DNA from: Kalmusia sp. IMI 367209 | Lineage: Eukaryota; Ascomycota; Dothideomycetes; Pleosporales; Didymosphaeriaceae | Direction of reading: 5' to 3' | Length of the DNA: 64,000 nucleotides | Assembly (NCBI GenBank): GCA_027946365.1 | Contig: JAPEUQ010000005.1 | Location: 1,178,001 to 1,242,000 of the forward strand | Part shown: positions 1-64,000 of the stretch, piece by piece | How positions within the stretch are numbered: position 1 is the stretch's first letter | Layout: the number at the start of each line of letters is the position of its first letter | Program-made: the position numbers and the translations under genes | The notes under the pieces: generated by a model | The model's database searches: none | What the model was told of the DNA's origin: nothing | Seen by the model: the letters and a program-made list of their open reading frames with translations, nothing else

Positions 1-108
1 GCACCGAGCGCGACCAGCCCCACTGAGTTCACCGGTGCCGCTGCTACTCCCATTGCTGCTGCTGGTGCTCTCGTTGCCGGTTTGATGGGTATGGTAGCCA
101 TGCTATAA
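1..108 (+). CDS. C-terminal end of a GPI-anchored surface protein (partial)
   Basis: Frame 1 is open from the window edge to TAA at 106-108 and gives 35 residues. The stretch begins with a Ser/Thr/Pro-containing linker. It then has a small-residue cluster (Gly-Ala-Ala-Ala) and a hydrophobic tail rich in Ala, Val, Leu and Met that ends the protein. That is the usual layout of a GPI-attachment signal in fungal wall proteins: omega region, spacer, hydrophobic tail without a following basic segment. The catalytic or binding part lies outside the window, so the family cannot be named. It could also be an Ala-rich membrane-anchored tail of another kind. Confidence 0.55.
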   Translation, partial: APSATSPTEFTGAAATPIAAAGALVAGLMGMVAML

Positions 109-1047
109 GCATGTACGATATCATCAGAACATGTGAAGTTTACTTGGTCATTCAGCTTCCTTTGTTATGGTTGTCTATGAGATGAAAGGGATATGAAGCT
201 ATGCATATACGAGGCACTCCTTTGGCGTATACTTGGCGACATTATTTTCGCGTGTCGCGGTTCGGTAATGGCAGGGCATGCATTCAAGGTTACCATGATG
301 TAAATAGCTAAAGTACTAATCATAATCTGTGTTACCTTTAAGCAAGCAATTTGGTGTCGTATTTTCTTCATCATCATGGCAGTATTGGAAGAGACCTTCA
401 ATATGTCTAGTCTTCACTGTCTACGTTTTCTCTAAGAAACTTGTGCCGACTGTTGCACCACTTGACATGTTCAATGTATCAAACGTCATCAGCGACCTCG
501 GAGCTGCGATAGCCATTTGAGCCGCAGTCACCCTAACCGATGCCGCCACTAGCTCGTACCTCGTACCATTGCGCGTTAGCCCCAAGTGTGGTACACTATT
601 CGAAATCGATAGTCGAGAAAGCAGGATCCCGAAGCTAAGTAGACCCCGACTTTTAACTATGACCAGCCGAACCACGGTATCCAGTTCGGTCCGATCTCGA
701 CTTCTTCCCTAAGTCACAGCACTATGGCATGTTGACACATGACTCTATGTAAGACCCTGGGTTGTTTTTAAAGGTCTCGTCTCAGAATGTCCGTGTACAA
801 GTGTGCTTGAGAGGTGTGCCTAGAGGAGATTACAGAACAGCATGGGCAGTACGGTTTTTCGGAGACATGTCAATTGAACCAATATTTAGCTCATTATGCA
901 GATTCGTAGCAATTCTCATTGAAATTGACCAGAAAAAGGAAGACAAGGAACTGGTATCATATACATCATTCATAACTCCCTATTGGCCAAAAACCTGCTA
1001 TTATGCGAACATATACTCCAATTTTATTTTGTCATCCCCGTCTACCT
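109..1047. other. Intergenic region, no gene seen
   Basis: The stretch lies between two genes that converge on it (the GPI tail on + and the PEBP-like gene on -), so it should hold both 3' UTRs. Only short ORFs without recognisable composition occur, and those near the right edge are antisense shadows of the PEBP-like gene. No RNA gene or repeat was recognised. Confidence 0.6.
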
Positions 1048-2170
1048 TCACCAAGCAAACACGGCAGCAAGCACCGCCATCCCCGCAGCGCCCACCCATT
1101 GCGCGCTCCCCGACGCCAAATCGGCACCCGAATCCGTCTGCACCGGTACAGACGAAGAAGAAGTCGAACTCGTAGCATTCGGTACCACAGAAGTCAGAAG
1201 GACCGTCGAACCTGCAGGCACCTCGGTAGATGCAGGCGCAAAGCTGGTTGTCCTCACAGCTGGTGACGTCTGCACCTGAGCGGGCTCGGTTGGCAGCTCA
1301 GATACCGCTGATGGGGATGTGTTTGTTGCTGCACTTGGTGCACGCGCACTGCTCGACGGCGCCACGCTTTGGGAGCTTTCAATCTCTGTCGTAGCAGCCA
1401 CAGACTGTGTCGATGCCGCACTCGATGCTGCACTAGATGGTGCACTAGATGGTGCACTAGATGGTGCACTCGATGGTACACTCGACGAAAGACTCGCAGC
1501 GGGACTACTCGATACGTCTCCTGCTCCTCCTTCTTCTCCACCACCACCACTTAGCTTAACAGTCATGCCTAGCCCCGCAACCGCCGCATCGAAACCATTA
1601 TCGGACTGAAATGCCTGCGCATCGAATGACTCCCCTTCAGCAGGCAACTTCAATTGCGTGATTGTCTGCCGCTGGGGATTGAGATACATCAAGAATGTGT
1701 ATTTCGCCTCGTCGCCTGTCTCGCCTAGGCTGCCGGGCGCCTTGTATTCGAAAAGAGCGTCGTCGTCGGACGCGATGTTGACGATATCGCTCGTGGTCTT
1801 GAAGTTGGCGCGGGCGTAGTGTAATGTGCGAGAAGAGGAAGATGTGGTGTCGAGCATGATGATTGTGTAGATTGTGAGAGGAGAGATGCCTGAGGAGTCG
1901 CCGAGCGCGAAGGTGGGCTCTTTGGAGACATCTGGGTTGTAGTGTGAGTACGATGCTGTGGTACATCTCATGAGCGAAGAACTGCTACATACCGTTCTGC
2001 GAGAACGTCGTTCCGTCCTTGAACCCCTCCACAGCATTATTGGTAAAGGAGACTTGGAGTTCAGGATCGCCCGTGAATTCTGCGCGGAGATCTTCTGGGA
2101 CAGAATCTTGTGCTGAAACTCTGAGCAGCGATGTAGCGAGGGCTGCGAAGCGCAAGTATCGTGGAAGCAT
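1048..2170 (-). CDS. Secreted PEBP-like domain protein with Ser-rich stalk and GPI signal
   Basis: Two exons, 2170-1993 and 1931-1048, joined across a 61-nt intron (GTATGT donor, CTCAC branch, CCCAG acceptor), give 353 residues. A closer acceptor at 1956 is also in frame, but it would leave a 37-nt intron. Residues 1-20 form a signal peptide ending at Ser-Ala. Residues about 30-170 resemble the phosphatidylethanolamine-binding protein fold: a YTIIMLD strand, an LHYARANFK segment in the position of LHW.V.NI, then YKAPG and KYTFLMYLNP, matching the Y.PPxP...RYVFLLF block. A Ser/Ala/Pro/Thr-rich stalk with 12-bp coding repeats follows, then a hydrophobic GPI-type C-terminus. The likely location is cell wall or plasma membrane. 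Ligand binding is unproven because the canonical DPDxP and GxHR residues are poorly kept. Confidence 0.75.
1412..1483. repeat. 12-bp coding minisatellite, six units
   Basis: Six consecutive 12-bp units of the form gatggtgcacta lie head to tail with one or two changes each. They encode the Ser-Ala-Pro-Ser repeats in the stalk of the PEBP-like GPI protein on the minus strand. Because the unit is a multiple of three, copy-number change would alter stalk length without breaking the frame. Confidence 0.9.
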
Positions 2171-2946
2171 TATGAGGCAAAGAATACTGAATTAAGTAGG
2201 AGAAAGACGATGAGCAGGCTTCAATTATATGGAAACAGGCAGTAAATCTTTGTCGAATTAATTTATGAGTATGTAAAACCACTCCTACAACTACCTGCCT
2301 TGCGCCTGAGAGTCTTATACACATCAGCCCCAGGCCGCACCCTTCAAACATGACCGATGTCTCCAACGACAGCCACACGTCGCAGAAGGCTCAGCCTCAG
2401 GACATTTTGGGAACGACAGGCGTTTGCGACCTGATTTGCGCCGGCGAAGCCAGAATTAGCTCTTATTGTCGACGCGAAGCGTTTCATGTTGGCGTGGGGT
2501 GACGCGCGTGTCGGATGCGCGAAGTACCGGGCGGTTTCTGCACCACTTCATATTTTGGGGATCCAATGTTCTCTTCCTCTGATTTACGCGCCTCATCAAT
2601 ACGCGGTGAGGAAGATGTAGAGGACGGCTCACGAGGTTGGACTTGGCGCGTTATTGAAATGCAGGTGGGGTCGAATCTGTGAACAACGTCGAACACCGAG
2701 ATCGGATCGTCTTAGCTCAGCCTTCTAAACACGGGTTGAAGATCAAGTTTCACACAGCACGCAAGCTTTCGTTTTGTAACTCATCCAGACAACGGAAGGT
2801 CGGCTTCCAAGGCTTCCAAGGCCAACAATATCTGGGCATAGGCATGAGATGCTCCTCACTTTAGCAACATCGACATCGACAATTTTGAGTACGGTGAAAT
2901 GATAATATATTGTTCACAATCTACCCTTGGACGCCGTTATGATCGC
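2171..2946. other. Intergenic: promoter of the PEBP-like gene and 3' UTR of prpD
   Basis: Both flanking genes are on the minus strand, so this stretch holds the 3' end of the methylcitrate dehydratase transcript and the upstream region of the PEBP-like gene. A duplicated 'ggcttccaa' occurs near 2801-2820. No further gene is supported; ORFs here are short and lack recognisable motifs. Confidence 0.6.
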
Positions 2947-4754
2947 TTAGTTTTTTACATAAAGGTCCACATACTCATCAACATCCATGTTGTCGAGAAT
3001 CTTGCCATCCTGGGCAAGTTCGACAAGCTTGTTCACATGTTCCGCAGGATAGTGTGGTCCGAGATGCCTCTTGTACTTGGCAAGAATTTCGGGCTTGGCC
3101 TCATCTCGTCGCAATCGGTGGCCCAGAGGAGCCTCAACAACTTCTTCCTCGAGAACAGTGCCGTCCTTAAGCGTGACTGTGAGAGCGTTCGAGATGGTAC
3201 GTTTCGCCGGGTCGTGGTAGTCCGCGGTGAATTGCGGGTCTTCAACGCAGGAAATTCGCTGCCTTAGGGACTCAACGAGTGCTGAGGTGGCGGCTTCGCT
3301 GTCATCGGGGTAGTCAGTGGCCTCAAGGCGGTTGAATACGAACATAGTGGCAACCATGTACTAAGTGGAATATAAGCGCAGTCCTGGTAGGTTTAGAGTA
3401 ACCAACGTACCTGTACACAGTGGTCACGGTCGGCAAAGTTCTCCATGGGCTTGAACTGCTTGTCGATGATGCGAATGCAGGCCTCGTGTGTTCGGTTGAC
3501 GACGCTCTCGATATCCTCAGCGGACTTGCCCATTGCCTTGAGCTTCTTGTTCAGACGCTGAGCAGCCTCAACGGCGGTCTGAGAGTGGAATTCCGCTGAA
3601 TTGAAGGTTAGCAAAATTGCCGGGGTTTTTTTAGATCAGTGCAGGAAACTTACCAGGATAGGAAACCTTGAACAGTACATTCTCCATGACATAGCTGCCA
3701 TACTCCCTCTGGAACTTGAAGGGCTTGCCACCAAAAGCCACATCGTAGAAACCCCAAGTCGGCGCAGAAAGCACGGTCGGAAGACCTTGCTCTCCCTTGA
3801 GCACCTTGAGAACAAGGTTTACAGCCTTCTGGCAAGCATCACCTGCAGCCCACGACTTTCGGGACATGGTGTTGGGCGAATGCCTGTAAGTCCGCAGAGA
3901 CTGGCCGTCAACCCAAGCCTGAGAGACAGCATCACGAGTCTGGGCTTCGTTGAGTCCCATCATCTTGGCAACGACAGCGGTAGAAGCTAGCTTGACAAGC
4001 ACAACGTGGTCGAGGCCGACCTTGTTGAAAGAGTTCTCCAGCGCCATGCAACCCTGGATCTCGTGTGCTCTGATCATAGCCTCGAGTACGTCCCGGACCT
4101 TGAGAATCTTGCCATTGCCGAGCTTGCCCCCAGCTCTGTTTGTTCGCGAGATCCAGTCGGCGGTTGCGAGAATGGCGCCCAAGTTGTCCGAGGGGTGGCC
4201 CCACTCAGCAGCCAGCCAGCAGTCGTTGAAGTCGAGCCACCGGATCATGGCACCAATGTTGAAAGCTCCGTTGACAGGGTCGAGCTGGTAATTGGTACCA
4301 GGCACCTTGGTGCCATTGGGCACCACAGTACCCTCGACGATGGGGCCGAGGATGTTCCTGCATTGCTCGAACTCCAGCGCCTTGAGACCGCAACCAAGCG
4401 TGTCGACGAAGACCCAGCGGGCAGTATCGTACTAGATAGACACCGGGTTAGCCACCACACATACCGAAAAGGTCATTTCCATACCGCAAGCTCAGAATCA
4501 ATCTTGACGTTGTGAACGTAGTTGGCTACGTCCTTGATCTCCGGGTCATACTCGCGCGTACCGGCGACGGGCGGGGCAGCGCTCTTGAGAGAGGTCATGG
4601 TGGAAAATGATGCGGCGGCGGCAGTGCGCGCGGTCAAGGGTGTCGCGGGCGCGGTTCGGAGGGCAATTGGCCTCAGTGCTCTGCAGGAGAGGGCTGACCG
4701 CTGTCGGAGGGATCGCGAAGCGGTGCTGCACAGGTTGCGACTGAAGGCCGACAT
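2947..4754 (-). CDS. 2-methylcitrate dehydratase, mitochondrial (MmgE/PrpD family)
   Basis: Four exons (4754-4485, 4431-3654, 3595-3411, 3360-2947), with introns of 53, 58 and 50 nt, give 548 residues. The first 50 or so residues are rich in Arg, Ser and Ala with almost no acidic residues, a typical mitochondrial presequence. The mature part is a full-length PrpD protein: [15 protein letters not shown] at the start, RWLDFNDCW and [15 protein letters not shown] in the all-helical domain, [20 protein letters not shown], then [20 protein letters not shown] around the active site. Family role: dehydration of 2-methylcitrate to 2-methyl-cis-aconitate in the methylcitrate cycle, which removes propionyl-CoA from odd-chain fatty acids and some amino acids. 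The start is the ATG at 4754; an in-frame TTG two codons upstream is ignored. No defects seen. Confidence 0.93.
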
Positions 4755-5503
4755 TCTCAAATTAGCTTCCGTCGAGCCTGGACGACGTCGGGGCAGCTCT
4801 AGGGAGGAAAAGGGAGTGCCGTACGCGTTTTTGCAGAGGCTGGTGCTCTGGAGGAATAATAAAGCTGCAGTCTCGAGCGCTTTTCGGCTTGCGCACCAAG
4901 ACCATCTGAGGGAGGAGCCGCTGGTTGCCGAGGTCGCGAAAGCAATTCCGCAGGCCCACCGAGCAGCTGCTACGCCGAGCAGACCCTGAGGCTACGCACT
5001 TGTTTGTTGTTCTGCACATTATCTGGCCAGCTGATATTCTAGCATGTCTGTCATGGCGCTCCACGGCCCAGAACGCGACGCGGACAGCTCCCCATACGAC
5101 GAGCTGCTCTCCAAGATGCGGCTCAACCCCGCACCAGCCTCGCCAACAGCCCACACGTGTCGGCTTCGGCCGCTTTACCGAGCTTTCCAGTTGCACCAGA
5201 ACAGCCCTACATTAATATCCATGTCTACGCAGAACGACCGTTTGGGACAATCAGAACAGATAAAATGTGTTCCAACGGAACGCGCGTAGACTAGCGGAAG
5301 TTTCCATGGGCTCAATTATTCGCATAGGATGACGGTTGTTCTATCTATTGAGGCTCGACGTGAGCTTAATGACCTCCCAGAAAAGAGGGTGTCTATCATA
5401 TCGTGGCATGACATCAAACGTCTTTTCGTCCTATTGCGCCTAGCTTCAATGGCCCATGCAACCCAATGGCTCGCTAGATTATCCATGTACAGCGACGTTC
5501 CGC
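4755..5503. other. Intergenic: prpD promoter and ARPC4 3' UTR
   Basis: Both flanking genes are on the minus strand. Overlapping ORFs occur in several frames (for example the minus-strand ORF at 4762-5196), but their composition follows the GC content and no family is recognisable. No RNA gene or repeat seen. Confidence 0.6.
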
Positions 5504-6213
5504 TCAGTCGAACTATGTCTGTCAGTAAGTTGCCATGATGATGCGTTTCTACATGACATACTGGCGTCAGGAAAGACTCGGCAACAAATCGAGCCCTTGC
5601 ATTTAGCTTTCGGTCTGTCAGCGTGTCTCCAAGCAAGGCTTTGATCTATGCTTACGAAGAGCTTCATCTCGGAGATCTCCTTGTCCACCTCTTCCATGAA
5701 CTGGATGATGAAGTCCACCAGCTTGTGCTTCAGCATTTCTTCGGTGTGGAAATTGGTGATTAGGAAAGAGATGTCGTAACCCTAGACGTATGAGCTTGTC
5801 GCCTGCCGTGTATCCCGCAGGTGCCGCATACCTTCACCGGTTTCCTCCGAAGGATGAAGAATGCCTCCGCTCGCTGTGTCAAGAAGCGCGTGAATTTATG
5901 CACGAGAATGTGCTCTATCTCATCCGCCTGCTTTATTTTTATGCTTATCCGTACGCTATTGATGCTGGGCTCAATCAAGACCTTCTCGTTCTCATTCCTT
6001 GATACAGTGAGAGGATTCAGTAGCACTTCTGGCGAGCTGGCTGCTTCGATTTCGGGAACATTATGTCTTTCCGAGGCTTGTGATGCAAAGTTGGAAAGTG
6101 AGAGAGCGGCCGTGAGCGACGAGCGCACGCATTGGAGGTACGGGCGGAGGGATTGAGACTGGAGATGTCAGCACGCGGCTCTCCTACGGTCGTCATCATT
6201 GCCTAGCTACCAT
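5504..6213 (-). CDS. ARC19: Arp2/3 complex subunit 4 (ARPC4/p20)
   Basis: Five exons: 6213-6211 (the ATG alone), 6158-5832, 5781-5656, 5606-5562 and 5512-5504, with introns of 52, 50, 49 and 49 nt, giving 169 residues. Human ARPC4 has 168. Conserved blocks run from [13 protein letters not shown] through [65 protein letters not shown] and [14 protein letters not shown] to [15 protein letters not shown]. The last exon adds only Phe-Asp and the stop, giving the FLTPFD ending I associate with fungal ARPC4. The first exon is inferred because no in-frame ATG exists in the second exon before SLRPY; its donor (GTAGCT) is weak, the acceptor (CTGAC...CCAG) is good. The subunit forms the core of the Arp2/3 complex, which nucleates branched actin at endocytic patches. 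Confidence 0.9.
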
Positions 6214-6517
6214 ATTGGCACAGATTTTGAGCTCCGCGAGCTCTGTACTGGAGAGGAGACGATGGTGTGATGGTAAGCGGGCTATACCATACCAATATTC
6301 CACATGTCGGCGGCGATGAAGTCGTGGTGGGGAAGCTGCGACGCGCGCAGGGGTCCTGCCTAGCGCCTTGGCCGCCGCCCGCGCTTCTTCACGCTTCGGC
6401 CATCGACCATTGCACTTTTGCCCCGCAAACCGTTGCTTAACAATACCTTTCGCCTTTATCTCCTTCTTCGCGTAGTCTCTGAAGCTCCCACCTCGGGACT
6501 TTTTGCATAGCTTCAAT
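6214..6517. promoter_or_regulatory. Shared divergent promoter of ARPC4 and UBP6
   Basis: Only 304 bp separate the start codons of ARPC4 (minus) and UBP6 (plus), so promoters and 5' UTRs of both must lie here. A minus-strand ORF (6196-6516) crosses the ARPC4 start in another frame and is probably chance. I see no clear TATA box. Confidence 0.6.
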
Positions 6518-8408
6518 ATGGCCTCTATACCAGGTATCTACGTAATTTCTGAGTGTCTCGGGGAATTTGTTTGCTAACCTTGGACACAGTGGTTGTAAAG
6601 CATCAGGGCAAGAAACATGAAGTTGAAGTCGATCCTACCTCGGACGGTGCGACATTCAAGTACCAGCTCTTCTCCATTACCGGTGTAGAGCCTGAGCGTC
6701 AAAAAATCATCGTCAAGGGTGGCCAGCTAAAAGATGACGCCGACATGTCGAAGCTGGGTCTCAAGCCTAAGCAGGTTCTGATGATGATGGGCACCCCGTC
6801 GGGGGACAACACCAGCGTGATAGAGAGACCGAAGGAGAAGATCAAGTTCTTGGAGGATATGACCGAAGCGGAGGCCGCGCAGTCAGAAGGTGCTACACCA
6901 GCCGGTCTACAGAATTTGGGCAACACTTGCTACATGAATTCCACCCTCCAGACGTTGCGATCAATCCCGGAGCTCCAGGAAGAGCTCCTCCAGTACTCCG
7001 CCAGGTAGGTTATTTGCCGGTGTCAGTTGGGTAGATATCTCACAAAGTCCAGCAATGCCGGTCCTAGCTCAGCGAGCCAGCTCAGCCAGTTCGGCCTCGG
7101 TGGCCTTGGGGCTTCCATGGATCTTACAGGGAGCCTTCGCGATCTCTTCAAGCAAATGTCCGAGACTCAGCAAGGGTTTCCGCCGCTCATGTTCTTGAAC
7201 GCCCTCCGAACCGCTTTCCCTCAATTCGCACAAAAGGCAAAGGATGGACATGGTTATGCGCAGCAGGATGCAGAGGAAGCTTGGTCACAGATCGTGTCAC
7301 AACTCCGGCAGAAGCTCAAGATCAAAGATACGGCGGATACGGCTGATGGCCAAGCGGCCAAGGATCTATCATTCATCGACAAGTATATGGCGGGCAAATT
7401 TGAGTCCGTCATGGAGTGTGATGATCCCGCGGCTAAAGAGGCCGGCGAGGAGCCTGTCCATACCGAAGACTTTTTTTTCAAACTCAACTGCCATATTACC
7501 GTGGAGACAAATCATCTCCGTGATGGTTTGGCTACTGGGTTGAAGGAGCAAATTGAGAAGCGCTCCGAGGCTCTGGGACGGGACGCATTGTACACGAAGA
7601 CCTCACGCATTGCTCGCCTTCCAAAATACCTCACGGTGCACTTTGTGCGCTTTGACTGGCGACGAGATACCTCTAAGAAGGCGAAGATTATGCGCAAGGT
7701 CACTTTCCCCGAAGAGCTAGACGCGGTCGAGTTCTGTACAGATGATTTGAAGAAGCTCTTGATCCCAGTCCGTGACAAGATCCGCGATATCAGGAAAGAG
7801 GAGGAGGACGTAGAGCGGGCCCGCAAGCGGCAGCGCCGTATGAAAGCTGGGGAGGAGAACGATGTCGGTCCGTCTGGCAAAGAACCTCTGCAGAAGAAAT
7901 CCGAAGCTAAGAAGGCCGCCGAAAAGGCTAAAGAGGAAGACACCGAGATGCCGGACGTAGAGTACAAGACGGAAGCTCAGATCGAGGCAGAACGAGCAGC
8001 GTCCATTCTCAACGCTAAGAAGGAGCTCCTTGCATTGGTCGACTCGAAATTATCGTCAGATGATGGAGCAAACCAAACCGGTCTTTACGAACTTCGAGGA
8101 GTTATTACGCATCAGGGTGCCAGTGCTGACAGTGGGCATTACACATCCTTTGTAAAGAAGCAGGGCGCCAAAGATCCAGTGACTGGCAAGAGGAAAGAAG
8201 AGGACGGCAAGTGGTGGTGGTTCAACGATGACAAGGTCTCTGAAGTGGATTCTGAGAGAATCCAGACATTGTCTGGTGGCGGTAAGTACGCATATGGTTG
8301 CCACTGTGCGCTTACTAACTGTATGTAGGCCAGAGTCACTCGGCCCTGATTCTCCTGTACCGTGCCGTTCCTTTGAGCTCTATCGACGAAGAGGAGAACA
8401 AGGCATAA
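6518..8408 (+). CDS. UBP6: Proteasome-associated ubiquitin carboxyl-terminal hydrolase (Ubp6/USP14)
   Basis: Four exons (6518-6533, 6590-7004, 7053-8281, 8329-8408), with introns of 56, 48 and 47 nt, give 579 residues. The first exon encodes only M-A-S-I-P plus one base. Residues about 5-75 form a ubiquitin-like domain (VVVKHQGKKHEVEVDP, KIIVKGGQLKDD), which docks on the proteasome base in this family. The USP catalytic core follows: the Cys box NLGNTCYMNSTLQTL near residue 115 with the nucleophile Cys, GYAQQDAEEAWSQI, and the His box GASADSGHYTSFVKK with WWWFNDDKVS near the C-terminus. A charged insert (about 385-450, RARKRQRR and KKAAEKAKEED) lies between them, as in USP14 relatives. Family role: trimming ubiquitin chains from proteasome-bound substrates. 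Catalytic residues look intact. Confidence 0.95.
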
Positions 8409-8820
8409 CCGTAGATACCCTCGATCGCCGGACCGACATCTATCTTCATCCCATATTGTTGGAGAGAACAGCGAGCGGTGATGCATGGCGTTGGCGTTAA
8501 ATAGAAGCTCGTGCATGCATGGAGCGCGGGATAGAGAGAAGGTAGCATTCCTCAGGTCTACGAGTACCAATGTAAAATTAAGATGATATCATGAGGTTTG
8601 GGCTCTCCACCTACACTGACTCTGTGTTGTATGCGTGTTGAACGCGGTCACGTCCGCTGTACCGCGTGGCGCCAAGCCGAGTTTGCTTCTCTTCACTGCC
8701 CCAACTTCCGTGCCTTCCCCGTCGCCGCACAGCTGTGCACTTGCACTTGCACTCATCGCTGTACTATTCTGTTCTCGGTCGCATCGATACGTATATTCAA
8801 CCTGTATAGTGGTCGCCATC
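8409..8820. other. Intergenic: UBP6 3' UTR and REC8 promoter
   Basis: Two genes in tandem on the plus strand flank this 412-bp stretch. A near-duplicated 'gcatgcatgg' occurs around 8512-8521. I see no additional gene or RNA. Confidence 0.6.
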
Positions 8821-11563
8821 ATGTTCTATAGTCATGAGGGTAAGCTCGCTCGCATAGGCGAATGCTTGCGCAATTCAGCTGCGGTTACTGACAATGCCAG
8901 TCCTCACCTCGCGCAAGTACGGCGTGGCAACGGTATGTAGTCTCCGATGCATAGCATCTGATCAACGGGACCAATCTTTACTGACGAGCGCTAGGTCTGG
9001 TGAGTCGCACCTTCCCTCGACATTCACAGCAGCTAACGGAAGAGGAAGGCTTGTTGCGACACTCGGTGCGAAGTCAAACACAAAGAAGGTCAATCGGAAA
9101 GCAATCCAAGAAGTCGATGTGCCAAAGGCATGTCGAACCATCATAGACCCGGCTGCACCTATGGCCTTGCGCCTGCAGGGTAACTTGTTGTAAGTCAGCT
9201 GCGTGTCTGATGCACACTAAACGCTGACAAAATTAAGATATGGTGTGTCCCGTGTGTACGTTGAACAATGTGGCTATGTTCTTTCAGACGCGCAGAATGC
9301 GTACAATTCCATGCATCTGTTGTTGCGGGCAGTGGAAAATGCAGCTCTTGACCAAGAGGCGGTCAAAGCTAGGTGAGCATACTAGAATTACGAGCTCTAC
9401 AATAAGCTGTAACTCACGGTGATCCTACAGGCCAGAACAACTCATCCTTCCGGATGATCCATCCTTCCTTCCTGAGTTCGCAATGCCACCACTAGAGCTC
9501 CTTGCAGAGCTGGACCTTGGCCCTCCTCTTCCGCCGCTACGTGTCACAGGTGATTCGCAGTCGTTGACCCCGTCCGTGTCTCAACAGGATCCTTCAACTC
9601 CACAAGGTCCAGTCGGGGGCTTGATTCTACCAACATCCTCATCCGTCGGTCCTGGCGAATTTATGATACATGGCGATAATGGGCCCAGCAGTATCGGTGG
9701 CCCAGTTGGAATAGCTGACGAGGACATGATAGGTAAGTATCTCCAGGAGATATAATGCGTGTGAGATGTATGCTTATGACATGTAAACTTTCAGATGACC
9801 CAGGTTTTACCTTCGATGAGAACGGCGAATTTGTTGATCTCACCGAGGCAAAGGTCAATCCCAGAACGCCGGTGGGACCGGGAGGCATCACAATGCCGAG
9901 CGATGCTAAAGCGAGTGCCCGAGTGAGACAAGAGCACGAGGATGGACTTCGTGTTATTAACAAAGTGAGTTACACGTGAGAGAATCGTGTAAATGGCTTA
10001 CAAACCCCACGTCCCCCTCATCTCTCACTGTCATCACGTTCATGGAATATTTAAACACCTCATCTCTCAATTGAATCTCTTCATCACCTGAACACTCATT
10101 GACTCCCATACCAGTTCGGCGATAGAATGGATCTCGATCTGCCTGTTTTCGACAATGATCTTCCCGAGGGTGAGGCGTTTCCCACACAACCTGAGGATCA
10201 GGTAGCCCAGCATTCCGAAGTTTTAGAAGCATCTTCATCGATCGTAGCTCCAAATCGCCGCAAGAAGCGAGCCACACGGGTCCTTCCCTGCGATGTGACG
10301 ATGGAGCTTCGAAACAAAGATCTCGCCGAATGGAACACCAACTACCTGGCGAATATGAAGGAGACTTCGAAGCAGAAGAATCAATATCGACTCGCTCAGC
10401 TAGCAAAGAAGAACGCAGAGTATTGGTTGTGGGGATCCGGAATTGGAGGGATTGCAGCTCGAATGCAAGGCATCACCGGTCCAACACCGTTTGATCGGTT
10501 TATTGGCGATGACCTCTTCGAATTCTTCACAGGTGTTAGCCGCAAGGACCATATGCGTTCAAAGCGTGATCGTGATAGCGGAATCGACGAGGCTACGCAA
10601 GAGGAGTCGCGTCGCGTCCGCCAGAGGACAGATGAGCTGGAGGAGCAGTTCGGACGTCGTCAAGAGGATGAAGCTATGTTCATCATTGATGGTGATGAAG
10701 TCGAGGTGCCGCGTAAGGCACCCTCAGCTCTTGACAACCAGCAAATCTTCTCAGACATGCCTTGGAACATCACCGCGTCTGCTCGTGGTTCCTCAGCAGT
10801 TCCTCGAAGTGGTCAGTTGCCCCATTACCCCTAATGCATATTTAGACATACTGATTGCTCCCACCCAGGGCGTGTTGGCTTGATCGGCTCTACTGCTCCT
10901 CCATCGTCGATCCGCGGTAGCCGCATGGTCTCTGCATCGCCCCTCCACGGGCGTAGTCAGCCTAGTAGACTAGATGCCCTAGGAAACCTAGAGGAGAACG
11001 AGGGCGACTACGGCAATCTTAGTGGAGACGAATTTGGTTTCTTAGGTCCAGGAAACAGCTCGGACATGCCTGAGGCAGCAGTCACCCAACCGGGTGCGCG
11101 TGTTCAGGAGGCTCTTTCTGCAGAGGGTGGGAACTTCCTTACCTTTGTTGCTAACGCTATTCACGAGAAACGCAACCATATTCAACAGAACCTAGAGCCG
11201 ATCTCGGATATACTGCAAGCCGATGCTGCCCCCGCCACTGATGAGGTCTCTTTTGATGAGCTTATTCCTCTGAATGAGAGTAACAGAGCGGTTGCGTCTC
11301 AGGCTCTTATGATGACTCTTACACTTGGAACGAAAGGTTTGCTCAGCGTTCATCAGGATGAGCAGTTCGAGGAAATCACAATGAGCCTTACCAAGAAAGC
11401 GAAGAGTGTCCAGGTTGAGATTGAGAACGACGGTCAAGACCACATGAGTGTAGAGGAGCCTGAGCAAGAAGAAGCCGGCCACTTTGAGGAGCAATTTGCT
11501 GCGGGACGTGAGGAGTCAGACGGCGAGCCGACTGAGGATGGAGGTTCGCTCTATGATGACTAA
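8821..11563 (+). CDS. REC8: Meiotic cohesin kleisin subunit Rec8 (Rad21/Rec8 family)
   Basis: Nine exons: 8821-8839, 8901-8932, 8995-8999, 9049-9189, 9238-9372, 9431-9732, 9795-9964, 10115-10811 and 10869-11563, giving 731 residues with every junction in frame. The N-terminus is the kleisin head-binding domain: MFYSHEVLTSRKYGVATVWL, then VPKACRTIIDP, MALRLQGNLLYGVSRVYVEQ. It resembles fission yeast Rec8 (MFYN..VLT, GVIWLAATLG) more than mitotic Rad21. The middle is acidic and disordered. The C-terminus has the winged-helix segment (RAVASQALMMTLTLGTKGLL) that binds Smc1, followed by an unusually long acidic tail. Exon 3 is 5 nt (GTCTG) and is needed to restore the conserved V-W. Intron 7 is 150 nt. 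Role: ring-closing subunit of meiotic cohesin, cleaved by separase. Rec8 rather than Rad21 is judged from the N-terminus only. Confidence 0.88.
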
Positions 11564-12178
11564 GTTTCTCTCGAATTGGTTGCCTCAAGAACCGAAGTAC
11601 TAGAACTGTAAGAGTTCTGCCAAGTGCAATGTGTATGTCTTCTAGGATTTTAGGGAGCTGTATTATAATATTCGGTATGGTGGCGCTATATAGCGGGAAC
11701 GATACCCATTTTCCTACTACGAAGTAGGCAGGTTCTCATGAAAGATGGTTCTTTACATCACTCCTCTTCTGTCTTCTATTCGTGGTGCAGGTGTTTCAAA
11801 ACTATCTCTGCCGATTCGGATGCTCACTTTTCGGCGAGGGTGAGTGAGCGTGTGTCCAACAATCTGTTGTTCTCCTCTCGATTTAGTTGTTGAAGCGGTC
11901 ACGTGTGCGCTAGTCAGCCCAAGAAGCTATGCACTGCCCTGCAAATTCCCATCATACGTAGAAACGCCCTTCCAAGTGTGAATTGGTGTTTATAAAAGCT
12001 ATTGAATTTTAGAAGATCAGTGTGTCGAGCTGACGGAAGATTCGTTCTGTGCTCAGCCACGGCTTGTTGGGGTTCGTCTGATCAACGGCGTGACCGTGGC
12101 CTGACTTCCAGCAAGCTCACATTTCCGCCGGACAACCCCCCGGGTACAAAATGGTCTAGTTCTGTCTTTCCACAAAGC
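11564..12178. other. Intergenic: REC8 3' UTR and fumarate reductase promoter
   Basis: This is a tandem plus-strand arrangement. The frame of the fumarate reductase stays open leftwards to 12002 but lacks an ATG before 12179. No other gene was recognised. Confidence 0.6.
11991..11997 (+). promoter_or_regulatory. Possible TATA box of the fumarate reductase gene
   Basis: A TATAAAA heptamer lies 182 bp upstream of the chosen ATG, in a plausible position for transcription starting about 12030-12100. It is a single short match and unproven. Confidence 0.35.
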
Positions 12179-13681
12179 ATGATGAGTCGTACACGCTTGC
12201 TGACGCTCTTCACTCTCGCGCTTTTCGGAATTTTTGCTGCATACCTATACAACAGTCCGTATGCGCGATCCCCTACCAAGATGCCAACGCCTCCACCAGC
12301 TCAAACGACGGCTATTATCGTGGGATCTGGACTTGCAGGCTTAAGTGCAGCAAGTCAATTGGTGGCAAAAAATGTACCTGTAAGGTTACTAGAGCGTGGG
12401 GCAAAGCCAGGTGGAAATAGCATCAAGGCCTCTTCGGGAATCAATGGGGCACCGACAAAGTATCAACCTTCAAAGGACGATGCATTCTACTCCGACACAA
12501 TAAAGTCTGCAGGGAAAGCCATGCTCTCTGCTACCAATCACCGCGAATCGCTCATTTCAACACTCACAAATTCGTCCAAAGATGCAGTCGAATGGTTGGT
12601 GCGAGAGAAAGGAATTGACCTATCCAAGGTATCTATCATGGGCGGTCATACATTTCCAAGAACGCACAGAGGAGCAAGCGGGCCACCACCGGGATTCGCG
12701 ATAATTTCAACTCTGCTCAGCTCTCTTAAGGGGTCGCCTCTTTTCCATTTGCAAACTTCTTGCACTGTTACCAAGATCTTACGGTCCGATCATCGTGTCA
12801 CTGGTGTAGAATACACCGGAGAAGATGGTGCCCGAAAAGAGCTGCTTGGGCCAGTCATCTTTGCAGCAGGTGGCTTCGGCGGAGACGCAGAGGGTCTGCT
12901 CGCTCAATACAGGCCTGATCTAAAGGGCTACCCATCAACGAATGACCCGCGCCCCGGAATGCAGCCCATTCTTACTGCTGTAGGCGCGCAGCTTATTGAC
13001 ATGGAACTCGTCCAGGTACATCCAACAGGTTTTGTCGACCCCTCCAGCGCGTCCTCACCTTTGAAGTTCCTGGCTGCCGAGGTGCTACGAGGCGATGGTG
13101 GAATCCTTCTTCTCAACGGAAAACGCTTCTTCAACGAGCTCGAGACGAGGGAGAATGTGACCAACGCAATCACAGCAAACGAACCTGCTTCGACGTCACC
13201 GAAACAATGGGATGTCCAGTTGGTGTTAGATGAAGGTGTCTACCAAGCCACCAAGTCGCATGTCGACTTCTACATCTTCAAGGGATTGATGAAGAAAGCC
13301 ACGATCTCTGACCTCGGACCAAATGCACTTGATTCGATCTCCCAATATAGCAGAGCAGTCGGCAAGGAAGAGGCGGACCTTCTTGGGCGGACGCAGTTCG
13401 CGCACTGGAGTCTCAAGGAGCCTACTCCGGAATCCGTTGTTTATATAGGCACTGTGACACCCGTGGTGCATTTCACAATGGGCGGTGTGCTTATCAACGA
13501 GAGGGCGGAAATACTCAAAGAGAAAGGCGAGCGAATAGAAGGACTGTGGGGTGCTGGAGAGGTGACCGGCGGTGTGCATGGTGCGAATCGGTTAGGGGGC
13601 TCTTCGTTGCTGGAATGTGTGGTGTTTGGGAGAATTGCAGGAGATCAATGCGTGGAGTATTGTAACGGCCTCAAAAATTGA
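12179..13681 (+). CDS. FAD-dependent soluble fumarate reductase (Osm1/Frd1 type)
   Basis: A single exon encodes 500 residues from the first of two adjacent ATGs. Residues about 1-25 hold a hydrophobic segment (LLTLFTLALFGIFAAYLY), a signal anchor that could route the protein to the ER or mitochondrial intermembrane space. An internal ATG at 12281 would give a form without it. The flavoprotein core begins with the dinucleotide-binding motif IIVGSGLAGLSAASQL, followed by GGNSIKASSGINGA, RTHRGASGPPPGFAI, FAAGGFGGD, VQVHPTGFVDP and the C-terminal VTPVVHFTMGGVLIN and GEVTGGVHGANRLGGSS. These match the fumarate reductase/succinate dehydrogenase flavoprotein family. Role in yeasts: fumarate reduction to reoxidise FAD during low-oxygen oxidative folding. 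No break seen. Confidence 0.93.
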   Translation: MMSRTRLLTLFTLALFGIFAAYLYNSPYARSPTKMPTPPPAQTTAIIVGSGLAGLSAASQLVAKNVPVRLLERGAKPGGNSIKASSGINGAPTKYQPSKDDAFYSDTIKSAGKAMLSATNHRESLISTLTNSSKDAVEWLVREKGIDLSKVSIMGGHTFPRTHRGASGPPPGFAIISTLLSSLKGSPLFHLQTSCTVTKILRSDHRVTGVEYTGEDGARKELLGPVIFAAGGFGGDAEGLLAQYRPDLKGYPSTNDPRPGMQPILTAVGAQLIDMELVQVHPTGFVDPSSASSPLKFLAAEVLRGDGGILLLNGKRFFNELETRENVTNAITANEPASTSPKQWDVQLVLDEGVYQATKSHVDFYIFKGLMKKATISDLGPNALDSISQYSRAVGKEEADLLGRTQFAHWSLKEPTPESVVYIGTVTPVVHFTMGGVLINERAEILKEKGERIEGLWGAGEVTGGVHGANRLGGSSLLECVVFGRIAGDQCVEYCNGLKN

Positions 13682-14045
13682 CGGCTTTATATATCATCCA
13701 ATGCAACTTCCATGCTGACTCATGCTGTCGTACAGCGCCTAGTATGGGGCCGTGTGTGCGGGTAAGAGCGATGTGTAGGCGAATTGCTGTGGTTGGCGTG
13801 CGGACAATGAAGCCGAATTAACTTTGTGTGATGGTTGATGGTTACGTCACCACGCGTGCGCGACGCGGAGGGCGCTAAGCACCAGATCAAACAATTATGA
13901 GACTTGCTGACGGATATGCCAGCGTGTTTACTTCGGTCCCTTAAAAGCGATCGTTTCCTAATTTTCTGCTATTCTATTCCACGATACCCTGTTTCCTACC
14001 TCTACGCTTCCGCGATTGCGCGCAAGGTGACGCGCTTCTACTACA
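13682..14045. other. Intergenic: fumarate reductase 3' UTR and Mpv17-like promoter
   Basis: These are 364 bp between tandem plus-strand genes. A short open frame overlaps the start of the next gene, but in a different phase. Nothing else was recognised. Confidence 0.6.
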
Positions 14046-14677
14046 ATGCCTTCGGCGATGGTATCACAGACGGTGCAGGGTGCGGTGTTGAGCATAACAT
14101 CCAACGTCTTAGCTCAGTTCATAACCTCGTATAAAGAGGAAGTGAGTAGACTGCTCATAGCACAAATTCGGAGCACTAATACACACCGTTGCAGACGCCT
14201 TTCTCGCTCAGCTTCTTGCCCATCTTTAAGTTCGCCGTCTTCAGCATCATCAGTAATCCGCCCAACATCGTCTGGCAAACCTTCCTCGAGGACGTTTTCC
14301 CATCCAACGTACCAGCTAGCCCCTCAGAAACGCAGCTCAAAGATAAGCCCAAGCCGGTGCAAACGCGCACGAGCAAGCGCAATACGCTCGCCAAGTTCAT
14401 CCTAGATCAGACGATAGGCGCCGTTCTCAACACGCTCATGTTTCTCGTGTACATGTCGTACGCGAACAACACTGGCGCGGAAACAACCGCGTCTTGGGAC
14501 ACCGTTAAGGCAGACGTGAGCGATAAATTCTGGCCAATGATCATAGATGGGTATAAATTCTGGCCAGTCGTATCGCTGGCGAGCTTTCTGTGGGTGCCCG
14601 TGGATAAGAGGGTGGTCTTTGGATGCTCTGTTGGGGTGCTGTGGGGCATATATCTGAGCTTATCTGTGGCAGGTTGA
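14046..14677 (+). CDS. Mpv17/PMP22-family integral membrane protein
   Basis: Two exons, 14046-14141 and 14195-14677 (53-nt intron, GTGAGT...TTGCAG), give 192 residues. The order is typical of the Mpv17/PMP22 family: a first helix with QTVQGAVLSITSNVLAQ, a second with FKFAVFSIISNPPNIVWQ, a hydrophilic loop, then LDQTIGAVLNTLMFLVYMS and the C-terminal signature KFWPMIIDGYKFWPVVSLAS with WVPVDKRVVFGCSVG. Four membrane segments are apparent. Members sit in the inner mitochondrial or peroxisomal membrane as channel-like proteins; which one applies here cannot be told. The start is the first ATG of the open frame. The N-terminal helix is slightly shorter than in animal Mpv17, so an extra upstream exon is possible. 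Confidence 0.85.
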
Positions 14678-15513
14678 GTGGTTTAGTTCCGGTACGACCA
14701 TAGGTTGCTGCCAGCAACTATGAACACGGGGCTACTAAAGCGCCGCTCTTGCTGCCAGGGTGCCCGAATGACCACAAAACAAATACGACGCCACGATATT
14801 TAAGCATGCCATCAGAATGAACTCGGATCAATTTTTTTTTTTTTTTTTTTTGCAAAGATACACAGGCCGTGCCGCGGCTATCATTAGACGCAATTATCGA
14901 TAGATGTTACCATGAGCACTGTTCCGAGCGCAACATGCTGATGGATATATTCGGCAGTGCCCTAGTGAGATCCAGCCGAGCGATCTCCTGATTCTAAAGC
15001 AAGGTTTTTGGAGATGATCTAGGCCATGGTTCGACATATAATACACGAGGTCTATCCTCGATTCTTTTGTCTTGAGCCAGAAGACAAATCCGCCTATGAA
15101 CCTTCTCTGATTTGCTTCACACGTCGGAGCAGCTAGCCGCACGGACTACGAGACGAAGAGGGTCTACGGTCCCGCCTGCTGTCACGGACGAAATGGCATA
15201 GCCTTACTTAGACACCGATGCACAATCCAGTGCAGGTTCATGGAATTAACAGGCGAGGCGAATATATGTTATGGAATCTTAAAGCATTATGCTGAAGATC
15301 GAAGCGGATGGGTATAACGCTAATGTCGTCAACAGTTCTTGGTGTGGCTTCTAGAATGATCACATATACATATAATTGTTGAAGTGTTGGCCCCTTTCTG
15401 CTACCAATATCAATGCCCCGCCGTCGCTCTTGGTGAATAGGAGAAAATTCTTGCACCGTAGTATTTCATCTACACTTCCACTTCCTGTTTTTTATATAAT
15501 TTCTATCGTCACG
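14678..15513. other. Intergenic region with poly-T tract
   Basis: These are 836 bp between tandem plus-strand genes. Besides the T tract at 14832-14851 the sequence is moderately AT-rich. A 'tatacatataattg' stretch and an AT-rich 'tttttatataattt' run lie close to the GH16 start. No coding frame has family character. Confidence 0.6.
14832..14851. repeat. Poly-T homopolymer of 20 nt
   Basis: There is an uninterrupted run of 20 T. It could be slippage, or the reverse complement of an A-tail from a retroposed sequence on the minus strand. No target-site duplication was identified by eye. Confidence 0.85.
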
Positions 15514-16839
15514 ATGGATCCCCCGTCGAAATTAGCCGATGGCGCCGGCCATGAGCAGCAAGGGAATGTAAGTACTTGCGCAGTCCACATATGAAGTATG
15601 AAACCTGAAGTTACCAATAAGTGTTTACACAGATTTCGGGCATGAATGTTTCACGGAAATGCCGGCAACTCAAGAGATGCTTCGATGAAGACGGTGATGA
15701 GGAAAACCCAACCACTCTTCCCGCAGACCGCTCACCCAAGCACAGCGTCGAATGGATAGGGCCAATGAATTCGATGAGTGAGAAGTCAAATGTCACAACA
15801 AGTGCATCCACATGCACATTCTTGCCCCCGGGTAAGGATAGGTACTTCAAGTCACGACGCATAGAGGATAGAAGCGCTATCGAGAAGCCGTGGCTCACGG
15901 CAAAAAGAGACCCCCGAGAGAAATGAGTAACTATCATTCCTATGATTGGCTTACTCCTTGGCATCGGCTTTTCCGGCTTCTTGATCTGGGACGGCTTTCA
16001 TAGTGTTTCTCGGCACAAGTACTGCCCTATCATGGTTGATGACTTCTCTTTGGGTAGTCTAAACCATACGAAGTGGAACACTGAGATCGAGGTCGGCGGT
16101 TACGGGTGAGCGATCCTTTCTAAGTAGCTATGCGAGCCTCTTTGCATTCGTCAGTTTGCATTGGCTTGGTACATCATATGCTATCAAACTCTCGCACTCG
16201 CATTTGACACCTTTACTAACGTTTTCACAAGTGTTGGTCAATTTGACCAGACAACTAACTCGCCCGAGAACGTGTTTGTCAAAGATGGTTTTCTCTACCT
16301 CAGGCCTACACTCCAAGACGCGTCGCTCATTGAAAAGGATTACACGGTCGACCTCCGTGGCCAAGGTTGCACGAGCAGAGACTGGTTCGACTGCGTGGCC
16401 ACCACCAACACCACAAACGGCACAATAGTCAATCCGGTCAGGTCTGCCAGAATCAACACTAGAATCGGAGGAAACATAAAATACGGGCGTGTCGAAGTTG
16501 TCGCTAGGCTTCCCCAAGGTGACTGGCTTTGGCCTTCCATCATGTTGCTGCCAACGAACAACACCTACGGAGAATGGCCCATGTCTGGCCAGATCTACAT
16601 CGTATAGTCGCGTGGTAATAACTATACCTATAAGCAGGGCGGCAACAATATCATCGCCAGTACCCTACACTTCGGACCGAACGAAGAACTCGACGGGTGG
16701 TGGCGCAACAATGTCAAAAGCGCGGCTTACCATGAGACCTTCTCAGACAGATTCCACAAGTTTGGCGTTGAGGTATGTTTTCCCTCGCATACAAGAACAC
16801 AAAGATTCCACGTGCGTGTCGCGTACCTGGGGTATCCTA

Positions 16840-16925
16840 ATGCATGATACACAAATGCAGACGTCCGTGAACCTGTCGCCGGCTGCGCACAGCAAAGCTG
16901 GACAAGCCACTTGTGTATCATGTAT
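16840..16925. repeat. 15-bp inverted repeat in GH16 intron 3
   Basis: 16840-16854 (atgcatgatacacaa) and 16911-16925 (ttgtgtatcatgtat) are reverse complements with one mismatch, separated by 56 bp, wholly inside intron 3. The right arm begins the hairpin-like repeat at 16911-16954. The layout suggests a small inserted foldback element. Confidence 0.65.
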
Positions 16926-16954
16926 CTTGGGGTAACTCAGTGTACGATAAATAA
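16911..16954. repeat. Short hairpin-like repeat, copy 1 (GH16 intron 3)
   Basis: The 44 bp align without gaps to 17176-17219 at roughly 70% identity, mostly with transition differences. The shared core has TGTATYATGTA, then GGTRACTCRG. Copies 3 and 4 near 58.8-59.0 kb share TGTATTAT and RCTCRSTGTA. Confidence 0.6.
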
Positions 16955-17175
16955 GTATACGTGTCTAGGATACACCGCCTTCTCTATGGAAAAGGCCGCC
17001 AGCTGCTAATATTCACGCAGTGGACCGAGAAATACATCTTCACCTACATCGACACTCGACTCCTCCAAGTCTCCTACACCCGCTTCAACAAGCCATTCTG
17101 GCAGTACGGAGAGTTCCCCACAGCTGACAGGAACGGGTAAGTGTCTATAATGAAAAAGCTTGTTGGCAGTCGGTG

Positions 17176-17219
17176 TTGTGTATTATGTAGCCTGAGGTGA
17201 CTCGGGTTATAATACATGA
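17176..17219. repeat. Short hairpin-like repeat, copy 2 (GH16 intron 4)
   Basis: The sequence is close to self-complementary: TGTATTAT pairs with ATAATACA, and CCTGAG pairs with CTCGGG (one G-T) around a GTGA loop. It lies inside the 129-nt fourth intron of the GH16 pseudogene and aligns with copy 1. Confidence 0.65.
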
Positions 17220-17563
17220 TCAGATTACCCTAGTACTGTAGATAAGTTACTAACTTATGCTCTAGGACCCGCTTCATAAACCCCTGGGAGTACGGCACCT
17301 ACGCCACCCCCTTCGACCAAGACTTCCACCTCGTTCTCAAAGTCGGCGCCGGCGCGACAAACGGCTGGTTTGAGGACGGTCAATCGGGCAAACCCTGGTT
17401 AGACCGAAATGCTAACGCGAAGCTCCGATTTTGGCAGGCGCGGGACCAGTGGTATCCCACATGGGCTCGCCGCGGCTGGATGGAGGTCAAAAGTGTCAAG
17501 ATGTGGCAGCAGGCGCCGCATAACGGCTGCAAGTTGTCAGAGGCACAGCGGTTTGTTGGGTGA

Positions 17564-18145
17564 GGGAACAAGATACATGAAGTGTAAGAGAAGTGTTGCT
17601 GATAAAATGAGTTTGCCTGCTGTATATCCGGCAGACTATAATGGGTGATTCTTCGGCGTATTGGATCCCGTATTTCGGTACAAATTACAATAGCCTTGGT
17701 GTTTAATTGCAATGGATGTCCTTCACGGCAGAGTGTAAATCCAAAATGAACACTATCATCTTGACAACTCACTACCATACTACAGACTTACGCTAATATC
17801 ACAAAGACTTATTCAAGACATCAAGATAGGCTTGAGGCTCGTAGCGATCCGGGCACTTTGCACATCATAGCTGACCGATACCTACCTAGCCGAAGTCGTC
17901 TCTCTTGCAAATTTACTTTCTGAGACACTTCTGAATATTCTATGACATGTTCAGCACAAAACGAGGGGCGGGAGGCGGAGCTTGAACGATACTCGATTCT
18001 ATACACGAATAAATACAGGGCCGGGGTATTGCCCTACTGCACCACCGGTGAAATTATAACCACAACAAGCATGTTCACACCCAATGCTCCCAACCATCTC
18101 CAAAGCCTATGCAAGCGCTTCGGATGATTCCAGCCCTTATAGGCT
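17564..18145. other. Intergenic: convergent 3' ends of the GH16 pseudogene and SRP receptor
   Basis: The two genes converge here, so 3' UTRs are expected. ORFs are short and of no recognised family. No RNA gene or further repeat was recognised. Confidence 0.6.
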
Positions 18146-20195
18146 CTAGCTCATCAGAAGCCTACATACACTCCCAACATTTAAACCCCTCAAATCCGCA
18201 TAATGCTGCCCAACACCCAAAAACACTACGGGAATACCCGTCGCGTGCACCATACTAACCAACGTGCCCACCATATCACCTACAGTATCACACTTGCTAA
18301 TAACGAAGCCATCCAGGCCTCTGCCCGGTCCAAAACTTTGGTTGAAGTTGCGCGCCTGCGCAACCGAGTCAGAGCCCACGAGCGCCTCGCCTACCATGAG
18401 AATCTTATCTGGCTTAGCCAGCTTAGCGAACTTTTCAAGTGACGACATGAGGCGTTGATCGTTATGTCTTCGTCCTGCAGTATCAATAAGCACCACATTG
18501 AAGTCGGTCTTTGCGGCATGAGCAACGGCGTCGGCGGCGATATTCGCCGCATCTTTGCCGTACCCCTTCTCAAAGAGGTCGACCTGACCGCCCTCGCGCT
18601 TGCTAAGTTCCTGGAGATTGCGCACATGAACGCGTAGTTGCTCGACGGCGCCGGAACGGAAGGTATCAGCTGCGGCAATGAGGACGCGGTGGTGGTTCTG
18701 CAGGAGGAAGAAGGCAATTTTGGAGAGGTTTGTGGATTTACCGACGCCGTTGACACCGACTATGGAGAGGACATAGGGGCGACCCGAGGCGTTTACAGCT
18801 TGGATTTCGCGAAGGAGGTCAAGAGAAGAGGTAGGGGTGAGGATTTTTGTGAGTGCCTTTTCCATGGAAGTGCGGATAGTAGCTTCGACGGCTGCAGGGG
18901 TCAACCAGCGGTTCAGAAAGATTAAGATGATACTTACTCGTGAAGGAGCTTGTCTTAAGACCGACGAGATCTCGTTTAACGCTCTCGCATAACCGCACCG
19001 CGGCCTCTCGGGCCACGTTCTTCTTGAGTAGATGATCTTCCATGCCCTTCAGGGGCTTTGCGAGGTCGTCATCGGTAAGTGTTTTCCCACCGACTACGTT
19101 TCGGAATAGGCCTCCTATTGCGCCTAGACTCGAGCCTACGAGGCCGCCTCCCGACGATGTAGATGTGGATGTCTGCTTCTTCGCATTCTGCTCCGCTATT
19201 ATCTGATCCATCTCGAGATCTAGATCCTTGAGCACAAACTGGCCTTTGCCCGTTCTGCTGCCCCATGTTTCGGGGTTGATTTCTGCTATCGCTTCGCTTT
19301 CCGATGCTTCGTCCCGGAGGTCAGATTGTGAATAGTCCAAGACCATGGAAGGATCCTCCTCTTCTGCACCAAAGTCTCCCCACACACGATTCTTCTTAGT
19401 AGAGCCTTTTCCCTTTCGCTTCACCGAAGCCTCGTCTCCTGATGATGCAGGGGCAGAATTCAAGGCCGCAGCCTTTTTTTTGCCTCTTCTCGACAACTTT
19501 GCGCCTGGTCCGGCCTTGGCAGTGAGCAGATGGCTCTGCGCAGGCGTGGTCGGCCGCGATGTATCTGGTGTGGGCACCGGCGTCGAATCAGCGGACGTAT
19601 CGTACAGTGGCTTCTGTTGTTTCTGGAGGATGGGCGGCCTCGGCAGGCTTTCGTCTGCGCTCTCGTTATCTATACTAGACGGAGGGGTGAGCTTCACGCC
19701 TGGTGCCGAGGAGCCGCCATCGCTCTGCCCCTCCAATTCCTGCATCTGGCGCTCAAAGTAGGGTGCAAATTTGTCACAATTCACCACACTAGTGTGTTTA
19801 TTGCTCAGCTGCTCGCCGTACAAGCCGACAAAGAGAGCGCGTATATTGTCGAGGAGCTTGTCTAGCCATGTCATATGGACGAGTGACTGGTATACGGCCT
19901 AGACAAGCGTCAGTCCTCCTCGTAGACTGGTAGATTGCAGCTCAGGCAGCATAGGTCCAATGCGTCCACATACCACGAATATGAGCCCCAAGTCCTTTGC
20001 AGTTGTCCACTTCAATGTGTAACCCTCCTTTCGGTACGTCGGTTTCGAGCCGGCATCTTCTTGCTGGGGCTGCACACGCTCCTCGATGAAGACATCGCGG
20101 ATGAGGCTGTTGATGATGTGTGGGCCAACGGGGGCATATTTGCGCGACCACAGCACGACGCCCGACGTGGTCAAAATCTCGAAAGTGTCCAGCAT
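18146..20195 (-). CDS. SRP101: Signal recognition particle receptor alpha subunit (docking protein)
   Basis: Three exons (20195-19974, 19898-18938, 18891-18146), with introns of 75 and 46 nt, give 642 residues. The N-terminal 130 residues are the longin-like SRX domain (FEILTTSGVVLWSRKYAPV, YTLKWTTAKDLGLIFV) that binds the beta subunit at the ER membrane. A charged Ser/Thr/Pro-rich linker with Lys-rich patches (SRRGKKKAAAL) follows, then a short four-helix N domain and the SRP GTPase G domain: SIVGVNGVGKSTNLSKIAFF (P-loop), AAADTFRSGAVEQL, VLIDTAGRRHNDQRLM, the TKxD-type SKCDTVGDMVG, and the closing GVGQHYADLRGLNV. All nucleotide-binding motifs look intact. The protein pairs with SRP54 to deliver ribosomes to the translocon. 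It is divergent from YIF1, another early secretory gene. Confidence 0.95.
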
Positions 20196-20501
20196 GCTGG
20201 GGGTTGTTGTCGTGCAGCCTACCTGGTACGGCGGTGCGGTGGTGCGGCGGGCATGCGCACGCACCGCACACACCGAGCTATGACGGAACAGAGGGACGGG
20301 CGGACTTGGCGAAGCCAGATGGGCGGGAAAGCGAGAAAGCGAGGCCAACGACCAAAATATCGCAGCACTATCTGGCAGTTCAGCAGCGCAGCATTGCAGC
20401 CTGCGCACACCACCGCTGACCTGGCCGCTTCGACCCACCACGCCACGCTCTCATTTCCTCCCTTTCACCACCCATAGCACGCACTCGCGCACTCGACTAC
20501 A
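20196..20501. promoter_or_regulatory. Shared divergent promoter of SRP receptor alpha and YIF1
   Basis: These 306 GC-rich bp separate the two start codons. Several long ORFs cross the region in both strands, but they follow base composition and overlap the true first exons. No TATA box is evident. Confidence 0.6.
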
Positions 20502-21551
20502 ATGTACTCGAACCCACCGCCCGCCCACTCGCCTCCGCTGCACCATCCTGTCCCCCAGCACGTCTCTACAGTTCCGCAGCTGCGATCGCCGCCCCCGCCG
20601 CAGCCACCGTCGCAGCCTCAGAGCGGCTATGGGTACGGACAGCAGCAACAGGCGATGCCTGGCCAGCAGGGAGGTTACAACATGCATCCCGCCTTCGGAG
20701 GCTTCATCAACGATCCCACGGCGCAGCTGGGCTTCCAGATGGGTCAGAAGGCCATAGGTGCAGGCCAGGAATATGTCGAGCAGAACGTAGGTCTACCTCC
20801 TCCCGCACACATCCCACGACATACTTGGAGTGCATGCTGACAACAAACCCAGCTCGGTCGCTTCATCAGCGTGGGCGCCCTCAAGCACTACTTCAACGTC
20901 TCCAACACATATGTTGCCAACAAGCTCTGGATTGTCCTCTTCCCCTGGCGGCACCGCCCCTGGTCCCGCCAGCAGCGTATGACCAACAACACCCAAGATG
21001 TCTTCTACCTTCCGCCCCGCGAAGACATCAACTCGCCCGACATGTACATCCCCATGATGGCCCTCGTCACCTACATTCTCCTCTCCACCCTCCTCGCAGG
21101 CCTCAGGGGCGCCTTCAAGCCCGAGCTACTAGGCTACACTACCACACAAGCTATTTCCGTCATGCTCCTCGAGATCCTGATAATAAAGCTGGGTACCTTC
21201 CTGCTCGCGATATCGAGTTCATCGCAGCTGCTAGATCTGGTGGCATACAGCGGATACAAGTTCGTCGGCGTCATCATCTCGCTGCTCCTCACCTCTCTGT
21301 TCAGCCAGCTGAACTTTGGCGGCTCCTGGATCTCCTGGGTCGTCTTCTTGTACACTTTCAACGCGAATGCCTTTTTCCTGCTCCGCAGCCTCCGCTACGT
21401 GCTTCTCCCCGAACAGAATCCTCAAGGCGTCGGGGGCAGCGCAACTGGCTACACCAACTCGCGGAGCCAGAAGAACAGGCGGACCCAGTTTCTCTTCGTC
21501 TACAGCTATGTTATCCAACTAGGATTTATGTTCTGGCTAAGCAAGGTTTGA
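20502..21551 (+). CDS. YIF1: YIF1 family ER/Golgi membrane protein
   Basis: Two exons, 20502-20786 and 20853-21551 (66-nt intron), give 327 residues. The N-terminal 60 residues are Pro/Gln/His-rich and cytosolic. Then come the conserved HPAFGGFINDPTAQLGFQMG and YVEQNLGRFISVGALKHYFN, NKLWIVLFPWRHRPWSR and the DINSPDMYIPMMALVTYILL segment that starts the membrane part. About five hydrophobic helices follow, including TQAISVMLLEILIIKLGTFL and YSGYKFVGVIISLLLTSLF, ending in FVYSYVIQLGFMFWLSKV. This is the standard order of Yif1/Hrf1, a Yip1 partner in COPII vesicle budding and ER-Golgi transport. No defect seen. Confidence 0.93.
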
Positions 21552-22666
21552 GCGCGCAGTTCTACTAGAGAATGAAATAGTACGGCAGGTTGCGAAGGGA
21601 TGAGCGGGACAAATCACGGTGTAGACAATGAAAACAGGGTCTCAGGCCGAGTCGCGGGTCAACGAGGGTACTCGGAGCGAAGCATGCCCCAGGGATGGAA
21701 GCGTTTGTACTTGTATCACGCACATTGCATAACGTGGCGCAACTAGCTTGTAGACAGCGGAAGCAGAGCGTTTGGCGCCCGCATAGCACGAATGATTTTT
21801 CATGTCTATTGCGGCATTGGCACAGTATCTGACGCCTGGCGACTACCATATAACATGTGATTCTATGCTCATGAACCCTCGAAGGCCGTTTCGTGATCAC
21901 GTAGAATGAATTAGTAAATGAACAACATTGTCTTCCATTCTAGGGCAGCCTGACCTCTTTGTCTCAATTCGCTTCTGCGCTTAACAAATCGTTCTACTCG
22001 ACTGTGTTGATAACGTAGCACGAGACTAACTTCAAGAAGGCAAATAGCAAAATCGAGTCACTACGACAACCTGTCATCTTCGTCAGCCAAACACGCTCAC
22101 AAATCTCATCATACATCACCGATACGCCAACACGCCAAGACAATCAAGTAGCAGGATACAAATCCATATCTACCTACTCACTAACTCACGCACACTTGCA
22201 CGCACAACACCTTACTAATAACGTACACCCCAATCGATCCCATGTTTCCAAGCCTCCAACCAGGCAGGATTACACACCCACAACTCCCTCTGTCCATCCG
22301 ATTCCGGACAGATGATGCACCATCCCGCCCCCCGAAAACAGCTCCGTGGAGCCATGTCAAATAGAACGCCATACGGACAAAAGAAACATTGTTCCCAAAC
22401 ATGTTGAAGATAAAGTATGATCACCATACATATGTGAAGGAAGTAGATGGACCCAAGGAGATGGTGAGGTAGGAAAGGGTTTTTCCACAACTCGTACAAA
22501 GCTTCGCTCGAGAGAATATACACGGCGGGGGTGTGTAGCTTGGGTCGAATGTAATGTGACGTGTGTATGAGGAGGCATCTATGTGCTCTCTCTCTCTTTC
22601 AAAAAGTCCGCTAACGTTAGCTGTCGACTTCGTTTCTTCATTGTCATCTCAAAAGGGGGGTGCGTA
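21552..22666. other. Intergenic: YIF1 and cyclin 3' regions
   Basis: Two genes converge on this 1.1-kb stretch, so it should hold their 3' UTRs. Minus-strand ORFs around 22181-22578 are short and mutually overlapping. I recognise no gene or RNA. Confidence 0.6.
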
Positions 22667-24772
22667 TTATAGCACGCCCTCCCACATACCAGGACCATGA
22701 CGTTGAAAGGCCTGGGCAGCTTCGGTTCCGCAGCATGTTCGCTTCTTCCCGAAATCTTTCTGAAACGGCACGCGACATTCTGGCACGGTGAGCTTGGGGG
22801 ACTGCAGCCCTTTTGGCCCTGCGCTAGACGAAGGTGTTCGTTCTCCAGATAGGACAAAAGACTGTGCAACCGAGCGATCGGGCAGAACAGTTGTTTGGCC
22901 ACGGAGGAAAGATGTAGAACGGGAACTGTGAAGCAAGTGACGGACGTTCTGTTGCAAGTCCACCGATGACCGACCACGCTTCCTACTCGCCTTGGCGGGC
23001 GTCATGGTCATGTCAGCGGGACTGTCGACTTTGACTAACGTAGCATCCGAATCATCGATATGAAAGCTCTCCAGGTCTGGCGAGGACATTGGCTCACTAG
23101 GGGCGCATTCGTACTGTTCCTTGCACTTCGACAGTGCAGGATACGGCAGCCTCGCGCTGCGGCACGTCGCCAATCGGGCCAGTTTGGCCTGATTCGGCGC
23201 CCAGCCAGCAGACGAGACGGACGAGATCGACGACGCACGAGAAGAGCGGGAATTGTCCGTAACCATAGACTCTGGTGATGAAGCGGAAGAAGTAGTCGAA
23301 GGGGCTAGCGACGGGCGTCGGGTGGGGAAGTGATAAGCTTCCAAACCAGTCCTGATGCTTGGGTTGTATTGATCCACGCAGCTGCGCGCTAGGGAAGAGC
23401 TTTGCGCCTGTGCCATTGCAGAGCACATTGACGGGCGCCTTGGTCCAAAAGCCATAGCACTCGCTGCAGGAGTGTTTGAGACAATGGACTGAGGGGTCAA
23501 GGTGGGCGTAGGCAAAGGTCCCAAGCGAGGAAGATATGGCGTGGGTGGTATCAGGTCGGGCTTTGGCTCGAGGAACTTCGGTACCCTGTAGTGGGATGGA
23601 GTAGGCGTGCTCTCCTGCGAGCCATAGGCTTCCGACGAAGGAGAACGGATCGAGTACTGGCTTAGGTGCGATTGCACGCTGGGTCGTACAGGAGTGACAG
23701 GTGTTTTTGGAGACACGTCGACGATATCCAACTCGGGTGTCAAACACGGGATCACAGTCCTCCAGGTATTGGGCAAGCATCCACCAGGAGAGGGAGGCGG
23801 ATTCGACGGGGTGTGACGTAGGACAATCTCCTGCCACTTCTCCCAGACGGGATCAGTGATGTGAAGTTTCCAGTTCACGGCCGCGAGGAATGCCATCTCG
23901 TTGGTGTTGATCTCGCACACTTTCAGGCCGGAGATCTTACTCCAGGCTCGAGCAGAGTAATTGCGATCCTGCAAATACTTCGAGGCCAGAATGAGAGCAG
24001 CCAAGAACATGCGACGACCGCATTGAAGGGCTCGGATGGACGCGACATCCTCGGGTTGTTCCATCGTGAAATCATGCTTGGGCACATGACCCTTGATGAG
24101 AATCAGATAGTACAGGGCAACCTGAAGCGTCGAGTAGCTCGTCCGAGAACGACGCAGCGTCTCTTGAATGAAGGTGCGCAGAGGTAGAACACCACGACCG
24201 GAGGTAGTCTCACACCGGCTAGCAGGAACAGAAGTGGGCCAGATAACCTCTACCATCTGAGTTGCAGAGTCTTGAAGGAACATGTGAATCAGCGGGACGA
24301 ATCGGGGAATGGGAAAGCGAATATACTAACCAACAAGGCAGTCGACAAAGTTGACCTTGCGATCACATTGGCGTTGTAGCTGGGGAGGCTGTCGACTGAT
24401 GGTCGACGATGAACGTCGAGGATGCTGTCGCTGCTCCGCAGGAAGGCTGACCTCTGTTCGCAGGGGCGGGAGGACCCTTTCTGGCGCAATATCCCGGCAT
24501 GGCGCCTGGTACTGCGGGAAGGTGCTGACCCTGCTGATCGGCGCTAGAGAGGCTAAAGATCCCGATGTGATTGGTCGAGATCCTGAGCTCCATTCGTCTG
24601 CTACCCAGCTGGAAGTGGAGTGTGCAGACAACGATGTGGAGTTGGACGTCTGAGATGCAGCATCTGAGAAGACCGAAGAGGTAGAAGAAGAAGCGGAAGA
24701 GGAAAGAGATGGGGCATATGGATGACTTCTTGGGGAAGCAGTGCCAAGGTATGGAGGATAAGTGTCGTTCAT
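22667..24772 (-). CDS. PCL-family (Pho85-type) cyclin
   Basis: Two exons, 24772-24331 and 24270-22667 (60-nt intron), give 681 residues. The N-terminal 140 residues are Ser/Thr/Pro-rich. The cyclin box lies at about 165-290: LRTFIQETLRRSRTSYSTLQ, VALYYLILIKGHVPKHDF, ALQCGRRMFLAALILASKYL, SARAWSKISGLKVCEINTNE and FLAAVNWKLHITDPVWEKW. This order matches PCL-type cyclins that activate Pho85/PhoA-like kinases in ascomycetes. The C-terminal 350 residues are low-complexity, with many Ser/Thr-Pro sites and a basic cluster ASRKRGRSSVDL. The subtype (Pcl5, Clg1 or other) cannot be fixed from the sequence alone. The very long upstream gap suggests a long leader or extensive promoter. Confidence 0.88.
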
Positions 24773-27700
24773 GATGATGAAGGGAAGGGTTAAGCTACAC
24801 CTTGTAGGAAAGGTTGATGATAAAAAGGATTGAGTGGAGATGGATGCACACTATGTGTTTACGTCTCGAAGTGCTGACCTCGCGGTAGACCAGGAGTCGT
24901 GTGGCAAAGCGTGATCAGATGGTCGTGGGGTGACCGAGGGAGGAACCGGTAGACAAACCGTACGAATTTGATCCTTAGTGTTGGTCGTGTGATTTGGGGA
25001 GATTTCCGTTCAATCTCCTGTTTTTTTTGCAGTCTTTCGATATTGACGTCTTTGGTCGTGTTGTATAAACTGTCGTAGGATCGACGTGTAGCCGGCGAAC
25101 CGTACGTATGTGTAAAGTGACCAAATCAGATCTATCTCGGAGACGGCGATACAATCAAGCACTGTAGGAACGATTGACAGGCTTGCGGATGGTGCTTATT
25201 CGAACACAGCTTGGGGGAGCGGGTGGTCGGACGAACTCCAAGCGCTCACCAGAGGATACTCCAGTAACCGTCAGCCGCAGAATTCACTAGACAAGGCCTT
25301 GGGTAAGACGTATCCGCAGCGCGCTTCGAAAACAAGCTCTTGGATAGCTGTTGCTATCGCAAATGCTCGAGGGTCCGAAGAGGTGCGGAGGTCTAGCAGG
25401 CGAAACCTCCAATGGAAGAGGCCTTGTTGCTGGATGCGATCGTGAATTTCTGGGCGACAGTTACTGGAGTAGTATCGTTTACGGCGGGGTACATTGCGAC
25501 TATTTCGTTGGATGTAGGAAGTCTTCTTTGTGGTGACTAGCTCGGGGCGGAGTCACCAGCCGGAAGCAGCTTCGTGCGTCGTCGGAAACGAGTCTGGGGA
25601 AGTCGTGACGTTATTGCAGTAGTATTATCGGTGGTTGGCACATGTGAGGTTGCAAGACGAGTCGAAAGAGGTTGAGATGGTGGTGATGGTTGGTGGTGGT
25701 GGTGGTGGTGGTCGAGGGTGAAGTGGCGGTCGGCACTCGGCGCGGCTGGCGAGAGCGACGGAAGCGGAGGGGGGCGGCGGCAGAGGGTTGCAAGGAAATG
25801 CAGGTACGGCCAGAGGATATAAAAGGGCCTGTGGTAAATGACTGACTTTGTTTGAGGGATGAGTCTTCGCAGGCACCAGAGCTGTGGCGAGGTAACTGGC
25901 GCGGTTTGTCCGCTGCTGGCTGGAGACAAAGGCTAGGCAAACGGGGAGCGGAGAGTGGCGGGTGTTGTGAAGGTGAGACTCAGACGCGTGCAGTGTGTGA
26001 AGGCGCGCACACGCTCAGATGAGGCCCTGAGGCTCTTGCGGCGGTATGGAGAGGATCATCTTGATGCGAGTATGGGGGGGAAGGTGCTGGCTGGGGGCGA
26101 GGGTCTATATCGACACCAGCTGTCCAGCCCGAACGCAGCGCGCACGGACCCGGCGATGCGATGAATCATACGGTGGCCAAAAGCTGGGACTCAGAGCAAC
26201 CAGCCGAGTTTTTTCACCACGGGGCGGCGACCAGCAGCCACCCAAAGCGTTTGCTATTTGCCATCCGCCGCCTGCCCCCATCATCATCTATCTGCTGTCC
26301 GCCATCTGCTGTCCCGCTGTCTTGCGCGCCCGCGAAGGTGCACGTCGTCCGCGCCGCCTCCGCTATGGTCGAGGGGGGTGCGATGCTGGGTACATGCACG
26401 AGGTGTGCGGGCGGACCGTGTGAGCGCGATGGGCGCATCGGTAGGCTGCAGTCGCAAACCACTGCGACACTGCCTCTGGTCCGGGGCTCAGCCAGCACCC
26501 TCGCCGTGTGTCGCAGCCTCCTTGAATGACGGAGACCAGCCGGCCAGGCCCACCAAGGGCCGTCTTGTGCTGCTCTACACGGTCGACACACGCACACAAG
26601 CCTAGACGCTCCCTTTTTGCGACGGCGAGCTGCTACTCTCCTTTTCCCCAGCTTGCGTACGCACCGTGGCAGACAGGCCCGCCCCACTGCGTCGTCGTCG
26701 TCGTACATGCCCACCGCCCGTCTCTGCCCACGGCCAATGGCACAGGGGGCTTTTTTCGCCGTCATGCTGCTGTCTGACGGTTCGCATTGGCTGCGCGCGC
26801 GACCAGCGACCCCCAAAGCGGCTGATTTTGCTATCTTTGCGCAGAGACGCCCCCGATGCGGTGCATTTTGCAGCCGGGGCCCCCTCACGATGCTGTTGAC
26901 TGGTCCCAGTGGTCCCCCCCCTAGCCTGGACTGTCTGTAGCGGCTATTCAGCTCGGGCCTCCACAGGCCTCCACAGGCCAGCCATCGGTGATGAAGCCCT
27001 TCATCTGGATGTCCGGCTCAAGGCCAGCTTGCAAATGCGTCGTCGCCAGGTACCGGCCGTGGACGCAGCAGCCTAGGTGTGGTGGTGGTGCTGCGAACAG
27101 CAGACATGGGCACGCAGCAAGCTCGGAGTCGCGGCAACGGCCATTGCCGTCTTGCTCAGCCTGTTGGGGCAGTGGCTTGCTTGGGCAACGGGATCATGAT
27201 GACACGCAGGCCTTGGCCAGCGTTGCCGAACCCACCCCCCTCCCCTCGTTGCGTCAAAATGGACACGAGTGACAACAGAACAGAGAGCCCGACGCGAGGC
27301 GCGCAACAGTTGCTCGCATCACCGAGAAATCCCCCCCAAGCGACAGGCGCGGGTAGCTCCTTTCGCGCTCCACAGGCCCGCACAGCGAGGGCCACGAGGT
27401 CACGCATGACTGGCCGGCGACCGTCATCGGGCTGCCATGGTTCGCGATTCGCAGTCCGATCTGTTCCGAGCACACAAAGCACCATGGAAACTCGCGGCTT
27501 GCGCTGAGTCACCAGCTTTTGAAAGCCGGTCCGTCGATCCAGGCAGCTCCAGCCGGCCAAGCGTTTCTGGGTAGGCAGAACACCACCGAACGCTCAACAC
27601 CGCAGCGCCACGAGCAACAGAAAATCTGGTTTCGTCGCCGGCGTGACCAAGCAGCAGGCTATCCTCGGCCCTTGGCCATACCGAGGTCTGCTGACACCGT

Positions 27701-28095
27701 GTAAGTCTCTGGCCACGTCGGAGGCGCGTGCGCGGTAAGACTTAAGATGAGACAGTCATTCAGTCATCGACGGCGCATGTCGTTGCTGCCTACGTGGTTG
27801 GTAAATACGACGTGTCAACACCGCGTAAGGGTGGCAAGGAAAACTATCAATTTGCCTGAGGCATGAATCCCTGGGTTTGTGCCTGTCCGCCTCCGAAGAG
27901 TTGTACATGTAGCTGCACGACACTCAGAATGCCCTATCACTTCTTAGACGTGCAGGACGAATGCATCACGCACCTCGTTCAGCCGTGAACACGTAGCATG
28001 ATTCAAATCCCACGATAGAAGAAAAACGGAATCGGAACAAGCAAATCTCCCTTTGGAGCGTTTCGCCTCCAACCATCGTCCCTAGATAGGACCTC
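24773..28095. other. 3.3-kb gene-free GC-rich region upstream of the cyclin
   Basis: This is the largest gap in the window. It lies between the 5' end of the cyclin and the 3' end of the pathogen-related gene, both on minus. It is GC-rich from about 25.5 to 27.7 kb, with many overlapping ORFs on both strands and no domain. It contains a (GGT)7 microsatellite and a tandem 'cctccacagg' duplicate near 26960. A loosely repeated block (26208-26268 and 26750-26850) shares TTTTTTC, CGACCAGC, CAAAGCG and TTTGCTAT. It may contain a long leader or a noncoding RNA, but nothing in the sequence proves it. Confidence 0.55.
25692..25712. repeat. (GGT)7 microsatellite
   Basis: Seven perfect GGT units lie upstream of the cyclin gene. 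On the minus strand one frame reads poly-His, which accounts for a His run in a spurious ORF. Confidence 0.9.
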
Positions 28096-29517
28096 TCAAG
28101 AAAGATAGGGGTCCGTGCCGGCACCTTCCTGTTCGCCCGACTTGAGCATCTCAATCGTAGACTCGCTCAGTGGAGCCTTCGGGTGCTCAATCTTGCTCCA
28201 CTCGCTACCATCGCCAGAAGACGGAGAAGAACCCACCGCGGGGTTGGAATCGTAGGGAGCTGTCGCCTCCTTGCCATCATGCCCAGCAAAAGGACAACCG
28301 ACAGCATGAAATAGCTTCCGCGCATCTGGAGCGGCCTTTTGATCAAGAGGCCTCGTCTGAGCTCCCTCTGCCGGCCACACTGCCTGGTCAATCTCGACTT
28401 TGGTCTCACTGTCCAGCGCATCGCCTGGCGATAGGCTCTTGTCTACGGCTTCCTTTTTGACAACACCGTCGGGGGCGATCTGTCGAAACATGTCCATGGG
28501 GTCGAACCACGTTCGCACCCCCTGGAGCTGTAGCTTGTCGTTCACTGTGGCCACCGTGACACCCTGGATATCGATCGCGCCTCCGTGCGCTTTCGCCGAT
28601 ACCTTCTCGCCTTTGCTGTACAGATGTCAGCATACGATTCTTATATGCCGGACTAGTAAAGGACTTTGCCATCGAGAAAGCATTCTTCTGTCCGCGGTGT
28701 AACTCACTTGTTAAAGCCTACATAGTCGTTCTTCATCACACCCCAGTGACGCCACCTAAAGGAGACCGTCGGTGGTCCGCTATAAACCTCAAGCACTTCC
28801 CAAGCGAAAGTAGGCATCATTCTCTTGAAGGTCTTGTGGCTACTAGCGAAGTCGGAGTATTCGGGTGAGTAGTATTCGTTCGGTGCAATGATGGCGTTGT
28901 ATGTACCCTGTTTCAGCATATAATACGCATCCTGGGGCTCCGATCCGTTGATAGCGAAGCTGTACTTCTCATGGTCGATCGTACGCCAGTCTGATAGCGT
29001 CGGCTTGAAGGAGGCCTCGACTTCCCAGTTCTTCACCAGGTTCTCAACGAGCTGTGGGAGAGAAAGCGCTTCGTGCTTCATGCTTTTGGCTAGACTTATA
29101 TGTCAGTAGCAGATCGCTGAGACAATACCCTGTCGCGGTCCAGGTTTCCCAACAACAAATCTTCCTCAAGGTACCTATGCAAACGCGACTGTGAAGACTG
29201 GTATTGTAACTCGAGTTCCGAGGCTGGCCTTGTCATATCTGCTCCTTTTTGAGGCGCGAGATCTTGGAAATGCGTCCTCAAAGGCATTATCAAAACCTCA
29301 TACGGCCTGAAATCGCATGACTGCCCGGAGAGCAGCTCGTTGCACGATATGATGTCAAGTGAAAAAGACACTTACTCTCAGCGAATACCTCTCTTGTCTT
29401 CGAATAATCTGGAGCTCGTCCATAACGCCAATCTACATCATCGTCTTTGAGGACCGCGTCCGGGTCAGTGACATAATCGGGGAGCGCAGGAGGTGCCTGG
29501 GTTTGTGCGGCGGCCAT
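28096..29517 (-). CDS. Pathogen-related-type protein (SnoaL-like fold)
   Basis: Three exons (29517-29376, 29089-28708, 28615-28096), with introns of 286 and 92 nt, give 347 residues. It starts with ALPDYVTDPDAVLKDDDVDW and contains LPQLVENLVKNWEVEASFK, DHEKYSFAINGSEP, FAWEVLEVYSGPPTVSFRWR HWG, KVSAKAHGGAIDIQGVTVA and GVRTWFDPMDMFRQI. This pattern matches the plant barley-type 'pathogen-related protein' and its fungal homologues, which have a SnoaL/NTF2-like core. The C-terminal 100 residues are a hydrophilic extension. No signal peptide is seen, so it is probably cytosolic. The biochemical function of the family is unknown. Intron 1 is long for this genome, but the frame closes cleanly across it. 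Confidence 0.8.
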
Positions 29518-31489
29518 TTTGGTCAACGCTCAAGACTCCCGCGGAGTGGAAGGCTGAGGTAGACGGCAAAGAGGGGTGAGCTATATTTATGTTTAAGATC
29601 GTATATTAGATCTGATCCGATAGGCGAATGAGTGGGGGTTGCAAAAGGAAGCTGCGACTGGGTAGCACAAGCCACAAGCTGCAGGTGGGTGACACAAGAT
29701 GCGGAGAAGAAACTCAAAGATAAGAATGAACGCGAGGCTGAACGCAAACGCGACTGGCCTTCTCTTAAGAGAGAGAAAGAGAGAAAGATAAGAGAGGAAC
29801 AGAGAGCGCGAGGGAAAGAGAGAAAGTTCAAGCTAGGAGGTCTGGAAGCTGATGTTGAAACAGTGACAAGAACTTACGCTGGCCTTGCAGGAGACGATTT
29901 GATGCTACGCCTAGACTTATCCCCAGTTAGTCTGACCCAGATGAGCCCAAAGGGGTCATTGATGTATATGTGGAGCAACCCATGTGTTATTAGGTGCCAT
30001 TGTTCACAAATTCTCAAAGAAGTACACTCCTACAGCGATATCGTCCTCGTGAATGTCTCCCCCCAATCCTAATTTTAGGAATACGTCTTTTGTCGTACAT
30101 CATCGTGCCACTAGCAGTTTCTATATCCGTGAGCGTTGCGCGCGAACGTACAAAATGTGGAGTCGGACAGATCGTGCCGGCGCGGAGCTGTTGCCGAGAG
30201 GAACCAGAGAACGCAGGGCGGATTAGCTTACGCCTCCAACACGGCCGAGAACTTTAAGTGGCCGCTGAAACATGGATTCTAATGGTTCCATTGATATCAC
30301 TAGGATGAAGCCAGCTTTTTTATGGATGGTGAACTTGTGATGGATGTGTCTCCGGGGAATCTTAGAGTGACGCGATTTCTAAGCTTGCCAAACGGTGATG
30401 GAGGAGAACAGCGAAAACCGGTGGTATCATCTCAGGTAGTGCGCTGGGAATAGCTGAGTGGAATCTTGTTAATGACTTACCGAAGGTTAGAGCCACATCC
30501 TCCGTATGGAGTCTATGTGAGATGTAAGGATATCCACTTCGTGATACGACGATGACGGTACGGAGAGTCAAATCCTAGTAGCACACCTCGATTCAAACCA
30601 ATGCAACTCAACGGCCCCACAAACATTCCAGTAGAGCTCCGCATCTTCTCTTGCAACGACTCCTGGCATTCCAAGATGCGGCCAACCCCGGATTCCGATG
30701 TGGTGCTGCTGGCTTGGCCTGACAGAGGTGTGTGATAGCTCCTTGCCTCCCAATCCTTGGGTAAGCTTCCAACAGGCCGGTATTGAATTGCTAATACATT
30801 AGGCAATGCTCGAAATATGGTATGATATATCTGACTAAAGCCATTGGCCCATGTTCAGGGTAGGGTCCTCCACTTTTTTGCCAGATCTCGACGCCGAGTC
30901 TCTCTTATCGGTAGCAGTCTAAAGCATGCAACCTAGGTTCTGCTTTGGCTTGGAACCGTACTAGCAGTCGGCACAGACGTATCTCGAGCCGGGCCACTAG
31001 CATGGCTCTTTGCACAGATCATGTGCATAGTGGGCCTTTGCTCCACGTTTAGATAGGTCAAGTACCGTTTGAATATTGCGCCGATGGAAATTATCGACAC
31101 GTATACGATTTTCTATGATTGCTACTATGGTGGCTGCCGGTGCTGGACTTGACCTATAAGCGGCGAACATCTCAGAGCGGGTGAGAGAGGAGAAAAAAGT
31201 CTATTTGGCGGGGAACGCATAGAGACTGGCGTCCCGAATCTTGAGTAGGGTAGTGTAAGTATTGTGAGATCTAGCTACTGAGCGTGGGCGACAAGCGACG
31301 CGGACGTGTGGTCAGGAACGCGATCTGTGCTATCCTAGGTGCGATCCTTCACGTGCAATCGAGACCCGCCAAGCAATTTATGGGATGACGTAGCTGTTTA
31401 TTATTTCTCAACGTTCAGCCTCAAGCATCCAAAAGAGCGTTACTTAACACCACAAACGACTTAGACAAAAAGAACGATCTCCTTTCAAG
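29518..31489. other. Intergenic, about 2 kb, no supported gene
   Basis: The stretch lies between two divergent genes. A GA-rich tract at 29700-29830 creates a Lys/Glu/Arg-rich ORF on + and a Leu/Ser-rich one on -, both probably artefacts. A minus-strand pair of short ORFs (30806-30513 and 30571-30362) might be remnants of a gene, but I recognise no family and could not join them convincingly. Confidence 0.5.
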
Positions 31490-32672
31490 ATGGGAAGGCG
31501 ACAACGACTCATCAGCAAGTCCATCTTGGGCGCAATATTCAGCCCCAAGAAAGCATATGGCACTGATGAACGGCCGGGACTTCTTGCGCGCATCCTTGCC
31601 TTCTTTGCCATCTTCAACCTCACACTGGCACGGTATCGAGCAGCACTTTTCAAAAAGCTAAGGAACGAAATCTGGCAAATCGAAGAGGAGGAATACAAAG
31701 AATCGTTCCGGTCGCCAAGCAAAAACAAGCGGACTGATCTTGTTGCAGTTGGGGACCTAGGCTATTCAGGCTCCGTGCGCATACACCTTGTACCCTTCAA
31801 TAGCTCGATTGACTAATTGATAGACCTTCTTCACGACGCCGAACTCGAAGTTTCTCCTCAAGTCACTTCCTCGCCATTTTGAGCAATCATTTTTCCGCAA
31901 CCGCCTCCTCGATCCCTATGTCGAACACATGGAGCTCAACCCAGGCTCTCTCCTTGTCCGTATAACCGATCTCCTATACTCGCCCACACCTACAATCGGG
32001 GCTGCTTTAGGTACTGCATCGGGACACCACATCATCATGGAAAATATTTTATACGGCAAATCCAGCTGTGCCAAGGGTGATCAAGAACGGTGGGAGACGT
32101 ATGATCTGAAACCGAACGATTATTTCTTCCCCGAACGCGACGTTGCTGGCGGTAGACTCGCGCCTGAAAGTGTAAAAGAGCGTTTGATCGACGAGTTTCC
32201 GGACAAGGTTCGACTGACTATTGATGAGAAAGAGAATCTTGTTGCCCAGATATCCAGGGATACGAAGATTCTACAGGAATCGAATGCTGTCGATTACAGC
32301 TTATTTCTTGTTCGCTATCCTGCTTCTCTTGCTTCGTTTGAGAATGGCAAGATTCCTACACCACCTGGAAAAGCCTCACCATGGCGCACGGGGCTTGTCT
32401 CGCGGGACCATGAATGGGTGTACCGGGCCATACTCCTGGACTTTTTCTGGGCCAAAGATGCAGTGCAGGCAAAAGCAATGACAGGGCTGGTCAATACTTT
32501 CAACTTTTTGAAATGGGGCAAGGATCACGGACCCATGAGCATTACAACGTCCAGTGAAGAATATCGCACGAGGTTTTTACGGATGGTCGATGACATGATC
32601 GAGATACCTGACAGCAGTGGACAGCCGTCGGGACAACTGCGGAGTCCGCCGCCCGAGCTTATCGATGTCTAA
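31490..32672 (+). CDS. Divergent phosphatidylinositol-phosphate-kinase-like protein
   Basis: Two exons, 31490-31774 and 31824-32672 (49-nt intron, GTGCGC donor, GACTAAT branch), give 377 residues. The order follows the PIP kinase core: KLRNEIWQIEEEEYKESF (FRxxxGI..EEY), VAVGDLGYSGSTFFTTPNSK as the glycine-loop region, KFLLKSLPRHFEQSF (IKTL...E), HMELNPGSLLVRITDLLYS, ENILYG, YDLKPNDYFFPERDVAGG in place of DLKGS, VDYSLFLVRYP (the DYSLL block) and ILLDFFWAKDA in place of the MIDN region. It is far shorter than Mss4/Its3 and lacks their N-terminal extension. The Lys of DLK and the Asp of DYS remain, but Gly-Ser of DLKGS is Pro-Asn. It may be a diverged kinase or a pseudokinase; substrate and location are unknown. 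Confidence 0.75.
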
Positions 32673-34009
32673 GCCACTCGTGTTCAACACTTTCGACTGT
32701 CTGTCAGGAAACGAGCGAGGAGTTGCGTGTGGATAGCTGGATACCCCTAGTATTTTCTGTCTTAATTCTAAATTTTCATAAAAGCCTATCTTCTCATACC
32801 AGAAGCAGATCCTTTTCAATTTCATCAGTTCGATTTCATTAAAATGGTAATCTAACACTATTGTGTAGACTATACGGGGGCCACTGGTGTTTGAATCTAC
32901 TCAAAGTTGTCACCGTAGAAGCGGACGTGTATTGAGAGGTGAATCTTTGAGCTAGCCACTTGCGTGGACTCAGGCCTCGCTATCATCCAACTACCCCGGG
33001 GGTTGCCATAGTCTGGACTTTGGCAGAAGATGGCAGAAGTCTAGCTAATGAGCCGGAGGAGCATGCCGTCATCGGGCGTTTTTGTCATGGTCATGTGCGG
33101 CTTTGGCGAAGCAACATGAAGCTGGAGTGGGGAACACGATCCGGCCCGGTAGTGTACCAGCCGAGCCCAAGGCGGGCGTGTGTGGCGGTCAGCTGGGGCA
33201 GGGTCCAACATGCCGATTCGAGACTGATGGTGGTGAGGACCTGGGTCGTTGGTTGTTGCACGGCGGCCATGGAAAATGTAGATGAGCACGAGGACACTCT
33301 GTAGTATGACTCGAGCTTGTCATGTTCACATCATCGGCAACAGCTGCAAGGACGCGAAGTCGCTTCGAAACGGGAGCGAGGGGAACCCCGCGGAAAGAAA
33401 TGCTTTTTCTACAAGGCCTACGTGTCAAACAGAATTGCCGGAGGATCCAGGCGGCATTCTTCTGAGGCTCTTTGTGAGAGGGCCGTGCCGCAGAGCGGTG
33501 AGCAGAGGCCTAGCCCTTTTGTGCCCAGCCACCCCCGGCTCAGGCCAATGTGCTTCGTGGCCGTAAGGCATTTTGGCGGTGCGAAGGGGGTTTCACGAAT
33601 GGCATTGCCGTCATGACGTCAAAACGCACCGTCGCCCGCGCCTGACATCGCGCAGACGCAGCGCAACCGCCACAGCATCGCCGCTTCCTTAAATCGCACT
33701 GTGCGCTATCCCTCGCGCCCGTCAAAAGTCATCTGCCCGCGGTCGTCGAGGCTTCCACTGTGCAAGTCTCCTCGTTATTTATCGTCTCTGCCCATAATCA
33801 CACACGCACATTACACATACACACACCTCTGCGCCGTCACCATCTACATCGCCACCCTTCCCCGTCGACCATCTTTGCGCTAGCCCTCCTTCGGCCACTC
33901 GCAGCCCGTGAAGCGCCATCACCCAATCAGGGCGACCCTTCTACGTCAGTCAACAGCCCACCACCGTTGCGCAACCAGTTTTTCGAAGCCTGTTGGCGCG
34001 GCGCGCAGC
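32673..34009. other. Intergenic: PIPK-like 3' UTR and promoter of the RS-rich gene
   Basis: A 1.3-kb stretch between tandem plus-strand genes. It holds several overlapping short ORFs on both strands with no family character. A CA-rich pyrimidine tract at 33780-33870 probably marks the 5' UTR or core promoter of the next gene. The frame of that gene stays open leftwards to 33908, but without an earlier ATG. Confidence 0.6.
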
Positions 34010-35741
34010 ATGTCTGTCCTTGCCTTGAAAGCGCTGGATTACGGCGCCGAAAAGCTTCCAGACAAGATCTTTGAAGCGATTCCGGGCGGCTTCTTCACGC
34101 CAGAGCACAAAAGACACCCAAAGTCGAAGACCAATCGCCGTCCTATACTTGACAAGCGGGGTAAAAGCGAGCAGCGAGGCGACCGTCGCAGACGGCGAGA
34201 GCGCACCCCGCCGAGCGAGTACTCCGGCTACAGCAGCTACGACGATACCGACCACGAGCGAGAGCAGAGGCGTCAAGGGCGACGCCGCCGTGTGCAGAGC
34301 CTCGGCCGCAGTCTGAGTCGAAGTCTGAGTCGCAGCTTGAGTCGCGGGAGGCACCACCAGCGTAGCAGCGGCTTTGACGGCGAGTACGACGAGCGCGCCC
34401 GGATGGACAGCGACCGGGCAGAGCGTGGGGCTCAGTTCCCTCCCCCTCCTACTTCTGCTGAGTACAGGCCGTATAACCCACAGGAATACGCGTCCCCACC
34501 ACCAGCTGGCGGTGCGTACTATGATGCGAACCAGCACCGGCCATCGTCGGCAAAGCAAGATCATGGATACCCTACTCAGGTAAATACCGCCTTTCGCACA
34601 CGAAGCGCGACAGTTCCGACAGGCCGTCCTCCGCCGACGCCGTTGCACTTGCTGCGGTCCAAGCTGATGGGCAGGCCGCTGTCGAACTTGTCGTCGACTC
34701 CTCTTCTTCCTACATCTCCTTCCCCTATCTCCCCTGCTATGGAAGCGCTGCGTACCGGCACTCCGCTTGGTGCCACCTTCTCACCTTCCTACGAGCCGCC
34801 TCTTGCGGCCTTGCTCAACCGGCCAGCTACTAACTCTCCCCAGCCAGCCTCTGCCACAGCAGCGCGATATACACCAGGTGCCGGATACGCTCCGTCACCT
34901 GTGAATGGGAGTGCATCGGTCCCTCCTCCGCCTAACACTGGCTACGTACCCTACAATCCCGCCGATTATGCATCGCCGAACCCACGCTATCATGCTCCTG
35001 GGAATGTGTATCCATCCCCACCGCCGTTCTACCGACAATCGTCGCGTTCGCAGCCCTCGCTAGCCCAGTATCCGGACAACCAGACCCAGATCGCCGCTTA
35101 TGACCCACCACCGGACCGCCATGGCAGTTCCGCATCCTCGCGCCGTCATCGTCATGGCGATGATAGGCGTCATAGGGCAAGGTCTGCTGGTCATCATGGT
35201 CGCTCCCGTAGCCGTGTCACTGACAAGTTCCGTGACAGGTTCGAGGGCATGGACATGAATGACAAAAACTTGGCGGCTTCGATGGGAGGTGCGTTAGCTG
35301 GAGGACTGGCTGGCAGGGCTGTGGGACATGGAACGCTGAGTACTCTTATAGGAGCGGGTATCGGCGCATTCGGCGGCAGAGAGTTTGAGAAGAGGCTCGA
35401 GAAGTAAGTGGAGAGACACGGAGCCGGCGTTGTGAGATCATTGAACAGTCAGCGTTGATGCTGATTGCTGATTGCTGCCGTACCGCCAATGTCCTTGAAT
35501 CTTTGACTAATGTTGCAATTTTTCGTACAGGAAGAAACTCACTCGTTCTACATCGGGAGCTCGAGAACGTGGTCGAAGTCGAAGCCGAAGCCGTAGTAGA
35601 CGAGACCACTCCAGATCTCCGTCTGGCGAACGACAGCGAGACGACCTTGCTAGCGACGACAGCTTCAGCGACCCCGATGTCGACAGTCATCGAGCTTCAA
35701 GGAGGAGGAGACATCGCCACCGGCGCGATCCCGGTTACTGA
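34010..35741 (+). CDS. RS-rich protein with C-terminal glycine-zipper segment
   Basis: Two exons, 34010-35403 and 35531-35741 (127-nt intron), give 534 residues. The N-terminus is MSVLALKALDYGAEKLPDKI. An Arg/Ser-rich part with LGRSLSRSLSRSLSRGRHH follows, then a long Pro/Tyr-rich disordered region with repeated YNPxxYASP segments, and near 430-460 a glycine-zipper hairpin (SMGGALAGGLAGRAVGHG, LIGAGIGAFGGREFE), which suggests membrane association. The last exon is again RS-like (RGRSRSRSRSRRDHS). I do not recognise an assigned function; it appears conserved among ascomycetes only. A stop-free 264-nt stretch (34580-34843) inside exon 1 has perfect intron signals and is treated as coding here, but it may be spliced in some transcripts, giving 446 residues. 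Confidence 0.75.
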
Positions 35742-36633
35742 TTCTTTTCTTGGTTTTCCATTCTGCGTATTATGTTCGTCATTGTATTGAATTTCACTGT
35801 TGCGTTCACGTGAGAACCCACAATCAGCCACGAATCACGACTTTTACGAATTATGACGGATAGAGCAAATGTTCGCAACGAGGTGACGGGATCGGAGTCC
35901 AAGTCGGCAAGCTTTCCTTTGACGTGTCTGACGTGTCTAGTGGATACAAAAGCGATTAAGCTTGGCGATCATGTCTCGGAACAATTCCGATGGAACCATG
36001 CACGATGGCGATTGCAGTGGCGACTGCCGTTGATGGAACTTGGAGGTGGTGGAGAGGTTCGACTTTGCAGCACCACTGTATATTACAATTGACAGCATTA
36101 ACAAGCTTTCTCCTGCAACTTTCACGCACGTTCAACGCACGTTCTGTAAGCACAAGATTGAAGATCCACAACATTTGAAACGTAAGTTTCCAATGTGCCC
36201 CGGGATGTTTTCACCGAGATACCACGTGCGATAAGCGCGTCCCGCAGCGGCCGCCGCAAGACGAACGTACTAGAGCTTCTAGCCCGTTTCTGGATCTTTT
36301 CTAGAATGAAACGCTAGCTTTACGCGCCAGGTATGGCGAGCTTGTACGTATAGAAGTACATGGACCTTGGTCCTAGTCGCCTGAAAGGGTGGGACCTTGG
36401 TCATAATGGTTGGCTAAAAAGGCGCATGATGATATCCATGGGGCGTGCCTCAGGAGATATAGGGCATCCTGTTCCTGGGTTTGTCTTACTGGTATGCTCG
36501 CTCGGTCGTTTTCATTCTCTTTGACGTTTCACTTTCTTTGTTCGGCGGTCGGTCCTTGCGCTCTTCACTCATCTAGGCCGAGGACGCAATAACATACATC
36601 TTTTAGGATAGTATACGAAAGAACGACGATAAC
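35742..36633. other. Intergenic region, no gene seen
   Basis: These 892 bp between tandem plus-strand genes contain only short ORFs on both strands. A CACGTG-like site and alternating purine runs occur, but nothing specific. A repeated 'ggaccttggtc' lies at about 36361-36402. Confidence 0.6.
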
Positions 36634-37539
36634 ATGACTGCTACCCGTTGCTACTTTCTTGATGTTCTCCCGCCGGAGCTACGGCTCATGGTGTATGAAT
36701 ACGTTCTTGTCTGCTCCTCTCTCGTTCCTGCATCAGCCGCCAGAGACACGGCTTCGACGGGTTCGGACTCGCTCAGCCTCTCGCTATTGAGGGTCAATCG
36801 CCAAATCCACGGCGAAACGGCCGCTATCTTGTATGGAAAAAATACGATTGACTTCAAACCGAGCGAGGGAGGTAGAGAACGTTGCGGTCTGCCACGCCCA
36901 GCGATAGCACCTCGATATATGCCATTGATCCGACGCATGAAGTTCGAAGCGCTACACTGTCCGCAGAATCATTCATGGGCCCCACAAAAGGACGACGAGG
37001 GAACTATCGAAACAGGTAATCGAGAGGCCGAAGCGTACGGTACGTCCGCCTGTCGCAGTCACGCACAAGCCTTGAAGACTGACAAGTGCATAGTATCTTC
37101 GCTCGCTACGTTGTGCCAGCAGACGACCGCCCTGCGAAGCCTCCACCTGACCATTACGCCCCCCAGCTCTCTTCCCACAAAGGAAATTCTCACCTCGCTC
37201 CTTCCTCTGCAGAATTCTTTGTCTAGTATACTCGCCAACCTCCCTTTCTCGTCACGCATCCTGCTCAGCTTCGAATTCAGCGACTGCTATTACCGTATAC
37301 ATCTCACTCCCGATTTCCTAGCAGAAGACATTTTACTGCTGGTGGCATGTAAAGTGCTGTTTTGGAAGGGCCATCTGCAAATCGAACGCATGCTCCAGGA
37401 GCTAGAAGATGCAGGCGAGAGACTGAGGAAAGAGGGGGAGAGGACGGATCTTGGGCCGTTAGTCGAGAAGGATATGGGTTACATGGTGAAGAGGGTCGGG
37501 GAGCTGGATGAGATGTTGGATGATATGGATCATGCGTGA
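36634..37539 (+). CDS. 2EXR/F-box-like domain protein
   Basis: A single exon encodes 301 residues. The N-terminus FLDVLPPELRLMVYEYVL, followed by SLLRVNRQIHGETAAILYGK, is the hallmark of the large 2EXR/F-box-like family expanded in Pezizomycotina (Leu-Pro-x-Glu-Leu-Arg, then L..NRQI..E....Y..N). The remainder holds RRMKFEALHC and a C-terminal helical, acidic/basic region (RMLQELEDAGERLRKEGERT). Function is unknown for most members; substrate recognition in ubiquitin ligases is only suggested by the F-box resemblance. The start is the first ATG, immediately before the motif. No frame damage. Confidence 0.82.
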   Translation: MTATRCYFLDVLPPELRLMVYEYVLVCSSLVPASAARDTASTGSDSLSLSLLRVNRQIHGETAAILYGKNTIDFKPSEGGRERCGLPRPAIAPRYMPLIRRMKFEALHCPQNHSWAPQKDDEGTIETGNREAEAYGTSACRSHAQALKTDKCIVSSLATLCQQTTALRSLHLTITPPSSLPTKEILTSLLPLQNSLSSILANLPFSSRILLSFEFSDCYYRIHLTPDFLAEDILLLVACKVLFWKGHLQIERMLQELEDAGERLRKEGERTDLGPLVEKDMGYMVKRVGELDEMLDDMDHA

Positions 37540-40282
37540 AAGTTTTAAAACGAGTTAGAATATGGGCTGGGAAGAGGAGGGAATGGAAATCATATGGAGG
37601 TAAGAACTAGACTTGGGTTTGTGGGTATCGTTTGAGTCTGTACTTGAAGAGCTCGATAGTCTGAATTTATATAACGATCTCTGGGGTAACATATTGGACA
37701 CCCCCATCCCCCACGCTATCACTGATTCCCGGAATCTAAATGTAACTAGCTAGATTTTCAGGGCCATCGGACTTGGACCCATTATCGAGACTTTTTATCC
37801 GATAATTACCACCTACTCTTTGGCTTGATAGCACTGTTTTTTGTACAGTGTGTTACCATTTAGCAAGACCAGACCGTACGAACAACTGACGATCTGTGAT
37901 ACAAATGATCTGGAGTTACGCGACACAAACGAGTGCCGACTCTGAACCGACTTCAAGTCTAGTATGAGACTGCGAAGGAACCCCCTGAGATCGATGAGAG
38001 GAATGCTTCTTGGAACTTGCAAGCGATGTGCGCTGGTATGGCGTTGTTTCGGAGAGAAAAGATCTAACATGAGATATAGGATGGCGTCGTAGCATAGTGA
38101 AGCTATTGCTAACAACCAAGACGGTAATGACGGTGACATGTAACGGTGATTGCTTCTAGATGACATATCTACCCTCTCGCTAAACACGGGTGTGGCGTGA
38201 AGATCCTTCACCAGACGATGGCTAGCGTAGGTTCGCACATGGTCTCCCTATGCAGCAACCAACACCGTCAACTAGCCCAAAACGCTCGCCGACCTTCCAC
38301 ATCAGCAAAGGTTGAAATTGTTTTCGATCTGGAAGATGGGACACCTGCACGTGGCAGGCCTGCGGAGATTTTGAAGTTTCAACATCTGGAAGGCGGTTGA
38401 CGAGTAGACTTCGGACTTTTAAAGTGGGTCAGCATCTTGCGCGTTGTCGGTTTGGGAACCCCGATGCGCGGTCATGGTGGTGAGAAGGTCGGCGCGTGAG
38501 ACACGTGGTAGGCCTGCTACTGGAGCAGGATCCAGCTGTAAGGGAATAGCTATACCTAGGGTAGTAATTGTTGGACAGGTCATAAAGCTCGCCGACTACC
38601 CCTACAGAAAAGAGTGGTATCGCGGACCGACGCTCAATCAAAGGTCATTGAGTGACAAGGGTACGGTGTGGTAGGACATGCGGCAGGACAAGGTATGGTG
38701 TATTCGCAGACCGTGTCGCTGCTCGTTGGAATGTCAACGGTCGTTGCTCATTGATGCGGTTACTATCAGATGCCAGCCCAGAATGCAGCAAGCAAACGAA
38801 TGTGGAGAACCAAGGGGTGCTGCACCTAAGTGCGGGAAGCCCTAGCTTACAGCTTCATCGGAGAATTTCCGTCGGAGTCCGACCTACTTTGGTACGATGA
38901 CTTCCCGCAACATTTCCGCATTCGTAACGGAGGTCAACTGCACAGGACTCTGAAACATAGTCAACGAGGGTGTCGCGCGATAGGTTGATTGGCGTTCATG
39001 TTTCGCAGAGATTTCTCGTGTTCTAGACGAGCACAGTGAGTGTGTATATCCTTACGCTTACCTGTATCGAGTAACTGGGAGGAGCGATCAGAAGGCAAAG
39101 AGCGCGGAAGTTGCTGATGGAACGTCGCTTCCATACCGAGACAGGTGGCAGCTAGCAATGGATATAGATATGGATATGGATCGTCGGGAATAAGGCGGAT
39201 GTGGTGCAGTGCGGCGTATGGTCATTGTTGCGAGCGTACTTGTCTCTCGTGCCTAGAGGAGTTACCACGTCGATGGGCCTGTTGCAGTAGGTGTGCATGC
39301 ATGGTGTCGAAGATCAAGTCTTAGTGTCAAGGCACAGTGTTGGACGTGACAGGTGTCAAAAGGTAAGGCCATTGCTTCGACGTCATTGAGCTCTGATTGT
39401 CAGTGATGGACAGAGACATGCAGCGAAGATTGACGCCTGTTAAAGGTAGAAGATGGAGAGCAGAGGTCAGATTTCGTCATGGGTGTGAGGACTGCCGTAC
39501 GACGCTGCATACGAGTACGGTAAGAATCGATGGCCACCAGCGAGGTGGAGTGGTTCGAGGACGCGCGAAGGAACGCGCGTCACGTCATTGTTCGCCAGCG
39601 CCTGCCCCGTGACTGCCCCGTGACTGCCCCGAGACTGCCGCCGCCAGATCGCTCCAGCATCTCCTCCCTCACGATACTCGACAGCCTCGTCTGGAGTCGC
39701 TCGAAACACGATACACAACGACCGACACACGAGGCGCGAAACGGCGGCACGCAGGATCGTGGGTGGCGTGGGCGGACAAGCTCGACGGCGTGGTGGAGAG
39801 GTCGCGCGCGGACTCGGGCTGCTCGAGAACTGCCTATTTCTGTCGTACCCCCAGCCCCAGCCTCGCCAGGATTAGCTGCATCCTCCCGCACATCGCAAGC
39901 GTCGCGCGGATCGCATCCACCCTAGCGGTGTCCGAAGCGTCAACAGCTTTGCCCGACTCTCGCAGCGCGCCTGCGGCCTCTGTGTAGCCTTCGACTTTAT
40001 CCTGTTGGCTTCGGCGGCGCGACGCCAACTGTCCGCTGTGCCCGACCATGTCCACGGCAATAAGTCACCTCTCTGGCCCTCAGTCATCGTCCGCCCGTAT
40101 CCTCGACTTTTGTCTGTCAATCATGGCCGTGTTCATCTCATCTCAGCCCCAGTCGTAGCTTTCTCCTAGCGCCACTCCGCCCGCACCCTGTCTTGCTCAG
40201 CTGCATGGTCCACTAGTCCACCCAGCCTAGGCTATTCTATTTTGGATTGTGCATTTGTATACCTGCTGGTTACCCTGCCACC
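37540..40282. other. Intergenic, about 2.7 kb, no supported gene
   Basis: This is a long gap between tandem plus-strand genes. Short ORFs occur on both strands, none with a family signature. From about 39.5 kb the DNA is GC-rich with overlapping ORFs (for example + 39530-39925 and - 39580-39891), as expected near a promoter or long 5' UTR. A triple 'gtgactgccccgtgactgccccgagactgcc' near-repeat lies at about 39608-39640. The Kozak-like gccaccATG at 40277-40285 marks the next start. Confidence 0.55.
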
Positions 40283-43200
40283 ATGCCTTATACTGATACT
40301 GGCACCCCGGACGTGACGTCCGCGTTTTCGCAATCACCACGCACTGTACGAAGCCGTTCAGCAGACCCTTTGCTCGCCATCCGCAGATCTATATCACGAA
40401 GATTCTCACATCAGAACCCGGACTCTCCACTCAAGCTTGCTCAGCGGCCTTCGCAACGCACCGGAGGAAACACAAAGCTGATTGCACCCTCGCCAAGCCT
40501 ATCATCAGTCGGAACCCCAGTCAAGAGGGGGTTTTCATTTCATAAAAGCAGTCCCTCCGAGAACTCGGGAACGATTTTGCGCGCCGTTCCTGCGAGTACT
40601 ACCTCTGCGCCGGTTCCCCTCCGCAAACGTGCAGTCATGGCCAATCACGAAGTTCAGTCTAGCATTGGTTGCATATCATCAGCGTATAGCCAGTCGCACA
40701 CCCGACACCATGCTCAAATTGCTGCTATGCGCCCTCGAAAACGCAGCAGCAGTACGACACTATCGACCAGTCGCGATGCATCGGAGATGAAATCTTACCC
40801 ATCGCCCACATCCCTCGCAGGCGTTATCGGCACATACAAGAACGGACAGGTGCAATGGCACCATAACGACCCTCATTCCAGAGCGCGCCATAGCCGCCAG
40901 AGTTCTGGCAGTCCCCGTTCAAAAGCATCAAATTCATCGCCAAAGCCAAAACCACGGATTGAAGTCGTCATACCAAACGAACAGCTTGACGAGAAGCCAC
41001 TACCCACCAGTCCGTTCTTCCAAAAGTCGAGTCACAGCCACGCTCGATCGACGTCTGGAGAAATCGAAATCATGTATAACGTATCGCCGCCCTCAGCTTC
41101 AGGCCAGATGATGATCCGCGACTCCATAGTCTCGCCACTAAGCTCGCAGCACGTCCGTTCTCAGCCTTTAATTCATGCTTCTATCGAATCTAAAACGCCC
41201 AAGTCCGATATGGGGTCCCCAGATCTATCAAATGGCACAGGAAATTCCTCAGATGACTCCCGCGAGTACGACTCCTCTTCGGTTTACAGCAGTCGATCTT
41301 CTCACACCAGCAATGAAGCCGAATCCGCGACAATCAACCCGAATTCTACCATGAATCATGATCGCATCGCTATTGAAGGGCCCTCAGTCACTTCCCCAGT
41401 TGATGCACGGATCCAGGGCACGCCCCCACGTGAGACAACGAAGTCCGATGCTTCTGAAACCCGACACTTAGCGAGTCCGTCACTACCACAACGACGCTAC
41501 GCACAACATCCCCCTATAGAATACGATCATGAGTTTATACCCTCGTGTTCGCTGCGACCATTGCGCGTTGCATCAGGTCCTCCGCCTCGCCAATCAAACA
41601 TTGCACGAAAGTCACAAACACTTCGTAGCAGTTACGGAAGCCTTGCATCCAGCAAAAAGATGGGTATGATCAGCCAGGCCATCCACCGCCAACAGTTCTC
41701 GCCTAGCATTCGCAGTCCGACCTTGAGTGAAGCCGAAAACGACCTCGAGCTGCAGCTCACCGCCTTCACCGATGACAATGCCTTCGAGTGGGATGAGAAA
41801 TGGGACGACATCATCACACAACAACGAACCCCTCTGAGTCCTCAGGGTCTGGCACGAGCAGATTCAGTGACGTATTCAGTACCGCCTTTCGTCACTCCTC
41901 CCCAACTGCCCAGGAAATCCAGTAGGCGAACGACGCTGGTGGAACACGATGGATTCCGCCTATCTCGCGTTCCAGAGGACCATATTGTGTCGCAACTCAA
42001 ACGTGCCCATAGCAAGGCCAAAGGACTTTCTATCAGGATACCCGAGTCAAGACGGATGACTACCGACACGTTCATCCTTTCTCCAATTCCAATCCCTCCC
42101 AAGGATATCAAACGAACCATCACACCGGAAGTCGCCGAGGGTGTCATCTTCAGCATTTTGCGCAATCTTGAAAGCCTCGACGATCTCTTCGCATGTGCCA
42201 TCGTGAACCGAGGCTTCTACCGCGTGTTTAAGCGCCATGAGCTTGAGCTGATGAAGGCTGCTCTACGGAAAATGTCACCGCCCGCTTGGGAACACCGAGA
42301 GATTTGCTATCCTGGCCACGACCACCTGGATGAAGAGGAATTGGATCGCCCCAGGCAGGAATATACCCCAACTTCATTCATCCAATATTATACCCGTGAT
42401 ATGTATATCATCGCAGCTATCAAGTCATTGATCAAGGAAAAGTGCCAGTCTTTCATGCGACCGGAAATCTCTCTGGCGATCGTAAGCGAGGACCCTGATC
42501 AATCCGCACGCGTCGATGACGCCCTTTGGCGCATTTGGACTTTCTGCAAGATCTTCGGTTCCGGGAAAGGACGCGAGGAGGACATCGTAGCACAGATGGA
42601 CTGGCTCAAAGGTGGCGTCTTAGTCCACCAGAAGGCTTGCACACACAGTGCTCTTTTCCAAGATGACATGAATGAGACTTTGGCGAGCGCTCCAGAGTGC
42701 TTCGCTAAGGGTAATGAAGATGGTCTGTCCGCTGAGCAGCTGTTCGATATGATGGAGTTGTGGAACTGCCTGGGCGTGCTCCTACAGCCAATCGAAGGTC
42801 GCACCATTCAGGCCAGAGAGTACGGCATCTATGACAACACCAACGTTCGAGGTGGCGATATTGATGGTGAAGAGATGATGCTAGGTAAGCCGCTGGTTCT
42901 ATTCATACTTGCAATCACTAATAAAATCAGACGAATGGTATTATTACCTTCTCACGCTTGGTCTCTCTAACGTTCTCGATCTCACGGCCCCTTGCTCCAA
43001 ATCCGATGCGTCCGTCTTCATCGTTGCCTCTCAGAACGGCTGGGCCAACTGGAGCCCTCCCATGTTCGGCGGCACCCGTCGTAACTTCTTGAAGGAAGCC
43101 GCTTCGCGTGTCTACGAAGACAAGGTCGCATCTACATATGCCGAGAACTCCAACAGAGACGTCCAACGCGCTCTATCCAAACAGCGCATTCAGAAGCACA

Positions 43201-43946
43201 TTTCCGAGCTTCGCCATAGAAAGAACAGTGGCGAAAGATTAAATGTCGTTCGCATGAGCCAGGAGCGACCCATCAGTGAGTGGGAAGGCGTCATCAATAA
43301 TCTGACCAGACCACTCCCTATTCCTGCCTCTTCTAACAACCTGGTCTCACACATTCCATCTCTACATTCTGGAAACGCGTTGGCGAAATCGCCGTCCATT
43401 CCCGTACCAGACCTTTCTCAAGCACGTACACCCTCACCACATCCGCGTCCCCAGTCCCCTCCGCGTCGCATTGTTGCGCAACCATTACTTCCCACTCCGC
43501 CACCGTCTACTGTTCCCAGCACGAGAGACCGAAGCAGCCTTGCGTTGAGCGATACACACCCAGCCTTTAGGCGCTCTGCGAACATCCCTGAAATGCCGCG
43601 CCTGGATGAGCATCCTACGTTTATAAAGCATATGCGGAATATGAGCCTCAATTCGCACCCCGACTCGCACCCCGACTCGAACCCAGCGTCTAGCGCGACC
43701 CACAGCGCAAGCCACAGTCAGCGCAGCAGCCCTTCGCTGGACAGCCACCCAGCCTTCCAACAGCACCCCGTTCAACGCATGGTTCAGGATTTTGGACCTG
43801 TCGAGAATACTGTAGACCGCGCAGTATACCGCATCGTTGAAATGGGCTTCACCCCTGAACAAGCAAGACAGGCGCTCAGGAAGACTGACTTAGGCGACGG
43901 CCTCAGGGTCGACCGCGCGGTGGAACTATTACTGAGAGAGATGTAA
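40283..43946 (+). CDS. Large F-box-like protein with C-terminal UBA domain
   Basis: Two exons, 40283-42884 and 42931-43946 (46-nt intron), give 1205 residues. The start ATG sits in gccaccATG. The first 600 residues are Ser/Pro-rich and basic, probably disordered and phosphorylated (for example RSRSADPLLAIRRSISRRFS). Residues about 615-680 resemble an F-box-like helical unit (TPEVAEGVIFSILRNLESLD, LFACAIVNRGFYRVFKRHEL). A conserved globular part follows to about 950 (YYTRDMYIIAAIKSLIKEKC, WRIWTFCKIFGSGKGREEDI, YYYLLTLGLSNVLDLTAPC, ENWPPMFGG-like GWANWSPPMFGG). The C-terminal 45 residues form a UBA domain: AVYRIVEMGFTPEQARQALR, VDRAVELLL. Its combination suggests a ubiquitin-linked adaptor. I do not recognise a named yeast orthologue. 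Confidence 0.85.
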
Positions 43947-45248
43947 TTCTCTCTGCTTCTCTCTTTCGTCCTTCATTCTACCTTTCTTCACTTCTTTGTC
44001 AATATTTTACAACCACGCTTTTTCGTATGCATCCTGTCATGATACCCGAAAATTTCCTTTGTATTTTGGAGTTTATCTACGGAGGTGGAATATGGACATC
44101 AATGAGAACGGAATTGGTTAAGTTTCTATTCTATTTCGATTCTGAATGCGTTTGTTTGAGCAGCATAGCGAGGCAGAATACCCGTCGTTTCATTCTGAAT
44201 ATTGGGAGACGGACGGTATGGCTGTAGTATGAATTGAACATGATCTTACTTTACACTCATGATTTCCCTCTACGCACACTTTGCATCTAACTCGAGCATC
44301 CTTGTCCAGGAACTGTTAATTAAGCCATCATATAGTGACGTCCCCTACCGAAGCGCAATCACATGAACCATGAGCGCAATGGCTATCTAACGCGCGAGAA
44401 ACCACAGATCGATGATATCGCGGACTAATGATGTCGTCGTACACCTTCGTCGCATCCTTCGCCAAAGAAGTCTGAAACCTCGCTGAGTAAGTTTGCAGAT
44501 AGCAAGAAGGGCACCGTCGATCAACGACTCCCATGATCCGCAGGATCCATCTCTGAGCCTCTTCAATCAGGTAAAGAAATCGCGAGTCTGTTGATCGATG
44601 TCGCACGTGAGGTGACCGTTCAATCCTTCGGCCAGCATTTTGGTACGTGCGTCTTCTATGTCGTGGCCTGATTACAGTATCCATCCTCTATTCCTTCACC
44701 TCGATCTGAATGACATCACTGGCCCTTGTTCGACACCTCGCATCGTGATTCCACATCGAGTCTCATTTCTAAGCGCTGCGTGCAGATAAAAAGGCTGTGC
44801 AAGCGTGCAGGGAATGTGTTTGTCATGCGCGAAAGCCTTCGAAACATCGCATAGCCACCCTCACATCTGCTCGTGGGGGCTGTGAAAAGCTTCTTACGCA
44901 AACACACACGCGCGCCGGAGACGGAAGCAGCCGGCACAAGTCCGGAAGGCTCGGTCCCGTGGAAAGTCGTGCGAACTCGAAAAATCTCACGATGCAACTC
45001 GGACGCGCCCGAAATAGGTGATGTGATCTGTTGCTGCACCATTTGACGAAACGAGGTGATGCGAGCGCCTGGGGGCCCCGACCGCACGGTCGTGGCTTCG
45101 GAACGGTTTGCTTTTCGGATAAAGACGAGTCGAACACGAGGATGTTCATTTCGGAGATGTACATTGTCTTTGGGCGTCCGGCTGGTGAAGTGTTGCACGG
45201 CGTCTGGCAGGAGGATGCCTCGTTCCTGATTGTATTCAGGATGCGCGG
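43947..45248. other. Intergenic: 3' ends of two convergent genes
   Basis: These are 1.3 kb between a plus-strand and a minus-strand gene. The minus-strand ORF at 44716-45279 overlaps the end of the Prp3_C-like gene in another frame and has no recognised motif. No RNA gene seen. Confidence 0.55.
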
Positions 45249-45617
45249 TCACTTCTCGTAGCCCATCCCATGCCGCCACCAGGCGCGAATTCCCAGCTCC
45301 TGTATCTTGGCCCCGAATTCCTTGACGCTTTCCACCTCCTCTGCTTTGCCGTAGGTCACGGCTCCTTCTGGCCCCTCCAGCAGCTTCTCGCTAGGCTTCT
45401 TGACGAGCTGGAAGTCTTTGTAGCGTAGTCGCTGGACGGTAGATACCCAGTCCTTGACTCCAGATTCCGTGCCTTGGCAGTACATGATGCCTGGACAGCC
45501 GCCATAGCGTAGCAATGCGTAGACATTGTAGTTTGAAGCTGCGGCGCGGAGCTTCGCAACTTTCTTGCGAGAGGTTATGTGGTGTGTGCGGATGAGAGCA
45601 TTGTACGTGCTTGCCAT
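45249..45617 (-). CDS. Small Prp3_C/RWDD2-C-like protein
   Basis: A single exon encodes 122 residues. Motifs HHITSRKKVAKLRAAASNYN, YGGCPGIMYCQG, VKDWVSTVQRLRYKDFQL and the C-terminal FGAKIQELGIRAWWRHGMGY follow the pattern of the C-terminal domain shared by Prp3 and RWDD2 proteins (H.I.S..K......A, .G.PG...xEG....V..F...L....W). Here the domain stands alone without an RWD part. Such small proteins are widespread in ascomycetes and uncharacterised; an RNA- or ubiquitin-pathway role would be guesswork. It diverges from MRS2 with only 262 bp between the starts. Confidence 0.72.
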   Translation of the reverse strand: MASTYNALIRTHHITSRKKVAKLRAAASNYNVYALLRYGGCPGIMYCQGTESGVKDWVSTVQRLRYKDFQLVKKPSEKLLEGPEGAVTYGKAEEVESVKEFGAKIQELGIRAWWRHGMGYEK

Positions 45618-45879
45618 GCCATCGATGGCTGAATGTTGCGCTCCCGCAACAGTCGAACCTCTGTGCCGCTTAGTGTTTTGGTAGTGTTTATCGATCCCGT
45701 CACTTTGGTGACGAAATGCTCGGGTGGAAACGTCCTTGCACGTGATGTGATGCGCTAACGTATTTTTTGATTTTGCAGCACGTCAGGTGTCCGAGCTCGC
45801 GACGGCCTTGAACGAAGCGACAGGACGCATCGTACCGCATGGATCGCCGCTGCATATTCGAACCTGCGAATGGAGAGTT

Positions 45880-47620
45880 ATGAAGCTGATGCCGCTTCAT
45901 AGGTTCGCAGCCCCTTCGCCTTCGGTGTTGAATTTCCTCCGATCGCAAGTTCGACATGCGTTTGAACCGACGAGCGCGCCGTCCGCAGCCACCAAAGCAC
46001 AGAGATGTGGATTTGTGACCAGCAGAATAGGGAAGAGAGTCGATGTAGGGTTAAGAGGTGGAAGTGTTGGCAGTGTTGGGAGAGGGGGGTTTGAATTGTG
46101 CAGGGGCTTTGCGCCGCAGCGTCGAGCCTGTCTTGCTTTCTCAACAACGAGCTTCAAAACCGCATGGGAGCTCTTCAAGGGTGGAAGACGGCGCAAAACT
46201 GCGGCACTACCACCGCCGCCGCCTTTAAGCGATGTCATGGGGGATGCTCCGATCCCACTTGGATTCGAGGGCCTAGGGCGCATGACACGGACAGCGAACG
46301 AACAGAGGATGCGATGTACAGAGCTGGACGACCAGGGCAACGTCACAATGGTCAGCGGTGAGTTCAAGAAAAGCGAACTGATTGCTAAGGTATGTGCGGG
46401 CTTCTATCAACATGAGATAAACTGCTCACGGTAACACAGTACGGTCTCCTCCCTCGCGACCTCCGCAAGATCGATTCTTCTCTCCTACCTAATATCCTCA
46501 TCCGACCGACCGCTATTTTAATCAACCTTCTCCACATCCGCGCCCTCATAAAGCACAACCGCGTCTTGGTGTTCGACGCATACGGCACCACCGATTCAAA
46601 GTCCCAGTCCGTCTTCATGTACGATCTTGACTCCAAGCTTCGCCAGAAAGAATCTGCTGCAACGGGCACACTGGCGTACGAGTTCCGCGCCCTGGAGGCT
46701 GTTCTCATCAGCGTTACGCTCAGTCTAGAAAAAGAATTCGAGGGGGTCAGTGAGCCGGTCATGAGGGTACTGATGGAGCTTGAAGAGGACATCGACAGGG
46801 ACAAGCTGAGGTATCTGCTTGTCTACTCGAAGAAGTTGGGTTCTTTCGAGCAAAAGGCACGACTAGTGAGGGACGCACTGAGCGAGCTCCTTGATGCCGA
46901 CGACGACCTCTCAGCCATGTACCTCTCCGAGAAAGCCGAAGGAAAGACCCGCGAAGAAGATGACCACACCGAAGTCGAAATGCTGCTCGAATCTTACCAC
47001 AAAGTCGCCGACGAAATCGTCCAAGCAGCAGAGAACCTTGTGTCTAGCATCCGCAACACCGAGGAGATGTATGTCCCCGCCCCACGTCTCCATTTCTCAG
47101 AATCCGCAAGCTAATTCAGCATAGTGTCAAAGCCATCCTAGACGCCAACCGCAATTCCCTGATGCTCCTCGACCTCCGCTTCTCCATCCTCACCCTCGCC
47201 CTCACGGCCGGCACGTTCGTTGCTGCCCTCTACGGCATGAACCTCAAGAATTTCATCGAAGAGTCCGACTTTGGCTTCTGGGGCGTCTCCGCTTGGTGCA
47301 CCGTCTTTGGCTGCATCGTTGCTGTCTACGGCATCCGCAAGCTACGCCGCGTCCAGCGCCTGAGCATGTGGGGCCACGGCGGCGACAAGAGCACGAAGGG
47401 GACCTGGGGTGTCGGTGCATGGGGCGGCAGGAGCAGGGCGGGCGGAGAAGGTTGTGGTGGGGTCAGCGACGGTATGGGCGTGCCGAGACTACGTGCAGGC
47501 GAGAGTCTAGGCGATTTGATCCAGAGAGAGAGAGCGCTTGCGAGGCGGTTAGCCAAGGCGGAGGCACAAGCTGATGAGGCAGTAAGAGCGGGGACTGGCC
47601 CCGGGAAGCTGCGCTTTTGA
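45880..47620 (+). CDS. MRS2: Mitochondrial inner membrane magnesium channel (MRS2/LPE10)
   Basis: Three exons (45880-46389, 46440-47068, 47125-47620), with introns of 50 and 56 nt, give 544 residues. The N-terminus is basic and Ser-rich (presequence). The matrix domain starts with MRCTELDDQGNVTMVSGEFK and YGLLPRDLRKIDSSLLPNIL, continues with LVFDAYGTTDSKSQSVFMYD and LPFEFRALE-type AYEFRALEAVLISVTLSLEK, and holds long helices (MLLESYHKVADEIVQAAENL). Two membrane helices lie at the end, with the diagnostic GMN motif in AALYGMNLKNFIEESDFGFW. The C-terminal tail after residue 455 is Gly-rich then charged. The start is the first in-frame ATG; another lies three codons on. The channel imports Mg2+ into the matrix. 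Confidence 0.95.
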
Positions 47621-48379
47621 GGTTTGCGTACCCAATTTCCGTGTTCATACTTTGTCTTGTTGTTTTGCCCGTCGTATGCAAGTCAAGATGTGTATGTGTG
47701 TGGCTCTCTACTCAGATATCCCCCCTCTGTGTTATTAGTTTTGTTCTACTCAAGAGGCGCACATAGAAGTGGCTGTAGATTTGGGTTTGGCGTGGGTTTG
47801 CATAGCGGTGGCGTTCTGAGTGCACACGGGTGCTTGGAGGCACGAGTATTCCTTATGAGGCTGTGGTAGACGTGTAAGAATGTAGGCTAGCAATGTACAT
47901 ACATCACCAGGACAACAGTAAGAGTCTCCTTTTAGGCGGATGTGCTCCAGCGTACATATTTGTGCATGAGCAAAGTATATGATTTGAGTTCAGATGAGAC
48001 TTCTGTTCGATATGTTCTGCTAATACCTTCCTCAACGTAGTCGAGACATGTCATTCTATAAGACATTGACGATTGACAGCATGGTGCACTAAAGCAGATC
48101 AACGAAGGGCGACGACGATAGCATAGACTCTATTGCACACTACCGGACTAGCGACAAATTCGGTCACTAGAGCTCCATATCCCCATCAATTTCAAGAAAG
48201 GTTTTATCCATATAGAAAAAAAGGGTTTAATATTCGAGATCTTGTACTTTTGTTCTACAGCAAGCCGCCTGCGCCCAATTGAAGCCCACCGAGAAAGAAT
48301 CATCTCATGTAGGACACATAGTGCCCGAAACCCTATCATAACCCGTCGTAGATTTCGTAATCACATCCATCACGGCTCT
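47621..48379. other. Intergenic: convergent 3' ends of MRS2 and ADE4
   Basis: These 759 bp contain only short ORFs without family character. Pyrimidine-rich stretches and scattered TATA-like words fit 3' UTRs. No RNA gene recognised. Confidence 0.6.
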
Positions 48380-50261
48380 TCAGGGATGATCATTGAGGTT
48401 GTGGAGGCTGATGTCCTGACTGGAACCGACGCGTAACTCTTCTAAGCTAGGTCTCCGACTTGATTCCACGCTATTGACTTTCGTGTTCCCATTAGCAAGA
48501 CTGACCCCATTCAATGGACCCCAGTCTGGACTTCCGTTGGCGGCAGGGATGACGTTGCCGTGCTGATCGACTTCCTGTACAAAAAATGAGCAACAGCCTG
48601 ACGAATAACGCATAACTTGTAAGCAACTTACAACGCCCTTCGCAGCCATGCGGATCTGCTTCTGGTCTGCCACGCCATGAACCACTGCCTCTCGAGCCTT
48701 CTCCATGACCTTCTTCTTGCGAGACTCTCCTCGCACTTTCTCGAGGTGCTCGAAGTAACCGTCGTCCACCGGAGTAACGTACTTTCCGCAGAAGACACCA
48801 ACCTCAAACTCCTGCTCGGCCGGGTTACGTGGTGATAAGGATGCACATGCACGTACAAGGTCCTCCAACTTCTGGTAGATGACATCGTCTGCGCCGATAT
48901 GCTTGGCGATAGCAGCAGAGTCTCTATGGTGGGCAATGAGTTCTGAGGATGATGCGAGATCGATACCATAGATGTGTGCATTGGTGATAGGAGGTGCACA
49001 AGAAGCGAAGTAGACTTTCTTTGCGCCGGCCTCTCTTGTCATGAGGACGATCTCGCGTGATGTGGTTCCTCGAACAATGGAATCGTCGACCAGTAGAACA
49101 TTCTTATCTTTGAATTTCTTAGGCATAGGATTCAATTTCGCTCGAACACCCTTCTGCCTGAGCTTTTGAGACGGCATGATGAAGGTACGAAAGATGTACC
49201 GGTTCTTAACGAAACCTTGGACGTATGGCTTCTCGAGTGCTTCGGCGACACAGATGGCGGAGGTTATGCTTGTTTCTGGTATGGGCATGACAACATCGAT
49301 TTCGGCCAGCTTCTCTGGACCAAGCTGCTTCTTAATTGTCTCGGCCAAAGTGAAGCCCATGTTCCGGCGGCTCTCATCAACATCAATCCCGTCAATGACG
49401 GTGTCGGGACGTGCGAAGTAGACATATTCGAAGATGTCCGGAGTGTACCTCAGCAGCGGGTGGACCTGTTTGAAGACAGGATCTTTGCCCTTTTCAATGA
49501 ACACTGCTTGACCAGGTAGGATGTCTTTGAAGTCCTTGTAGCCGCACTGGACGAGAGCCACACTTTCGGAAGCCATCATATAGTCGATACCGTCGCCACA
49601 CTCCGAGGGCCTAGATCCTAGGACTAAGGGGCGGATCCCGTAAGGGTCGCGGAAGCCGATCAAGCCAAAGCCTGCAAGCATAGCTACACATGCCCACCCA
49701 CCAACGCAACGCTTGTACATGCGTTCCAGAGCTGCGAAACAATCATTGGCATTGATACGAGCCTTCCCAGTCTCGTTGAGCTCGTTGGCGAAGATGTTCA
49801 GCATCAGCTCACTGTCGCTTTCCGTATTGATATGCCGGTGCGCTTCCTTATCCAAATGCTCCCGTAACTTTGGCGCATTGATAAGGTTTCCATTGTGGCT
49901 CATGGCGATGCCGTATGGGCTGTTGACGTAGAAGGGCTGGGCCTCGGAGTTCGCACTGCTTCCGGCGGTTGGGTATCGAAGATGACCCAGTCCCATGAAG
50001 CCTGGGAGGTCTGAGACACGGGCGCCATCCTGGAAGACCTTGGAGGCCATGCCATTTCCCTTGCACTGGTGAAAACGGCCGCGAGAGTCACCGCTCACGA
50101 TACCTGCCGCATCTTGCCCGCGGTGTTGCAAAAGATAGAGCGCATCGTGGACTTCGACGGCGGCCGAATGCGATTTCCTTTGCGACTTAGCAGAGCTCAG
50201 TTGAATGAGTCGTGGTGGTCTCTTACGGATCCGCGTGGATGCAAGCAATGATGCCGCACAT
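48380..50261 (-). CDS. ADE4: Amidophosphoribosyltransferase (PurF/Ade4)
   Basis: Three exons: 50261-50227, 50177-48632 and 48574-48380 (introns 49 and 57 nt), giving 591 residues. The first exon is short and begins [12 protein letters not shown], so that Cys2 becomes the N-terminal nucleophile of the glutaminase domain. [37 protein letters not shown] and [12 protein letters not shown] follow. The phosphoribosyltransferase half has [18 protein letters not shown] (PRPP loop) and [15 protein letters not shown]. The C-terminal 65 residues are a fungal-type hydrophilic tail. Role: first committed step of purine synthesis, PRPP + glutamine to phosphoribosylamine. Intron 2 is stop-free and a multiple of three, so retention would insert 19 residues near the C-terminus without a frameshift. 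Confidence 0.95.
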
Positions 50262-51267
50262 TGTGAATTTGAGGGGTGGATGTGTGAATTCTATATGAGT
50301 CTGTACATGGCGGGTTAGCCGTTATCGGTAAATGGAAGACGGCGGATCGATAGTGGGGAGGCTCAGTCAGAAAGTCTTTTGGCGCTCATGCCCTAAGGGT
50401 CGCAAGTCTAACATCTAAAAAAATATGACGAGTATCATCATGGAGAGCAAAGGAGAATAGCATATGGGTGAGCGAGTACGCACCTGTGAGCTTTGCTGCC
50501 TGACCGCGCCGCAGGCTATTCAGTCGGCAGTGAAGGTGGGGTGAAAGGAAGAAGGGCCAGAGTAGGCAATCACAAGGGCGGCGTGAGGTCCATGTTCTGG
50601 GCTAGTAGTGAAGGCGCCTATTGGGCTGGTGAACGGGCTGGGGCTCTCGTCCCTGGAAAGGCCGCACATGGTGGTGCTTTTGGTAGCTTTTCTGCAGTTT
50701 TTAGTCCCAAAGTTTTCTGCCCGACACCTCCGGCTGCCGGCCTTGGCAACGCCCACCGCCCGCAGACCCGCTGCCACCACGTGAGCCATCCCTTGATTCG
50801 ATCCCCGCAGGCGGCCCGCAGAAGTACGAGCAGCACGAGCACCCGTTCTATTGGAGGCTTCTTTTCGCAATTTGCCTCGCGTGAATATTTTGCCTGCGGG
50901 CTGACCTCTGACGGAAGCGTCTGCAGCGGGTATGCCGCATCCATGCTCGCGCGCCTTCCTGCGGCTCAATCACCATTCAGCGTTGCCGCTTTCCACGCAG
51001 AGGAGAACATCGACTCAACCACATTGAAGTATAGTATTCGCAACACCTTCTCTCAAAATGCTACAAGACGCAAGCCCAAGAACGCCGCTATATCACTTGG
51101 GGAGAGCGAACCCAAAAACTCTCCCGCAAACAAGGAATTGTACTATATCCATTCATTCGCTTCTTTTGGAAGAAAGGGGCCACCAAATCCCCCAAAACGT
51201 CCTGGTACATGATAGACAAGAAGAGGCATCCAACTCCCCTTCACCATTAAATATGCACAGCATCACA
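50262..51267. other. Intergenic: ADE4 promoter and DFG5-like 3' UTR
   Basis: A 1-kb stretch between two minus-strand genes. A 239-codon open frame runs on + from 50493 to 51212 (206 codons from its first ATG at 50592), but its composition is uneven, it has no motif and it is overlapped by two long minus-strand ORFs. I treat it as chance. Confidence 0.5.
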
Positions 51268-52730
51268 TTAGTTCGCCACCATCCACCAAGCACCCGCTAG
51301 GATACCGATGAGGACAATGGTCGTGAGGAAGCCAGCCCCCGCCTTGTCGCCAGTGGTAATCTCGCTGAAGATGACGGGGTCCATCTGAACGTCGCCTCCT
51401 GCTGTTGGGTCGCTCTTCGAGGTACCGCCGTTCTTCTCGGTGACGGGTCCGGAGACATTAGCAATCAATAGATTCTGGAAGATTTCCATGGCGGCCATCT
51501 GCTCTCCAACGCCGAAACTGCCGTCATTGGCGCCGTTCGTGTACCAGCGGAGACCGCAGGTTTGCTGGTCATCACCGGCATTACATTGCGCCGCGGCGGC
51601 CTTCGCGGATGTTTGCAGTTTGGTCCACATCAGATCTTTCGTCCAGGGAGCAGTGATCATGGCGTAGCCCATCCAACGAGCGAGGTAGGCCTTGAAGGAT
51701 CGCTGGTCGGTGTTGCACTTGCCATTCTTCTCGCACGCGACTTCGAACATGATGTCGTTCTCGAAGAAGACCGTGCCCATTGTTTTGATGATTTGAGTGA
51801 TCCTTGTTTTCCAGACATCATCTTCGGTCTAAGAGTGGTCAGTTTGGTTCATGGTGTTGAGCAGCTTACTCACAGCATTCCACATAGCGGCAGCGCCCGA
51901 CAAATGCACGCCCAGGTTGTAAGTCCACTGGATCTTGTTGATCTCGGAGCAGTTGTTCTTCGTCTCGTCGCTGCCATCGTAGAAGTTCAGATCATTGCTC
52001 ATGAGTCCGATAGCAGACTCCCAGTCCCAAGTCTTGATGGCCCATTTCGAGTAGGTTTCATTACCCGTGTATTTGTACAGACGGGCAGCGATATTGAAAA
52101 AGCATCCGTTGGAGATGGTGTTTCGGTACGTGTAGCCGTTGTTGAATTGGTAGATCTGCCAATTTAGGCCGCCACCACATGTCGCAGTGTTCCAACGGGT
52201 CGTCTGGGTGTTAAATACAGCCTGTGCAAGGGATAGCCATGAAGGTCCCTTTAAATCCCCTGATGTAGGCAAGTCGGGTAACTTGTTCTCCGCGGCGGAC
52301 ATGGCAGCCATTCCCCAGAAAGCCTGGTCATCGTTGCCTAGCGTCTTGGTCTGATTAGGAGGCATGAAAGCATTGTAGTCTCCGATCTGGTGCTGCAGGG
52401 CCTGGGTCGTGATGTTGTTGTATTGGTCGTCGCCCGTGTAATACCAGTAGTCGATTAAACCACCGAACATGGCGCCCGCCTCCCACCAGTAATACGGGTC
52501 TGGAAGATTGCCCGGCACATCACCAGGTTTGTCACCCGTGTAGATTTTGCGCATGCCCGCTGCAGCAATGCCGGCAGCCTTCTTAATAGATTCTAGCCAT
52601 GTCAGTGACGCCCACATCAGGCAGGAGGCGACGTACCGGGATCATTCACGTCCAGCTCGATGGCGCCTGCACCAGACAGCAGCAGGGTCGAGGCGCTCAA
52701 GGCGCTGAGCGCCGAAGAAACGAACTTCAT
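51268..52730 (-). CDS. GPI-anchored GH76 alpha-1,6-mannanase-like wall protein (DCW1/DFG5)
   Basis: Three exons (52730-52637, 52592-51874, 51828-51268), with introns of 44 and 45 nt, give 457 residues. A signal peptide (VSSALSALSASTLLLSGAGA) precedes IELDVNDPESIKKAA. The GH76 fold follows: DPYYWWEAGAMFGGLIDYWY, TLGNDDQAFWGMAAMSAAE with the Asp-Asp catalytic pair, WNTATCGGGLNWQIYQFNNG, NGYTYRNTISNGCFFNIAAR, WTYNLGVHLSGAAAMW and CGLRWYTNG. The C-terminus has a Ser/Gly stretch and a hydrophobic GPI tail (TTIVLIGILAGAWWMV). Yeast Dcw1 and Dfg5 are redundant, essential enzymes thought to move GPI proteins from membrane lipid to wall glucan. Catalytic residues look intact. Confidence 0.95.
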
Positions 52731-53953
52731 TATGTACAATTATGCAGCCAGCGTCGTCAAGTGGTCCTTGTGCGGTGGTCTGGAACATGCAAATGCGAGT
52801 GTCGAGTCGCAAGAGTGCTCGGCGCGGAGAAAATGGACCCTCGTGTGATATCGTTCCCTTACAGCAGTGGTGTGCCCGCAGCGAAGGTATACAGACAGTG
52901 GGCGGTGACGTCTGAAGTGCTGAGGGTGCGTCGGCGGCAAGGTGAAACGAGCGACAGGGCAGGCGAAAAGCGAGGGTTCGAGAGATGCGCTCGACAGGCA
53001 CGAGGGGCGATTATTAGGAAGGTCGTCGGGAAGTCGAGCAGGGTGAAAGAGCGTGGTGGAGTGGGCGCGCGGCAGTGGAGGTGGTGTGGTGGTTGTAGCT
53101 GCTAGCCTACGCCCCAGTTCAGGGGACTGGCAGGTTAGACGGAGTCGTCGGACTGCAGGGTGCACGGCGCCAAGACGATTGACATTTACGACCCCGAGCA
53201 AATGGGCTGAATGTTCCAGTTCCGGTTGCAAGTGTTGTGCGCGAAAAAAGAGAGAGCGTCGCCCAGGCTGCACCAGGCATTCACCAGGCTCGCCGCAGCA
53301 GGCGACGTCGTCTTTATTATCCTGCCCGCTTCATTTGCGCGAGGGAGACGATGCCGCATTGCGCGTCTCAGCCCGCTTCACAGCTCGGCGCTCAGAGGAG
53401 GGTCTTGGAATAGAAGCGCAAGGATACGTAATCGCCCGCGCCCTGCGCTTTGTTGCCACAGCACCGCAACCTGGCGTGGTGAGCCGGCCTTTAACCTCTC
53501 CCGCCCTGGAGGGCTCCCGTTGCGAAGAAAGAGTCGCACGTGACTGGTGTGGCGCAGATGCGTCCGACGGGCAGTGACGGGCAGCAGCAGCTCGCATCAG
53601 CAATAAAAGAGCCTCTTCCCCCGAACCCTCTGTGACGTCGGCATTCACACTCTTGCCTAAACCAGACGCACGTTGCAATCCCGTTCCCCCGGAATCTCTT
53701 GTGTGCAGTTGTGCAGGCGCGCGACGTGGACGTGAAGTTGCACGGCGACATCAGCCTCAGCTCAAACGGTGCTCTGACCAAGCCCGTAACACCAGCCAGA
53801 CTCGCCTCGCCGGCTCACCCAACTGCTTCTTCCACCAACACACCTCCATCCTCCACACCACCCGCGCCCATCACCACCGCTACATCCACTACGCTTTCGA
53901 CCGCCTCGCCTGTCGCGCCCTTTTACTGAAACCCGTCGTCGACTCTTCCAGCC
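52731..53953. promoter_or_regulatory. Divergent promoter region of DFG5-like gene and synaptobrevin
   Basis: These are 1.2 kb between divergent starts, GC-rich, with long overlapping ORFs on both strands (+ 53053-53577, - 52740-53273) that show no domain and mirror each other. A CA/pyrimidine-rich leader precedes the synaptobrevin ATG, as in other promoters of this window. Confidence 0.55.
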
Positions 53954-54533
53954 ATGGCCAACGAGCAGCCCTACGACCCCTACATTCCCGCCGGCGGCAA
54001 TGCTCCCCAGGGCGGCGCCCAGGGCCAGAGCGGCAACCACCGCACCGCGGCTCTTCAAGCAGTACGTCATCTGTATCTCCTCCGTCGATGCGCATAGCCA
54101 TAGTCGCTGCCCAGCAACTCTACTGAGCTCCAACCTCGGGGACCTTGCGCTGGAGCTCGAGTTGCGGACAGCTGGCACAGCTGGCAGTTCACACTCGCCA
54201 TGGACAGAGTCGCTGACATGACTTCGCTCTAGGAAATTGACAGCACCGTCGGTATCATGCGGGACAACATCAACAAGGTCTCAGAACGGGGCGCCCGCCT
54301 AGATTCGCTCCAGGACAAGACCGACAACCTTGCCACGTCCGCCCAAGGCTTCAGACGGGGCGCCAACCGCGTGCGCAAGCAGATGTGGTGGAAGGACATG
54401 AAGATGCGCATGTGCCTCATCGTCGGCATCATCATCCTCCTCATTGTCATCATTGTCCCATCTGGTAAGTTTCATGACGACCCTTGTCGACTACACGTTC
54501 CTGACCGATCCAGTCGTTGCAACAAAACACTAA
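53954..54533 (+). CDS. SNC1: Synaptobrevin/VAMP-type v-SNARE (Snc1/2)
   Basis: Three exons (53954-54061, 54233-54464, 54514-54533), with introns of 171 and 49 nt, give 119 residues. A Gly/Pro/Gln-rich N-terminus of 30 residues leads into the R-SNARE motif: [39 protein letters not shown] with the zero-layer Arg, then [26 protein letters not shown] and a C-terminal membrane anchor of about 20 residues (Met/Cys/Leu/Ile/Val). The last exon encodes only the closing VVATKH. This is a single-anchor vesicle SNARE of exocytic vesicles. Intron 1 is long compared with the neighbours. Confidence 0.95.
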
Positions 54534-58205
<3,672 letters not shown>

Positions 58206-58741
58206 ATACCGCATAGCTGCAACCGTTCTCTTTTCACTGTTGGTCGGAAAAGGACTCTTATTGGCGCCACGGCCTAGATAATATCTGTCCTGTTTGTCTA
58301 CTTGTATATATCCGCTAGCACGATGGCCTAAATAAGGGTCGATTGTGCTTTGTTGTATGCCCTGGCTTGATGGCGTTAGATTCTACTTGAGCGAATAAAC
58401 TATTTGAAATTCTGTTCCGGTATCGTGAGTCTTGCTAGGCAAATGGGGTGTCTGTTTGTCGTGCGCGTGGTCTTGTGATCCAATGTATAAGGGCTCGCAG
58501 TGCACAATTCCGTACCGCGTGCTATAGTCTAGGGCGCTCTATTTATCGACAAACACATGTAGTCACATAGCGACATATCACGGGTCGCGCAAATAGTGTT
58601 CATGTGAAGCCATAGTTCCTATGTGTCCTTTCTCAGAAGTAAAAAGGCGTGTTTGCACGTTACCCACCTTGGTACATAAGAGATTGCAGCCTTCGACACT
58701 TCTCTCTCACACATACAGGCTTTTACGTGGCAGTCGTCAAT

Positions 58742-58849
58742 ATGCAAAATACGCTCTCTGATCTCCCGCCGGAGTTGCTCGACCTTTTGTATTATAGTTC
58801 CTGTAGTAGCTCACTGTATATAATAGCAGCGAAGCTCGAAGTGGACTAG
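58742..58849 (+). pseudogene. Truncated F-box protein start interrupted by a repeat
   Basis: An ATG opens a frame reading MQNTLSDLPPELLDLL, the standard N-terminus of fungal F-box proteins. After 15 codons the sequence turns into the short repeat starting at 58787 (TTGTATTATAG), and the frame stops at 58847-58849 after 35 codons. No continuation of the F-box was found downstream. It is either a gene cut by a repeat insertion or a short fragment carried with the repeat. Confidence 0.6.
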
Positions 58850-58850
58850 C
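58787..58850. repeat. Short hairpin-like repeat, copy 3
   Basis: It begins TTGTATTATAG and continues with RCTCACTGTATA and AGCAGCGAAGCT. It aligns to copy 4 (58939-59000) at roughly 70% with one small gap. The first part matches the core of copies 1 and 2 in the GH16 introns. Confidence 0.6.
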
Positions 58851-58938
58851 TAACCTAGCCGGCTTTACCAGAGGCTCGTCTCATCCTAGACTAGGAAGCG
58901 GCTGACCCAAAATGACAAGAAAAGCTGGGAATCTATCT

Positions 58939-59000
58939 TTGTATTATAGATAGAGTGGTAACTCGGTGTATAAAACAGCAGCCAAGCTTGGGGTGTAAAC
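58939..59000. repeat. Short hairpin-like repeat, copy 4
   Basis: It begins TTGTATTATAG, then GGTAACTCGGTGTATA and AGCAGCCAAGCT. It lies 152 bp after copy 3 in the same orientation, just past the XDH stop codon. The two copies could be direct terminal repeats of a small decayed element. Confidence 0.6.
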
Positions 59001-59048
59001 CCAGTATCATAGGTACCAAGACAGCCATATATTTACAGAGCTCAGCGA

Positions 59049-62000
59049 CTAAATACTGACGAAAAAGCTTTTCTCTCCTTCCTTTGGCTCCACCCAAGCT
59101 CTCTTCAATATTGGATCCGCACAAGAAATCCTAATCCTCTCCGGCGTCGCAGGACTCTGCAAAGTCAACGTGCTTGTCTCACCGAATTCCGCTCGTGCAG
59201 CCTTGAGTGCGTCTCTGATAGCAAAGAATACGGCGCTACCCATGAAGAGCGGTGGTTCGCCTAGAATCACGTTAGTAAAAATGGTTTGAGGTAGGTCTAG
59301 ATGTAATGACTCACCCACGCCCCTACTCCTCTGAATAGTTCTAAGATTTTCCCAGTTGACGTCTTTCAGCAGCGAAACGTTGAACACTTGAGGTATGTCC
59401 CTAAACCCGGGGATCTTATACGCGCCGGGCCCCTTGGTAAAGATGCCCCCAGTGCTCCTTTGCCACAGACTCTCTTCCGTCGTAAACAACCCTTGCCCTT
59501 GCACGAACGCACCCTCAATCTGACCATAGTCAATTGCAGGATTGATACTGCGCCCAACATCCATCTTTATATCTGCCCTGCGACAAGTCCAGTCGCCCGT
59601 CAGTGTATCAATTTCGACCTCCGCGGCAGCAACACCCTGCGTGAAATAGAAGAACATCTGGCCCGTGTTCTCACCCCACACATACCCGATATCGGGTGTC
59701 TTATAGAAACCTTGAGCGGACAGGTTGACGCGGTCGAAATAAGCAGCATGAGCAATCTCTTTCATAGTCGCATGGGGGCCAAGTCTATCCCGGATAGGCC
59801 GTAGACGCTCATTCAGCTGCTGGCAGGCATTGTAGATGGCATAGCCGTTCAGATCCGAGGATGCGGATGCGGCAGTTGAAGAGGCATTTGCGACGGTGTT
59901 GGTAGCTGTTTCAGATATGAACACGGAGTCGAGAGGCACGCCCAGGGCTTCGGCTGCTATCATGGTCATTTTTGTGTGTAAACCTTGTCCCATCTCGGTA
60001 CCGCCATGAGCAACGAGGACAGATCCGTCGTGGTAAATATGCACGAGGGCTCCAGCCTGGTTCAAGAACAGGGCGGTGAAAGAGATGCCGAATTTGGTGG
60101 GGATGAGGGCGAGGCCGCGTTTGTTCCATTTGTGAGTCTTGTTGAACTGTTCAATGGCGGTGCGGCGTTCGGCATACTTGGATGATTCCTGCACTTGTTT
60201 ATACATGAGCGGCACATACCAATCTTTGATTTCTTGGTTGAAATGTGTAACCATGTTGGTGGACGGCGAGTACATGTTGATTTCGCGCAATTTCTCAACA
60301 GGTATATGCAGATGGTCGGCGATTTCTTCCATGTAACACTCTGCAATAAACATGCCTTGTGGTCCACCGAAGCCCCTGAATGCAGTATTAGAGACCGTGT
60401 TCGTCTTTGCAACACGCCCGCGGACATGTATATTTGGAATGGAATAGCAATTGTCAATGTGCGAGAGGGAGCGCTCGACGACCGCTCCGGACAAATCTTG
60501 GCTCCAGCCGCCATTGCAGAAAACATCTGCGTCAAGCGCTTGAATCTTGCCGTCCTTGTTGACAGCGACTTTCCATCGGCTGAGAAAAGGATGGCGCTGA
60601 CCTGAGGTCAGGATATCCTCATCTCGATTGAGCATGCATCGAACTGGTCTCCGAACTTTATTGGCAGCGCAAGCTACAATTCCAGCAAGCTGTATTGACC
60701 GAGTCTCTTTACCACCAAAACCACCACCCATGCGTTTGACGCGGGTGACAATTTTGTTGGCTGCTACTCCGCATACCTTGGAAACGTAAGCCTGAGTCTC
60801 TGCAGGGTTCTGTGTACTGCTGAAGATCTCCATCTCGCCATCTTCGGGCTTGGGTACGGCGAGACAAGCATTTGTTTCCAAATAAAAGTGTTCTTGTCCA
60901 CCCATCCTCGCCGTGCCTGTGAAAACATGGTCGGCTTCCGCGAAAGCCTTTTCAGTATCTCCTTTTTTGATGTAACGGAAATGATTGAAATAGCTTTCTT
61001 TCTCGATAGCCTCTTCTATGGTGAAGATAGCAGGCAAATCCTCGTATTCGATCAAAACTGCGCGAGCTGCTTGTTCAGCGCGCTTTGCTGTATCGGCAAG
61101 AATCAAGCCAATTGGCTGACCCGCACTGAAAACTTCATCAATCGCAAAAAAAGTTTCGTCGCAGGCCGGCGCTCCCCACCAGTTGGCCTCAGGAGTGGCT
61201 ACATCTCTGTGGTCGACCCAACCGGCGACTCCTGGGAGATCAAGTGCAGGTTCTGGGTCAACGTTCATCAACTTAGCATGTGCCCTCGTTGATAGTACAA
61301 GGCAGCCATATAGCTCGTTCTTCTGTACAGGAAGATCATCCGTATACTGAGCCTCTCCTGTACACTGCTTCATTGCAGCCACATGCGGTTTTTCCAACCC
61401 CAAGATATTTTGCTCGTACGCTTCTGCAGCCTTGTGATCTTTTTCACCAGAGCTGATGTGTCGTTCGATCTCACCCACGGCCTGGGTATCGATGTCGGCA
61501 TTGGCAGCATGCAAAGTAGCTAGTACTTCATGGTAAAACTTGTAGAAGAAGCCAAGTGCTAGTGATTTTCTGTACGTAGCCATGCCACCAGGAACACCAA
61601 AGCGCAAGTCGAAATCTTCCTCGAGAGCCCCCATTACGCCCTCCAGGGTTCTTAGATCTGTAAATTTCTTGCCTTGAAGGAAGGCCATGGCTTTCTTCGC
61701 AGGGATTGTGGTAGGCGCCATACCGCCATATATCAAGTCTACGCTCTGCACGACGTCATCTTCATCCAGCAAGACCCGCAAGGCAGCATTCACTATTGCA
61801 ATGTCGTCGTCTTTTCTCTTCGCTTGCTTGTATGCGCGCATGAATTCGCCCTTCTCTTGTGCTACTGGGATCTTCAGGCTTGCTATAATACCGTCCGGAG
61901 GAAGCGCGGTCGCTCGGTATCCTCGGAAAAATTTCGACATGGGGATCTCTGTGGTCTCCTTTAACGTCTTCGCTACGAGTGTTGAATTACTCGCCACAAA

Positions 62001-63258
62001 CACAGGGTTCAGATCTGAGATCGGACTTGCTGTTGCCAGATTTCCAGCTGGCGTTCCCACATTCCTGATCTGGCGCCCCGCAAAATATCGGATTTGCTTC
62101 AGGATCGCTGCAAAAGGCTGACCTTTCGCTTCTCCGTAGTGATCGAGAGCCTTCTTACAGATATCCTCGAGGTCCGTCAGTACTACATTACCACCGATTT
62201 CGAGATGATCATCATGAAATTGAAACTGCCGCAGCTCGGGTATGTCTCCAACGAAGATAGATGCGCTATAGTGTTGCGCTTTGAACTTGATCTCGATCTG
62301 GGTCTCTGTACTTCCTCCGATGATTTTCGCAGATGGGTAGGCACTCTTGATCTCTAGCAGCTGCTGCACTGTTACTGGTCGATACCACTTTTTCTTTTTA
62401 TTACCGAAGGCTAGCGGTTTGTACTCGTGCTTCCGTAGCTGTGGCGGGAATATGAGTTCCGTGTCTGGCTTATATTCAATGAAACCCGGTGGTGTGAATC
62501 TCTTGATTGGTTGCGAGTCACCGTCTACTCCTTTGCTCTTACAGCATCCTCCCCCATTCGCATTATTCTCCATGCAACATCCACTTCCTCCATTGGTTGT
62601 GGCCTTTCCGCACCCTGTCTTCACGCTAAAGCTTTGTGCGGCGTCCAATATAGGTCGGTATCCGGTACAACGGCACAGATTGCCATCAAAAGCTTCCTCG
62701 ACTTCGTGCTCGGAAGGCGACTCGTTGTTGCGGAGGAGCGCATATAGGCTCATGACGATTCCTGGTGTACAGAAGCCACATTGACTGCCATTCCCCTTCG
62801 CTATTCTTTCCTGCGCTGGATGTGGCCTCTTCACATTTCCTATGCCCTCTACTGTGATTACATGTTTGCCGTCCACACTGACAAGCGGCGCGAGGCATGC
62901 GTTTACGGATGCGTGGTATATCTTCTTCGTCGTGGGATTATACTGTGAAACAACCTATTTATATTGGTAAATTTGCTGTCGTGTGAATCTGGTATCTCTA
63001 GTTTGAGATCACAAGTGGCAAACATACGACTGTGCAAGCACCGCAACCTCCCTCTGCGCAACCCAACTTGGTCCCTGTAAGACCAATTCCCCTCAGATAT
63101 TCTAATAGTGTTACTTCGGGATCTGCCGTGTCCAGTACAACCTTCGTCCCGTTTAGGTAAAACCGCAGAGTATCATCGTAAGTAGCCGTCGCGGCGTTCA
63201 AGGACTGCGACGCGTCGTCCGACACCGCTGGCTGCGGTGAAACCAGTCCTGGTGCCAT
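59049..63258 (-). CDS. Xanthine dehydrogenase (molybdenum hydroxylase)
   Basis: Three exons (63258-63028, 62954-59315, 59260-59049), with introns of 73 and 54 nt, give 1360 residues. The order of domains is complete: a 2Fe-2S plant-type ferredoxin part ([14 protein letters not shown]), the second cluster ([39 protein letters not shown]), a Cys/Gly-rich linker, the FAD domain ([37 protein letters not shown]) and the molybdopterin domains ([16 protein letters not shown] with the substrate-binding Glu, [20 protein letters not shown] with the Arg typical of [23 protein letters not shown], and [11 protein letters not shown] with the catalytic Glu). These residues favour xanthine dehydrogenase over aldehyde oxidase. 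It oxidises hypoxanthine and xanthine to urate. The start is the ATG at 63258, in frame with an upstream TTG. Intron 2 is stop-free, 3n, and interrupts the catalytic motif. Confidence 0.96.
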
Positions 63259-64000
63259 AACCTCGAGGTATCGTAGGAAAGAGGACAAGAACTGGAGTCA
63301 AGAAAGAGTGAACAAGCTCAAGGGGGCATAAGAAGAGGAAGACAAGCCGAAACTTCGAGGCCGCGGTGTGGGGAACGTAAGCTAGATATGACGAGCATCG
63401 TGGACCGCGGCAAACAGCGATCTCCTAAGCCGCACAGTGCCTAGCTCTTAAAAAGCAAGCCAATAGTACAGGTGCAGTTCGTTCTTATCACGATGGCACT
63501 AACGGCCAGCGCCTTTGCGCGTAAGGAACTCGGCGACCGCCGCCTGTGACGCTTGGCCCTCGAAAGAGCCCCGCTCGCCACATGTGGTTAGCGCATAAAG
63601 CTGCTCTCCTAACCCACCTACGTATGATACCCGAAGGCTTAAAAACTAGATCCTACAATTAGCTACGTTTACAATACTACATAACCTACCTATTTATAAA
63701 ATATATTAGTTTAGTAGGGGTATAATCATCTTCATTAAACGTGACCTAAAGACGACTTTTAAGAACTCAGTGGACTTTTACAGTAGGCTGAGGTAGTCAA
63801 TGGTTATAATTAAAGGTCTTCTACAATATCAAGTTTAGCACAGCATCATATCTGCTCATGCTATGCTAGGATGAATGTTTCCTTCTGTAGTTTGAATTTA
63901 CGATTGCCTAGATGACCTTTAGATCGATCTGTTCTTAACATGTTTCCAAGTCGCGCACATTGTGCGTCATTGTTGAAACCAAGCTTCATTATGCCTCCTG
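63259..64000. other. XDH promoter grading into AT-rich, gene-free DNA
   Basis: The first 350 bp are ordinary promoter sequence upstream of XDH. From about 63630 the base composition shifts to AT with many TA dinucleotides (for example ctatttataaaatatatta) and no open frame of note. This resembles a repeat degraded by repeat-induced point mutation, but no transposon domain is visible. Confidence 0.55.

Follow-up and report, generated by a model that had tools for sequence, protein, structure and literature searches.

The window, a stretch of 64,000 nucleotides of the genome of Kalmusia sp. IMI 367209, contains a GH16 gene at positions 15514–17563 of the forward strand (Table 1). Splicing and translation of the window gave five exons and four introns without any frameshift; all four introns have GT-AG borders, as expected from an earlier note on this DNA, in which the splice sites were described as kept. 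The spliced gene comprises 494 codons, its own stop counted in, and its reading frame is open from the ATG to this stop except at codons 116 (TGA) and 301 (TAG). Intron 3 (248 nt) carries an 18-nt inverted repeat (16840–16857 and 16908–16925), and a 42-nt stretch at 16911 in this intron is seen again in intron 4 (17176) with 74% identity. An inserted element, to which the inverted repeat had pointed, was rejected because the 171 nt around the repeat match nothing else in the genome. Neighbouring open stretches match the domains FAD_binding_2, Mpv17/PMP22, SRP receptor alpha and YIF1. The SRP receptor alpha match (18149–19898, reverse strand) is split between two open stretches that overlap and carry SRP-alpha_N/SRP54_N and SRP54 domains; the two most likely belong to a single gene that has an intron. 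The assembly totals 42,784,582 bases in 30 contigs. Its description in PMC10027605, where the fungus appears as cf. Kalmusia sp. IMI 367209, an endophyte of the Didymosphaeriaceae among 15 endophyte strains, gives 30 contigs, 42.78 Mb, 208x short-read and 27x long-read coverage, polishing with Pilon and annotation with Funannotate.

Table 1. Features of the GH16 gene in the window (positions are those of the window).
Feature	Position	Strand	Basis or comparison
Exon 1, start of the N-terminal tail	15514..15567	+	Followed by GTAAGT
Exon 2, N-terminal tail, transmembrane helix and start of the GH16 domain	15633..16105	+	Flanked by CAG and GTGAGC
Codon 116, in-frame TGA directly upstream of the membrane helix	15924..15926	+	Trp in 131/131 aligned relatives
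Likely single transmembrane helix	15930..16004	+	Homology to helix 49–79 of the P0001 model
Exon 3, core of the GH16 domain with the former active site	16232..16772	+	Splicing
Codon 280, Met at the position of a conserved Trp on the neighbouring strand	16542..16544	+	Trp in 124/132 aligned rows
Codon 296, CAG (Gln) where the nucleophile Glu is expected	16590..16592	+	Gln also in P0001–P0003
Codon 298, TAC (Tyr) where the helper Asp is expected	16596..16598	+	Private to the IMI 367209 genome; Ser in Bimuria
In-frame GT...AG stretch, 36 nt, 12 codons missing from P0005	16602..16637	+	P0005 compared with the window
Codon 301, TAG (stop) where the acid/base Glu is expected	16605..16607	+	Gln in 4/4 intact sister proteins
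Exon 4	17021..17136	+	Splicing
Exon 5, with the normal stop at its end	17266..17563	+	Splicing

The fold of the protein was examined on the AlphaFold model of P0001, an intact relative from Karstenula rhodostoma. In this model (mean pLDDT 83.9), a GH16 sandwich comes after one helix (residues 49–79); the model is closest to laminarinases (Foldseek match 3iln, E 2.9e-18). It also matches PDB 4wzf, a GH16 fold named "pseudo beta-1,3-glucanase" by its depositors; however, 4wzf is bacterial and distant, with 13% identity in the fold alignment. In a Pfam scan of 8 proteins with E up to 0.01, no domain other than PF00722 (cut-off 22) was found: the intact relatives P0001–P0004 scored 26.6–30.4 bits, the window protein, with X at the stops, 21.1 bits, slightly below the cut-off, and P0005, the public model of this gene, 24.1 bits. 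The precomputed Pfam column gives PF26113 for most relatives and leaves it out for P0001–P0005; our scan reported PF26113 for none of the 8 proteins, P0009 included. The window gene is probably a member of subfamily GH16_4.

The active-site strand reads, from 16587, GGC CAG ATC TAC ATC GTA TAG TCG CGT GGT AAT, that is to say, G-Q-I-Y-I-V-stop-S-R-G-N, exactly as claimed before. The lesions are not confined to the three catalytic codons: their clustering is real (see below), but the TGA at codon 116, which the earlier note does not list, and Met280 lie elsewhere. Many other random lesions across the gene, which the earlier note named as evidence against its reading, are at most weakly in evidence, as one further stop and no frameshift were found.

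Protein searches yielded the best 120 of 1334, the best 120 of 1294 and the best 120 of 4073 matches. We built an alignment of 132 rows, made up of the window and 131 out of 135 proteins; P0005, P0006, P0101 and P0020 were left out as incomplete, duplicated or over-long models. The three catalytic positions are E-D-E in 124 of the 132 rows, and the eight exceptions are the window, P0001–P0004, P0043, P0046 and P0064. The closest intact relatives among the matches listed differ from the E-x-D-x-x-E motif of active enzymes as follows: (i) P0001 of Karstenula rhodostoma, P0002 of Paraphaeosphaeria sporulosa and P0003 of P. minitans have Q-D-Q, with the motif strands QIDIVQ, QIDIAQ and QIDIAQ; (ii) P0004 of Bimuria novae-zelandiae has E-S-Q, with the strand EISIMQ; and (iii) the window has Q-Y-stop. 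Trp280 is missing in the same five rows, in which it is replaced by M (window), I, I, I and T. It is also absent from two E-D-E rows (F and S), and the loss of Trp280 alone is therefore no mark of a dead enzyme. P0001–P0004, at 428 to 515 residues, are predicted proteins with full-length frames in the public gene models, in other words intact proteins whose catalytic residues are lost, that is, pseudoenzymes; the window copy itself is broken. Orthologues naturally carrying Gln or Tyr, which had been named as evidence against a directed loss, do exist for Gln (in three as Q-D-Q, in Bimuria as E-S-Q), but none of these four proteins has Tyr298. This Tyr and both stops are private to the IMI 367209 genome when compared with the four intact sister proteins.

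The acid/base Glu is also lost in P0043 of Byssothecium (E-D-A), P0046 of Sporormia (E-D-H) and the metagenome protein P0064 (G-D-T), as well as in P0255 of Myriangium (E-D-Q), which is among the 120 listed relatives (best 120 of 4073) of a paralogue on contig 30 of the IMI 367209 genome. These four losses appear to be independent of each other. Among the 120 listed relatives of the contig-30 paralogue, 118 are E-D-E; P0202, which reads K-R-N and looks like a mispredicted frame, was scored as non-E-D-E in this count.

Trees were built from 77 rows (74 of the 135 proteins, the window and two paralogues) and from 30 rows chosen from these 77. With the four trait columns (296, 298, 301 and 280) masked, the window and P0001–P0004 form one clade, supported at 100/100. 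Its stem is long, with 0.46 changes per column in the 30-row tree and 0.52 in the 77-row tree. Trp280 is absent from all five members of this clade, each of which also lacks two or more of the three catalytic acids; the frames of four members are full-length. Inside the clade, the window is basal in the 30-row tree with weak support (89/70); its placement with Karstenula/Paraphaeosphaeria is not rejected (p-AU 0.355), whereas its placement with Bimuria is (p-AU 0.039). Judged from these sequences, the loss of catalytic activity most probably dates back to the common ancestor of the clade or close to it. The loss would have been stepwise, because the members differ in the acids kept: Bimuria retains Glu296, and Karstenula and the two Paraphaeosphaeria species retain Asp298. 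Separate losses within the clade would also be compatible with these residues. The TAG at codon 301 most likely arose from a Gln codon; if the window is truly basal, it may have come straight from a Glu codon. The earlier note had derived all three codons from an E-D-E enzyme by three G-to-C or G-to-T changes private to this lineage. This path is unlikely, as intact sisters have Gln at 296, at 301 or at both: Gln296 is found in three of these species and Gln301 in four.

The stops allow an estimate of when the gene broke. About 4.4% of random substitutions in the window coding sequence create a stop, and two stops with zero frameshifts fit a neutral divergence of about 0.005–0.03 and are unlikely above 0.05, under the assumption of indel to substitution ratios of 0.05–0.15. 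Two stops without a frameshift thus suggest a recent break. In the protein trees, the terminal branch of the window (0.23–0.26) is close to that of Karstenula (0.20–0.21), and we therefore infer that most of the window divergence accrued while the protein was still constrained. The gene has the attributes of a unitary pseudogene: stops at codon 116 (TGA) and codon 301 (TAG), four introns kept and one DNA match in the genome.

The substitutions are not scattered evenly over the conserved positions. Across the 124 E-D-E relatives, 118 columns are at least 97% conserved; the window departs from them at 9, among which are all 3 catalytic columns (hypergeometric P 3e-4, with columns treated as independent). 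The same tendency is found in the four sister proteins (P 0.015–0.027) and in P0064 (P 0.009), and is not found in P0043 and P0046, which have one loss each (P 0.12 and 0.17). Within the 118 columns, the changes found in the window only, where all four sisters have the family residue, are just W116stop and V423A. The view that random decay of an active enzyme is a poor account of the catalytic lesions is thus borne out by a clustering beyond chance, and this clustering is explained by a changed constraint on the active site of an otherwise conserved protein.

Exon 3 has no second DNA match anywhere in the IMI 367209 genome. The two nearest paralogues, on contigs 2 and 30, are distant and both E-D-E; the TAG reported in the match to the contig-2 paralogue is the last codon but two, after the C-terminal GGC, and was dismissed as a lesion because it is the normal stop. 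Among the 120 listed, proteins of the contig-30 type with E-D-E include P0136 of Didymosphaeria variabile and P0137 of P. minitans, so that P. minitans has an E-D-E paralogue alongside its Q-D-Q gene (in different gene sets, PMIN04 and PMIN06). Judged by its place in the trees and by a search of the IMI 367209 genome only, the window gene is most plausibly the orthologue of the E-D-E gene found in other Pleosporales, rather than a spare recent duplicate. Over the gene, GC is 45–52%, TpA/ApT is 0.88 (0.70 in the window) and (CpA+TpG)/(ApC+GpT) is 1.08 (1.21 in the window). This dinucleotide shift is slight and RIP-ward and falls short of the usual RIP thresholds. RIP was rejected as a cause, given the GC and dinucleotide ratios, which carry no strong signature, and the single copy of the gene.

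These observations lead us to conclude, with a probability of roughly 0.85, that the locus is a recent unitary pseudogene whose direct ancestor was most likely a GH16 pseudoenzyme of a Didymosphaeriaceae clade and not an active glucanase. An active enzyme struck at its three catalytic residues, for instance by conversion from a damaged donor or by selection against activity, would likewise explain why the changes at conserved columns cluster more than chance allows (P 3e-4). The inactive state is, however, common to the clade, with Q-D-Q or E-S-Q in intact relatives; the four closest of those listed already lack most catalytic acids, so a directed hit on a working enzyme, as the earlier note had it, does not fit. 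Its converted donor fares no better: no donor was found in the genome, where exon 3 is without a second DNA match and the two nearest paralogues are E-D-E. Neither the GC nor the slightly shifted dinucleotide ratios amount to a strong RIP signature. We consider directed or selected inactivation the least probable of the explanations weighed here. Sequencing or assembly error, or editing of the source sequence, in an otherwise active gene is hardly more credible. It would account for three catalytic lesions inside 18 bp, but Gln296 and the loss of Glu301 are present in proteins of other species, which makes an edited source sequence unneeded. Indels are the commoner long-read error, and the gene contains none. 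The 208x short-read coverage and Pilon polishing given in PMC10027605 also speak against error.

The public gene model of this locus, P0005 (N0V90_005710), conceals both stops: it begins past the TGA, and the residues spanning the TAG are missing. The VGQFDQ...YLR stretch and the membrane helix are absent from it as well. P0005 is a model of the kind that would be expected if a shortened, GH16-like protein without the acid/base region were still expressed, a downstream start and a 36-nt mini-intron (16602–16637) avoiding both stops. The skipped stretch is in frame and bounded by GT...AG, and on the P0001 model it covers the end of the catalytic strand (its last three residues) and the greater part of the next loop. 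On the other side, 36 nt is less than the usual ascomycete intron size, and the loss of the VGQFDQ...YLR stretch and of the membrane helix counts against this reading. According to PMC10027605, annotation relied on ab initio predictors and on proteins and ESTs of related taxa, and the term "RNA-seq" is absent from its main text. Skipping of 16602–16637 is probably a gene prediction artefact, and we regard continued expression of a shortened protein as very unlikely, though less so than error or directed inactivation. If RNA proved the mini-intron real, the locus would be a shortened pseudoenzyme. For the preferred reading, a pseudogene derived from a pseudoenzyme, the inactivation common to the intact sisters means that the suggestion of catalysis lost before pseudogenisation is most likely right.

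In the ancestral protein, a short N-terminal tail would have been followed by one membrane helix and a GH16 beta-sandwich, the catalytic acids of which had been replaced, mostly by Gln. The sandwich may have been turned toward the cell wall, with a groove that still bound beta-1,3-glucan, so that the protein would have acted as a membrane-anchored lectin, sensor or decoy, and hydrolysis would have been carried by the older E-D-E paralogues still present in the genome. The protein would then have become dispensable in this lineage; Asp298 would have changed to Tyr and the two stops would have arisen, with too little time for frameshifts. A wall-facing glucan lectin, sensor or decoy is suggested by the membrane-anchored fold of the model with its Glu pair changed to Gln; the loss of Trp280 could have weakened glucan binding. 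The "lectin-like descendant" raised as an option in the earlier note is thus right as regards catalytic loss, as judged by sequence; such a protein may also have bound glucan.

Arthropod beta-glucan recognition proteins (beta-GRPs) have a separate N-terminal glucan-binding domain, CBM39; no such domain was found in the 8 proteins scanned, which have PF00722 alone (E up to 0.01). Passages of PMC6403176 describe beta-GRPs/GNBPs as GH16 proteins without the catalytic Glu pair that are thought to bind beta-1,3-glucan. These are insect immune receptors, whereas the fungal proteins have one N-terminal helix, which we read as a membrane anchor. Another likeness, by description, is offered by Eng4/Eng5 of Aspergillus fumigatus, GH16 proteins with a transmembrane helix and no signal peptide that were suggested to face the wall and were placed in the MLG1-glucanase group (PMC3627985). 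In the account of GH16_4 by Viborg et al. 2019 (PMC6827312), about 9% of 1,900 members, from Metazoa and Fungi, are without one or both catalytic residues. Like the window clade, they are beta-1,3-glucanase relatives with catalytic residues lost. By contrast, those losses did not sort into monophyletic groups, on data that the paper does not show, and the five members of the window clade, from four genera, fall into one supported clade. Our literature search found no paper on fungal GH16 pseudoenzymes under that name; PMC6827312 does mention fungal members with losses.

A broader reading, which we put forward tentatively and at less than even odds, is that the Didymosphaeriaceae orthologue of a membrane-anchored GH16 beta-1,3-glucanase became a retained glucan lectin or sensor through near-isosteric Glu-to-Gln changes at the nucleophile and the acid/base, as a counterpart of the arthropod beta-glucan recognition proteins. 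The losses in Byssothecium, Sporormia, the metagenomic protein and Myriangium would each be a further, separate case of such a change, with the window recording a lectin later discarded.

The public gene model P0005 should be flagged, as it conceals two stop codons. A pattern in which all catalytic residues are hit can come from history, from enzyme to pseudoenzyme to pseudogene, without any directed event. What is new here is a recent pseudogene added to the loss trait already reported for GH16_4 and insects; the Q-D-Q/E-S-Q clade is the more useful lead. This small fungal GH16 clade with replaced acids is a place to test how catalysis can be lost while the protein is kept, and, as a clade of pseudoenzymes and possibly a fungal beta-glucan lectin, it is worth more than the broken copy in the window.
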